41,742 nucleotides of DNA, taken from NCBI RefSeq assembly GCF_946478785.1, contig NZ_CAMLDD010000033.1, positions 1-41,742 on the forward strand. Reading direction: 5' to 3'. Both the position numbers and the translations under genes were made by a program. Below, piece by piece: positions 1 to 41,742 of this stretch. Within the stretch, counting starts at the first letter, position 1; the number at the start of each line of letters is the position of its first letter. A model generated the notes under the pieces. It saw only the letters and a program-made list of their open reading frames with translations, did no database searches and was not told where the DNA came from. Source of the DNA: an uncultured Flavobacterium sp. GTDB taxonomy: Bacteria; Bacteroidota; Bacteroidia; Flavobacteriales; Flavobacteriaceae.

Positions 1-1728
1 CCACCTTTACTGGAAGTAAAATGGGAAAGCCAGGTTGATGTTTTATGCTACGGGTACAATACTGGTGAAATTAATGTAAGTTCATCCGGAGGAAGACCCG
101 CTCATCGTTACAGTTGGACCGGACCAAACGGATTTAGAAGCAATCTTCAAAATATAAAAAACCTGTATGCCGGTACTTATAATTTAACCGTTACGGATAA
201 TTCAGGATGTACTGTTCCACTGACAGTTGAAATACTTCAAAACCCGGAAATTAAATTGAACTACTCCGTTACTCATTTAACTTGTTACAGTGTTAGGGAT
301 GGCGTAATAAAAATTAACAATATTACGGGTGGTGTTCCTTTTGCAACCGGTGATCCGTATATTATAAAATGGAGCAATTTAGGAACCGGAATGGAACAAA
401 CTAATTTGTCCGCAGGAAACTATTTAATTACCATTACTGACGCTTTAGGCTGTCCAAAAGAATTTCCTATAGAGGTTAACAATGCCCCTGTTTTTAAAAT
501 CGATCCGGATTTTAAAAATATTTCATGCCACGGGGCAAATGATGCCTATATACGATTAAATCTTGTTGGTGGTCAGGCGCCTCTTAAATTAGAATGGAGT
601 GATGGTTCTACTGCCGGAATTGAAAGGAACAATCTTAGCGAAGGAGTCTATAAAGTAAAAATTACAGATGCGAAATTATGTGTAATTGAAGCAGAATATA
701 TTGTTGTTAATCCGCTTGAGTTAGAAATAAGAGGAGATGTTTCAAACCCTCTTGATTGCGTTAAAGCAAATACAGGTGTTATAGATCTTGTCGTAACGGG
801 CGGTACAGCTCCTTATACCTATGCTTGGTCTAATGGTGCCAGAACAGAAGATCTGAGTGAACTTACTCCTGATAATTATACTGTTATCGTAACAGATTCC
901 AGAGGTTGTAAAAAATCAGATACTTTTCAAATTACACGCTTTGAACAGCTTACCCCAACAATTGAAGTTTTAACTAATTTTAATTGTGAAACTAAATTTG
1001 TAGACCAAACATTTGTAGGACATGTAAAAGGAGGTATTCCGCCTTATACCCTAAAATGGTCGGATGGAATTATTTCGGGCGTAAATGGAGAAATAATGAA
1101 AACCGATAATAAAGGATTAGTCATTTTTAGTGTTACCGATAGTTTTGGCTGCTATGCCGAGGTCGTGCATAATGTTAAAACACCTGTTTTAGGCACACCT
1201 GATTTTTCTGCCAGTTCAATTGGTAAAGACGTTTATGGTTTATATGCGATCTATGATCCTGTTTTATTTACAAACTTAGCTACAGGTGATTTCAATCATG
1301 TATCATGGGATTTTGGTGATGGTAATTTTTCAGATGAAGAGAGTCCAAACCATATTTACACCCGCGAAGGAACCTATACAATTAAGCAATTGGTTTCGTA
1401 TCCTTTCGGCTGCCAATATTCTTATGAAGCTTCTATAGTGGTTGAAAAAGGATATAGTCTGATTATGCCTAATGCATTTACACCAAATAATGACGGCATC
1501 AATGATTCATTTGCACCGGTATTTACTGGCTTAAACAATGTAACTCTGGATATTTATGACACATGGGGAGGAATCATTTACTCAGAAACGGGAGTAAACA
1601 TTCAAGGCTGGCGAGGAAAAATTAAAGATCTGGATGCTGAAAATGGCAATTATTACTTTAAGATTTCGGCACAAACTTTTTACAATCATACCATAACCGA
1701 AAAAGGGTCACTCACATTAATTAAATAA
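1..1728 (+). CDS. SprB-repeat / gliding motility-associated C-terminal domain protein (5' end outside window)
   Basis: The frame is open from base 1, so this is the last 575 residues of a larger cell-surface protein; a TTG at 256 is not a credible start. It consists of successive SprB-type repeats of about 75-80 residues, each with a Cys, a 'Y.W(S/T)' strand and a 'G.Y.(V/I).(V/I)TD..GC' ending. A PKD-like domain follows (WDFGDG, then YTREGTYTIKQ, about residues 424-482). The end is a CHU_C/gliding motility-associated C-terminal domain (PNAFTPNNDGINDSF, about residues 490-575), which in Bacteroidota directs type IX secretion and surface attachment. The PorP/SprF gene 18 bases downstream is the usual partner for this type B signal. 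Role as adhesin or gliding protein is inferred from the family. Confidence 0.92.
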   Translation, partial: PPLLEVKWESQVDVLCYGYNTGEINVSSSGGRPAHRYSWTGPNGFRSNLQNIKNLYAGTYNLTVTDNSGCTVPLTVEILQNPEIKLNYSVTHLTCYSVRDGVIKINNITGGVPFATGDPYIIKWSNLGTGMEQTNLSAGNYLITITDALGCPKEFPIEVNNAPVFKIDPDFKNISCHGANDAYIRLNLVGGQAPLKLEWSDGSTAGIERNNLSEGVYKVKITDAKLCVIEAEYIVVNPLELEIRGDVSNPLDCVKANTGVIDLVVTGGTAPYTYAWSNGARTEDLSELTPDNYTVIVTDSRGCKKSDTFQITRFEQLTPTIEVLTNFNCETKFVDQTFVGHVKGGIPPYTLKWSDGIISGVNGEIMKTDNKGLVIFSVTDSFGCYAEVVHNVKTPVLGTPDFSASSIGKDVYGLYAIYDPVLFTNLATGDFNHVSWDFGDGNFSDEESPNHIYTREGTYTIKQLVSYPFGCQYSYEASIVVEKGYSLIMPNAFTPNNDGINDSFAPVFTGLNNVTLDIYDTWGGIIYSETGVNIQGWRGKIKDLDAENGNYYFKISAQTFYNHTITEKGSLTLIK

Positions 1729-1746
1729 AAGCAACAGATTAAAAAA

Positions 1747-2748
1747 ATGAGATTAAAATTACTATTTGTTATACTGATAACATGTTGTTTTTATACCAAA
1801 ACAAGAGCACAAGACCCTATTTTTACACAATATTTTTTAGTTCCGGAAACCTTAAACCCTGGTTTTAGCGGTTTTATGGAAACTACCTATACCGGAATAA
1901 TTCATCGTGAACAATGGCCTGAACTAGATTTAAGGGTAGATACTGATTATGCTTTTGTAAACACCTGGAGCGAAAGCATGCAGAGTGGTTTTGGCGTTAG
2001 TATACTGAATCAGAGAGAAAATGCATCAAAATATAATTTTACCCAGGTGAATGCAAATTACGCCTACAGGGTAAGAATAAATGATGACTGGTATTTCAGG
2101 CCCGGTATCGAAGCCGGTTTTGGGTTAAAGTCCTTTGCTTTTCAAAATTTATTGCTCGAAGACCAGATTAACTTAAACGGTCCAAATAATGCCACTTCGA
2201 TTGACCCATTGCTGGCAAACGACAAAATAACTTTTTTTGATATATCTGCGGGTATGGTTTTTAATACAGATGATCTTTGGATTGGCTTGTCTATGAAACA
2301 CCTCAACACGCCTAATATTGCTTTAAGTAACAACGGAAATCTACCTTTAAATACCTTTTTCTCTTTAAGCTCAGGATATGAATTTCTTGTAGCTGATTAT
2401 ATAGATGTTTTATTTTTTCCGTACGAAACGAAAATGTTTGTTACTTCAAACTATATGCAGCAAGGAAGATACCACCGACTTGATATGGGTGCTTCTATCC
2501 TATTCGAAAAAATGTTTTTTGGAACTACTTTCGTTACCAATCCTGGAAAAAACGGAATGAACAATCAATTGCTTACCTCTATTAACTTTTTTACCGGATT
2601 ACAATATGAAAATTTACGACTTGGACTTTCCTATGATTTAAATACTACCAAAATTGGAAGAACTGGCGGCGTTTATGAACTTTCATTAACCTATCAATTT
2701 AATTTAGCCCGTAAGTGTTTTGGCTGTCCTAATTATTCTGGGAATTAA
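1747..2748 (+). CDS. PorP/SprF family type IX secretion outer-membrane protein
   Basis: A 333-residue protein with a signal peptide ending near residue 21 (TRAQ), followed by the family's opening QDPIFTQYF...NPGFSG, in which a mature N-terminus is followed by the 'Q.......NP...G' pattern. The rest is alternating strand-like sequence ending in an aromatic residue-rich C-terminus (LSLTYQFN plus a short Cys-containing tail), as expected for an outer-membrane barrel. PorP/SprF proteins are needed for secretion or surface anchoring of a cognate CHU_C-type protein and are nearly always encoded right after it. Here the gap is 18 bases, so the two are surely co-transcribed. Confidence 0.93.
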   Translation: MRLKLLFVILITCCFYTKTRAQDPIFTQYFLVPETLNPGFSGFMETTYTGIIHREQWPELDLRVDTDYAFVNTWSESMQSGFGVSILNQRENASKYNFTQVNANYAYRVRINDDWYFRPGIEAGFGLKSFAFQNLLLEDQINLNGPNNATSIDPLLANDKITFFDISAGMVFNTDDLWIGLSMKHLNTPNIALSNNGNLPLNTFFSLSSGYEFLVADYIDVLFFPYETKMFVTSNYMQQGRYHRLDMGASILFEKMFFGTTFVTNPGKNGMNNQLLTSINFFTGLQYENLRLGLSYDLNTTKIGRTGGVYELSLTYQFNLARKCFGCPNYSGN

Positions 2749-2782
2749 GATCAAACAGTTACACTTCTACTTCAAATAAAAA

Positions 2783-2816
2783 AAACGGAAATAACTTTTA
2801 TCAGTTATTTCCGTTT
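2783..2816. terminator. Bidirectional intrinsic terminator
   Basis: A perfect 13-bp stem (AAACGGAAATAAC / GTTATTTCCGTTT) with an 8-base loop lies between the convergent porP-like gene and the minus-strand lipoprotein gene. The A and T flanks serve both directions. Confidence 0.85.
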
Positions 2817-2849
2817 GATACTAATTCAAAATTGTTTTTAAGATTTTAT

Positions 2850-3269
2850 CTATCTGGTATAAACTGTAATTATACCAGTAGCTTTATCTTTTAATTTCAA
2901 TTCTTTATTCGTAAGGTTCATAATATCGCTGGTAGTAGCAGTACTACCAATAGTAATAGTTAAATCATTATGAGATCTTACGTAAGTTCCTGTTGTCTCA
3001 GTTTTGCTACAATCATCACCGCTATAATCACCAATAACTGCTACATTACTCAATTTTAGCTCTAAATAATCTTTACTGCATCCACTTTCATTTTCAGGAG
3101 CATCTGCCAATACTTCGTTTCCATCAACTATTCCACCTATTTTGCTTAGCTCATACTTTCCCTGAATTGGTACTATTGTTTCTCCGTCATTATCTTCATT
3201 ACTACAAGATGTTGCTGCAAATAATCCAAAGCTTAAGGCTAATACGTATAAAAAATTTCTAGTTTTCAT
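2850..3269 (-). CDS. Lipocalin-like lipoprotein
   Basis: A 139-residue protein with a lipoprotein signal peptide (lipobox ATSC, Cys about 22) followed by an acidic SNEDNDGE stretch that in Bacteroidota favours surface export. The body fits the small lipocalin-like family common in Flavobacteriia: 'I.GKYELSKIGG', paired cysteines (SGC...DDC), then short beta strands ending 'DKATGIITVYTR'. The ligand is unknown. It is monocistronic: a terminator lies on its 3' side and about 290 non-coding bases on its 5' side. Family call is moderate, lipoprotein call is strong. Confidence 0.75.
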   Translation of the reverse strand: MKTRNFLYVLALSFGLFAATSCSNEDNDGETIVPIQGKYELSKIGGIVDGNEVLADAPENESGCSKDYLELKLSNVAVIGDYSGDDCSKTETTGTYVRSHNDLTITIGSTATTSDIMNLTNKELKLKDKATGIITVYTR

Positions 3270-3425
3270 GTTTGTTTGTTTTTAAAAATTATGTTTGATT
3301 TTATATTGACGAAATTACATTCGTTGTCATTTAAATCTGTTTCATAATTTTTAAAATAAGTTACATAATTGATGTTTATTTGATGAAAACATAATTATAT
3401 GTTAACATATCAAAGAATAAATCAA

Positions 3426-3458
3426 AAAACCTTCTGAATTAAACTTTCAGAAGGTTTT
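3426..3458 (-). terminator. Intrinsic terminator for the 3562-4476 gene
   Basis: A 13-bp inverted repeat (AAAACCTTCTGAA / TTCAGAAGGTTTT) with a 7-base loop. It lies about 100 bases beyond the stop codon of the minus-strand gene, and the plus-strand A-run becomes a U-tract in that transcript. Confidence 0.8.
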
Positions 3459-3561
3459 AACTTTTCACTTATTATATGATAACGAAGGCAGTAGTATTGT
3501 GCTCGTATTTAAAGGTAACTTAAATGTAAAACCTTATTGTTTGACTATTTAATGCTAGGAA

Positions 3562-4476
3562 TTATCGTTTAACATACTTATCAAGAATATACTGAGTCAC
3601 TGGTCTTAAGGGTTTATTATTTTCTGGATGTCTGCCATGTTCATTAAAAAAGTCAACTCCATTTGCTGTCTTTGCGTACCAAATAATTGCCACACCATTA
3701 TTATCAAAACAGGCTGTGGTATCACAAACAGCAATCTTTTTTAAATTAAAAGCTGTTTCATCAAAAGGTTCAATTTTATTATAATTACCTATTCCTGTCA
3801 CTTCTAAATCACAACTCACTTTTTCATAATGATCAGTTGACCATTGCATGCATTGTTTTCTTTGTACAAAAAATATACAGGTAGAAAACAAAACTATAAA
3901 AAGCAGCAATAAAATCTGGTTTGATTTTTTTGAAAGTATTTCTGGCACCTTAGTTCTAAAACTAATTGGTTTAATATTTCCGTCAGCATTTTTTTCTGAG
4001 TTTATTTTTGCTTCTTCTCCACAACTGTCAAAACTCTTTTCAGTAATAATTTCTTCAGAAAACCCATTATCCTTCCCTAAATCTAAATTCAGTGAATCAA
4101 CTATGTTTTTTTCGTTCTCATTAAAAGAAATTTTTCTAAACTTATTATAAGGTCTTAAATTAAAATCTACTAAAATCGCAGCAAGATTTACCGCAACTTT
4201 ATCTGTCAAGTCTGTTTGGACTTTATAAAAAGTACCAATAGGTTTAAATCTGTCAGTATGTTCTCTAAATTGTTTTCTCTTGTTTGGATCAAATTCAAAT
4301 CCAAAAAAGGACTTAAAGGTAATTAGGTCATCAGGATTTTTATTTTTTTCAAATATTTCCCAACATAAATTTCTAAGATTAGCTTGTGAAGGATTAGGAA
4401 AATTATCTGCTGCAATCTCTATTTTATATTTTTCCTGAATAGCTTTTTTATAATCTTCAATAGTATAGTTCTGCAT
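3562..4476 (-). CDS. Unknown single-pass membrane protein
   Basis: A 304-residue protein I do not recognise. The N-terminal ~120 residues look like a cytoplasmic helical domain (KAIQEKYKIEIAADNFPNPS, then a repeated Phe-rich 'FKSFFGFEFDPNKRKQF'). An acidic linker follows, then one transmembrane helix (about 187-204, LLLLFIVLFSTCIFFV) and a C-terminal ~100-residue Cys-containing domain (CMQW, SCDL, CDTTACF) probably outside the membrane. The last part (VTQYILDKYVKR) is basic. It is transcribed toward 3426, where a terminator lies. A putative promoter with the TTACGGTTTTCC box about 180 bases upstream links it to the downstream two-component regulon, and its leader holds GGAATT repeats. Confidence 0.7.
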   Translation of the reverse strand: MQNYTIEDYKKAIQEKYKIEIAADNFPNPSQANLRNLCWEIFEKNKNPDDLITFKSFFGFEFDPNKRKQFREHTDRFKPIGTFYKVQTDLTDKVAVNLAAILVDFNLRPYNKFRKISFNENEKNIVDSLNLDLGKDNGFSEEIITEKSFDSCGEEAKINSEKNADGNIKPISFRTKVPEILSKKSNQILLLLFIVLFSTCIFFVQRKQCMQWSTDHYEKVSCDLEVTGIGNYNKIEPFDETAFNLKKIAVCDTTACFDNNGVAIIWYAKTANGVDFFNEHGRHPENNKPLRPVTQYILDKYVKR

Positions 4477-4484
4477 AGGCCATT

Positions 4485-4554
4485 GGGAATTTTTAGGAAT
4501 TTCCGGGAATTTTCAGGAATTATTAAACATTATAGGAATTCCGGGAATTCCTAG
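4485..4554. repeat. GGAATT-type repeats with a perfect 10-bp inverted repeat
   Basis: The stretch contains six GGAATT-like units. At 4533-4553 TAGGAATTCC and GGAATTCCTA form a perfect 10-bp palindrome around one G. The repeats sit just 5' of the minus-strand gene starting at 4476, between it and its putative promoter, so they lie in that gene's leader. Confidence 0.7.
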
Positions 4555-4624
4555 TCAATACAGGCTTATAAGCGTCTTTACTTTGTCCTCAGAAATTAGT
4601 TATTGTTCTACTTCGCGATTAAAA

Positions 4625-4668
4625 CAAATGTACAAAACTAGTTCAATTAAAAGTGCGGAAAACCGTAA
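4625..4668 (-). promoter_or_regulatory. Putative regulated promoter: TTACGGTTTTCC box plus TACATTTG
   Basis: On the minus strand TTACGGTTTTCCGC (4668-4655) is followed after 24 bases by TACATTTG (4632-4625), a match to the Bacteroidota -7 consensus TAnnTTTG. The box is a near-palindrome (TTACGG-N4-CCGCAC). The same box and nearly the same spacing occur at 7490 and 11042. The predicted transcript would lead into the gene starting at 4476. Confidence 0.6.
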
Positions 4669-4735
4669 GACGGACTTTATCCGGGAAGTATAAATAAATT
4701 TTATAGTTCTACGCACTTCACTTCCCAAAATCATT

Positions 4736-4779
4736 GGTATTGCCAAACAAGATCCGGACAGAATCCGGACAGCAATACC
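4736..4779. repeat. Inverted repeat enclosing an 11-base direct repeat
   Basis: GGTATTGC (4736-4743) and GCAATACC (4772-4779) are perfect 8-bp arms. The loop carries ATCCGGACAG twice (4752-4761 and 4763-4772), 11 bases apart, i.e. about one helical turn. It lies 26 bases upstream of the small lipoprotein gene and could be an operator or an RNA leader structure; no identity is known. Confidence 0.55.
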
Positions 4780-4805
4780 CATGCTTAATTTTTAAATCCA
4801 AAATC

Positions 4806-4988
4806 ATGAAAAAATTATTTATATGGGGAGCGTTCGCTCTATTGACAACTACATTATTCTCTTGTACTGCTGATGAATCTGAAACAGTCGCAAAAAAAAC
4901 AGAAATAAAAAAAGATGTTATTCAGTCAGAGGGAGTGGCTCAAGGTCCTGACGATGATCCTGTACCTGTTACACCTCCAAGAAAATAG
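4806..4988 (+). CDS. Small lipoprotein upstream of a sensor kinase
   Basis: The ATG at 4806 gives a 60-residue product: lipoprotein signal peptide (MKKLFIWGAFALLTTTLFSC, Cys at 20), then about 40 hydrophilic residues ending in an acidic/proline tail (GPDDDPVPVTPPRK). The longer frame from 4734 runs through the inverted repeat and has no signal peptide at its start, so it is rejected. It lies 53 bases before the sensor kinase gene. I recall similar tiny lipoproteins at this position in other flavobacteria, but cannot verify it here. A role as accessory or ligand of the kinase is inference only. Confidence 0.7.
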   Translation: MKKLFIWGAFALLTTTLFSCTADESETVAKKTEIKKDVIQSEGVAQGPDDDPVPVTPPRK

Positions 4989-5041
4989 TAAATAAAACCT
5001 GTAATGTTCAATTAATTACTAAATTCGGGGAAAGTTAAATT

Positions 5042-6739
5042 ATGTTACGATCCCCGATTTTTTGCTTGTTTTGCTTTCTAATTTTTATTTCTTGCGAAGA
5101 GAAGACAACTACCCCTTTTAAGCCAAGTTTACATAAAAAGGAGGGCAAACTTTTACAGCAAAATGCCATGGTTCATTTTCAAAAAAGTAACTATAATAGT
5201 GCTTTTTATTACTTCAATAAGTCCAAAATACTATTTGAGACATCTAAAGACAGTGCCAATATTGTTTTCAATTTAATTCAAATGGCCAACATTCAACAAA
5301 TAAATGGTGATTACTATGGAAGCAAGGAAACTTTAACAGAGGCATTACCGTACAGCAAAAATGATAATAATTATATTGTTGCAATTAATAATTTCTTCGG
5401 AATTGCTGATAAAGAACTTTCTATTTATAATGATGCCATTTTTTATTATAAGCAAGCCATAAATTCCGCAAAGGATTCAATTTCAATACAATCTCCCTTA
5501 AACAATATTGCAGTTGTTTATATCAAACAAAAAAAATACGATAAGGCAATTGAGATTTTGGAATCTATTCTAAATAAAAAAATTTTAGATAATAAATCAT
5601 CCTTAAAAACTAAACCAAGAGTAATTGACAATCTTGGTTTTGCTTATTTTAAAAAAGGAATGAATAATAAGGGGCTTCAACTCTTAAATGAAGGTCTGAA
5701 ATTAAGAATACAATCCAATGATAACTACGGAAGCATTGGGAGTTACCTTCACCTGGCTGAATTTTTCTCAGAAACTGATCTTCAAAAATCAAATGAATAT
5801 GCTGAAAAAGCTTATGAAAAAGCAACTCAATTTAACAGTATCGATGAACGTTTGAAAGCCTTATCTTTTTTAATCTCAAATGGATCAGGAACAGCGTATG
5901 CACAAAAGTACATTACTTTGAATGACAGCATAACTAAAATCCGCAACAACTACAAAAACAAGTTTGCCAAAATAAAATACGACTCTAAAAAGGAAAAGGA
6001 CGAAAATCAAAAACTCCGTTTAGAAAAAGCTGAGGATTTATTGTCTCTCCAGGAAGCAAAATATCAACGAATATTTTTTATAATCGGAATTGCATCCCTT
6101 TGTCTTTTATTATTGTACTTAAGAAAATTTTATCAAAACCGAAACCGAATCGAAAAAATAAAAACAGCCTACGATACCGAAACCAAAATCGCCAAAGACC
6201 TTCACGATGAACTCGCAAATGATGTTTTTAATGCTATCACTTTTACTCAAACACAATCGTTAGAAAGTAAAAACAGGAAAGAAACCTTAATTCAAAAACT
6301 GGATCATATATACACACGTGTCCGTAGAATTTCGAGAGAGAATAATGATATCCATACTGGAGAAAATTATTCGGACAACTTAAAAGAAATGCTGTCAACA
6401 TATAATACCGACCAGACAAATGTTATTATTAAAATCGATGAAATCAATTGGAACGATATCGATGAAATTAAAAAGGTTACCATTTACCGTGTTTTACAAG
6501 AATTAATGGTAAACATGAAAAAACATAGTCAGGCTTTGCTAGTAGTTATAAAATTTGACATCAGCTCAAAAAAAATATTTATTGACTATACGGATAACGG
6601 AAAAGGATGTGACAAAAACAAAATTATAAAAAATGGCCTGCAAAATATGGAAAACCGTATTCTGTCTACAAAAGGAACTATTACTTTTGAAACTGAACCT
6701 GATAAAGGTTTTAAAGTAAAAATAACAATGCCCAAATAA
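5042..6739 (+). CDS. TPR-containing sensor histidine kinase
   Basis: A 565-residue protein. The N-terminus is a lipoprotein-type signal (FLIFISCEE, Cys about 18). Residues ~36-290 are tetratricopeptide-like helical repeats, probably periplasmic. A coiled coil follows (~300-343) and then one transmembrane helix (~344-362). The cytoplasmic part has a HisKA_3-type dimerisation helix with phospho-acceptor His388 in DLHDELANDVF, an N box near 487-498 (LQELMVNMKKH) and a G1 box DNGKGCD at ~518, closing with a GHKL ATPase end. HisKA_3 kinases pair with NarL/LuxR regulators, and exactly such a gene follows after 6 bases. The stimulus is unknown; an envelope signal sensed through the TPR domain is likely. 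Confidence 0.92.
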   Translation: MLRSPIFCLFCFLIFISCEEKTTTPFKPSLHKKEGKLLQQNAMVHFQKSNYNSAFYYFNKSKILFETSKDSANIVFNLIQMANIQQINGDYYGSKETLTEALPYSKNDNNYIVAINNFFGIADKELSIYNDAIFYYKQAINSAKDSISIQSPLNNIAVVYIKQKKYDKAIEILESILNKKILDNKSSLKTKPRVIDNLGFAYFKKGMNNKGLQLLNEGLKLRIQSNDNYGSIGSYLHLAEFFSETDLQKSNEYAEKAYEKATQFNSIDERLKALSFLISNGSGTAYAQKYITLNDSITKIRNNYKNKFAKIKYDSKKEKDENQKLRLEKAEDLLSLQEAKYQRIFFIIGIASLCLLLLYLRKFYQNRNRIEKIKTAYDTETKIAKDLHDELANDVFNAITFTQTQSLESKNRKETLIQKLDHIYTRVRRISRENNDIHTGENYSDNLKEMLSTYNTDQTNVIIKIDEINWNDIDEIKKVTIYRVLQELMVNMKKHSQALLVVIKFDISSKKIFIDYTDNGKGCDKNKIIKNGLQNMENRILSTKGTITFETEPDKGFKVKITMPK

Positions 6740-6745
6740 AAGCCT

Positions 6746-7414
6746 ATGTTTAAAAAAGTAATAATAGCCGAAGATATTGACTCGATGAATTTAGGAATTC
6801 AACAAGTCTTAAAAGATTTGAACATTGTCGATTTTCAGCATTCCAAATTTTGTGATGAAGCATTTCTAAAAATCCGTGCCGCAATTCATCAAAATGAACC
6901 TTACGATTTACTAATCAGTGATCTTTCGTTTAAAACCGATCATCGAAAGGCAACTATTGCCAATGGCGATGAGCTGGTTCAAAAGGTTCGCACATTACAG
7001 CCTGACATTAAAATCATCGCCTATTCTGTAGAAGATAAAAGTTACCGAATTAAATCACTCTTTGACCATGCAGGAATAGATGGTTTTGTCTCCAAAGGTC
7101 TTAACAGTATCGAAGAATTAAAGAAAGCGATTCATCTTATTTCGACTTCTGATCAAAAATACATTTCGCCTGAAGTTGCATCTGCTTTGCAGGAAAAAAA
7201 CAACTACGAAATTGACGATGTAGATATTCAAATTCTAAAACATTTGTCTTTGGGGACTTCTCAGGATGAAATTATAGAAATATTTAAAACCTCAGATATC
7301 AGGCCAAACAGCAAAAGCGCCATCGAAAAAAGACTGGCGAAACTCAAAGACTTTTTTAAGGCAAATAATACCGTGCATTTGGTTTCTATTACTAAGGATA
7401 TGGGGATTATTTAA
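6746..7414 (+). CDS. NarL/LuxR-type response regulator
   Basis: A 222-residue two-domain regulator. The receiver domain (1-~130) has the acidic pair E9/D10, phospho-acceptor Asp59 in LLISDL, Ser94 at the switch position (AYSVED) and Lys117 (FVSKG). The C-terminal ~65 residues form a divergent GerE/LuxR helix-turn-helix ('DVDIQILKHLSLGTSQDEI', then 'NSKSAIEKRLAKLKDFF'). It starts 6 bases after the kinase stop, so the pair is one operon. GerE regulators bind short inverted repeats as dimers. The TTAYGG-N4-CCGTAA box found in three surrounding promoters is the natural candidate site. Confidence 0.92.
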   Translation: MFKKVIIAEDIDSMNLGIQQVLKDLNIVDFQHSKFCDEAFLKIRAAIHQNEPYDLLISDLSFKTDHRKATIANGDELVQKVRTLQPDIKIIAYSVEDKSYRIKSLFDHAGIDGFVSKGLNSIEELKKAIHLISTSDQKYISPEVASALQEKNNYEIDDVDIQILKHLSLGTSQDEIIEIFKTSDIRPNSKSAIEKRLAKLKDFFKANNTVHLVSITKDMGII

Positions 7415-7441
7415 TTTCCTTACCGTAACAACGTTAATTCT

Positions 7442-7465
7442 AGGCTCCTTCGGGGGCTTTTTTTA
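7442..7465 (+). terminator. Intrinsic terminator after the two-component operon
   Basis: AGGCTCC-TTCG-GGGGCTT forms a short GC stem with a UUCG tetraloop, followed by a run of eight T. It separates the regulator gene from the next operon, which has its own promoter at 7490. Confidence 0.85.
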
Positions 7466-7489
7466 TTTCTAAAAACTAAAATTCAGGGA

Positions 7490-7534
7490 TTATGGTTTTC
7501 CGTAAAATACTGGTTTCAAATAGGTTTAAGTTTG
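7490..7534 (+). promoter_or_regulatory. Putative regulated promoter: TTATGGTTTTCCGTAA box plus TAAGTTTG
   Basis: The palindrome TTATGG-TTTT-CCGTAA (7490-7505) is followed by the -7 element TAAGTTTG (7527-7534). The box centre is 36.5 bases from the end of the -7 element, exactly the same as at 11042-11086. That puts the box centre near -43, the class II activator position. No good -33 TTG is evident, as expected for an activator-dependent promoter. Confidence 0.65.
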
Positions 7535-7576
7535 AATTATCAAATCAATTTAATAATAATTAAACCAAATAAAATT

Positions 7577-7783
7577 ATGAAAAACTATTATGTAAATAAC
7601 ACCGCTCAATTAAACGGAGATCATGAAGTCCATACTGACGACTGTCCTTACTTTAAAAATATTATAAGCAAGAAATACTTAGGTGTTTTTTCCAGCTGTA
7701 AACCTGCAGTAGATGAAGCTAAAAAAACATACTCAAAATCCAATGGTTGTAAAACGTGTTGTAATGCCTGCCACACAACTTAA
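7577..7783 (+). CDS. Small Cys/His-rich protein, putative metal-binding
   Basis: The ATG at 7577 gives 68 residues. The earlier TTG at 7532 lies inside the -7 element of the promoter and is rejected. The sequence has a patterned set of ligands: HEVHTDDC, then SSCKPAVDEAKK, then GCKTCCNACH. That is His and six or seven cysteines in an arrangement like small zinc- or Ada-type binding modules. It is the first gene of the box-controlled operon; DUF4236 begins 2 bases after its stop. No function is known to me. The gene in 13106-13315 encodes another small H/C-patterned protein. Confidence 0.75.
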   Translation: MKNYYVNNTAQLNGDHEVHTDDCPYFKNIISKKYLGVFSSCKPAVDEAKKTYSKSNGCKTCCNACHTT

Positions 7784-7785
7784 TC

Positions 7786-8016
7786 ATGGGTTTTCGATTT
7801 CAAAAAAGAATTAGACTTGGAGGCGGACTTGGATTAAACATTAGTAAATCCGGAATTTCTCCAAGTCTTAGAACCAAAATGGGAACATTTAGTAAAAATG
7901 GTTATTCTACCAAAACCGGTATACCCGGATTAAGATACCAAAGCAGCGGGTGTCTTGTAATATTTACTTTTACAGGCCTTCTTACATTTTTAATTTTCAC
8001 AATAATACATTTATAA
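7786..8016 (+). CDS. DUF4236 domain protein with C-terminal membrane helix
   Basis: A 76-residue protein. The opening MGFRFQKRIRLGGGLGLNIS with 'KSGISPSLRTKMGTFS' and 'GIPGLRY' is the DUF4236 signature: short glycine-rich strands of unknown function found in many phyla, often in small membrane-linked proteins. The C-terminal 20 residues (LVIFTFTGLLTFLIFTIIHL) are a membrane helix. It is spaced 2 bases from the genes on both sides, so translation is probably coupled. Function unknown. Confidence 0.88.
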   Translation: MGFRFQKRIRLGGGLGLNISKSGISPSLRTKMGTFSKNGYSTKTGIPGLRYQSSGCLVIFTFTGLLTFLIFTIIHL

Positions 8017-8018
8017 CT

Positions 8019-8354
8019 ATGGGATATCGAAAAGGATATTACAGAAAAGACGGAACTTATGTTCAGGGGCATTATGCCAATAACAGATCTAAGTCTTTTT
8101 CAACTAAAAACAATAATGGATGCCTAATTCTGATTTTATTTTTTACCGCAATTAGCTCAATTATTTCGTGTTCAGAATCTTCAGATTCAGTTGAGAAAGC
8201 TTCAAATCCGGATTCAAACTCCAATTGTCCAACTAAAACTTGTGGAGATTTTACAAGTCGGTCTCAAGCACAAGCAACTTATGACAGTAACAAAAGCTGT
8301 TATAAAAACTTAGATGCTGACGGGGATGGAATCGTATGTGAATCTTTAAAATAA
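8019..8354 (+). CDS. Excalibur-domain (calcium-binding-like) protein
   Basis: The ATG at 8019, two bases after the DUF4236 stop, gives 111 residues; a longer frame back to 7950 overlaps the previous gene and is unlikely. The N-terminus is basic and Gly/Tyr rich (MGYRKGYYRKDGTYVQGHY), a short segment seen before other domains in Bacteroidota. A hydrophobic segment (~34-50) ends in a Ser-Cys that could be a membrane anchor. The C-terminus (70-110) is an excalibur domain: two cysteine pairs and the calcium-loop-like DADGDGIVCE. Such domains occur on extracellular nucleases and surface proteins. Confidence 0.85.
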   Translation: MGYRKGYYRKDGTYVQGHYANNRSKSFSTKNNNGCLILILFFTAISSIISCSESSDSVEKASNPDSNSNCPTKTCGDFTSRSQAQATYDSNKSCYKNLDADGDGIVCESLK

Positions 8355-8371
8355 ATAAACAACTACCAACC

Positions 8372-8767
8372 ATGATTACACTAGAACTTAAAAGCCACTT
8401 TTTGAGATTATATCAAATGGCATTATCAGATGATCAATTTAATGTATTGGAGCTTCAAATGCTTTATCATTTTGCAGATGAAAGAGGAATTCCAAAAGAG
8501 GAACTTGATAAACTTTTCCTCAATCCTGTCAGCATTGAATTCACTGTTCCTGAAAACTTAAATACAAAAATTGAATACTTATATGATCTGACCAGAATTA
8601 TCTGGGCTGATGAAAAAATAACCGATGACGAATTAAATATGCTCCGAAAGTATTGCCGGAAATTTGATTTCGTTGAAGAAAACATCAATGATTTATCTGA
8701 TTATCTTATTGACTGTGTTCAGAAAAACATTGGTAAAGAAGAAATTATTAGTCAACTAAACGCTTAA
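8372..8767 (+). CDS. TerB-like protein
   Basis: A 131-residue all-helical acidic protein. Two halves repeat the TerB pattern: a helix, then an acidic 'D..(F/I)...EL..L......' loop (LSDDQFNVLELQMLYHFADERG, and WADEKITDDELNMLRKYC). TerB domains bind divalent metal through such acidic clusters and, in the Ter stress systems described by Aravind and co-workers, act at the membrane together with VWA proteins. A VWA-like lipoprotein is encoded two genes downstream. It is followed after 3 bases by the membrane protein gene. Exact partner and stimulus unknown. Confidence 0.75.
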   Translation: MITLELKSHFLRLYQMALSDDQFNVLELQMLYHFADERGIPKEELDKLFLNPVSIEFTVPENLNTKIEYLYDLTRIIWADEKITDDELNMLRKYCRKFDFVEENINDLSDYLIDCVQKNIGKEEIISQLNA

Positions 8768-8770
8768 ACT

Positions 8771-10039
8771 ATGAAAACACTTTCTCAATTATTTAGTTTA
8801 AAAAAACCTGAAGATTCTTCTTTTAAATTTTTGGAAGAAAATGAAGAAGACAGAGAACAAATCAGAATTACATATTACCAAAGTGGATTTGCAGCATCTG
8901 TAAAAGCAACAGGAAAACCAATTGTTTTAAAAGCATGCCTTCAAAATTTATATATGAGTTTTGAAGATCAGTGCCGAAAACAAAAAATGGAACAAGACCG
9001 ATTAAAACAGCCTTACCGCGAAGAACAGGAAAAGAACCGAACTGAACTTAAAAAGTCTGAAACTGCTATTAGTATTTTTGAAAAAAAAGAACAGGATATC
9101 AACGATAATATCGACGAGATCAGAAACGAAATTATCGACGTCAGACGTAATCCTGACAAATACGGCATCGAAGATGGCAAAGGTTTAAAAGCACAATTTT
9201 ACATCGGTTTGTTTTTACTGCTTCCTATTACACTCTACGTATTAGTCTTTTATATTTCGGCCTCGTATTCTGCTTTTTTCAAAGAATTTTCAAATGATAG
9301 TTTAACAGCTGCCATATTTGATGCAGATGCTTTTACAAATGCTTTTAAAGCAAGCTGGCTTGAAGGTGTTCTCGTGGTAACAATCCCCTTTGTATTTATG
9401 GGACTAGGTTATGTAATTCATATGGTTCAAAAAGGAAAAGGCGTAAAAAATATTTTAAGAATGATGTCCTTATTTGTTATCACCTTTTTATTTGATGCTT
9501 TACTGGCTTATCAAATCGAAAAAAAGATATATGAATTTAATAAAACAACAGATTCTGCTCCATACAATTTAAACATCGCCTTGGGTGAGGCCGAATTTTG
9601 GATGATCATATTTGCAGGATTTGTGGTTTACATAATCTGGGGACTTGTATTTGATTTTGTCATGAAAGAATTTGAAAATATTGATAAGATAAGAGCTTTC
9701 ATCAGAGGAAAAAAAGAGAGTTTAATTAATCTGGAGAAAATAAAAGCAGATTATATCAATAAAATCAACGATTTCAAACAACAGATTGTTACCCTAAACG
9801 GAAAAAATTCAGAACTGCAATCAAAAATAGATGGTTTTGTTTTTCCGGTAAAAGAATATCTGCATTACCATCATCAATACAAAGAAGGATGGTTTCAGGC
9901 TATAAATACAGAAATCGCTTTGGCTCATAAAGAAAAAACAGAACTTCTGGAAAGCTGTGAATTTCATTCTGAAGAGCACCTCAACAAATTAAACTTAGTC
10001 GATCCTGATTTTCAACATTTGGTATATTCTAAAAACTAA
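8771..10039 (+). CDS. Four-helix coiled-coil membrane protein, unknown
   Basis: A 422-residue protein of no family I can name. A soluble N-terminal ~60 residues is followed by a long charged coiled coil (~65-130). Four transmembrane helices follow (about 143-165, 198-219, 229-249 and 274-296). A second coiled coil (~303-350) leads into a C-terminal region with a His/Tyr cluster (EYLHYHHQYKEGW). The symmetric coil-membrane-coil layout suggests an oligomeric scaffold. It is encoded between the TerB-like and VWA-like genes with gaps of 3 and 4 bases, so the three products are probably a complex at the inner membrane. Confidence 0.75.
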   Translation: MKTLSQLFSLKKPEDSSFKFLEENEEDREQIRITYYQSGFAASVKATGKPIVLKACLQNLYMSFEDQCRKQKMEQDRLKQPYREEQEKNRTELKKSETAISIFEKKEQDINDNIDEIRNEIIDVRRNPDKYGIEDGKGLKAQFYIGLFLLLPITLYVLVFYISASYSAFFKEFSNDSLTAAIFDADAFTNAFKASWLEGVLVVTIPFVFMGLGYVIHMVQKGKGVKNILRMMSLFVITFLFDALLAYQIEKKIYEFNKTTDSAPYNLNIALGEAEFWMIIFAGFVVYIIWGLVFDFVMKEFENIDKIRAFIRGKKESLINLEKIKADYINKINDFKQQIVTLNGKNSELQSKIDGFVFPVKEYLHYHHQYKEGWFQAINTEIALAHKEKTELLESCEFHSEEHLNKLNLVDPDFQHLVYSKN

Positions 10040-10043
10040 TTAA

Positions 10044-10946
10044 ATGAAAAATATTTTACAAAAAGTAGTACTGTCATTAGTATTGATTTCTATTTTTTCG
10101 TGTAAGGAAGACAGCAAAAATGAAGAAAAAGAAATCGTACTTAAAAAAAATACTGCTTCAGAAAACTACAATATCAGTATTCTTATTGATTTGTCAGATC
10201 GAATTAGCCTCAAAAAGAATCCAAATCCAACAATGGAATTTTATCAAAGAGATTTAGGCTATATTAAATCGGTTTCAGAAGCTTTTACCCAACATCTAAA
10301 ATCAAAAAGAATAAGGCAGATTGATGATAAAATACAGCTATTTTTTAATCCGGAACCGGAAAGTCCTGAAATAAATTCGATTGCAAATGAATTAAAAATT
10401 AAAGTTGATAAAGATAATGCCTCAAAAGATTTACTGAACTCGATAAGCGGTAATTATGCTTCAAAAACAGCAAAAATATACAATTCGGCAATTAAGGATG
10501 ATAACTATATCGGATCTGATATTTGGAACTTTTTCGACAGCAAAATACAAGATCAATGCATTGATAAAGGGTATAGAAACATTCTAATTATTTTGACGGA
10601 CGGTTATATGTTTTACGAAGGAACCCAAATCAAGAACGGCAATTTATCAAGCTATTTAACTCCAAAATTAATTCAGCAAAATAATCTAAATACAAACGAC
10701 TGGCTGAAAAAATTTGAAAGTAAAAATTTTGGTTTTATTAAAATTCATAACGACTTATCAAATCTTGAGGTTTTAGTTCTTGGCATAAATCCAAGTAAAA
10801 ATAATCCTTATGAAGAAAAAGTCATCAAAGCCTATTGGAGCAAATGGCTGACAGACATGAACATCAAACATTTTGAAATCAAAAGTGCTGATCTGCCTTC
10901 GAATATGGATAAAATTATTAAAGATTTTATTTTAAATAAAGAATAG
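10044..10946 (+). CDS. VWA-like lipoprotein
   Basis: A 300-residue protein with a lipoprotein signal (LVLISIFSC, Cys20). From residue ~43 it has a von Willebrand A-type fold: strand YNISILIDL with metal-site-like D49-L-S-D-R, where the usual DxSxS is changed to DLSDR, and a later strand RNILIILTDGY (Asp186, Gly187). Because the second serine of the metal site is replaced, metal binding may be weak or altered. It is the last gene of the operon and is followed by a terminator. With TerB and a membrane scaffold it resembles a Ter-like envelope stress module; this is inference. Confidence 0.78.
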   Translation: MKNILQKVVLSLVLISIFSCKEDSKNEEKEIVLKKNTASENYNISILIDLSDRISLKKNPNPTMEFYQRDLGYIKSVSEAFTQHLKSKRIRQIDDKIQLFFNPEPESPEINSIANELKIKVDKDNASKDLLNSISGNYASKTAKIYNSAIKDDNYIGSDIWNFFDSKIQDQCIDKGYRNILIILTDGYMFYEGTQIKNGNLSSYLTPKLIQQNNLNTNDWLKKFESKNFGFIKIHNDLSNLEVLVLGINPSKNNPYEEKVIKAYWSKWLTDMNIKHFEIKSADLPSNMDKIIKDFILNKE

Positions 10947-10968
10947 TAATTCACAAAAAAACAATTTA

Positions 10969-10995
10969 AAAGAGGAACTCTATCATCCTCTTTTT
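10969..10995 (+). terminator. Intrinsic terminator of the TerB/VWA operon
   Basis: AAAGAGGA and TCCTCTTT form an 8-bp stem with a 9-base loop and a T-rich 3' end, 22 bases after the VWA-like gene. Confidence 0.75.
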
Positions 10996-11041
10996 CTATT
11001 TATAAAAGTTTCATAAACTTCACTCAAAAAACTTCATCTCT

Positions 11042-11086
11042 TTACGGTTTTCCATAAAATATTGATTATTATTGGTTTTACATTTG
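11042..11086 (+). promoter_or_regulatory. Putative regulated promoter: TTACGGTTTTCCATAA box plus TACATTTG
   Basis: TTACGG-TTTT-CCATAA (11042-11057) and the -7 element TACATTTG (11079-11086) stand at exactly the spacing of the 7490 promoter. The transcript would start about 20 bases before the nuclease gene at 11112. Confidence 0.65.
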
Positions 11087-11111
11087 AATTATTAATCTAA
11101 ACTAAAAACCA

Positions 11112-12167
11112 ATGGAAATAAATATTCAACTTAAATCATTAGCCGATAAAATCAATCAGCTAAAAAGCAGAATAGAAACCGAAGAATCTACAAAACATGC
11201 TTTTGTATTGCCTTTTATACACGTTCTGGGATACGATGCTTTTAATCCGCTTGAAGTTGTTCCCGAATTTACAGCAGATCTTGGCCTTAAAAAAGGAGAA
11301 AAAGTAGATTATGCGATCTTTCAAAACGGAGAACCCATTATTATTGTTGAATGCAAAAGCTGGAAAGAAAAACTGACTGTTCATAATTCACAGTTATTCC
11401 GCTATTTTCATGTTACCAAAACACGATTTGCGCTTTTGACAAATGGCATCAATTACCAGTTTTTTACTGATTTGGATGATCAGAACAAAATGGACGAAAA
11501 ACCTTTTTTGGAATTTGATATCTGTAATCTAAAAGAAAATACAATCAACGAAATAGCGAAATTTCATAAAGCCAATTTCGATGTAGACAATATTGTAAGC
11601 AATGCCAGTTCTTTAAAATACATTAAGGAAATCAAAAAACAAATTAACGCAGAGCTGGAAAGTCCTTCGAATGATTTTACAAAACTTTTTGCAAATAAAG
11701 TATACACCGGCAGACTTACTGAAAAAGTGGTGGATGAGTTTAAAGATTTAGTTCAGAAATCAGTAAGTCAATATATTAATGATAAAATTAATGACCGGTT
11801 AAATGCCGCGCTGACCAAAGAAACAATAAAACAGCAGGTCGAAGAAACTGTAATAGTCGAAGATGACAATAAAATTAATACAACAGAAGAAGAACTTGAT
11901 GCTTATCGTATCGTAGTGGCAATTTTACGCAGAAAATTACCAACCAGCAGAATCGTACATCGTGATACACAATCTTATTTCGGAATCTTATTGGATGATA
12001 ACAATCGTAAGCCTTTATGCAGAATGCATTTAAACGGAGGCAAAAAGTACATTAGTTTATTCAATGAAAATAAGAGCGAAACCAAATTACCCATTTCATC
12101 CATTGACGATATTTATCAATTTGAGAAGGAATTATTAGAAACAGCAGCACTTTATGAAATCGGATAG
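11112..12167 (+). CDS. Orphan HsdR N-terminal-type PD-(D/E)XK nuclease
   Basis: A 351-residue protein. The N-terminal ~150 residues match the type I restriction HsdR N-terminal nuclease domain: 'FVLPFIHVLGYDAFNP', then Asp66 (KVDYAIF), then Glu80-Cys-Lys82 (IIIVECKSW), a complete D-x13-E-x-K active site. 'TKTRFALLTNGINYQFFTD' follows, also typical. A helical linker (~190-255) joins a C-terminal domain (DAYRIVVAILRR...YFGILLDDNNRKPLCRMHL) often seen with stand-alone members. There is no methylase, specificity or helicase gene nearby, so this is not a classical restriction system. It carries the same box-controlled promoter as the TerB/VWA operon. Confidence 0.88.
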   Translation: MEINIQLKSLADKINQLKSRIETEESTKHAFVLPFIHVLGYDAFNPLEVVPEFTADLGLKKGEKVDYAIFQNGEPIIIVECKSWKEKLTVHNSQLFRYFHVTKTRFALLTNGINYQFFTDLDDQNKMDEKPFLEFDICNLKENTINEIAKFHKANFDVDNIVSNASSLKYIKEIKKQINAELESPSNDFTKLFANKVYTGRLTEKVVDEFKDLVQKSVSQYINDKINDRLNAALTKETIKQQVEETVIVEDDNKINTTEEELDAYRIVVAILRRKLPTSRIVHRDTQSYFGILLDDNNRKPLCRMHLNGGKKYISLFNENKSETKLPISSIDDIYQFEKELLETAALYEIG

Positions 12168-12281
12168 AATCAGGTATAACTACTTATTTCCAAAAAAAAT
12201 ATTCTGATTAGATTTATCATCTTCATTAAAAATAAATCAAAATAATTATAACAACTAATCTATCTCCTAAAACTATAGCGT

Positions 12282-12653
12282 ATGAAAACAAAATACTATG
12301 TAATTATTGGTCTTTGCGTATTTACATTAATCACAGCATTAACAAATCCCGGAACTGAGAAACATAAGGAAGAAGTCAAATTAAAAATGAACATATTTCT
12401 TGAAAAACAAATGAATGAAAAAAACACAAATCAAAATGACGAGTGGTCTAAAGCTGGAAATGCAATGGGAAATGCCTTGGCAAAATCAATGATAAACATG
12501 ATGGTAGACAATATGGTTTCCTCATCTGATTATGTTCTTTTTTCAACAACAAATGTAACTTTCGAAGGAAAAACAAAAACAATTGGTATTGGCATTTTGG
12601 GAAACATTTTTTTATCTGGTAAAATTGATGAAGCAATGAATCAGGAAAAATAA
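12282..12653 (+). CDS. Small membrane-anchored protein, possibly DUF4359-like
   Basis: A 123-residue protein with one N-terminal membrane helix (YVIIGLCVFTLITALTNPG) and a soluble part. The 'TNP' directly after the helix and the late 'DYVLFSTTNVTFEGKTKTIGIGILGNIF' resemble DUF4359 proteins, but I hold this assignment only moderately. It starts 114 bases after the nuclease gene with no clear terminator between, and is followed after 34 bases by a lipoprotein gene. It may belong to the same stress locus. Function unknown. Confidence 0.6.
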   Translation: MKTKYYVIIGLCVFTLITALTNPGTEKHKEEVKLKMNIFLEKQMNEKNTNQNDEWSKAGNAMGNALAKSMINMMVDNMVSSSDYVLFSTTNVTFEGKTKTIGIGILGNIFLSGKIDEAMNQEK

Positions 12654-12687
12654 TTTTTAAAGTTTAACTATTCCAAATAAAACGCTT

Positions 12688-13095
12688 ATGCTAAAAAACT
12701 ACTTAATCTTAGCTATAACATTCGTAACACTTTCTTGTAAAAAAGCAGAAGCTCCTACACCAGAAATTAATGCATTTTATAAGGAAGTAATTACTTCGGA
12801 TGACCGAAAATCGATCACTCCGGAAGAAGCTAAAACCTATCATATAGATAAAACTCATCAATACGAATACAGAACAGGAAATTCCGGGCATTATGAATAT
12901 AATTATGATGTAAAAGGTGTAAATATTAAAGGCGATTCGGTTTTTGGGAATATAAACGTAGAGGGGAAATGCGGTGCCGGAATTTTAATGTGTGACAGCC
13001 TTTCAGATACTGAAATTAATACCGAATGGATTTCCTATGGAAAGCTAAAAGCGACTGATAAAAAAGGAAATGAGTATCAATTAATTGTCAAATAA
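12688..13095 (+). CDS. Lipoprotein of unknown function
   Basis: A 135-residue protein with signal peptide and lipobox (ITFVTLSC, Cys17), an acidic helical segment (TSDDRKSITPEEAKTYHID) and a short beta-rich domain with 'YEYRTGNSGHYEYNYDVKG', 'GKCGAGIL' and two further residues typical of a small OB-like fold (ISYGKLKATDKKGNEYQLIV). The two cysteines in KCGAGILMC could form a disulfide. I do not recognise the family. It lies between two other small envelope genes in the same direction. Confidence 0.6.
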   Translation: MLKNYLILAITFVTLSCKKAEAPTPEINAFYKEVITSDDRKSITPEEAKTYHIDKTHQYEYRTGNSGHYEYNYDVKGVNIKGDSVFGNINVEGKCGAGILMCDSLSDTEINTEWISYGKLKATDKKGNEYQLIVK

Positions 13096-13105
13096 AATTC
13101 CACGA

Positions 13106-13315
13106 ATGAAATATACTTTACTCCTGCTATTTATTTGTTTCTCTTCCTTTCGGCTATCGACCACCTATGTATATATATGCGGACCAACCGGTGCAAAAAA
13201 ATATCATTATAAAGAAAACTGTCGTGGCTTAACAGCTTGCCGACATGTAGTAACAAAAGTATCGCTTACGCAGGCGCAAGGATATGGACTAACACTTTGT
13301 GGATGGGAAGATTAA
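13106..13315 (+). CDS. Small secreted Cys/His-patterned protein
   Basis: The ATG at 13106 gives 69 residues with a signal peptide (MKYTLLLLFICFSSFRLS). The alternative start at 13085 overlaps the previous gene and lacks a signal start. The mature part has a clear pattern, 'YICGPTGAKKYHYKENCRGLTACRHVV.....A...G.TLCGWE', which I have seen in many small Bacteroidota proteins. The His/Cys spacing suggests metal binding, as in the small protein at 7577. Function unknown. Confidence 0.65.
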   Translation: MKYTLLLLFICFSSFRLSTTYVYICGPTGAKKYHYKENCRGLTACRHVVTKVSLTQAQGYGLTLCGWED

Positions 13316-13364
13316 GTTTGACACTTTATATTCTCAAAACTGTCATATAAACCATACTCCACAT

Positions 13365-13562
13365 TTAATGCTGAGTTTTCTGTTCTTTATCTATAGTAAT
13401 GGTCAACTTGTTTTTCTTTTGTTCAATGTTTACGATTTGCCCTTCCCTGAAAGCAAGTTTTTCAAGCCATTTGCCTTCTAACCTGATTTCTGGAACAGTT
13501 GTATTGTCCCACCTTCTGGTGCGGAACTTACTATGTATTTTTAATTTCCTGAATTGACTCAT
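13365..13562 (-). CDS. SymE-like toxin
   Basis: The ATG at 13562 gives 65 residues; the longer frame from 13628 would cross the operator region and is rejected. The sequence 'VPEIRLEGKWLEKLAFREGQIVNI' with a preceding 'R.W.....' and terminal 'KNKLTITI' is the core of the SymE family, AbrB-fold proteins of the type I addiction/SOS-induced toxin group. Escherichia coli SymE is controlled by LexA and by the antisense RNA SymR; whether this one has an antisense RNA cannot be seen. It is divergent from an XRE regulator gene with twin inverted repeats between them. Confidence 0.78.
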   Translation of the reverse strand: MSQFRKLKIHSKFRTRRWDNTTVPEIRLEGKWLEKLAFREGQIVNIEQKKNKLTITIDKEQKTQH

Positions 13563-13568
13563 TATTAA

Positions 13569-13588
13569 GTGTTCGTTATTACGAACAC
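13569..13588. promoter_or_regulatory. Operator palindrome 1 (symE side)
   Basis: A perfect inverted repeat, GTGTTCGT-TATT-ACGAACAC, 6 bases upstream of the SymE-like start codon. A second copy lies next to the divergent XRE gene. Confidence 0.75.
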
Positions 13589-13608
13589 AAGGTAAACATA
13601 AAATTTGG

Positions 13609-13628
13609 ATATTCGTTATAGTGAACAC
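13609..13628. promoter_or_regulatory. Operator palindrome 2 (XRE side)
   Basis: ATATTCGT-TATA-GTGAACAC is an imperfect copy of the first palindrome with the same 4-base spacer. Its right half includes the GTG start codon of the XRE gene, so repressor binding would overlap the translation start region and the likely transcription start. Confidence 0.7.
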
Positions 13629-13845
13629 GAAAGAAGAAAAATATTTTAAGAAATTAGGCGAAAAGATTAAGCAATTGAGAGAGGAAAAGAATCTTGATCA
13701 AAAAGCTTTTGCCTTTGATTGTGAGATCAGTAGAACTCAATTGCATATGATTGAAAACGGCAAAACAAACCCACGTTTACTGACATTAATGAAAATTGCT
13801 AATACTCTGGAAATTTCTTTGTCAAAATTGATAGATTTATCTTAA
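13621..13845 (+). CDS. XRE-family helix-turn-helix regulator
   Basis: A 74-residue protein that is a single Cro/C1-type HTH domain: 'LGEKIKQLREEKNLDQKAFAF', 'EISRTQLHMIENGKTNPRLLTLMKIAN.L' and the usual 'LSKLIDL' end. No ATG exists upstream or within the HTH, so it must start with the GTG at 13621. A TA-N3-TTTG element at 13599-13607 would place transcription start only a few bases before it, which makes a near-leaderless mRNA likely. It probably represses itself and the divergent SymE-like gene through the two palindromes. Confidence 0.85.
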   Translation: MNTKEEKYFKKLGEKIKQLREEKNLDQKAFAFDCEISRTQLHMIENGKTNPRLLTLMKIANTLEISLSKLIDLS

Positions 13846-13994
13846 TTATCCGCGATTATAAACGCTACCATGATTTCTTTATGCAGATACTCGTTGAAAA
13901 CGAACACCAGTTTGAGGCTTGGGACTGCGTAACACAATGTAACTAGCTTTGATTAAGCGCTAATTTAGCAATTATACAGTCTTGCATAATGTTA

Positions 13995-14501
13995 TTAATT
14001 CACATTCTGTCTTTGACAACCATCTATTCTTTCTTTTTTAGTTAAAGTCCAAACGTTAATTGCTTTATTTTTTAATTTATTTTCAGAGTCAGGTTCAATC
14101 AATTCAATTTCAATAATACTTTCGGTTGCGATTTTATAATCAGAATTCTCTATTTGATATCCATTTACATACACTCCGTTATTTTTATCAATTCCGAAAA
14201 AGTTATTTAGTTCAGATTGTGTTTTAAATACAGTTTTTTTATTTAAAGTGACAAAAATAATTCCATTTTCAGTCAAATTAAAGAATTTATGCTCTTTCCT
14301 ATTTGGTTTATCTTTAAGGACATTCAATTCGGTTATCAACTCTTTTTTGATTTCTATGACATTTCCATTCGCAATAATATCTTTTTCAATAATGATTGTT
14401 GGACAATTGTTTTTGGTTCCTGGTAATTTCGAATAACTGTCTTGAGAATAGATATTTGACAAGAAGAAAGTAAATATAAGTGTAATCAATATTCTATTCA
14501 T
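13995..14501 (-). CDS. Secreted protein of unknown function (cassette-like ORF 1)
   Basis: The ATG at 14501 gives 168 residues with a signal peptide (MNRILITLIFTFFLSNIYSQ). The frame runs further upstream into the repeat element, so the inner start is chosen. The mature part is hydrophilic with a 'GVYVNGYQIENSDYKIA' and 'IIEIELIEP' segment. Family not recognised. It is the left-most of five minus-strand ORFs of unknown function, and its start abuts the repeat at 14521-14648. Confidence 0.6.
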   Translation of the reverse strand: MNRILITLIFTFFLSNIYSQDSYSKLPGTKNNCPTIIIEKDIIANGNVIEIKKELITELNVLKDKPNRKEHKFFNLTENGIIFVTLNKKTVFKTQSELNNFFGIDKNNGVYVNGYQIENSDYKIATESIIEIELIEPDSENKLKNKAINVWTLTKKERIDGCQRQNVN

Positions 14502-14520
14502 ATAAGTATTTTTAATGTTG

Positions 14521-14648
14521 TACGTTATCTTGCCACAAGTGGTTTGGGGTAAATTAAGCCCACTATTCGAATTTGCCAAAACATCCCAGATACAAAACCA
14601 ACTTTTCATTAAGCCAATTGCCCAAATCCGTTGTAGTGGCTGTTATGC
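14521..14648. repeat. ~130-bp imperfect palindromic intergenic element, copy 1
   Basis: The ends carry GCCAC (14532-14536) and GTGGC (14636-14640), with TTTGGG/CCCAAAT further in, so a long imperfect hairpin can form. It aligns along its length with the element at 15671-15801: shared words include TTAAGCCC, ATTTGCCAAA, ATACAAAACCA, CATTAA and GCCCAAAT. The 3' end is GTTATGCC, resembling an attC-type simple site without matching GTTRRRY. Confidence 0.7.
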
Positions 14649-14742
14649 CTTCGGTTTTTTATTTATCCCAATTTTCGGTTTCGTTTCTGCACCATATTTA
14701 AGTCAGACAAATAAGAAATTCTGTTTTATATTGTCAGTCTTA

Positions 14743-15177
14743 TTATTTGCTTTTCCATTGTATTATTTCTAAAATTGCTAAGACCACAGCAATAAGAAAT
14801 CCAAGTCTAGCAAACCATTTAGTATACGGATATTCTTTTAGTAATTTTTTAGATAATTCAAAATCAATTTTCGATTTCTCAAAATCAAGCAGTTCTTTTT
14901 CAATAATAAAATCTGATTTTGATTTTTCATTATTTAGGTGTTTTAACCAACCTCCATCAGTTATTATTTTTTCTGCCCGACCTGTTAGAAACAAATAGTT
15001 GTTTCCATTTTCAGAAATAAGAGACTCTTCTAATAATATTTTATACAAAGAAATACAATCATTATTTGATAATGTTTTACCATCTAAATTCTTTAATTCA
15101 AGTCTTCGTATTCCGAAATTAGGCTTGTTTTTTATAAAATTAATATTGTGCTCTATTAAATCGTTTATGTTTTCCAT
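14743..15177 (-). CDS. Small tail-anchored protein, unknown (cassette-like ORF 2)
   Basis: The ATG at 15177 gives 144 residues; an earlier ATG at 15201 overlaps a GTTATGCC repeat end and is less likely. The N-terminal half looks like a winged-helix module ('NDCISLYKILLEESLISENGNNYLFLTGRAEKI', then 'GGWLKHL'). A charged helix follows, and the C-terminus is a single membrane helix (ARLGFLIAVVLAILEIIQW). I associate such wHTH-plus-anchor proteins with mobile cassettes, but cannot name a function. Confidence 0.6.
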   Translation of the reverse strand: MENINDLIEHNINFIKNKPNFGIRRLELKNLDGKTLSNNDCISLYKILLEESLISENGNNYLFLTGRAEKIITDGGWLKHLNNEKSKSDFIIEKELLDFEKSKIDFELSKKLLKEYPYTKWFARLGFLIAVVLAILEIIQWKSK

Positions 15178-15223
15178 TTTCGTTTTTTTAAACTGAGGCA
15201 TAACTGCTGGCTTTTATTTCGAT

Positions 15224-15655
15224 TTATATTTTCAGCCACCATTTTATTGTTTTTAATTTTTCAGATTCTATGTCATTTAGGTCTTGATTCTCAAATTCAG
15301 CAAGTTTGTATTTAAGTAATACAATTCCATAATTTTCTTTTAACCAAAAGGGTAATTCTTCAACACTTTTATTCCAATTTTCGATAGTAGCTTTTAGAAT
15401 GAGTATTAAATCCATTTCAGTTTTAGGTTTCATTCTGTTCAATATTTTTCCTGCGTATTTTCGGTCAACATATTCCGTATTTGGCCTTTTTGTGTTTTTG
15501 AATATTTTAATTATTCCGCTTATAATAATTTCGTCATTGACTTTATCTAAAATTTTAATAAGTTGTCGGATTCTTAAATCTCCAATTTTATCCATTAAGT
15601 CTATTGACGAATAAAATTCATTTTGAAAATCATCTGGTGTTATTGGAATCTTCAT
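15224..15655 (-). CDS. Hypothetical helical protein (cassette-like ORF 3)
   Basis: A 143-residue soluble protein, largely helical, without recognisable motifs: 'DLRIRQLIKILDKVNDEIIISGIIKIFKN', a basic middle, and an aromatic C-terminus ('ENWNKSVEELPFWLKENYG', 'KTIKWWLKI'). It lies 46 bases from the start of ORF 2 and 155 bases before ORF 4, with a repeat element in the latter gap. Function unknown. Confidence 0.55.
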   Translation of the reverse strand: MKIPITPDDFQNEFYSSIDLMDKIGDLRIRQLIKILDKVNDEIIISGIIKIFKNTKRPNTEYVDRKYAGKILNRMKPKTEMDLILILKATIENWNKSVEELPFWLKENYGIVLLKYKLAEFENQDLNDIESEKLKTIKWWLKI

Positions 15656-15670
15656 AGGATTAAGCTTGTA

Positions 15671-15801
15671 GGTAACATTTATGGCACTACAGCGGGTTTG
15701 GGATTAAATTAAGCCCTATTTCGGATTTGCCAAATTAACCCAAATACAAAACCATTTTTCCATTAAACTAAATGCCCAAATTGCTTGTAGCGTGTGTTGC
15801 C
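15671..15801. repeat. ~130-bp imperfect palindromic intergenic element, copy 2
   Basis: The ends are GGTAACA (15671-15677) and TGTTGCC (15795-15801), an inverted repeat with one mismatch. Inner arms GCGGGTTTGGG and GCCCAAATTGC also pair imperfectly. Its interior aligns with the element at 14521-14648. It separates ORF 3 from ORF 4. Confidence 0.7.
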
Positions 15802-15810
15802 GGTTCGGTT

Positions 15811-16224
15811 TTATTGATTCCTAATTTCTTTTATTACTGAATTTACTCTTCCAGCATACGAATCAATATCAGAAAACTTTTTTGAATTTGTGTCGATTAT
15901 TTGATGTATCAGTTCATAAATAGAAATAATACTATTCATTAAAATATTATAAACTAAAGTAACACAGATTATTATGAATAAAGCAATATTTCTAAAAGTC
16001 GGTTCAGATTTGTTTTCAATTATTAAAAAAGCAATTGTGCCTAATGGTAATATATATGCTAAAGTAAACTCTAACGCTTTAATGAGTCTAATGTTTTTTA
16101 GCTTTTTTATCGGTCGAGTTTCTGCGAGTTTTTTTGCTATAAAATTCCAAAGTACATTTACTATTTGTCCGGCAATAGCACCAATCATAATTTCGGCAGG
16201 ATTGATGTCGCTAATGTTTATCAT
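15811..16224 (-). CDS. Small multi-pass membrane protein, unknown (cassette-like ORF 4)
   Basis: A 137-residue protein with a hydrophobic N-terminal segment (IMIGAIAGQIVNVLWNFIA), two strong membrane helices (~52-68 and ~79-100) and a soluble Ser/Asp-containing C-terminus. No family recognised. The stop is 10 bases from the repeat copy 2. Same strand as its neighbours; no promoter seen. Confidence 0.55.
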   Translation of the reverse strand: MINISDINPAEIMIGAIAGQIVNVLWNFIAKKLAETRPIKKLKNIRLIKALEFTLAYILPLGTIAFLIIENKSEPTFRNIALFIIICVTLVYNILMNSIISIYELIHQIIDTNSKKFSDIDSYAGRVNSVIKEIRNQ

Positions 16225-16288
16225 TTGGTTAAATTTAATTGTTAGGATTTATGAGATGCCTTTATAAATAAAGTTTTTAGTTAGCTTA

Positions 16289-16621
16289 TTAATCAACATC
16301 AACTTTAATTGGTCCGCCATACGAAACATAACCTCCTCCAATTTCGTCAATATTTACATCTAATTCATCAGTCGTTGAAATGTTTGAAATATTCACATCC
16401 ATTTCAGAAGATGGTTTAATATTCACATCGATTGTTCCGTCAGCATTTACAGGAATTAATCCGTAATTTTTGTTTGGTGATAAATTTAATTTATTTTCAA
16501 AGTTTGGTTTATTTTCTCCAGCGTATGCTTTTGGAATAAAGTCAAAATCTTTTAAAACATTAATAGCTAAGCAAATTGCAATTATTGTAAGAATGCTTTT
16601 GGTGTACAAATCTAATTTCAT
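16289..16621 (-). CDS. Membrane-anchored protein with DVNI repeats (cassette-like ORF 5)
   Basis: A 110-residue protein. One N-terminal membrane helix (MKLDLYTKSILTIIAICLAINVL) is followed by a short linker and then the repeated motif '(I/M/L)DVNI' (IDVNIKPSSE, MDVNISNIST, LDVNIDEIGG). The end 'GGPIKVDVD' may be a fourth unit. Such 10-12-residue repeats suggest a small beta-solenoid-like or assembly segment. Function unknown. It is the first gene of the minus-strand group. Confidence 0.6.
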   Translation of the reverse strand: MKLDLYTKSILTIIAICLAINVLKDFDFIPKAYAGENKPNFENKLNLSPNKNYGLIPVNADGTIDVNIKPSSEMDVNISNISTTDELDVNIDEIGGGYVSYGGPIKVDVD

Positions 16622-16894
16622 AATTCTAATTTAATTGATGTTAATAATTCTATTTTTTCTTCCAGTTTCGGTTCTACTAAACTGAACGCCAACTTATTTA
16701 TATATGCAATAAAATCACACAATGCTAACCAATTTGGGTTCGCTTTATGTCGTAAGCACACTATATTAATTCAGCTAATATAACAATCTTATCATCACAA
16801 AATCATTTCAAACACAAATCACACAAAAAACCTCCCGAAATTTCACTCCCCAGAAGGTTCTCATCTACAATCAATTACCTGACAATAATTGTTC
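16622..16894. other. Non-coding stretch with weak terminator-like repeat
   Basis: No gene seen. An imperfect AACCTCCC...AGAAGGTT repeat with an A-run on its left (about 16825-16858) could be the old terminator of the decayed efflux gene on the minus strand. A GCTTTATG-TCGTAAGC hairpin-like word lies at about 16741-16757. Confidence 0.35.
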
Positions 16895-17177
16895 TCAGCC
16901 AAAGCCTAAGTCCCTGTAAACATGAACTGCGGCATTAAGTTGTTCTTTTTTAGTATCGGTCAATTCTAATTTTGATTCTAACGCATCCACTTGTTGTGAT
17001 TTTAGATTATAACTTTTTTGAGGATTATGGATTTTAGAAAGCTGATTAGAAACTTCCAAATAAGCGTTTAAAATAGTTTTATCGTAATTAGATAAACCCT
17101 AAAGCTGTATTGAATTGGCGCTTGAAAACTCCGCTTTAATTGCATTTTCTGTTAATCAAAAGTGCCTCAAAATCTCC
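16895..17177 (-). pseudogene. Decayed 3' end of a TolC-family efflux outer-membrane protein
   Basis: On the minus strand the DNA from 17177 to 16895 translates, across two frames, to GDFEALLINRK, then AIKAEFSSANSIQL, stop, then SNYDKTILNAYLEVSNQLSK, IHNPQKSYNLKSQQVDALES, KLELTDTKKEQLNAAVHVYR and DLGFG. This is the C-terminal pattern of RND-type outer-membrane factors (PLINRKAIKAEF..AN, TILNAYLEV, NAxxxVYRALGGG). Damage visible: a one-base frameshift near 17145, an in-frame TAG at 17099-17101, and an internal deletion near 16985 that joins the two parts around 'Q(V/R)DALES', removing the segment that normally lies between. No 5' part or pump genes are present. Confidence 0.78.
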
Positions 17178-17305
17178 CTTAACTATTTTGAAATAGACTT
17201 TGAATAGCTGCCTAAATTTATTTATTTTTTTAAGCAAAAGACTCACCGTTACAAAAGAAATATTTCTATATTCGTTTCCTATTAAATTAACCCCAAATTA
17301 GTTTT

Positions 17306-17806
17306 ATGAAACACGTATTACTTACATTATTTTTTATGGCGACCTGCTCAGTATGGTCACAATCGGCAACTGCTTATTTTGACAAGGCAATGAAAAAGGC
17401 CGAGGCTGGAAACACAAAAGGCGCAATTGCAGACTACAATAAAGCAATTAGCATGAATTCGAAATTTGTAGAAGCCTATCAAAACAGAGGTGTTGCCAAA
17501 TTTAAGCTTAACGATTTACAAGGAGCTTTGGCAGATTTTAGTAAAACAATCGACTTAGATTCGATGAATGCTGATGCCTTCACCGGCAGAGCAAATGTGA
17601 ATTACAAACTAATGAATTATCCGGATGCAATAAAAGATTGTACTTCTTCAATTGGTTTAAATCCTAAAGATTATATCGCTTTTAATCTAAGAGCTCTATC
17701 TTATAATAGAGTAGGCAATAAAAAAGATGCCTGCAAAGATTTCTCTAAAGCAATAGAATTAGGCAGCCAAAGCGCTATCAAAAACAGGGCTACTTTTTGT
17801 AAATAA
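17306..17806 (+). CDS. Secreted tetratricopeptide repeat protein
   Basis: A 166-residue protein with a signal peptide (MKHVLLTLFFMATCSVWSQ) and four TPR units filling the rest (~20-160), each showing 'A...G....A..D...AI.L(N/D)' (GNTKGAIADYNKAISMN, DLQGALADFSKTIDLD, and so on). It should be a periplasmic protein-protein interaction module; the partner is unknown. It is monocistronic: 290 mostly decayed bases lie upstream and a terminator downstream. Confidence 0.85.
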   Translation: MKHVLLTLFFMATCSVWSQSATAYFDKAMKKAEAGNTKGAIADYNKAISMNSKFVEAYQNRGVAKFKLNDLQGALADFSKTIDLDSMNADAFTGRANVNYKLMNYPDAIKDCTSSIGLNPKDYIAFNLRALSYNRVGNKKDACKDFSKAIELGSQSAIKNRATFCK

Positions 17807-17824
17807 GCCAAACTTTATCATAAC

Positions 17825-17860
17825 CAATCTGTAGAAATTAAATTTTTACAGATTGCTTTT
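17825..17860 (+). terminator. Intrinsic terminator of the TPR gene
   Basis: CAATCTGTA and TACAGATTG form a 9-bp stem extended by AAA/TTT pairing and followed by CTTTTTTG, 18 bases after the stop codon. Confidence 0.85.
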
Positions 17861-18111
17861 TTGTAAATTCATGGTAAATTTTGTTTTTTATCACCACTTT
17901 TGATGATATGTTCAGCAATACTGTTGCTGCCAGGACCTCTTATACTTTCAACGAAATTATATATGGAGCAAAGTTCGAAACCATGTACAACCGAAGCAGT
18001 GATGGCTCTAAAACAATTTTACATTTAGACCTGTTAAACAGCATTGAAAGAGTTAGTTTTTCATAAGCTATCATTTTAATGAAGATTTAAACGGAATCTC
18101 AGATTTTATTC
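17861..18111 (+). other. Mostly non-coding gap with a possible gene remnant
   Basis: A 61-codon open frame (17881-18066) exists without a clear start context. Its translation (for example 'FNEIIYGAKFETMYNRS', 'ILHLDLLNSIERVSF') looks protein-like rather than random, so it may be the fragment of a lost gene. I cannot assign a family. Confidence 0.25.
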
Positions 18112-18119
18112 TAATTTTG
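18112..18119 (+). promoter_or_regulatory. -7 element of the MerR/CarH-like gene
   Basis: TAATTTTG matches TAnnTTTG and ends 18 bases before the ATG. Its last three bases are the start of the left operator half-site. Confidence 0.55.
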
Positions 18120-18148
18120 TTTATCCAATTATAAGAAATGATAAACAA
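18117..18148. promoter_or_regulatory. Operator TTGTTTA-N18-TAAACAA at the regulator gene
   Basis: TTGTTTATC (18117-18125) and GATAAACAA (18140-18148) are perfect 9-bp inverted repeats that span the predicted transcription start and the ATG at 18138. The core TTGTTTA-N18-TAAACAA recurs with identical spacing before crtI, so this is probably an autoregulatory site for the MerR-type protein. Confidence 0.7.
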
Positions 18149-19037
18149 CATAAAGACCGTTTTCAGCATCAAAGATCTTGAAAACTTATCCGGAATAAAA
18201 GCACATACCATTCGCATATGGGAAAAAAGATATAAAATTCTTGAACCTATGCGAACAGATACCAATATTCGGCTTTACAATTTAGCCAGTTTACAAAAAC
18301 TGCTGAATATTACATTGCTCCACGAATACGGATACAAGATATCTAAGATTGCTACTTTCCCTGAAGAAAAAATTCCTCAGTTGGTTCGTGAAATTATTTC
18401 CATGAAAAACTCACAGAACTACGCCATCAATTCCTTCAAGATGTCGATGATGAATTTCGATCAGGAAATCTTTTTCAACACCTTTGACTGGCTGATTTCT
18501 GAAAAATCATTTCAACAGGTTTTTAAAGAACATTTTCTTCCTCTATTGAAAGAATTAGGCCTTTTATGGCAATCACAAACTATAAGTCCGGCAAATGAAC
18601 ATTTCATGAGCCATTTGATCAAACAAAAGATACTAATTTATACAGAAGGTCTTCAAATCCTGAAGCCAGCCAAAACAGATAAGGTATTTGTACTCTCATT
18701 ACCCATAAATGAAATTCATCAAATTGGATTGCTCTATCTACAATACGAAATTTTACTGAAGGGTTATAAAACTATCTATTTAGGCGAAAGTATGCCTATA
18801 GAAAATCTGCAGGACCTGACCAAACATTTCAACAGAATCACTTTTGTAACGTTTATGACCATTCAGCCAGACCGCAACGTTGTTAATCAGTATGTAAAAG
18901 CAATGGAGCAAAAATTACTCTTAAAAAATAATGAAATTTGGATTATGGGAAAAATGACCGAAAATATCGACAGACAAAAACTGTCTGAAAGAACCTTTGT
19001 TTTTGACTCCATGGAAGAAACTATTAATAATATATAG
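18138..19037 (+). CDS. CarH-like MerR-family regulator with B12-binding domains
   Basis: A 299-residue protein. The N-terminal ~70 residues are a MerR winged helix (FSIKDLENLSGIKAHTIRIW, then 'RYKILEP.RT..NIRLY'). Residues ~95-170 form the helical cap of cobalamin-binding regulators: Trp144, Glu154 and His155 (LLWQSQTISPANEHF) show the same W-x9-E-H spacing as the light-sensing CarH. The C-terminal Rossmann-like domain has E192-I-H194-Q-I-G197, equivalent to the DxHxxG B12 ligand motif. CarH proteins repress carotenoid genes in the dark with adenosylcobalamin and release DNA in light. The gene stands directly before crtI. Light sensing by this protein is inferred from residues and context. 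Confidence 0.87.
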   Translation: MINNIKTVFSIKDLENLSGIKAHTIRIWEKRYKILEPMRTDTNIRLYNLASLQKLLNITLLHEYGYKISKIATFPEEKIPQLVREIISMKNSQNYAINSFKMSMMNFDQEIFFNTFDWLISEKSFQQVFKEHFLPLLKELGLLWQSQTISPANEHFMSHLIKQKILIYTEGLQILKPAKTDKVFVLSLPINEIHQIGLLYLQYEILLKGYKTIYLGESMPIENLQDLTKHFNRITFVTFMTIQPDRNVVNQYVKAMEQKLLLKNNEIWIMGKMTENIDRQKLSERTFVFDSMEETINNI

Positions 19038-19040
19038 TTT

Positions 19041-19072
19041 TTGTTTAAAGTTTTTGTACATTTGTTAAACAA
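19041..19072. promoter_or_regulatory. Operator TTGTTTA-N18-TAAACAA at crtI
   Basis: TTGTTTA (19041-19047) and TAAACAA (19066-19072) repeat the spacing of the site at 18117-18148. Within it lies TACATTTG (19057-19064), a perfect TAnnTTTG. A second -7-like element, TAGTTTTTG (19035-19043), overlaps the left half-site as at the regulator gene. The right half-site ends at the base before the crtI ATG, so crtI may be translated from a near-leaderless transcript when derepressed. Confidence 0.7.
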
Positions 19073-20539
19073 ATGAAAAAAACTATCTCCATAATAGGTT
19101 CCGGATTTTCTGCTTTAGCTGCTTCTTGCTATCTGGCAAAGCAGGGACATGCAGTAACTATTTACGAAAAAAATGATTCAATTGGAGGTCGGGCAAGACA
19201 ATTTAAAAGCAAGGGTTTTACCTTTGACATGGGACCAAGCTGGTACTGGATGCCTGATGTGTTCGAACGTTTCTTTCAGGATTTCGACAAAAAACAATCT
19301 AATTATTATGAACTTGTAAAACTAAATCCGGCTTATCGGGTTTATTTTGGAGTTGATGATTTTATCAGTATCTATGACAATCTTGAAGCAATAAAATCTA
19401 CTTTCGAAAACATTGAAAAAGGAAGCGGTCAAAAACTCCAAACGTTCATCGATCACGCCAAAAGCAATTATGATATTGCGATAAAAGATTTGGTATATCG
19501 TCCAGGGGTTTCTGCTTTGGAATTAATTACACCACAAACGGTTTTAAAACTGAATCAATTTCTAAGCAACGTCAGTTCTGATATCCGAAAAGAATTCAAA
19601 AACGAAAGATTAATTCAGATTCTGGAATTTCCCGTTTTGTTTTTAGGAGCAAAACCTTCAAAAACACCTTCATTTTACAATTTCATGAACTATGCCGATT
19701 TTGGCCTAGGAACCTGGCATCCCAAAACCGGAATGTTTGATGTGGTTCGCGGTATCGAAAAAATGGCTTTGGAATTGGGTGTAACAATTAAGACAAACTC
19801 GCCAATCGAAAAAATAATCGTTGAAAACAAAACCGCAACCGGAATTATAATTGACGGAAAAACAATCAAGTCTGATATCGTTTTAAGCGGTGCCGATTAC
19901 CAGCATACTGAAACCTTGCTCGAAAAAAAGCATCGCGCTTATTCTGACAACTATTGGGAGAGCCGCATTTTCGCACCTTCTTCCCTCCTTTTTTTTATAG
20001 GTTTTGATAAAAAAATTGAAAATGTAACCCATCACGCCTTATTTTTTGATGTCGATTTCAACCAGCACGCAGCTGATATTTATGATGACCCAAAATGGCC
20101 GGAAGCACCTTTATTCTATGCTAATTTTCCATCGAAAACGGATAAAACTGCTGCACCGGAAGGAATGGAAACAGGATTCTTTTTAATTCCACTCGCGCCG
20201 GGAATAAATGACAGTGAAGCACTTAGGGAAAAATATTTCAATAAAATAATCGCTCGTTTTGAGCAACTTACACAACAAAAAATTAAAAATAACATTATCT
20301 TTAAGAAATCATTCTGTAAAAATGACTTTGTAACAGATTACAATGCTTACAAAGGAAATGCATACGGAATGGCGAATACCTTATTACAAACTGCTTTTTT
20401 AAGGCCAAAACTAAAAAGCAAAAAAGTTCGTAACTTATATTTTACAGGACAGCTAACTGTACCTGGCCCAGGGGTTCCGCCTGCCTTAATTTCAGGAAAA
20501 TTGGTTGCTGAGTTAATTGAAAAATCACTTAGATCTTAA
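19073..20539 (+). CDS. crtI: Phytoene desaturase
   Basis: A 488-residue FAD-dependent enzyme that introduces double bonds into phytoene to give lycopene. The FAD-binding N-terminus is intact (IIGSGFSALAASCYLAKQG, Glu in IYEKN, then IGGRARQ). It is followed by the CrtI-typical 'FDMGPSWYWMPDVFERFF' and the C-terminal carotenoid motif GQLTVPGPGVPPAL near residues 462-475. Length fits the bacterial family. It starts 35 bases after the regulator, over a CarH-like operator, and crtB follows 3 bases after its stop, so crtI-crtB(-crtZ) form one operon. Confidence 0.96.
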   Translation: MKKTISIIGSGFSALAASCYLAKQGHAVTIYEKNDSIGGRARQFKSKGFTFDMGPSWYWMPDVFERFFQDFDKKQSNYYELVKLNPAYRVYFGVDDFISIYDNLEAIKSTFENIEKGSGQKLQTFIDHAKSNYDIAIKDLVYRPGVSALELITPQTVLKLNQFLSNVSSDIRKEFKNERLIQILEFPVLFLGAKPSKTPSFYNFMNYADFGLGTWHPKTGMFDVVRGIEKMALELGVTIKTNSPIEKIIVENKTATGIIIDGKTIKSDIVLSGADYQHTETLLEKKHRAYSDNYWESRIFAPSSLLFFIGFDKKIENVTHHALFFDVDFNQHAADIYDDPKWPEAPLFYANFPSKTDKTAAPEGMETGFFLIPLAPGINDSEALREKYFNKIIARFEQLTQQKIKNNIIFKKSFCKNDFVTDYNAYKGNAYGMANTLLQTAFLRPKLKSKKVRNLYFTGQLTVPGPGVPPALISGKLVAELIEKSLRS

Positions 20540-20542
20540 AAA

Positions 20543-21382
20543 ATGAAATCACTATTCGACGCAGTTTCTTTTAAATGCAGTAAATTAATTACGCAAAATT
20601 ACAGCACCTCATTTTCGCTTGCAGTAAAAATGCTGTCGCCAAGCATTCGGGATGCCATTTACAGCGTTTATGGATTTGTACGTTTTGCTGACGAAATTGT
20701 AGATTCATTTCACGATTATGAAAAAGAATATCTTATTGAAGATTTCGAAAAAGAATATTACAAAGCAATGCAATTAGGCATCAGCCTCAACCCTATTCTC
20801 AACTCTTTTCAGCATACTGTAAAAGAATACAATATCACAGACGATTTGGTTCAGGCATTTTTGCGAAGCATGAAATTAGATCTCATAAAATCAACTTACA
20901 ACTCACAAGCTGAGTACGAAGATTACATTTACGGTTCTGCAGATGTTGTTGGTTTAATGTGCCTTAAAGTTTTTGTAAAAGGAAACAATCAAAAGTATGA
21001 GCAATTGAAAAATGAAGCAATGCGCTTAGGATCTGCTTTTCAAAAAGTAAATTTCCTAAGAGACTTAAAAGATGATAATTTAGTTTTAAACCGAAATTAT
21101 TTTCCGGGTGTCAATTTGAATTCATTCGACGAAAACACCAAAACAGCAATCATCAATGAGATTGAAGAAGATTTCAAAGTAGCATATCAGGGAATCGTGA
21201 AACTGCCTATGGAAGCAAAATTTGGTGTTTATACTGCTTTTATCTATTACAGAAAACTGTTGAAAAAGCTAAAAAACACGCCGTGTTCAGAAATTGGAAA
21301 CTCAAGAATCCGGGTTTCAAATTACACCAAAGCCGGACTTTTAGCGCAATCTTTTGTAACTTACAAATTAAAAATGGTTTAA
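20543..21382 (+). CDS. crtB: Phytoene synthase
   Basis: A 279-residue squalene/phytoene synthase that condenses two geranylgeranyl diphosphates. Both aspartate-rich substrate motifs are present: D50-E-I-V-D54 (FVRFADEIVD) and 'FLRDLKDD' near 174-178. 'YSTSFSLAVKML' at the N-terminus and 'YGSADVVGLMCLKVF' are also diagnostic. It is the second gene of the carotenoid operon, 3 bases after crtI. Confidence 0.96.
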   Translation: MKSLFDAVSFKCSKLITQNYSTSFSLAVKMLSPSIRDAIYSVYGFVRFADEIVDSFHDYEKEYLIEDFEKEYYKAMQLGISLNPILNSFQHTVKEYNITDDLVQAFLRSMKLDLIKSTYNSQAEYEDYIYGSADVVGLMCLKVFVKGNNQKYEQLKNEAMRLGSAFQKVNFLRDLKDDNLVLNRNYFPGVNLNSFDENTKTAIINEIEEDFKVAYQGIVKLPMEAKFGVYTAFIYYRKLLKKLKNTPCSEIGNSRIRVSNYTKAGLLAQSFVTYKLKMV

Positions 21383-21407
21383 AATTATTTCATAAAATAA
21401 AACAAAA

Positions 21408-21848
21408 ATGATCTCTTTTTTAATTTTTTTAGGAGTTTTTCTTTTCATGGAATGTGTGACCTGGCTTACACACAAATACATTATGCACGGACTCATGTGG
21501 TATTTTCACGCAGATCATCATCAGCCAAAATACGAACATACTTTTGAGCGCAACGACATTTTCTTTGTCATCTTCGCCATTCCGAGTATTGTGCTGTTTT
21601 ATTTTGGCGTTCAGGGCGGCTTCAATTATTTGTTTTTTGTCGCTTGCGGAATCACAACTTATGGAATATGTTATTTTTTAATCCACGATGTATTGATTCA
21701 TCAACGGTTCAAATGGTTCAAAAACACCAAAAACAAATATCTAATCGGTCTCCGAAAAGCCCATAAGGTTCACCATAAACATCTTGGAAAAGAACATGGA
21801 GAATGTTTCGGAATGTTATTTGTGCCCTTCAAATATTATAAAATGTAA
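21408..21848 (+). CDS. crtZ: Beta-carotene hydroxylase
   Basis: A 146-residue di-iron membrane enzyme of the fatty-acid hydroxylase superfamily that makes zeaxanthin from beta-carotene. All four histidine clusters are present: H22-x4-H27 (THKYIMH), H34-x2-H37-H38 (HADHH), 'HDVLIHQRF' and 'HKVHHKHLGKEHGE'. Three to four hydrophobic helices lie between them. It follows crtB by 25 bases. No lycopene cyclase gene is seen in the window, so cyclisation must be encoded elsewhere. Confidence 0.94.
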   Translation: MISFLIFLGVFLFMECVTWLTHKYIMHGLMWYFHADHHQPKYEHTFERNDIFFVIFAIPSIVLFYFGVQGGFNYLFFVACGITTYGICYFLIHDVLIHQRFKWFKNTKNKYLIGLRKAHKVHHKHLGKEHGECFGMLFVPFKYYKM

Positions 21849-21856
21849 AGAATGAT

Positions 21857-21992
21857 TTGGGCGTTACCCCACAGAAAAAGTGGGGTCGGGTCTTTCGTTC
21901 CCGCTTTTTTGTATCAGGCAGACACGGCGCAATAACGACAGGTAAATTAAATGCCTGACACAAAAAGAGCTCCACTGCAACCCCTAACGCAT
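21857..21992. repeat. REP-like composite hairpin element 1
   Basis: It has two stems: ACCCCAC/GTGGGGT (21866-21886) and TTTTTGTATCAGGCA/TGCCTGACACAAAAA (21906-21920 with 21952-21966, one mismatch). The frame 'GGGCGTTACCCC...GGGGTCGGG' and 'TCCACTGCAACCCCTAACGC' is a layout I know from dispersed flavobacterial intergenic repeats. It can act as terminator of the crt operon. Confidence 0.65.
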
Positions 21993-22025
21993 TCGTAAAT
22001 CAAGAACTTCCTCTAATGCAAGTCT

Positions 22026-22508
22026 ATGAAAATATATAAAATAGAAACCGTTCAACATCTCAACGCCTCTATTGAAGAATGCTGGGACTTTTTTTCCAGC
22101 CCAAAAAACCTTCAAACGATAACTCCAGACACCATGAGTTTCGAAATTCAGGATTATGATGGCAAACGCATGTATCCCGGACAAATTATAACCTACACGT
22201 TGAAACCTTTGTTTGGCATTAAAATTAACTGGGTTACAGTCATTACTGTTTCTCAGCAAAATCAGTATTTTATTGACGAACAGCGCTTTGGGCCTTACGC
22301 TTTATGGCACCACAAGCACTTTTTTGAACCTGCTGAAAATGGCGGGACAAAAATGACAGACATTGTACATTATGCCATACCTTTTGGGTATTTAGGCTGC
22401 GTTATGAATACCTTAGTTGTAAATAAAAAGATTAATGCCATTTTTGATTTTCGTCGTACTAAAATCGAGGAATTGTTCAATTTAAAGAAAAATGTAATAG
22501 ATTCGTAG
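22026..22508 (+). CDS. SRPBCC (START/Bet v1-like) ligand-binding protein
   Basis: A 160-residue protein with the SRPBCC layout: opening strand 'YKIETVQHLNASIEECWDFFSSPKNLQTITP', antiparallel strands, and a long C-terminal helix (RTKIEELFNLKKN). Members bind hydrophobic ligands such as carotenoids, lipids or polyketides. A gene of this type is often found beside flavobacterial carotenoid genes, which suggests a role in pigment or lipid handling. It is separated from crtZ by a hairpin element and may have its own promoter. Confidence 0.87.
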   Translation: MKIYKIETVQHLNASIEECWDFFSSPKNLQTITPDTMSFEIQDYDGKRMYPGQIITYTLKPLFGIKINWVTVITVSQQNQYFIDEQRFGPYALWHHKHFFEPAENGGTKMTDIVHYAIPFGYLGCVMNTLVVNKKINAIFDFRRTKIEELFNLKKNVIDS

Positions 22509-22550
22509 CTTAATAATAGATAATAGAATCTATGTTAAAAATAAGTCCCA

Positions 22551-23327
22551 ATGAAAACTATATTAAAAGCTGCAAATTTAAGTATCGGTTATAAGTCCGG
22601 AAAAGAAATTATAGCTATTGCCCAGGACTTAAATTTGGCTTTAGATCCGGGAAAACTTATCGCTTTGATTGGTGCAAACGGAATTGGGAAATCGACTTTA
22701 TTAAGAACTATTACCGGAATTCAACCACCATTGTCAGGAAATGTTTTTCTGAATGACAAAAATATAAATACCTATAAACCATTAGATTTAGCACAAAATT
22801 TAAGCTTGGTTTTAACCGAAAAGCTGCCTCCAAGCAATCTTTCGGTTTTTGAATTGGTTGCCTTGGGAAGACAGCCATATACCAATTGGATTGGTACTTT
22901 ATCCCAAACGGATATAGAAAAAGTTCAGGAAGCCATGCAATTGACTCAAATAGAACATTTAGCTTCAAAAAAACATTTTGAAATCAGTGACGGACAATTA
23001 CAAAAGGTATTGATAGCAAGAGCTTTGGCACAGGATACACCATTAATTATTCTTGACGAACCCACCACACATCTTGATTTATTGCATAAAGTTTCATTAT
23101 TCAAATTACTGAAAAAGTTAACACAGGAAACTCAAAAATGTATTTTATTTTCGACACACGATATCGATTTGGCAATTCAGTTAAGTGACGAAATGATCAT
23201 CATGACACCGGAAATGGTGGTACAGGACGTACCGTGCAACTTAATTTCGAAAGGAAGTTTTGCGGCCTTGTTCAAAGACGAACATATTGTTTTTGATGCT
23301 GAAAAAGGGAAGTTTATTGTGACTTAG
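22551..23327 (+). CDS. ABC transporter ATPase, FecE/BtuD type
   Basis: A 258-residue ATPase of the iron-siderophore/haem/cobalamin (FecCD partner) class. Walker A is GANGIGKST (~42-50), Walker B is PLIILDEPTTHLD, and the switch His is in FSTHDIDLA. The signature motif is ISDGQ instead of LSGGQ, an acceptable but uncommon variant. 'LVALGRQPYTNW' is typical of FecE-like proteins. The cognate permease and binding-protein genes are not in the window, so it is an orphan here. Proximity to a B12-type regulator is suggestive of cobalamin, nothing more. Confidence 0.87.
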   Translation: MKTILKAANLSIGYKSGKEIIAIAQDLNLALDPGKLIALIGANGIGKSTLLRTITGIQPPLSGNVFLNDKNINTYKPLDLAQNLSLVLTEKLPPSNLSVFELVALGRQPYTNWIGTLSQTDIEKVQEAMQLTQIEHLASKKHFEISDGQLQKVLIARALAQDTPLIILDEPTTHLDLLHKVSLFKLLKKLTQETQKCILFSTHDIDLAIQLSDEMIIMTPEMVVQDVPCNLISKGSFAALFKDEHIVFDAEKGKFIVT

Positions 23328-23333
23328 GTTTGA

Positions 23334-23450
23334 TTCCTGCAAGGTTTTTTCAACCTTGTAGGTTTGATTTGCCAAAGCAAAATTAAATAAGTTTAGTTTC
23401 TTTAGAACACAATAATAAATACCTACAAGGTTGAAAAAACCTTGCAGGAA
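23334..23450. repeat. Perfect 30-bp inverted repeat with internal hairpins
   Basis: The 30 bases at 23334-23363 (CCTGCAAGG-TTTTTT-CAACCTTGTAGG core) are repeated exactly, inverted, at 23421-23450, separated by 57 bases. Each arm is itself a small hairpin (CAAGGTT/AACCTTG). It lies just after the ABC ATPase gene and may end its transcript; dispersed copies are likely elsewhere in the genome. Confidence 0.85.
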
Positions 23451-23497
23451 ACATCTATTTTGAACAGAAAAAGGGAATTTTACTGTACTTAATTTTA

Positions 23498-23582
23498 GGA
23501 GCTAATTCCTGCTGCCCGTTTTATCTTTTATCGTCTCGTTAAAAAAAACGAGAGCATAAAAGAATGCCACTTCCATCATCTA
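23498..23582. repeat. REP-like hairpin element 2
   Basis: GGAGCTAATTCCTGCTG, then CTTTTAT/ATAAAAG and TCTCGTT/AACGAGA stems, then GAATGCCACTTCCATC. Left and right arms align with the element at 41051-41130 (GGAGCTNATTCCNGCTG, TTTATCTTTT, AAAAGNATGCC). Confidence 0.7.
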
Positions 23583-23639
23583 AGTGGTATAATTATTTAG
23601 TTAATCAGTTAGCCAATAAAACAGATAACCAATTAAACC

Positions 23640-24092
23640 TTATTTAACCCCAATCTGCCTCTTGGCTTCCCCAACAACAAAGGCTACAGAATTTGCAATA
23701 TTAAAACTTCGAATTAACTTCGACATCGGAATTGTTAAATGATTTTCGAAACGCGCTAAAACTTCCTTGCTTAAACCAACGCTTTCTTTTCCGAAAACCA
23801 GCCAGTCTCCATCCTGAAAATCCGTTTCTAAATATGATTTTTCAGCATGTGAACTCATCAAAAACACACGTGACTGATCCGGAATTTGTGCAATCCATTC
23901 CTCTATGTTCTGATATTCGGTAACATCAAGATGCACCCAGTAATCCAATCCGGAACGCTTTAGGTTTTTGTCATTAATCACAAATCCAAAAGGGTGAATT
24001 AGATGCAATTTGCTTTCTGTACCCACACATAAGCGGCCGATATTTCCGGTATTATTTGGTATTTCCGGTTCTACGAGAACAACGTTTAGCAT
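23640..24092 (-). CDS. trmL: tRNA (cytidine(34)-2'-O)-methyltransferase
   Basis: A 150-residue SPOUT-class enzyme that 2'-O-methylates the wobble base of tRNA-Leu isoacceptors. Family features: 'VVLVEPEIPNNTGNIGRLC' at the N-terminus, 'LDYW' near residue 50, 'DWLVFGKESVGLS' and the knot region 'IPM....RSFNIANSVAFVV'. Length is normal for TrmL. It is transcribed in the same direction as the pseudouridine synthase 80 bases upstream. Confidence 0.94.
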   Translation of the reverse strand: MLNVVLVEPEIPNNTGNIGRLCVGTESKLHLIHPFGFVINDKNLKRSGLDYWVHLDVTEYQNIEEWIAQIPDQSRVFLMSSHAEKSYLETDFQDGDWLVFGKESVGLSKEVLARFENHLTIPMSKLIRSFNIANSVAFVVGEAKRQIGVK

Positions 24093-24172
24093 TCTTTTTG
24101 AGTTATAAGTTATAAGTTAGGAGTTAAAGGTTTTAGTGATTATCTAATTGGTACATTTTCAAATTCTAATTC

Positions 24173-24754
24173 TCAAACTGACTCATCATCTAATTTAAAA
24201 TCTGGAACTTCTAAAACCTCGCCTGCTTTTAAGTTTTGCAAATATACATTTCCTATCCGGATCCGTACAAGCCTCAAAGTAGGAAAACCAACTGCGGCAG
24301 TCATTTTTCGAACCTGGCGAAACTTTCCTTCATTAACAGTTATCGATGCCCAGGATGTTGGTCCATGGCGTTCATCCCTTATTTTTTTAGCTCGAGGTCC
24401 AAAATCGGGAATTTCAGTAACGATAAAAGCTTTGCAGGGTTTCGTTTTGTATTTTCCGCCTTCAAAACCAATTTCTACGCCTTGTTGCAATTGTACAATA
24501 GCTTCGGGTGTAATTATGCCGTCAACCTGGACATAATATTCCTTGTCTACTTTTTTACTTCTTATCTGTTCGCTTACTTTTCCGTCGGTTGTCAGCAAAA
24601 GCAAACCTTCAGAGTCTTCATCTAATCGTCCAATAGCCATTGTGCCTTCAGGAAAATTATATAATTCGCCTAAAAGCTTTTTCTTTCTTTTCAATTCATA
24701 AATAAATTGGCTGAGGTAGCCGTAAGGTTTAAAAAGAACGAAGTGACGATGCAT
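24173..24754 (-). CDS. 23S rRNA pseudouridine synthase, RluE-like
   Basis: A 193-residue enzyme of the RsuA/RluB/E/F group. The catalytic motif GRLDEDSEGLLLLT has Asp45, and the protein has the group's 'FKPYG.L.QF' opening and 'GKFRQVRKMTAAVGFPTLRLVRIRIG' end. The RNA-binding S4 domain is absent, as in RluE (pseudouridine 2457 of 23S rRNA), so RluE is the closest assignment. A -7 element (TATCTTTG) lies so close that the leader is only about 8 bases. Confidence 0.9.
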   Translation of the reverse strand: MHRHFVLFKPYGYLSQFIYELKRKKKLLGELYNFPEGTMAIGRLDEDSEGLLLLTTDGKVSEQIRSKKVDKEYYVQVDGIITPEAIVQLQQGVEIGFEGGKYKTKPCKAFIVTEIPDFGPRAKKIRDERHGPTSWASITVNEGKFRQVRKMTAAVGFPTLRLVRIRIGNVYLQNLKAGEVLEVPDFKLDDESV

Positions 24755-24768
24755 ATTTTTATTTTTTG

Positions 24769-24776
24769 CAAAGATA
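24769..24776 (-). promoter_or_regulatory. -7 element of the rluE-like gene
   Basis: TATCTTTG read on the minus strand, a perfect TAnnTTTG ending 14 bases before the ATG at 24754. The word TATCTTTGCA is very common at flavobacterial promoters. Confidence 0.6.
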
Positions 24777-24896
24777 GTTTTGTTTCATCTTCATTGAAAA
24801 ATTAATAGCAGAAATTAACCCAAAGCAATGTTAAACCATTTAGTTTTAAAATTTAGAATTCGTAATATTATAAGAAGAATATTAAACTAAAATGAC

Positions 24897-25271
24897 ATGG
24901 ATACAAATAATTTAGGCGCTAAAAAGATAAATGGAGTACAAAAAGATATCGACGAATCTAAAGGAAAAAATATTTCGCATGACGGAAAATCTGAGGATGC
25001 CAATTTAAAAAAAGAAGTTGTTACCGATGCTCAGGGCAATAAACAAATAGTAGAAAGGGCACGAAATGAAAACGAGGATATCCGAAAAGTCAAAGATGAT
25101 GTAAGTCTGGATGATGCCAACGCAAATCGTGGTGTTTCATCAGAAGAAGAAGCAAAAAAGACAGTAGAAAACAAAGACCGAAATTCGGATATCACACCAA
25201 ATCGTTACCCAAATTCAAATCCGGAAAGCCATAAAGACAGAGGGAACATGAAATTGGATGAGGAAAATTAA
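24897..25271 (+). CDS. Hydrophilic protein of unknown function
   Basis: A 124-residue, very polar, probably disordered protein rich in Asp, Glu, Lys and Asn, without Cys, Trp or a hydrophobic segment ('DTNNLGAKKINGVQKDIDES', 'DDVSLDDANANRGVSSEEEA', 'NPESHKDRGNMKLDEEN'). The composition resembles bacterial hydrophilin or stress-desiccation proteins, but no motif proves this. It is monocistronic, with a terminator about 40 bases downstream. Confidence 0.7.
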   Translation: MDTNNLGAKKINGVQKDIDESKGKNISHDGKSEDANLKKEVVTDAQGNKQIVERARNENEDIRKVKDDVSLDDANANRGVSSEEEAKKTVENKDRNSDITPNRYPNSNPESHKDRGNMKLDEEN

Positions 25272-25310
25272 ATTCATAGTGAATACTACTTTTTTATTAT
25301 CAGGAACAAA

Positions 25311-25340
25311 GGCTGTCAATTTTTAGACAGTCTTTTTTTT
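25311..25340 (+). terminator. Intrinsic terminator
   Basis: GGCTGTC-AATTTTTA-GACAGTC (one G-T pair) followed by eight T. Confidence 0.85.
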
Positions 25341-25582
25341 GGCAGTTTTTGTAGGCGTAGTTTTATATTCAATTTTTTTATCTTAAAAAACAGAATTCCT
25401 TTAAAAAATCATTTCATCACTTGAAATGAAATATGATTATGAATAATTTAAACAATGCGCTTATTTTTGCCTTATTGATATGAAATGTTTATAAGTTTAA
25501 AATATTTATGTTTATAGTTTTATAATATTCCCTTAACTTTAAAGTAGATAACTTTAGATTCTAAACTTTAATATTTTAAACT
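25341..25582. other. AT-rich non-coding stretch
   Basis: Upstream region of the secreted nuclease gene. No gene, clear -7 element or repeat recognised. The words TAACTTTA (near 25530) and TAACTTTAGA (near 25549) are weak TAnnTTTG-like candidates. Confidence 0.4.
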
Positions 25583-28500
25583 ATGAAAAATATTTACACT
25601 TCGCGATATTTAATGGCGTTTTTAAGTTTTTTTTATTTCTTGTCGGGAAATCTTTTTGCTCAGACGATGCCCGATAAGCAGTTCTTGCCTTACACACAGG
25701 ATTTTTCGTTTGCTGCATCAGAAACAGCATATCCTGTTGGGTTTCAGGGATGGACTGCCAATATATTTCCAGGATCTGCATTTAATACAAATGCTGTTGT
25801 AGTTGCTGACAGACCTTTAATTGCTAATAGTACAGCTGCCACAAATAGTGGCAATTTTCATAATTATAATGGAAAAATTGGTTTTTTAAATAATGGCGAC
25901 TTAGACTTAACAATTGCTTTTGCTTTTGATGCGACAGGACAAAAAGCAATACAGGTGCAATATGATGCCATGACGATTCGTAATCCTTATAATGGAAGCA
26001 ATAACACTCGTATCAATGAAATGGTGCTGCAATACCGGGTAGGCACTACAGCTGATTTTACATCATTATTAGAAACTGCTTATAGAAATAATACGACTAC
26101 AAAAACCGGTTCGGGAGATACTACCCCTCAAGATAATTGGAAAAAAATAAAACTAACACTACCGGCAGAATGTGATAATCAGCCTGTAGTTCAAATACGA
26201 TGGATTTCCAGACAGGTTTCCGGCTCAGGATCCCGACCTTCTTTTGCAATAGATAATATTGATATCCGAAGTGACATTTTGGCTCCGGTAAGCGAAACAG
26301 GTTATCCAAAAGCAGACAATATCTTATCAGAAAGTTTTGATTTTTTAAACAAAATTGATGAAGTTGGAAAAACGTATTATGTCCTTTTGCCAGCCGAAAG
26401 CACAGAACCAACAATTGCTCAAATAAAAGCTGGTCTTGATGCAAATGATTCTGCTGCATTACAATCCGGATTTTTGGATATTACTGATGAATCTCAGCAA
26501 TATGTAAAAAGTTTTACAGGATTAGCACTTGACACCAGTTACAGCGTTTTCTCCATTTCCGAAGATTCTAATGGCAATATCCAATCGGTAGTAAATAAGG
26601 TTGATGTTGCTACTTCAAGCGTTGCATTTCCTTCAATATCGACTACAGTTGCCTCTCTTAATTTAGGTTTTTCTGAAGCAAATTATACTTCTGACAGTGC
26701 AACTTATCAAATTCAGGGTTCTAATCTTACCCATAATGTGGTAGTGACTGCTCCTGCAAATTTTACAATTTCTAAAGATAATAATACGTTTGGCCCTACC
26801 CTGACATACACTGCATTTGATTTCGCTTCAAATGTTGCCCAAACGGTTTATGTTCGATTTACCCCAACTTCTACAGGCAGTTTTTCAGGTGAGATAACGC
26901 ATGAAACAAAAGGAGCTCTAACTAAAAACATCGCTTTATCCGGAGTTGGCATTAATCCTTATGTTCAGGGATTTAATGATATCAATGTTTTAAGCAATAG
27001 TGGATGGACACAACATAATGTAGCAGGAAATGTAAATAGCTGGACGAGTACAACAAATACCAGAAACATAAATTCAGGAACAGGTGCTGTACTTATGAAT
27101 GGATTTTCGGACACTGGTGCGAGCAAAGACTGGCTTATTTCGCCAAAATTACGTTTAGATAATTTTGGTCAATTCCCACTATTGTCATTTTACTCTCGCA
27201 AATTTTATGAAGGCCCTTCTTTAAAATTAATGGTTTCGACTAATTATGATGGAAAAAGCAATCCTGAAACCGCTACTTGGACAGCAATAGAAGGTTATTT
27301 TCCAACTACAACAGGAACTTATGTTCAGTCACAATTTATAAATTTAGCAGGATATAAAACCAGTCATACTTATTTGGCCTGGGTATATGAAACCACGTCT
27401 GAAGGAAGCAATGCTGCTGCAGAATGGTCATTAGATGATGTCGCGATTACCAATGAGCCAGGTTATGTGGCTTCAAACCCTGTTTTAGATTTTGGGGATG
27501 TAAATCCAAATGCTGTTTCTGCCAGCCAGTCTTTTGTTTTCAAAGCAGAAGGTTATGGAGCTATTACGATTACCACTCCTGCCGATTATGAGCTGTCTTT
27601 AGATAATAATACGTTTCAGTCCAATGTTGTTGTAAGTGCTCTTGATGCATCAGCAGGAAAAACGATTTACGCAAGATTTACACCTTCTGTAAAAGCATTA
27701 ACTATTTCAGGGGCATTAACGATTACCGGAACTTCTTTAAATAAACAAATTGGAAAGCTGACAGGTTCTTCTTTACCAAAAACAGATACTTTTGATGTTG
27801 TAACGTATAACTTGGAGTTTTTTGGAGCTGATAATGTAGAATTCGGTCCAACAAATGATCCTTTGCAAATTGAGAATGTGGCGAAGGTAATGAACAAATT
27901 AAATGCTGATGTTTATGTAGTTCAGGAAGTATCTGATGATCCGTCAATTGATGAATTGATTAAACAAATAAATGTCAACGGTAAAACATTTGATAAAAGC
28001 ATTTCGACATCATGGTCGTACTCTTTTAATACACCGGATCCAAATTTCCCTCCTCAAAAGTTAGTTGTACTTTATAATACGCAAACGACAACTGTAAAAA
28101 AGAGCCGCGTAATGTTTGAAAAATTATACGATGAGGTTAGAGCCGGAACTACAACATTACCAAATTATCCGGGAGGAAACGGAGCTAGTTTTTTTGCATC
28201 AGGACGTTTGCCTTATCTGGTACAAATTGAAACCAATATAGGAGGTGTTAAAAAAGAAATCAACCTCATTGATATTCATGCCCGTGCCAACAGCGGATCA
28301 GATATAGCGAGATACAATATGCGTAAATACGACGCCGAATTGTTAAAAGACAGCTTAGACGTTCATTATCCAAATTCAAATTTGATAATTTTAGGAGATT
28401 TTAATGATGATGTAAAAGCATCTGTTATTACGCCAAATCCTTCATCTTACGAAGCTTTTGTTAATGATCCAAATAATTATGATGCGCTTACTTTGGGAAT

Positions 28501-28984
28501 CAGTCAGGCAGGTGCTTATAGTTTTTTAAGTTCTGGAGGATTTCTGGATCATATTGTCATTTCAAATGAGTTAACAGATGAGTATATACCAAACTCAATT
28601 GCTGTATATGATCCGCGTACAGATATTGTAAACTATACAACGAACACTTCTGACCATGGACCGGTTATTGCCCGTTTTGAATTAAAAGAAGATAATCTAA
28701 GCACAATTGATTTTGATGCCAATACTACATTTGCTGTAAAAGCATTTCCTAATCCTGCAACAGATGTGGTAAATGTTCTTGTAAAAAGCAGTACAGACAA
28801 AAATCTAAAATTAAGATTTTATGATATCAACGGCCGTTTGGTAGGAAACCCTTTTGAAGTTAAGGCAAATCAGGATATAACGACGACAGCAGTTCCGGTA
28901 AATTATTTACAAAGAGGTGTTTATATTTATACTTTGACAGAGAATAATAAGGTTGTTTTTAAAGGAAAAGTCATAAAAAAATAA
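25583..28984 (+). CDS. Secreted modular nuclease with type IX sorting domain
   Basis: An 1133-residue exported protein. After the signal peptide (ends near LFAQ, residue 27) come two 'choice-of-anchor'/MAM-like beta modules (about 30-230 and 465-630), interspersed with Ig-like domains ('NLTHNVVVTAPANFTISKDN', 'ITITTPADYELSLDN'). Residues ~735-1033 are an endonuclease/exonuclease/phosphatase domain with catalytic residues in place: VVQEVSDDP, IDIHARANS, LGDFNDD and SDHGP. The last ~80 residues are a type A C-terminal sorting signal (AFPNPATDVVNV...YLQRGVYIYTL.....KGKVIKK). It likely degrades extracellular DNA for nutrients; substrate not proven by sequence. Confidence 0.92.
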   Translation: MKNIYTSRYLMAFLSFFYFLSGNLFAQTMPDKQFLPYTQDFSFAASETAYPVGFQGWTANIFPGSAFNTNAVVVADRPLIANSTAATNSGNFHNYNGKIGFLNNGDLDLTIAFAFDATGQKAIQVQYDAMTIRNPYNGSNNTRINEMVLQYRVGTTADFTSLLETAYRNNTTTKTGSGDTTPQDNWKKIKLTLPAECDNQPVVQIRWISRQVSGSGSRPSFAIDNIDIRSDILAPVSETGYPKADNILSESFDFLNKIDEVGKTYYVLLPAESTEPTIAQIKAGLDANDSAALQSGFLDITDESQQYVKSFTGLALDTSYSVFSISEDSNGNIQSVVNKVDVATSSVAFPSISTTVASLNLGFSEANYTSDSATYQIQGSNLTHNVVVTAPANFTISKDNNTFGPTLTYTAFDFASNVAQTVYVRFTPTSTGSFSGEITHETKGALTKNIALSGVGINPYVQGFNDINVLSNSGWTQHNVAGNVNSWTSTTNTRNINSGTGAVLMNGFSDTGASKDWLISPKLRLDNFGQFPLLSFYSRKFYEGPSLKLMVSTNYDGKSNPETATWTAIEGYFPTTTGTYVQSQFINLAGYKTSHTYLAWVYETTSEGSNAAAEWSLDDVAITNEPGYVASNPVLDFGDVNPNAVSASQSFVFKAEGYGAITITTPADYELSLDNNTFQSNVVVSALDASAGKTIYARFTPSVKALTISGALTITGTSLNKQIGKLTGSSLPKTDTFDVVTYNLEFFGADNVEFGPTNDPLQIENVAKVMNKLNADVYVVQEVSDDPSIDELIKQINVNGKTFDKSISTSWSYSFNTPDPNFPPQKLVVLYNTQTTTVKKSRVMFEKLYDEVRAGTTTLPNYPGGNGASFFASGRLPYLVQIETNIGGVKKEINLIDIHARANSGSDIARYNMRKYDAELLKDSLDVHYPNSNLIILGDFNDDVKASVITPNPSSYEAFVNDPNNYDALTLGISQAGAYSFLSSGGFLDHIVISNELTDEYIPNSIAVYDPRTDIVNYTTNTSDHGPVIARFELKEDNLSTIDFDANTTFAVKAFPNPATDVVNVLVKSSTDKNLKLRFYDINGRLVGNPFEVKANQDITTTAVPVNYLQRGVYIYTLTENNKVVFKGKVIKK

Positions 28985-29008
28985 GTACAAATAATCCATT
29001 ACTTAAAA

Positions 29009-29039
29009 GGCAGTTCAAATTCGGACTGTCTTTTTTTTT
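29009..29039 (+). terminator. Intrinsic terminator of the nuclease gene
   Basis: GGCAGTTC and GGACTGTC pair (two G-T pairs) around a 6-base loop, followed by nine T, 24 bases after the stop codon. Confidence 0.82.
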
Positions 29040-29043
29040 AGTA

Positions 29044-29577
29044 TTATTGAACATCAAATAAATTTTTAGCTTTTAAATCAATAGTTTTGTTATCGGATAT
29101 TTCTAAAAAATAATCCAACTGCCAGTGTTGTGTTTTTTGAGCCTGCTTGCTGGTTGTAATATCCCAGGGAGGGTAAACTCTTGTGGCTCTTTTGCCTTCT
29201 TTTGTTGGGGTTGAAAAAATCCCTTTTTCTAATAAAATAGCTTTCGGAAAGATAAACTGTCCAAAATTATTCTCTTTTCGCACACTGATAACAACAAAAT
29301 CTATTGCATCCGAAAAATCAAAAGGTTCGATGGTTCCGGATAGGTTACGTTTCCATAAAGTAACAAACTGTCCCGTTTTTGTTGGCGTAATTTTCGCTGC
29401 CCTGTAGCAGATGGTCTTTTTGCCAATCTCAAAACGATACCCACTATATTCGGCACTTTCTGTTTCTGGCAAAGGTTGTGTACATTTTAAACTACAGCAA
29501 TCATAAACCAGTTTTTTCGCCAAAATTAAATCATGAGGGAATGTTTTTGCATTAATCCAAGTGTCGTGAATTGTCAT
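29044..29577 (-). CDS. MepB family protein
   Basis: A 177-residue soluble protein matching MepB-type proteins: 'YSGYRFEIGKKTICYRAAKITPTKTGQFVTLWKR', 'DAIDFVVISVRKENNFGQFIFPKAIL' and 'KRATRVYPPWD....QAQKTQ.WQ..YFL'. MepB was named from the Staphylococcus mepRAB operon but has no proven biochemical function. It is encoded 13 bases downstream of the sigma/membrane-protein pair on the same strand, so it may be co-transcribed with them. Confidence 0.82.
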   Translation of the reverse strand: MTIHDTWINAKTFPHDLILAKKLVYDCCSLKCTQPLPETESAEYSGYRFEIGKKTICYRAAKITPTKTGQFVTLWKRNLSGTIEPFDFSDAIDFVVISVRKENNFGQFIFPKAILLEKGIFSTPTKEGKRATRVYPPWDITTSKQAQKTQHWQLDYFLEISDNKTIDLKAKNLFDVQ

Positions 29578-29590
29578 ACTTTATTTTGGA

Positions 29591-31426
29591 TTAAAAAGAG
29601 ACATTCAAACCAAAATTGAATGACCACTGAAATTGATTAAAAGTTTGATTATTTAATGGATTGACATAATAGTTCATGCCTGGCTCAACAAAAACATGTG
29701 TTTTTTTGTATAAACGGTATTGAAAAGTACTGCTCAATAAGGAACCATAAACAAAGTCACTGGCATCTAAATTATCGCCAATTGAAGTGCCGTTTAACGT
29801 TACATTATTTGAAATCAATTTCCCCACAAATCCTCCCGTATTTAAACTAATACTAGTTTTGTCTTTATTGAAAAGCGCATAAGAAACTTCAAGGGGCATC
29901 TCAATATATTTTAAGCTCTGATCAATATTTCCGGTTTCGAAGTTACTGCTTTTTAAAGTGTTTTGTGTACTTTTTGAAACAAAAACATAACTGGAATTGT
30001 TTGCTATTGTTTGTTTAACGACAGTAGAATTTTGATTCAGGTAATCACTTGTACCCAGGAGTGAGGATGCAATATGGCTGGTACTGTAATAAGACACATT
30101 AGCAACGCTTTGCCCTAATTCGTTAATTTTTAAACCAGAACTTACAGCCCATTTTTTATTGAGCTTGTAATTTGTTTTTACTCCGTATGTATTGGTTTGC
30201 TTCGATTCATTAACATTGCCTAAAGTTTTTTGTTTACTATAATTTTCTGAATTTGCAATTCCCGCAAAAACTTCCAGCGACCACTTTTCTGAGTTTGAAA
30301 TGGATTTCTCCTCCTTGTCTTTTTCAGGTTTAACTTCAACAATTCCCTTTTCTAAATTTTGTAATACAGCCAACTGAACAGAATCTTGTGTGCTTAATGA
30401 ATTGGCAGCTATAGCATTGTTCTTTTGGATATTTTCTGCCAGGATTGATTCCGTTTTTACTGCTTCATTAGGAACTTCTTTTTCTAAAATCTGTTTATTA
30501 TTGTCTGAATTTGAAGAATTTAAAGCAATAGCATCATTGCTTTTCGAAACCAGTTTGTCTTCAAAAACAGAATTTGGCATCTGATTATCTGAAAAGGAAT
30601 TGAATGAATTCTTTTTTCCTAAGGTGAAAGTTTTCCCTGCTATAGATTGATTTGTATTTCTTTTTTCGGTTTGTAAAATTTGATTATCTGAAAAAGAATT
30701 GAATGAATTTTGTTTACCTCCAATAAATGTTTTTTCGGCTACAGCCTGATTTGCATTTCTTTTTTCAGTTTGTAAAATTTGATTATCTGAAAAAGAATTA
30801 AACGAATTTTGTTTACCTCCAATAAATGTTTTTTCGGCTACAGCCTGATTTGCATTTCTTTTTTCAGTTTGTAAAATTTGATTATCTGAAAAAGAATTAA
30901 ACGAATTTTGTTTACCTCCAATAAATGTTTTTTCGGCTACAGCCTGATTTGTATTTTCTGCAGCATTGTTAGATTTTTGATTAGAAACAGCTGAATTAAC
31001 TTTATTATCAGAATCAGTTTGAGTAATTGTTGTTCTGTATGTTTCGTTATTTTTAGAATTATCTGATTGGTTTGCAGGTGTTTCTACAGACAGATTTTCA
31101 ACACTGCCCGATTTTATTTTGGAGCTATTCTCTTCTGTAGATCTTGTTTTGTTATCTAAATCTTTCTTGTTTTCGTCAAGAACAACACTTTTTTCTATAG
31201 CTTGGATATTTACTGTTTCAATTCCTGAATCAGAATTAAAACGTAAAACAGAAGGAAGCAATAATCCTAATAAAAGGCATGCAGCAGCTGACCACCAAAG
31301 AATTACTCTTTTTTTCTTTTTAGGTTTATCAAGTTCCTCTTCAATTTTATTCCACAATTCGGGTGGTGGAATACTCGAAAAGTTTTCTATTGATGAAAAA
31401 ATATCTTCTATTTTCTGCTTCTTCAT
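29591..31426 (-). CDS. Envelope-spanning protein with 33-residue repeats, sigma-factor partner
   Basis: A 611-residue protein. A cytoplasmic N-terminus of ~40 residues (DIFSSIENFSSIPPPELWNK) is followed by one membrane helix (~42-62). A long Asn/Ser/Lys/Glu-rich periplasmic linker includes three near-identical 33-residue repeats (160-258, NQAVAEKTFIGGKQNSFNSF...) plus a divergent fourth copy. The C-terminal ~220 residues (from 'WSLEVFAGIANSENYSKQ') look like an outer-membrane beta-barrel ending in FSFNFGLNVSF. It overlaps the ECF sigma gene by 4 bases, so an anti-sigma or signal-transducing role is likely, though it lacks a zinc or FecR motif. The barrel suggests it bridges both membranes. 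Confidence 0.78.
   Translation of the reverse strand: MKKQKIEDIFSSIENFSSIPPPELWNKIEEELDKPKKKKRVILWWSAAACLLLGLLLPSVLRFNSDSGIETVNIQAIEKSVVLDENKKDLDNKTRSTEENSSKIKSGSVENLSVETPANQSDNSKNNETYRTTITQTDSDNKVNSAVSNQKSNNAAENTNQAVAEKTFIGGKQNSFNSFSDNQILQTEKRNANQAVAEKTFIGGKQNSFNSFSDNQILQTEKRNANQAVAEKTFIGGKQNSFNSFSDNQILQTEKRNTNQSIAGKTFTLGKKNSFNSFSDNQMPNSVFEDKLVSKSNDAIALNSSNSDNNKQILEKEVPNEAVKTESILAENIQKNNAIAANSLSTQDSVQLAVLQNLEKGIVEVKPEKDKEEKSISNSEKWSLEVFAGIANSENYSKQKTLGNVNESKQTNTYGVKTNYKLNKKWAVSSGLKINELGQSVANVSYYSTSHIASSLLGTSDYLNQNSTVVKQTIANNSSYVFVSKSTQNTLKSSNFETGNIDQSLKYIEMPLEVSYALFNKDKTSISLNTGGFVGKLISNNVTLNGTSIGDNLDASDFVYGSLLSSTFQYRLYKKTHVFVEPGMNYYVNPLNNQTFNQFQWSFNFGLNVSF
30575..30949 (-). repeat. 99-bp in-frame tandem repeat, 3 near-identical copies plus one divergent
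   Basis: Within the membrane protein gene, units of 99 bp (33 codons) at about 30851-30949, 30752-30850 and 30653-30751 differ by only a few bases. A fourth unit (30575-30652) is truncated and diverged. The near identity points to recent expansion and probable copy-number variation between strains. Confidence 0.88.
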
Positions 31427-31974
31427 GCTGTTTTAAAATTTTTAATACTCAAAATCCTTTTTTGTAAAATTCGTTTGGCCCTGTTTAAATTTGATTTAGA
31501 AGTTCCTTCTGAAATTTTGAGCTGTTCCGCAATCTCTTTATGCTTCATTTTTTCAAAAACATATAAGTTAAAAACCATGCGGTATTGATCTGGTAATTCT
31601 CTGATATATTCGAGTAACTTTTCTTGTGCTATCGGAATAATTTCTAATTCCTCCTCTTCTACAAAATCGGTATCAGGATCAAAAACATCCAAAAAGAAAC
31701 TTTCTTTTCTTTTCTTATTTAATGTTTCGATTAGCTTATTGATAAAGATTCGTTTTAACCATCCTTCAAAACTGCCTTCGAATCTATACTGATGGATTTT
31801 TTGAAAAACAATAACAAACGCCTCCTGAAAAACATCCTTGGCATCGTCTTCATTTTTCATATACTTTAAACAAATACCATATAAAACAGGCGAGAACAAC
31901 TGATAAATTTTCAGTTGTCCTGCCCTGTCATTCTGTATACATTGTTTAATATATATGTCTAAATCGTCTTTCAA
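31423..31974 (-). CDS. ECF-type RNA polymerase sigma factor
   Basis: A 183-residue sigma-70 factor with region 2 (LYGICLKYMKNEDDAKDVFQ, 'FEGSFEGWLKRIFINKLI') and region 4 (LPDQYRMVFNLYVFEKMKHK, then 'EIAEQLKISEGTSKSNLNRAKRIL'). The frame must begin with TTG at 31974, since no ATG precedes Met39. A TAnnTTTG element (TATTTTTG, 32004-31997) sits suitably upstream. The stop overlaps the start of the repeat-containing membrane protein gene by 4 bases, typical of a sigma/anti-sigma pair. The regulon is unknown. Confidence 0.92.
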   Translation of the reverse strand: MKDDLDIYIKQCIQNDRAGQLKIYQLFSPVLYGICLKYMKNEDDAKDVFQEAFVIVFQKIHQYRFEGSFEGWLKRIFINKLIETLNKKRKESFFLDVFDPDTDFVEEEELEIIPIAQEKLLEYIRELPDQYRMVFNLYVFEKMKHKEIAEQLKISEGTSKSNLNRAKRILQKRILSIKNFKTA

Positions 31975-32024
31975 AAATAGGATGGTTTGGTTTTGGCAAA
32001 AATAACTCTTTTTAGTCTCTTAAC

Positions 32025-32340
32025 CTATTTTTTGCAGATAGTACGTCTACCTTCAAAATCATTATTTACGATTGTTAATCTTTGATTATCAAGCTCTTCT
32101 ATGACATACGTTTTTCCTTCAAAAGAGAGGAGGTTCTTTTCTGACTGGTCAAAAAAGCTAATCCCTTTTTTAATTTCATAGAGGTTATTCCGAAATATCG
32201 ATGCCTTCTTTGTAGGTGACAATTTTTCCGTCAGGAGTAAAAACTATCGTTTTATTGAACCCCTTTGTTTCGGGACAAGTACAATAAAAAGGGATAGCTT
32301 TTTTGTCATAATTTAAACTTTTAAGAGTACAATTTTGTCT
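32025..32340 (-). pseudogene. Probable frameshifted small gene
   Basis: Reading the minus strand, one frame gives protein-like sequence NCTLKSLNYDKKAIPFYCTC, then PETKGFNKTIVFTPDGKIVT, YKEGIDISE and stop (near 32183). The next frame continues naturally from the same point: FRNNLYEIKKGISFFDQSEK, then 'LLSFEGKTYVIEELDNQRLTIV' to 32025. Joining them at GIDI/FRNN gives one coherent product of about 100 residues, so a +1/-1 frameshift (or sequencing error) near 32190 is likely. The 3' half alone has only a TTG start at 32222. Family not recognised; it resembles small lipocalin-like proteins. Confidence 0.45.
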
Positions 32341-33182
32341 TTAATCGCTTTCTTAAAAGCTTTCACTTCTGTACTCTGATCTTCAGTATCATTATTATCG
32401 ATATAGATTTTTGTTGTACTGGCACCCTGGCGTAATTCAAAATAAACACCACCCTGATCTTCTGAGTCCGGAGATCCGTAAGTTTTGGTTTGGCCTTTTA
32501 GGCTTAAAATTTCAGTTGGGACACTTTTCAGGAACAATGTGTATTCGCCTCTTTTTATTGTTGCAGTATATTTATACTGACCAAAATCATAGCTTCCGGT
32601 AACATCGGCAACATTCAGGAATTTAAGAGTATTGTAATCGTTTAATTGAAAAAAATCATTAACGCCGCCAAAAGTTCCAATTACGATATTGTCTTTGTTC
32701 TCTGTAGTCTTATTAAAATAAATAGGTTTCGTTGTTTTAGGAATCAAAACATAATCAGCAGGATATGTTGTAGTTGGCGTTGTTGTTTCTCCTGTTTGTG
32801 GGCCATGCTCGTAAAAATTAACAACAATCTGACAATTGTTTTCTACTATCGAAGTAACTTTTATACCATAACCGCTGGTAGATTTTTGACCAGCGAAAAT
32901 CCCAATCATAAAGTTTTTAGTAAAATCTATATTTGGATCGCTAGCTGCGGGACAGCTAGTAGCATTTTTTGTAAAATACTGATTTAATTTTTCCTGTGTG
33001 TTTACAATAAGGGCTGCAGGATTAGGAAATTGTTCTTTAATAGTATAGTTGCAGGAAAGAGGAAAACCGCTAAAAGGAACATTCGTATACGCACCACAAG
33101 TATCATTAGGTACATCATTATCATTCAGGGAACACGCACTGAATCCAAAAGCTATAAATAAGCTTAAAATTAACTTTTTCAT
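32313..33182 (-). CDS. PrcB-domain lipoprotein
   Basis: A 289-residue protein with lipoprotein signal (LFIAFGFSAC, Cys17) and acidic 'SLNDNDVPND'. Residues ~60-155 fit the PrcB C-terminal domain ('FTKNFMIGIFAGQKSTSGYGIKVTSI', 'VVNFYEHGP', 'PADYVLIPKT'), named after the PrcB subunit of the Treponema dentilisin protease complex and widespread in Bacteroidota lipoproteins. The C-terminal ~110 residues form a second beta domain without recognised family. Surface exposed; binding role inferred. Confidence 0.82.
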   Translation of the reverse strand: MKKLILSLFIAFGFSACSLNDNDVPNDTCGAYTNVPFSGFPLSCNYTIKEQFPNPAALIVNTQEKLNQYFTKNATSCPAASDPNIDFTKNFMIGIFAGQKSTSGYGIKVTSIVENNCQIVVNFYEHGPQTGETTTPTTTYPADYVLIPKTTKPIYFNKTTENKDNIVIGTFGGVNDFFQLNDYNTLKFLNVADVTGSYDFGQYKYTATIKRGEYTLFLKSVPTEILSLKGQTKTYGSPDSEDQGGVYFELRQGASTTKIYIDNNDTEDQSTEVKAFKKAIKDKIVLLKV

Positions 33183-33371
33183 GTTTTATTTTATTAGGTT
33201 ATATTTTAGTAGATGCAATCGTTTTGAAATGGTTGCGTTTAGGGAATATTTTTTTTCAGGTTAGCCGAATTGTTTATTTAATTTAGAATGGATACTAATT
33301 CGTAAAATTTTATTTCTAAAGATTAAGGACTACGTATTATTGCGTACTTTTACTTAAAAATTAACGTAGTT

Positions 33372-34745
33372 ATGCTGGACTTTGTACCGCTATTATCGGT
33401 TTTTGTTATTGCGCTGTTTTTAGGTATTTATTTAGGGAGAATATTGTCTTCGGCTAAATTTGAATCAGAGAAAGTGAGTCTGAATGAAAAGCTCAATGCA
33501 GCAAATGCACAATCTCAATTACAGAAAGAACAATTTTTAAACGAAAAGGGCAGTTTCGAAAAGCAGCTGCATTTATTAAATTCAGAAAAGGAAAATATTC
33601 GAAATGAAAAAGATAGTTTAGCAATTCAACTCTCCAAAAAAGAAGTCGATTTCGAAAATTTATGGGAACGTCATAAAGAACAGAAAAATGAAATAACAGC
33701 ATTACAGGAAAAATTCACCAAAGAATTTGAAAATTTAGCCAACAAGATACTTGAAGAAAAATCGGCAAAATTTACAGAGCAAAATTCTGTAAACATGAAA
33801 AATATCCTGTTGCCCCTGCAGGATAAAATTCAGGGTTTTGAGCAAAAAGTAGAACAAACCCATAAAGAAAGCATCGATTACCATGCTGCTTTGCGTCAGC
33901 AGATTTTGGGCTTAAGCGAAATGAATATTCAAATGAGCAAAGAGACCCTAAATTTGACAAAAGCCTTAAAAGGCGACAGTAAAATGCAGGGCAATTGGGG
34001 CGAACTGGTTCTGGAACGTGTTCTCGAAAAATCAGGTCTGGAAAAAGGAAGGGAATATGAAGTACAGCAAAGCTTTACCAATACAGACGGAAATCGGGTT
34101 TTTCCGGATGTGGTAATCAATCTGCCTGATGGCAAAAAAATGATCGTTGATTCAAAAGTTTCATTGACCGCTTATGAAAAATGGGTAAATGAAGAGGAAG
34201 AAAGTTTTAAAAATGAATATCTAAAAGAACATGTCCTATCAATTAAGCGACATGTAGAGCAATTGGGAAGCAAAAATTACCACGACTTGTATCAAATAGA
34301 AAGTCCTGATTTTGTTCTGCTCTTCATTCCTATCGAACCTGCTTTTGCCGTTGCTTTAAATCAAGATGCTGATCTGTATAATAAAGCTTTTTCAAGAAAC
34401 ATAGTAATTGTAACACCAACAACCTTATTGGCTACTTTACGCACTATTGATAGTATGTGGGCCAACCAGAAACAACAGGAAAATGCTTTTGAAATTGCAC
34501 GTCAGGCCGGAGCACTGTATGATAAATTTGAAGGTTTTGTAACGGATTTGGTAAAAATCGGAAACAAAATAAAAGATACGAAAACCGAATATGAAAATGC
34601 AATGAACAAACTTGTTGATGGAAGAGGAAACCTGATCTCGAGTGTTGAAAAATTGAAAAAAATGGGTGCGAAAGCCAAAAAATCACTTCCTGAGAATATT
34701 ATTGCCAGAGCTTCAAATACTGATGAAAATGAATTATTAAATTAA
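33372..34745 (+). CDS. rmuC: DNA recombination protein RmuC
   Basis: A 457-residue protein with an N-terminal membrane helix (LLSVFVIALFLGIYLGRIL), a long coiled coil (~30-150) and the RmuC nuclease-like domain (~190-420) with 'MQGNWGELVLERVLEKSGLE', 'RVFPDVVINLPDGKKMIVDSK' (D and K of a PD-(D/E)XK-like core) and 'FIPIEPAF'. RmuC limits inversions at short repeats and occurs across bacteria. It is the first gene of a plus-strand run that ends with a YceI-type gene. Confidence 0.95.
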   Translation: MLDFVPLLSVFVIALFLGIYLGRILSSAKFESEKVSLNEKLNAANAQSQLQKEQFLNEKGSFEKQLHLLNSEKENIRNEKDSLAIQLSKKEVDFENLWERHKEQKNEITALQEKFTKEFENLANKILEEKSAKFTEQNSVNMKNILLPLQDKIQGFEQKVEQTHKESIDYHAALRQQILGLSEMNIQMSKETLNLTKALKGDSKMQGNWGELVLERVLEKSGLEKGREYEVQQSFTNTDGNRVFPDVVINLPDGKKMIVDSKVSLTAYEKWVNEEEESFKNEYLKEHVLSIKRHVEQLGSKNYHDLYQIESPDFVLLFIPIEPAFAVALNQDADLYNKAFSRNIVIVTPTTLLATLRTIDSMWANQKQQENAFEIARQAGALYDKFEGFVTDLVKIGNKIKDTKTEYENAMNKLVDGRGNLISSVEKLKKMGAKAKKSLPENIIARASNTDENELLN

Positions 34746-34785
34746 ATTTTCATTTTAAAATAAAAAACTAAAAAAATATACAATA

Positions 34786-35334
34786 ATGACTACAGATTTC
34801 AAACCCGTTTCTTCATCAAAAATAAGTATTTCAGAGTTAATGCTTCCGTCGCATACCAATTTTAGCGGTAAAATTCATGGAGGATATGTTTTGCAATTGC
34901 TGGATCAGATTGCTTTTGCGTGTGCCTCAAAATTTTGCGGAAACTATTGTGTAACGGCTTCTGTTGATACGGTAAACTTTTTAAAACCCATTGAAGTAGG
35001 TGAGCTGGTAACCATGAAGGCATCAGTAAATTATGTAGGACGCAGCTCAATGATCGTAGGAATTCGTGTTGAGGCCGAGAATATTCAGACCGGAGCAATC
35101 AAACATTGTAATTCATCTTATTTTACAATGGTTGCCAAAGATAAAGAAGGAAAAAGTGTTCAGGTGCCTGGCTTAATTTTAACGAATTTGGATGAAGTGC
35201 GCCGTTTTAGAAAATGCATCAAACAAATTGAAACCAAAAAAGAAATAGAAGAACATGCCAAAGAAGCAAAAGTAAACTCAATTGAAGACCTGGCAAATCT
35301 GGATAAATATAATGTCCTCGTAGAGATCGGATAA
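34786..35334 (+). CDS. Acyl-CoA thioesterase (hotdog fold)
   Basis: A 182-residue protein of the YciA/Acot type: 'ELMLPSHTNFSGKIHGGYVLQLLDQIAFACASKF' contains the conserved Gly-Gly and catalytic Asp (LLD), followed by 'VTASVDTVNFLKPIEVGELVTMKASVNYVGRSSM'. It hydrolyses acyl-CoA thioesters, probably medium to long chain. The last ~40 residues are a charged helix. 40 bases after rmuC. Confidence 0.92.
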   Translation: MTTDFKPVSSSKISISELMLPSHTNFSGKIHGGYVLQLLDQIAFACASKFCGNYCVTASVDTVNFLKPIEVGELVTMKASVNYVGRSSMIVGIRVEAENIQTGAIKHCNSSYFTMVAKDKEGKSVQVPGLILTNLDEVRRFRKCIKQIETKKEIEEHAKEAKVNSIEDLANLDKYNVLVEIG

Positions 35335-35365
35335 ATAATCCATATAATTTAAAAATTGACAAGAA

Positions 35366-35764
35366 ATGGTAAAATTTGGATATACAATTTTATATGTAGA
35401 AGATGTTGAAAAATCCATTACGTTTTATGAAAATGTTTTTGGTTTTTCCAGAAAATTTATAACTCCCGAAAACGATTATGGTGAATTAAATACCGGTGAA
35501 ACGACAATTTCATTTGCATCAAAAAAGCTGGCTGGCCAAAATTTAAAGGAAGGTTTTATTGAAAGTAGCTTAGAAGACAAACCTTTTGCCATTGAATTAG
35601 GTTTTATAACAGATGATGTTGGGGAATTGGTGCAAAAAGCAACCACTTTTGGAGCTGTTTTGGTAACTGAACCAAAGAAAAAACCTTGGGGTCAAATTGT
35701 AGCTTATGTGCGGGATTTGGATGGTTTTTTAATTGAAATCTGCACACCTGTCGAAATTAATTGA
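35366..35764 (+). CDS. VOC family (glyoxalase-like) protein
   Basis: A 132-residue vicinal-oxygen-chelate protein made of two beta-alpha-beta-beta-beta units: 'YTILYVEDVEKSITFYENVFGF' and 'FITDDVGELVQKATTFGA...EP..KPWGQIVAYVRDLDGFLIEI'. Metal ligands appear reduced (the final Glu in LIEI is kept). Substrate unknown; families include glyoxalase I-like enzymes and resistance proteins. 31 bases after the thioesterase gene. Confidence 0.9.
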   Translation: MVKFGYTILYVEDVEKSITFYENVFGFSRKFITPENDYGELNTGETTISFASKKLAGQNLKEGFIESSLEDKPFAIELGFITDDVGELVQKATTFGAVLVTEPKKKPWGQIVAYVRDLDGFLIEICTPVEIN

Positions 35765-35832
35765 TAGCTCAATCGTTATAGCTTGTTCATTATCAATATT
35801 TCACAAATATTTAGCATTAAATCGGCAACCTG

Positions 35833-35893
35833 CTCCGTGAAATTTGCGTAACTTTAAGTACAATCATGATTTGGTTGTTATATTTTCACGGAG
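35833..35893. repeat. Inverted repeat CTCCGTGAAA / TTTCACGGAG
   Basis: Perfect 10-bp arms (35833-35842 and 35884-35893) separated by 41 bases in the gap between the VOC and YceI genes. The left arm is followed by GCGTAACTTTA, a near TAnnTTTG element, so a promoter for the YceI gene may lie inside. Confidence 0.5.
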
Positions 35894-35953
35894 TACGCCA
35901 TTCGATTTTTGAATTTAAAAACGAATGACATAATTGTTTAATCGCAGACGATT

Positions 35954-36523
35954 ATGAAAACAATTACATTATTAATTTTATTATTTACTACTTTTTCTAT
36001 TATTGCCCAGGAAAAAATTACTACCAGCAAAGCAATAATAAATTTTGAAGCTTCAATGCCTTTTTTTGAGGAAATAAAAGCGGTAAACAAATCGGTTATG
36101 ATTGTTTTGGATCCTAAAACAAGTACTTTATTATGTAGTGTCGTAATGAAGGAATTTGATTTTAAACTGGATTTGATGGAAGAACATTTTAATGATAATT
36201 ATGTAGAAAGCCATCGGTACCCCAAAGCTGTGTTTAAAGGTAAAATCGCAGGTTTTAATTTTGCAGATATTGAAGAATCTGAAAAAGAATATTTAATAAA
36301 GGGAAGATTAACCTTGCGAGGAAAATCGAAAGAGATAACAGTAAAGGCTTTACTTAAAAAAGTATATGGAGGAATACAAATTACATCAGATTTTCCAATT
36401 TCCATAGCTGATTTTAATATTGCGATTCCGGAGAAAATAGCATCCAGAATTTCTCAAACCGCAAAAACGCAGTTAAGTGGTGTGATTGGAAGTGACGAAC
36501 AAATTCTTCTGACATTTAAATAG
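35954..36523 (+). CDS. YceI family periplasmic protein
   Basis: A 189-residue protein with signal peptide (MKTITLLILLFTTFSIIAQ) and the YceI lipocalin-like barrel: 'INFEASMPFFEEIKAVNKSV', 'FKLDLMEEHFNDNYVESHRYPKAVFKGKI', 'GRLTLRGKSKEITVKALL' and a final 'LTFK'. The family binds isoprenoid or amide ligands. Convergent with the epimerase gene, whose stop is only 9 bases away. Confidence 0.93.
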   Translation: MKTITLLILLFTTFSIIAQEKITTSKAIINFEASMPFFEEIKAVNKSVMIVLDPKTSTLLCSVVMKEFDFKLDLMEEHFNDNYVESHRYPKAVFKGKIAGFNFADIEESEKEYLIKGRLTLRGKSKEITVKALLKKVYGGIQITSDFPISIADFNIAIPEKIASRISQTAKTQLSGVIGSDEQILLTFK

Positions 36524-36532
36524 AGATTGGTT

Positions 36533-37444
36533 CTAAGACAAGGAACGTGAAATCGCCGTATCTAAATCTTCAAAATGAAAAGTATAACCTGTGCTTTTTA
36601 TTTTTTCAGATGAAACTCTTTGCCCGGTTAATACAGCAACACTCATTTCACCCATAAAAAGTTTAAGTACAAAAGAAGGAACTTTAGGCAGCCAAATAGA
36701 ATATCCGTAAAAATTTGCAAGTGTTTTGGATATTATTTTATTTGTTGTGTCATCCAGAACAGTTGCATTATAAGCATCTTTTACCTGTTTATCCTGAATT
36801 GCTTTTAAATAAATCCCACACAAATCTTCAATATGAATCCACGGCAAATATTGTTTTCCAGTGCCTAAAGTAGCACCAAAACCAGTTTTAAAACTCGGTT
36901 TCAGCTTTTTCAGAAATCCTTCATCTCTTCCTAAAACAATACCAGTCCTTATTTTTACAGTTCTAATGCCTAAAGCTTCAATTTTATCAACTGCCTGCTC
37001 CCATTTTTGGCATGTGGTGCCTAAAAAATCATTTGCAGGAGGTGTACTTTCTGTACAAATTTCGTCGCTGGTTTTTGCTCCGTAAATTCCAACTGCTGAA
37101 GCAGAAACAAAAGCATCGAGCGATTTGCTGTGTTTTTGTAAAACAGAATAGATAAGGTCAATGGGTTTGGTACGGCTTTCTAAAATGTCTTTTTTGCGTT
37201 TGGCTGTCCATCTTTTCTCCACAATTCCCTCCCCTGCCAAATGGATGATGAAATCTGATTTTAGAATGGCTTCTTCGTCAATATAATTGCTTTCCAGATC
37301 CCATTTGTAATACGAGATAAAATCAGTATTATTTCTGTCACTTCTGCTTAAAATAGATACAGAAAAATCATTAGCAATCAAAACCTCCGTAAGATATTTA
37401 CCAATGAATCCGGTACCTCCAGTTAATAAAACATTTTTAGCCAT
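36533..37444 (-). CDS. TIGR01777-family NAD-dependent epimerase
   Basis: A 303-residue extended SDR protein. The N-terminus has the NAD(P)-binding GGTGFIGK motif (9-16). 'HLAGEGIVEKRWTAKRKKDI' and 'SASAVGIYG' are hallmarks of the TIGR01777/YfcH family, as is the C-terminal DUF1731-like 'PSFVLKLFMGEMSVAVLTGQ' with 'RVSSEKIKSTGYTF'. Substrate unknown. It is divergent from the TetR-AarF operon. Confidence 0.92.
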   Translation of the reverse strand: MAKNVLLTGGTGFIGKYLTEVLIANDFSVSILSRSDRNNTDFISYYKWDLESNYIDEEAILKSDFIIHLAGEGIVEKRWTAKRKKDILESRTKPIDLIYSVLQKHSKSLDAFVSASAVGIYGAKTSDEICTESTPPANDFLGTTCQKWEQAVDKIEALGIRTVKIRTGIVLGRDEGFLKKLKPSFKTGFGATLGTGKQYLPWIHIEDLCGIYLKAIQDKQVKDAYNATVLDDTTNKIISKTLANFYGYSIWLPKVPSFVLKLFMGEMSVAVLTGQRVSSEKIKSTGYTFHFEDLDTAISRSLS

Positions 37445-37541
37445 AATAGTTTATAATATATTTAACAGCGCATTCTGTTTAACGATAAGTAAAGATACTT
37501 AAACATTGCTTACCTTTAAGGCGAATTCTAAATTTTAAGAA

Positions 37542-38204
37542 ATGGAAACCCAAAAAAAGAATATTTCAAGAGATGATATCGTTTCAAAATACATGAATGA
37601 GGTTTTGGAAAAAGGACAAAAACCTAAATCAGTTTATCATTTCGCTAAGGAAAATGATTTTACAGAAGCTGAATTTTATACTTTTTTTGGAACTCTTGAA
37701 GGTTTGGAAAAAGAAATCTTCAGACTATTTTTTGAAAACACTGTCAATTTATTGCATCAGCACGAGGATTATCCGCAATATGATATGAAAAATAAAATGC
37801 TGAGTTTTTATTTCACCTTTTTCGAAATATTAACTGCAAACAGAAGTTACGTTTTGCAATCACTAAAGCTTGACAGGAATCCGCTTAAAAATCTGGTACA
37901 GCTTACATCACTTAGGAATAGTTTTAAAGAATATGTTTCTGAAATCCTCACCGATGATTACAGGCTGGAACAGGAAAAACTTCAAAAATACCAGGAGAAG
38001 GCTATTCAGGAAAGTGCCTGGCTGCAACTGATGATGACTATAAAATTCTGGATGGATGATTCATCTGCGGCTTTTGAAAAAACAGATATTTTTATCGAAA
38101 AATCGGTGAATGCATCCTTCGAACTAATGAATGTTGCACCGCTAAATCACTTAATTGATTTAGGGAAGTTTCTGTTCAAAGAAAAAATATACAGTAAACA
38201 ATGA
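37542..38204 (+). CDS. TetR-family regulator
   Basis: A 220-residue all-helical protein. The N-terminal ~55 residues are a degenerate TetR HTH ('DDIVSKYMNEVLEKGQKPKSVYHFAKENDFTEAEFYTFFGTLEGLEKEIF'). The C-terminal helical domain (~70-210, 'WLQLMMTIKFWMDDSSAAFEKTDIFIEKSV') is the TetR_C type usual in Bacteroidota. Its stop overlaps the AarF-like gene by 4 bases, so the two are translationally coupled. Ligand unknown. Confidence 0.88.
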   Translation: METQKKNISRDDIVSKYMNEVLEKGQKPKSVYHFAKENDFTEAEFYTFFGTLEGLEKEIFRLFFENTVNLLHQHEDYPQYDMKNKMLSFYFTFFEILTANRSYVLQSLKLDRNPLKNLVQLTSLRNSFKEYVSEILTDDYRLEQEKLQKYQEKAIQESAWLQLMMTIKFWMDDSSAAFEKTDIFIEKSVNASFELMNVAPLNHLIDLGKFLFKEKIYSKQ

Positions 38205-39508
38205 AAACAATAGATTATATACCAACTTCAAAAATAGAAAGAGCGAGCAAACTGGTACAAACAGGAGCAAAAATAGGAGTGAATTATGTGAAGCATTATG
38301 CTGAAAAAATGGTAAACCCCGATTTGACCCGCGACAAACTCAATGAAAATAATGCCGAAGATATTTATGATGGACTAAAAAGCCTAAAAGGAAGTGCTTT
38401 AAAAGTCGCACAGATGCTGAGCATGGACAAAAATTTCCTGCCTCAGGCTTATGTCGAAAAATTTTCTTTGTCCCAATTTTCTGTTCCGCCGCTTTCGGCA
38501 CCATTAGTTTTAAAAACATTCAAAAGTAATTTTGGAAAAACACCTTATGAAATTTTTGACGAATTCAATGCCAATTCGGTTAATGCGGCAAGTATTGGTC
38601 AGGTACATCTGGCTGTGAAAAACGGTAAAAAACTAGCCGTTAAAATTCAGTATCCCGGCGTTGCAAACAGCATTTCATCAGATCTGGCATTGGTAAAACC
38701 TATTGCGATCCGAATGTTTAATTTACAGGGAAAAGATTCCGATAAATATTTTAAGGAAGTTGAAGATAAACTGATTGAAGAAACAAATTACCTGCTGGAA
38801 TTAAAACAAAGCGAGGAAGTTGTTAAAGCCTGCAGTAAAATCGAAAACATTCTTTTCCCAAACTATTATCCGGAATTTTCATCAGAGAAAATCATCACGA
38901 TGGACTGGATGACCGGAATCCATCTTTCGGAGTTTACGGCAAAAGATTTTGATCGCGAGACCGGAGATAAAATAGGTCAGGCACTTTGGGATTTTTATAT
39001 GTATCAAATTCATGTTTTACGTAAAGTCCACGCCGATCCGCATCCGGGTAACTTTTTAGTTAACGAACAAAATCAGTTAATCGCATTAGATTTTGGCTGT
39101 ATGAAACAGATTCCGAATGAATTTTATGTGCCGTATTTCGAGTTAATCAATAAAAATATTATTACAGATAAAAATCGTTTCAACGAAAAATTATCCGAAT
39201 TAGAAATCCTTCGTGCAGATGATTCGCCTGCAGAAATTGAATATTTTACTGAGATGTTTCATGATTTATTATCCCTTTTTACAAAACCATTTCAAAACGA
39301 AACTTTCGATTTTGCCGATGAAACCTTTTTCGAAAGCATTGCCAAATTAGGAGAACGGTTCTCTAACGATACCAATCTTAAAAAAATGAATGGCAATCGC
39401 GGTTCCAAACATTTTATTTACATGAACAGAACTTTTTTTGGGCTTTATAATTTAATGTTTGATTTGAAAGCAAAAATTGTGGTTGACCAATTTCAAAAAT
39501 ATAAATAG
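38201..39508 (+). CDS. AarF/UbiB (ABC1) family atypical kinase
   Basis: A 435-residue protein with the ABC1 kinase features: 'LKGSALKVAQMLSMD' (KxGQ-like motif), 'SIGQVHLAVKNGKKLAVKIQYPG' (ATP-binding Lys), 'HADPHPGNFLV' and 'ALDFGCM' (catalytic and metal Asp). Members support isoprenoid quinone or lipid metabolism. It is co-transcribed with the TetR gene. A decayed DUF2805 gene follows at once. Confidence 0.93.
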   Translation: MKTIDYIPTSKIERASKLVQTGAKIGVNYVKHYAEKMVNPDLTRDKLNENNAEDIYDGLKSLKGSALKVAQMLSMDKNFLPQAYVEKFSLSQFSVPPLSAPLVLKTFKSNFGKTPYEIFDEFNANSVNAASIGQVHLAVKNGKKLAVKIQYPGVANSISSDLALVKPIAIRMFNLQGKDSDKYFKEVEDKLIEETNYLLELKQSEEVVKACSKIENILFPNYYPEFSSEKIITMDWMTGIHLSEFTAKDFDRETGDKIGQALWDFYMYQIHVLRKVHADPHPGNFLVNEQNQLIALDFGCMKQIPNEFYVPYFELINKNIITDKNRFNEKLSELEILRADDSPAEIEYFTEMFHDLLSLFTKPFQNETFDFADETFFESIAKLGERFSNDTNLKKMNGNRGSKHFIYMNRTFFGLYNLMFDLKAKIVVDQFQKYK

Positions 39509-39510
39509 AA

Positions 39511-39624
39511 AAAAAAAATCACAGTCTGGAAAAAGAAAGAATCATAGAAATGACCTTAGAAGACAGGACTACTTTTGAGGCCATCTTAAGATTTCGAAAA
39601 GATGAGAAATATTCTAATTGTTGA
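39511..39624 (+). pseudogene. Truncated DUF2805/TIGR03643 gene remnant
   Basis: Directly after the AarF stop, one frame reads KKNHSLEKERIIEMTLEDRT, then TFEAILRFRKDEKYSNC and stop. The part 'ERIIEM..EDRT.FEAI' is the core of the DUF2805/TIGR03643 family ('IIEMAWEDRTPFEAI..QFGL'), but the second half of that ~80-residue protein is missing. Only an internal ATG (39550) could start it. In other Bacteroidota this gene type stands near photolyase and DUF2867 SDR genes, which fits the next gene. Confidence 0.65.
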
Positions 39625-39627
39625 ACC

Positions 39628-41046
39628 ATGAAAATCCTCTTAACAGGCGCTACAGGTTACATAGGAAAACGTATTTTGCCTGTTTTAACAGCGCAAGGTC
39701 ATGATGTAATTTGCTGTGTAAGAGATAAAAACAGATTTTATATTCCGGAAGAGCTACAAGAAAAAGTACAGGTTATCGAGGTTGATTTTTTAGATAAAGA
39801 AACTTTAGTAAATATTCCAACAGCTATTGATGCTGCTTTTTATCTTATCCATTCCATGTCGGGTTCTGATACTAATTATGATGAATTGGAAAGCATTTCG
39901 GCAACGAATTTTTCAGAACGCATTAATCAAACTAATGCTCAGCAGATACTATACTTAAGCGGAATCGTAAATGACAAATCACTCTCTAAACATTTGTCTT
40001 CAAGAAAAAATGTAGAAAGTATTTTAGCAAAATCAACAGTACCACTAACCACATTACGGGCAGGAATTATAGTAGGATCCGGAAGTGCTTCTTTCGAAAT
40101 TATCCGTGATCTGATCAACAAACTTCCTGTCATGATTACGCCCAAATGGCTCAATACAAAATGCCAGCCTATTGCAATTAATGATGTATTGGAATTCCTT
40201 TCAAAATCGCTCTTAAATCCGGTTACCTACAATCAGAGTTTTGATATTGGAGGACCGGATATCCTAACGTACAAAGAAATGTTACTGGTTTTTGCCGAAG
40301 CAAAAAAACTGAAAAGATATGTTTTCACCATTCCGGTCATGACGCCTAAACTGTCATCTTACTGGCTGTATTTTGTAACTTCGACTTCCTATAAACTGGC
40401 CTCGGCTTTGGTAAGCAGCATGAAAGTTGAGGTGATTTGCAGCGATCACCGCATCAATGAACTTTTGGGCGTTCATCCCATTCCGTACAAAGAAGCGCTT
40501 TCGAGGGCTTTGCTGAAAGTTGGAGAAGATAAAGTAGCATCTAGCTGGAAAGATTCACTGATCAGCGGCAGGTTTAACCACAGCATTTCAGGATATTTAA
40601 AAGTACCTAAAAAAGGCTGTTATATTGACCGAAGAAAAAAACAGATTCTCGATCGTGACTATACGATTAATCAAATCTGGTCAATAGGAGGCGAAAATGG
40701 TTGGTATTATGGTGATTGGCTCTGGGGTTTCAGAGGTTTTATCGATAAGTTATTTGGTGGTGTAGGCTCCCGTCGTGGACGAACCAATAAACATACTATT
40801 TATGCCGGCGATGCACTCGATTTTTGGCGCGTGCTGTATGCCAATAAAAAAGAAGGAAAACTGATTTTATACGCCGAAATGAAACTGCCCGGCGAAGCAT
40901 GGCTCGAATTTAAAATCATTCACAATACGTTATATCAGGCGGCGACTTTTAAGCCAAAAGGAATCTTAGGAAAATTATATTGGTATTCCGTACTGCCTTT
41001 TCACGGCTTTATCTTCAACGGAATGCTTAATAAACTCATTAAGTAG
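39628..41046 (+). CDS. SDR-family oxidoreductase with DUF2867 domain
   Basis: A 472-residue protein. The N-terminal ~290 residues are an atypical SDR/NmrA-like domain (LTGATGYIGKRILP; 'AFYLIHSM', 'YLSGIV', 'LRAGIIVGSGS'). The C-terminal ~150 residues are DUF2867 ('INQIWSIGGENGWYYGDWLWGFRGFIDKLFGG', 'DFWRVLYANKKEGKLILYAEMKLPGEAWLEF'), a SRPBCC-like module. This fusion is typical of the light/photolyase-associated clusters. Function not established. Confidence 0.93.
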   Translation: MKILLTGATGYIGKRILPVLTAQGHDVICCVRDKNRFYIPEELQEKVQVIEVDFLDKETLVNIPTAIDAAFYLIHSMSGSDTNYDELESISATNFSERINQTNAQQILYLSGIVNDKSLSKHLSSRKNVESILAKSTVPLTTLRAGIIVGSGSASFEIIRDLINKLPVMITPKWLNTKCQPIAINDVLEFLSKSLLNPVTYNQSFDIGGPDILTYKEMLLVFAEAKKLKRYVFTIPVMTPKLSSYWLYFVTSTSYKLASALVSSMKVEVICSDHRINELLGVHPIPYKEALSRALLKVGEDKVASSWKDSLISGRFNHSISGYLKVPKKGCYIDRRKKQILDRDYTINQIWSIGGENGWYYGDWLWGFRGFIDKLFGGVGSRRGRTNKHTIYAGDALDFWRVLYANKKEGKLILYAEMKLPGEAWLEFKIIHNTLYQAATFKPKGILGKLYWYSVLPFHGFIFNGMLNKLIK

Positions 41047-41050
41047 TTTC

Positions 41051-41130
41051 AGGAGCTTATTCCAGCTGTACACTTTATCTTTTGTGGCGAACCCCGCCAC
41101 AAAAGGATGCCGTTCCCATCTGGGCTAGGG
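41051..41130. repeat. REP-like hairpin element 3
   Basis: GGAGCTTATTCCAGCTG, then a perfect 11-bp stem CTTTTGTGGCG/CGCCACAAAAG (41079-41089, 41095-41105; loop AACCC), then GATGCCGTTCCCATC and GGGCTAGGG. Same family as 23498-23582. It may terminate the SDR transcript. Confidence 0.75.
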
Positions 41131-41299
41131 CTTTAGTTTTTACAAGAGGTTTTTTAAAACAGAGTACATCCAATAGAATTATATCTCATATTTGTAAATA
41201 TTTATTTATACATTCGTAAATAACTATTTTATGTAGTTGTCAGATATAGCTACCCAAAATAGGGTGACTTTGTATGATTTTGTCGTACATATATACAAG
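41131..41299. other. AT-rich non-coding stretch
   Basis: No gene or clear site seen between the hairpin and the repeat-bounded element. Confidence 0.4.
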
Positions 41300-41689
41300 T
41301 TACTGGCTAGTTATGCCGAAATTACGCAGGTAATTTCGATTTGGAAATAAAGTTTGCAACTCGCAGAAACTTGAAAAACAGAAGCGTGAAAATTGGAACT
41401 TTCCAGCAGAAACTTGAAAAGTTGAAACCTGAAAAACGGTAGCGTGAAAATGGAAACTTGCCAACAGAAACTTGAAAATTGGAATCTGAAAAGCAGAAGC
41501 GTGAAAGTCGGAACTTGTCAGCAGAAACGTGAAAAGTTTTGCGCAGAAATTAAAAAAGCGAATAATTGAAAATAAAACGTTGAAAATTGCCAACCGAAAA
41601 ACAGAAGCGCGAAAGTTGGATTTTGCCAACAGAAACCTGAAAAAAGCTTGCGATTTAATTGTAATTTCGACAAAATAACCAGCCAGTAA
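41300..41689. repeat. Degenerate ~57-bp tandem repeats bounded by inverted repeats
   Basis: The outer arms TTACTGGCTAGTTAT (41300-) and, inverted, TTACTGGCTGGTTAT (-41689), both continuing into CGAAATTAC, form imperfect ~30-bp inverted repeats. Inside, CAGAAAC begins units at 41364, 41407, 41465, 41522 and 41630 (spacings 43, 58, 57 and 108), with shared words CTTGAAAA, CAGAAGCGTGAAA and GGAACTTG. Open frames on both strands follow from the near-triplet period and are not taken as genes. Confidence 0.7.
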
Positions 41690-41695
41690 TAGCTA

Positions 41696-41732
41696 GAGTT
41701 TCGTTGGGCTTGAAAAGCCAACAATGAAACTC
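41696..41732. repeat. Hairpin at window end
   Basis: GAGTTTC (41696-41702) and GAAACTC (41726-41732) with inner TTGG...CCAA pairing form an imperfect stem-loop next to the repeat-bounded element. Confidence 0.5.
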
Positions 41733-41742
41733 CTGTTGAACG

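Follow-up and report, generated by a model that had tools for sequence, protein, structure and literature searches.

A candidate two-component-controlled, envelope-sensing nuclease and defense regulon that includes a TerB-MEM-VWA operon of Flavobacterium

We describe here an operon encoding a TerB-like protein, a coiled-coil membrane protein (MEM) and a VWA-fold lipoprotein, which shares a promoter box with a stand-alone HsdR-N nuclease gene and lies beside the genes of a two-component system. We favor, with modest confidence, the interpretation that these genes belong to a two-component-controlled, envelope-sensing nuclease and defense regulon. The gene order, the box and its spacing, the co-occurrence of box and regulator and the intact catalytic residues are read directly from the sequences. 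The window, that is, the whole stretch of 41,742 nucleotides analyzed (contig NZ_CAMLDD010000033.1 of an uncultured Flavobacterium sp.), is included in a sample of 75 close loci and carries the following features.

3562..4476, minus strand: W3, a putative membrane protein of 304 aa, oriented divergently to the kinase operon; cluster in 73/75 loci; no Pfam match at 0.01
4625..4667, minus strand: promoter box with a spacing of 21, upstream of W3
4806..4988, plus strand: small putative lipoprotein preceding the kinase; cluster in 60/75 loci
5042..6739, plus strand: TPR histidine kinase with an N-terminal lipobox-like signal (by eye); TPR_12 49.2 bits, over the cut-off
6746..7414, plus strand: response regulator; Response_reg 32.9 bits, cut-off 30.2
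7491..7534, plus strand: promoter box TATGGTTTTCCGTA + 22 nt + TAAGTTTG, upstream of the TerB operon
7577..7783, plus strand: small Cys/His-rich protein; cluster in 26/75 loci; no Pfam match
7786..8016, plus strand: DUF4236 protein; Pfam 41.1 bits
8019..8354, plus strand: Excalibur-domain protein; Pfam 24.0 bits, cut-off 22
8372..8767, plus strand: TerB-like protein; Pfam 25.5 bits, cut-off 24.4; cluster in 75/75 loci
8771..10039, plus strand: MEM, 422 aa, four predicted transmembrane helices flanked by two long coiled coils; 75/75 loci
10044..10946, plus strand: lipoprotein of predicted VWA fold; DLSDR and DGY invariant in alignments
11043..11086, plus strand: promoter box TACGGTTTTCCATA + 22 nt + TACATTTG, upstream of the HsdR-N nuclease
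11112..12167, plus strand: stand-alone HsdR-N PD-(D/E)XK nuclease, 351 aa; HSDR_N 54.6 bits
12282..12653, plus strand: DUF4359 protein; Pfam 34.2 bits, cut-off 27; cluster in 4/75 loci
12688..13095, plus strand: conserved putative lipoprotein (Lip); cluster in 56/75 loci; no Pfam match
13106..13315, plus strand: W17, a small secreted-looking Cys/His protein; cluster in 60/75 loci

In locus L074, a stretch resembling W17 (by eye) comes after an SNase domain (72.5 bits).

We confirm the six genes at 7577-10946 and their tight packing, which a preliminary description of this DNA had observed, and the order TerB, MEM, VWA lipoprotein is kept in 75/75 loci (MEM consists of two reading frames in L045; L061, with a short MEM frame of 352 aa, was omitted from the MEM alignments). 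The core postulated there is thus constant among close loci, all of which encode both TerB and VWA along with the 422-aa protein, but TerB is missing at the greatest distance: the VWA gene adjoins MEM in 17/18 matches of a phylum-wide sample, and the most distant relatives retain only MEM and VWA. The TerB domain match covers the C-terminal half of the TerB-like protein. The lipoprotein has the predicted fold of a VWA domain, with DLSDR in place of the canonical, TerY-like MIDAS motif DxSxS. This alteration of the metal site had been noted before; because DLSDR is invariant across the family (20/20 and 11/11 aligned sequences), we reject the idea of a degraded site.

MEM has 1665 relatives at E 0.001, one of them listed for Flavobacterium johnsoniae. 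Many database entries of this large family bear the name "ABC transporter permease", which we reject for MEM because no such Pfam domain is present. Its predicted structure (AF2; pLDDT 81, pTM 0.50) gave coiled-coil type matches in a fold search, none reaching an E of 0.001. Sequence searches of the PDB likewise returned coiled coils for MEM and no matches for the VWA and TerB alignments. No MEM was found in the phage collection, and plasmids yielded a single partial match, in Runella (28%). We infer that TerB, MEM and VWA form a membrane complex. Anantharaman, Iyer and Aravind reportedly described in 2012 Ter-dependent stress response systems in which TerB and a VWA protein are linked to genes for DNA processing. 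The present locus has the same combination, but here the VWA protein is a lipoprotein with DLSDR, and it is paired with a coiled-coil membrane protein that fits no described class. TerC and TerD families had no Pfam match among the ten window proteins scanned (5042-12653), in agreement with the earlier view of a TerB/VWA unit lacking them. TerB is unnamed in the main text, as available, of two papers from the Aravind group (PMC10853773, PMC12839542).

The linkage of a two-component system to the module, also proposed earlier, is borne out by the kinase and regulator genes at 5042-7414. Kinase residues H388, N491, G520 and G522 are kept in at least 97% of 72 sequences; the HATPase_c (25.2 bits) and HisKA_3 (15.1 bits) matches are under the Pfam cut-offs, and the NCBIfam UhpB model matches with an E of 7.7e-18, yet far below the model cut-off. 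The regulator has a receiver domain, over the Response_reg cut-off, with a conserved phospho-acceptor Asp (D59); D10, D59 and K117 are kept in at least 97% of 71 sequences, and its C-terminal region is weakly DUF5932-like, under the cut-off.

The nuclease resembles stand-alone proteins with the N domain of type I restriction R subunits in having HSDR_N with an intact D-x13-E-x-K motif, as previously described: D66, E80 and K82 are invariant in 38 sequences. It is set apart by the lack of an R-subunit helicase domain (only HSDR_N and HSDR_N_2 are over cut-off in its 351 aa) and by its promoter box, and neither HsdM nor HsdS is among the ten window proteins scanned. Nor is the gene confined to the window: a full-length frame is present in 36/75 loci, window included, and missing in 39/75, with fragments in L022 and L038. 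In the distant loci L095 and L102 it is co-directional within the same gene run as the module. Both this arrangement and the common box uphold the suggested tie between nuclease and membrane module.

The shared box consists of a TACGG-N4-CCGTA inverted repeat followed, after 21-22 nt, by TAnnTTTG. It lies upstream of the TerB operon in 69/75 loci, of the HsdR-N gene in 32/36 and of W3 in 56/73, as against 1/75, 0/36 and 0/73 in the antisense control. Among 276 box-like 14-mers in 74 loci (coding sequence included), TAnnTTTG follows at 22 nt in 140 and at 21 nt in 31. A 14-mer at 6646 and 77 similar matches within kinase genes were rejected as operators, being a coding coincidence of a conserved peptide. 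In 12 genomes, 66 sites combine box and promoter, compared with 4 for the reversed pattern. Across 150 genomes, the exact box is present in 57/79 with the regulator family and in 5/71 without it. Distant loci L093, L094 and L102 have the box at 0-2 mismatches, and L095 and L096 only at 3 mismatches, all with kinase and regulator; in L097-L100 no box and neither kinase nor regulator was seen. The box that had been said to tie operon and nuclease is therefore real, but it extends far beyond the coordinates first given for the module. Indeed, 43/59 genomes that are regulator-positive but MEM-negative contain the exact box, which is thus not specific to the TerB-MEM-VWA module.

At other sites, the box is found upstream of a gene for a secreted DNase I-like protein and of some McrBC and some type III restriction-modification genes, and it occurs at a hotspot with variable cargo (TIR, AbiC-like, AAA_15 or PD-(D/E)XK). 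In held-out genomes it was found before 24/30 DNase I-like genes (antisense 0/30, shuffles 0/1500), 3/3 five-gene AAA operons and 11/14 leader genes (the latter two at up to 3 mismatches; none in 3/14 leaders). The weakest held-out test was McrBC, with a box in 3/13 loci and none in 10/13. The L219 box is about 1 kb upstream of the ORF that was called, and the L220 box is separated from its target by a frame of 841 aa. The strongest test, that of the DNase I-like gene, concerns the neighbor of a second, paralogous regulator (about 50% identical), which directly precedes the DNase I-like operon in the genomes looked at. This paralog shares the box, and targets therefore cannot be assigned to one regulator. 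Leader cargo had defense-type Pfam or PADLOC matches in 7/14 informative loci, and 9 of 17 non-core sites (at most 1 mismatch) have hypothetical proteins only or nothing downstream.

Based on these observations, we propose that the TPR sensor kinase and response regulator would monitor the cell envelope, and that the activated regulator would bind the inverted repeat directly and turn targets on rather than repress them. One target would be the membrane complex with its small accessory proteins, with TerB in the cytoplasm, MEM in the inner membrane with its long coiled coils in the cytoplasm, and the VWA lipoprotein outside the cytoplasm; the HsdR-N nuclease and W3 would be the second and third. 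In related genomes the same operator is found ahead of the DNase I-like enzyme, which is secreted, and of restriction or defense genes that differ between strains. Some of the latter follow the conserved leader gene, at whose promoter variable cargo would enter. The regulon probably serves to answer envelope disturbance, by phage adsorption or other attack, in that the envelope would be guarded and DNA-cutting capacity raised; the envelope signal, induction and anti-phage action are inferred. Several observations weigh against this proposal: the paralogous regulator, the exact box in MEM-negative genomes, the McrBC and leader loci that lack a box, the sites with hypothetical proteins only or nothing downstream, PADLOC counts without clear enrichment, and flanking genes that recur in many Flavobacterium. 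The earlier reading as a stress/defense module thus keeps its TerB-MEM-VWA unit, its box-tied nuclease and its linked two-component system, with corrections to the VWA site and to the ranges of TerB and of the box.

A general envelope or metal stress response, in which TerB-MEM-VWA repairs or stabilizes the envelope, the nucleases deal with DNA that is damaged or outside the cell (for scavenging or in competitor attack) and defense genes merely borrowed an inducible promoter, is rather unlikely, although several features would fit it. TerB is known from tellurite and stress loci, many products of box-preceded genes are small and look like secreted proteins or lipoproteins, DNase I-like and SNase genes occur, and the flanking genes recur in many Flavobacterium, unlike typical defense islands. 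The HsdR-N nuclease, however, has no apparent signal peptide and is a recurrent partner with the box in 32/36 loci, and restriction and TIR genes also stand behind boxes. Less probable still is that a regulator subfamily uses the box generically for unrelated functions, its closeness to defense genes being a matter of hotspot geography only. This would fit the variant boxes before large surface-like genes in L135, L143 and L148, the many MEM-negative genomes with a box, and PADLOC counts without clear enrichment (51 families in 39 box-downstream proteins, 41 in 100 random ORFs, one of which itself lies behind a 2-mismatch box), but not the fact that held-out genomes again showed the same gene families behind an exactly spaced box. 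That TerB-MEM-VWA and the nuclease form a stand-alone anti-phage system of membrane sensor and nuclease effector, whose level alone the kinase would adjust, is very improbable. The shared gene run in L095 and L102 and the invariant catalytic residues speak for it; 39/75 loci without a full-length nuclease and only weak PADLOC 2.0.0 matches for the ten window proteins (best 21.6 bits) speak against it.

Returning to the proposed regulon, few cases are known in which a sensor system controls anti-phage genes. In Serratia, according to the available text of PMC8450108, CRISPR-Cas is controlled by Rcs and GacAS-type (PigWQ/Rsm) pathways, so that there too a two-component or envelope-stress pathway sets defense gene expression; control there runs via RsmA/RsmB or the Rcs phosphorelay, whereas here it would run through an operator at fixed promoter spacing before several nuclease and defense genes, in Bacteroidota. 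In Riemerella anatipestifer, a related bacterium, deletion of the two-component system RAYM_RS09735/RS09740 changed cas9, cas1 and cas2 expression, again linking such a system to defense genes; it is described as PhoP/PhoR-like, and the available main text makes no mention of TPR (PMC5399024).

Among the results listed by our literature searches, no description was found of the TerB-MEM-VWA operon, the operator or the regulon, which may represent a previously undescribed way of turning defenses on upon disturbance of the cell surface. In its fullest form, which we advance tentatively, this would be a dedicated Bacteroidota immune regulon in which the TPR kinase and regulator sense envelope attack and one operator of fixed geometry co-induces the TerB-MEM-VWA complex, cytoplasmic and secreted nucleases, and restriction, TIR and abortive-infection genes captured behind a leader-promoter landing pad. 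The module gives a context to the large MEM family. A single operator readable from sequence would predict co-induced nucleases and defense genes in many Bacteroidota, and would make the coupling of envelope sensing to DNA defense testable.

Comparison with 74 related loci, mostly from Flavobacterium and also from Arenibacter, Aquimarina, Pedobacter, Olivibacter, Halpernia and Kaistella, lends good support to a membrane module that is conserved, linked to a regulator and accompanied by a co-regulated nuclease. Its main genes in the window are as follows.

5042-6739, kinase
6746-7414, response regulator
8372-8767, TerB
8771-10039, MEM, a 422-residue coiled-coil membrane protein
10044-10946, VWA, a VWA-fold lipoprotein
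11112-12167, HsdR-N, a stand-alone PD-(D/E)XK nuclease

The genes listed in the preliminary description all have open reading frames in the order stated. Pfam bears out the DUF4236, Excalibur, TerB and HSDR_N domains, the TerB match covering the C-terminal half of the protein barely over the cut-off. A Pfam scan gave no family above cut-off for VWA or for MEM. The window is from a Flavobacterium, its MEM being 96% identical to a protein listed under F. chungangense. Other observations in the window are listed here.

23501-23592 (-), Flavo-1 RNA family (RF01705) match, scarcely over the gathering score
29591-31426 (-), protein with several near-identical ~33-residue repeats (translation, by eye)
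31423-31974, sigma-factor-like gene adjoining the repeat-protein gene (by eye)
41055-41130 (-), Flavo-1 (RF01705) match

Clustering of ORFs from the 75 loci (window included) placed TerB and VWA beside MEM as proposed: all three have members in 75/75 loci, and their genes are directly adjacent in 74. The kinase was found in 72, the regulator in 71 and W3, a 304-residue putative membrane protein, in 73 loci, followed by W17 (a small Cys/His protein; 60), the putative lipoprotein Lip (56), Excalibur (52), DUF4236 (37), HsdR-N (36) and the Cys-rich protein (26). Somewhat more members were recovered by tblastn, and HsdR-N fragments occur in L022 and L038. MEM consists of two frames in L045 and one short frame in L061, and TerB of two neighbouring frames in L086/L102, which reads as broken genes or assembly errors. 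MEM was matched in 20/150 genomes of a genus sample and in 18/296 of a phylum sample, where the central genome and five or more of the other matches already contributed to the 74 related loci. In the phylum sample VWA adjoins MEM in 17/18 and TerB in 13/18; the 18th match is an 80-residue frame. TerB is missing beside MEM-VWA in the four full loci at the greatest distance (L088-L091), and this holds in the larger stretches L097-L100 too, of which L098 spans only 5.7 kb.

A model of MEM (pLDDT 81, pTM 0.50) predicts a helix at 50-126, helices at 139-169, 196-220 and 225-257, and a long helix at 274-353; a fold search with it matched no known fold other than coiled-coil types. The loop that joins membrane helices two and three is rich in lysine, which suggests a cytoplasmic position for both coiled coils. 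VWA has a predicted VWA fold, and its lipobox Cys at position 20 is kept in at least 97% of the 75 sequences. The altered metal site described earlier, DLSDR, stands after the first strand, the usual place of a MIDAS. It is invariant across three alignments (20, 11 and 32 rows), as is DGY, and the T preceding DGY is kept in all sequences except one. Such conservation would more likely reflect a different metal or ligand site than decay. TerB, MEM and VWA may form a complex.

The promoter box said to be shared by the TerB operon and HsdR-N is indeed present before both, as TACGG-N4-CCGTA. Across 74 loci we counted 276 box-like 14-mers (at most 2 mismatches, both strands, kinase-coding ones included). 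TAnnTTTG, the -7 element of Bacteroidota promoters, follows at exactly 22 nt in 140 and at 21 nt in 31, versus 26 at 14 nt, 25 at 13 nt and at most 11 at any other offset. With 21-22 nt spacing and at most 2 mismatches, box and element lie between regulator and MEM in 69/75 loci (antisense control 1; missing in L048, L061, L062, L063, L070 and L074), within 250 nt of HsdR-N in 32/36 (control 0) and within 350 nt of W3 in 56/73 (control 0). Distant loci L093, L094 and L102 have boxes with 0-2 mismatches, that of L102 (0) preceding a run of HsdR-N, a PH-type protein, TerB, MEM and VWA; L095 and L096 have boxes with three mismatches only. No box, kinase or regulator was seen in L097-L100. An operator-like 14-mer within the kinase gene (window 6646-6659 (-); 77 such hits) recurs because a conserved MENRI-like peptide is encoded there, and is a trap for motif scans.

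Across 150 genomes of the genus we counted 120 occurrences of the exact 14-mer versus 9 of the reversed pattern. The exact 14-mer is present in 57/79 genomes with a regulator relative (E 1e-20; lists compiled by hand) and 5/71 without (Fisher p 3e-17, overstated because the genomes are kin), and the regulator is present in 20/20 MEM genomes. For 27 hand-picked exact sites of the 120, 25 share a contig with a listed regulator gene, 12 lying within 140 nt of it. Two regulators are encoded in many genomes, that of this locus and one ~50% identical, which directly precedes a DNase I-like operon in the genomes compared; box targets cannot be divided between them. In L149 and second loci of G001 and G301, a box comes after the paralogous regulator, and then a DNase I-like gene whose start resembles a signal sequence, so that this forms another unit of the same logic.

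Regulon scans were run on relatives' genomes in place of the window's own. Twelve genomes hold 66 sites at up to 2 mismatches versus 4 reversed, including 17 at up to 1 mismatch outside the core. Sorted by eye, 8 of these 17 precede identifiable genes, namely two DNase I-like genes, McrBC, an AAA_15 ATPase, a GHKL ATPase, a type III restriction-modification pair (ResIII 54.4 bits, N6_N4_Mtase 161.8 bits) and two copies of a five-gene AAA operon; the other 9 precede hypothetical proteins only, or nothing. In Olivibacter L064/L168 a box precedes W17, a similar small protein and Cas9, 1.4 kb off; this Cas9 gene lies near the module, and both small proteins are Cys/His proteins. Two-mismatch variants with the same spacing precede large secreted-looking proteins in L135, L143 and L148, perhaps for another regulator of the family. 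A two-mismatch box also lies upstream of a protein kinase gene in L137 (G301), and three near-identical box-like sites stand ~9-10 kb apart in G304:C13 (155158, 164984, 173511).

Forty other genomes served as a held-out set that is not independent, since all are MEM carriers among the related loci and nearly all Flavobacterium. The DNase I-like gene is present in 34/40; 24/30 loci examined have a box no more than 700 nt away, with at most 2 mismatches (0 antisense, 0 reversed, 0/1500 shuffles). The five-gene AAA operon, in 3 genomes, has a box in 3/3 (1, 1 and 3 mismatches). McrBC, in 13 genomes, has a box upstream in 3, versus ~0.06 expected by a hand estimate from site density in the 12 genomes. 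A conserved leader gene with variable cargo behind it was found at 14 loci in 13 genomes, with boxes at 8/14 (up to 2 mismatches) or 11/14 (up to 3; antisense 1, reversed 0). Together with two discovery loci this gives 16, two of them cut by contig ends; 7 of the 14 informative loci carry defence-type matches, and the rest unplaced proteins or short frames, presumably transposases.

Defence-type cargo of leader loci
L147: McrBC
L160: AAA_15
L246: putAbiC
L247: PDDEXK_4/PDC-S26
L250: TIR-AAA and ThsB-like TIR
L253: PLD with NgoFVII-type
L258: PD-Lambda-4_B (no box found)

In MEM-negative genomes, 4/14 regulator-side stretches hold defence-type genes.

Defence-type genes in regulator-side stretches
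L280: HsdR-N and PLD protein
L289: short DNase I-like frame
L291: TIR and AAA_15 (boxes exact, no element at 22 nt)
L292: AAA_15 with OLD-like TOPRIM

Counting PADLOC hits (1e-10) does not prove enrichment behind boxes, because 51 families over 39 box-downstream proteins compare with 41 over 100 random ORFs. The association of box and defence rests on named families found again at the exact spacing, and the strongest of these, the DNase I-like family, adjoins the paralogous regulator.

Our literature searches found the TerB-MEM-VWA module and its operator nowhere described. In Serratia, CRISPR is known to be under the control of two-component systems (PMC8450108), and such control is suggested for Riemerella (PMC5399024). 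An immune regulon is plausible here, its chances being about even, and envelope disturbance may be the signal to which it responds.
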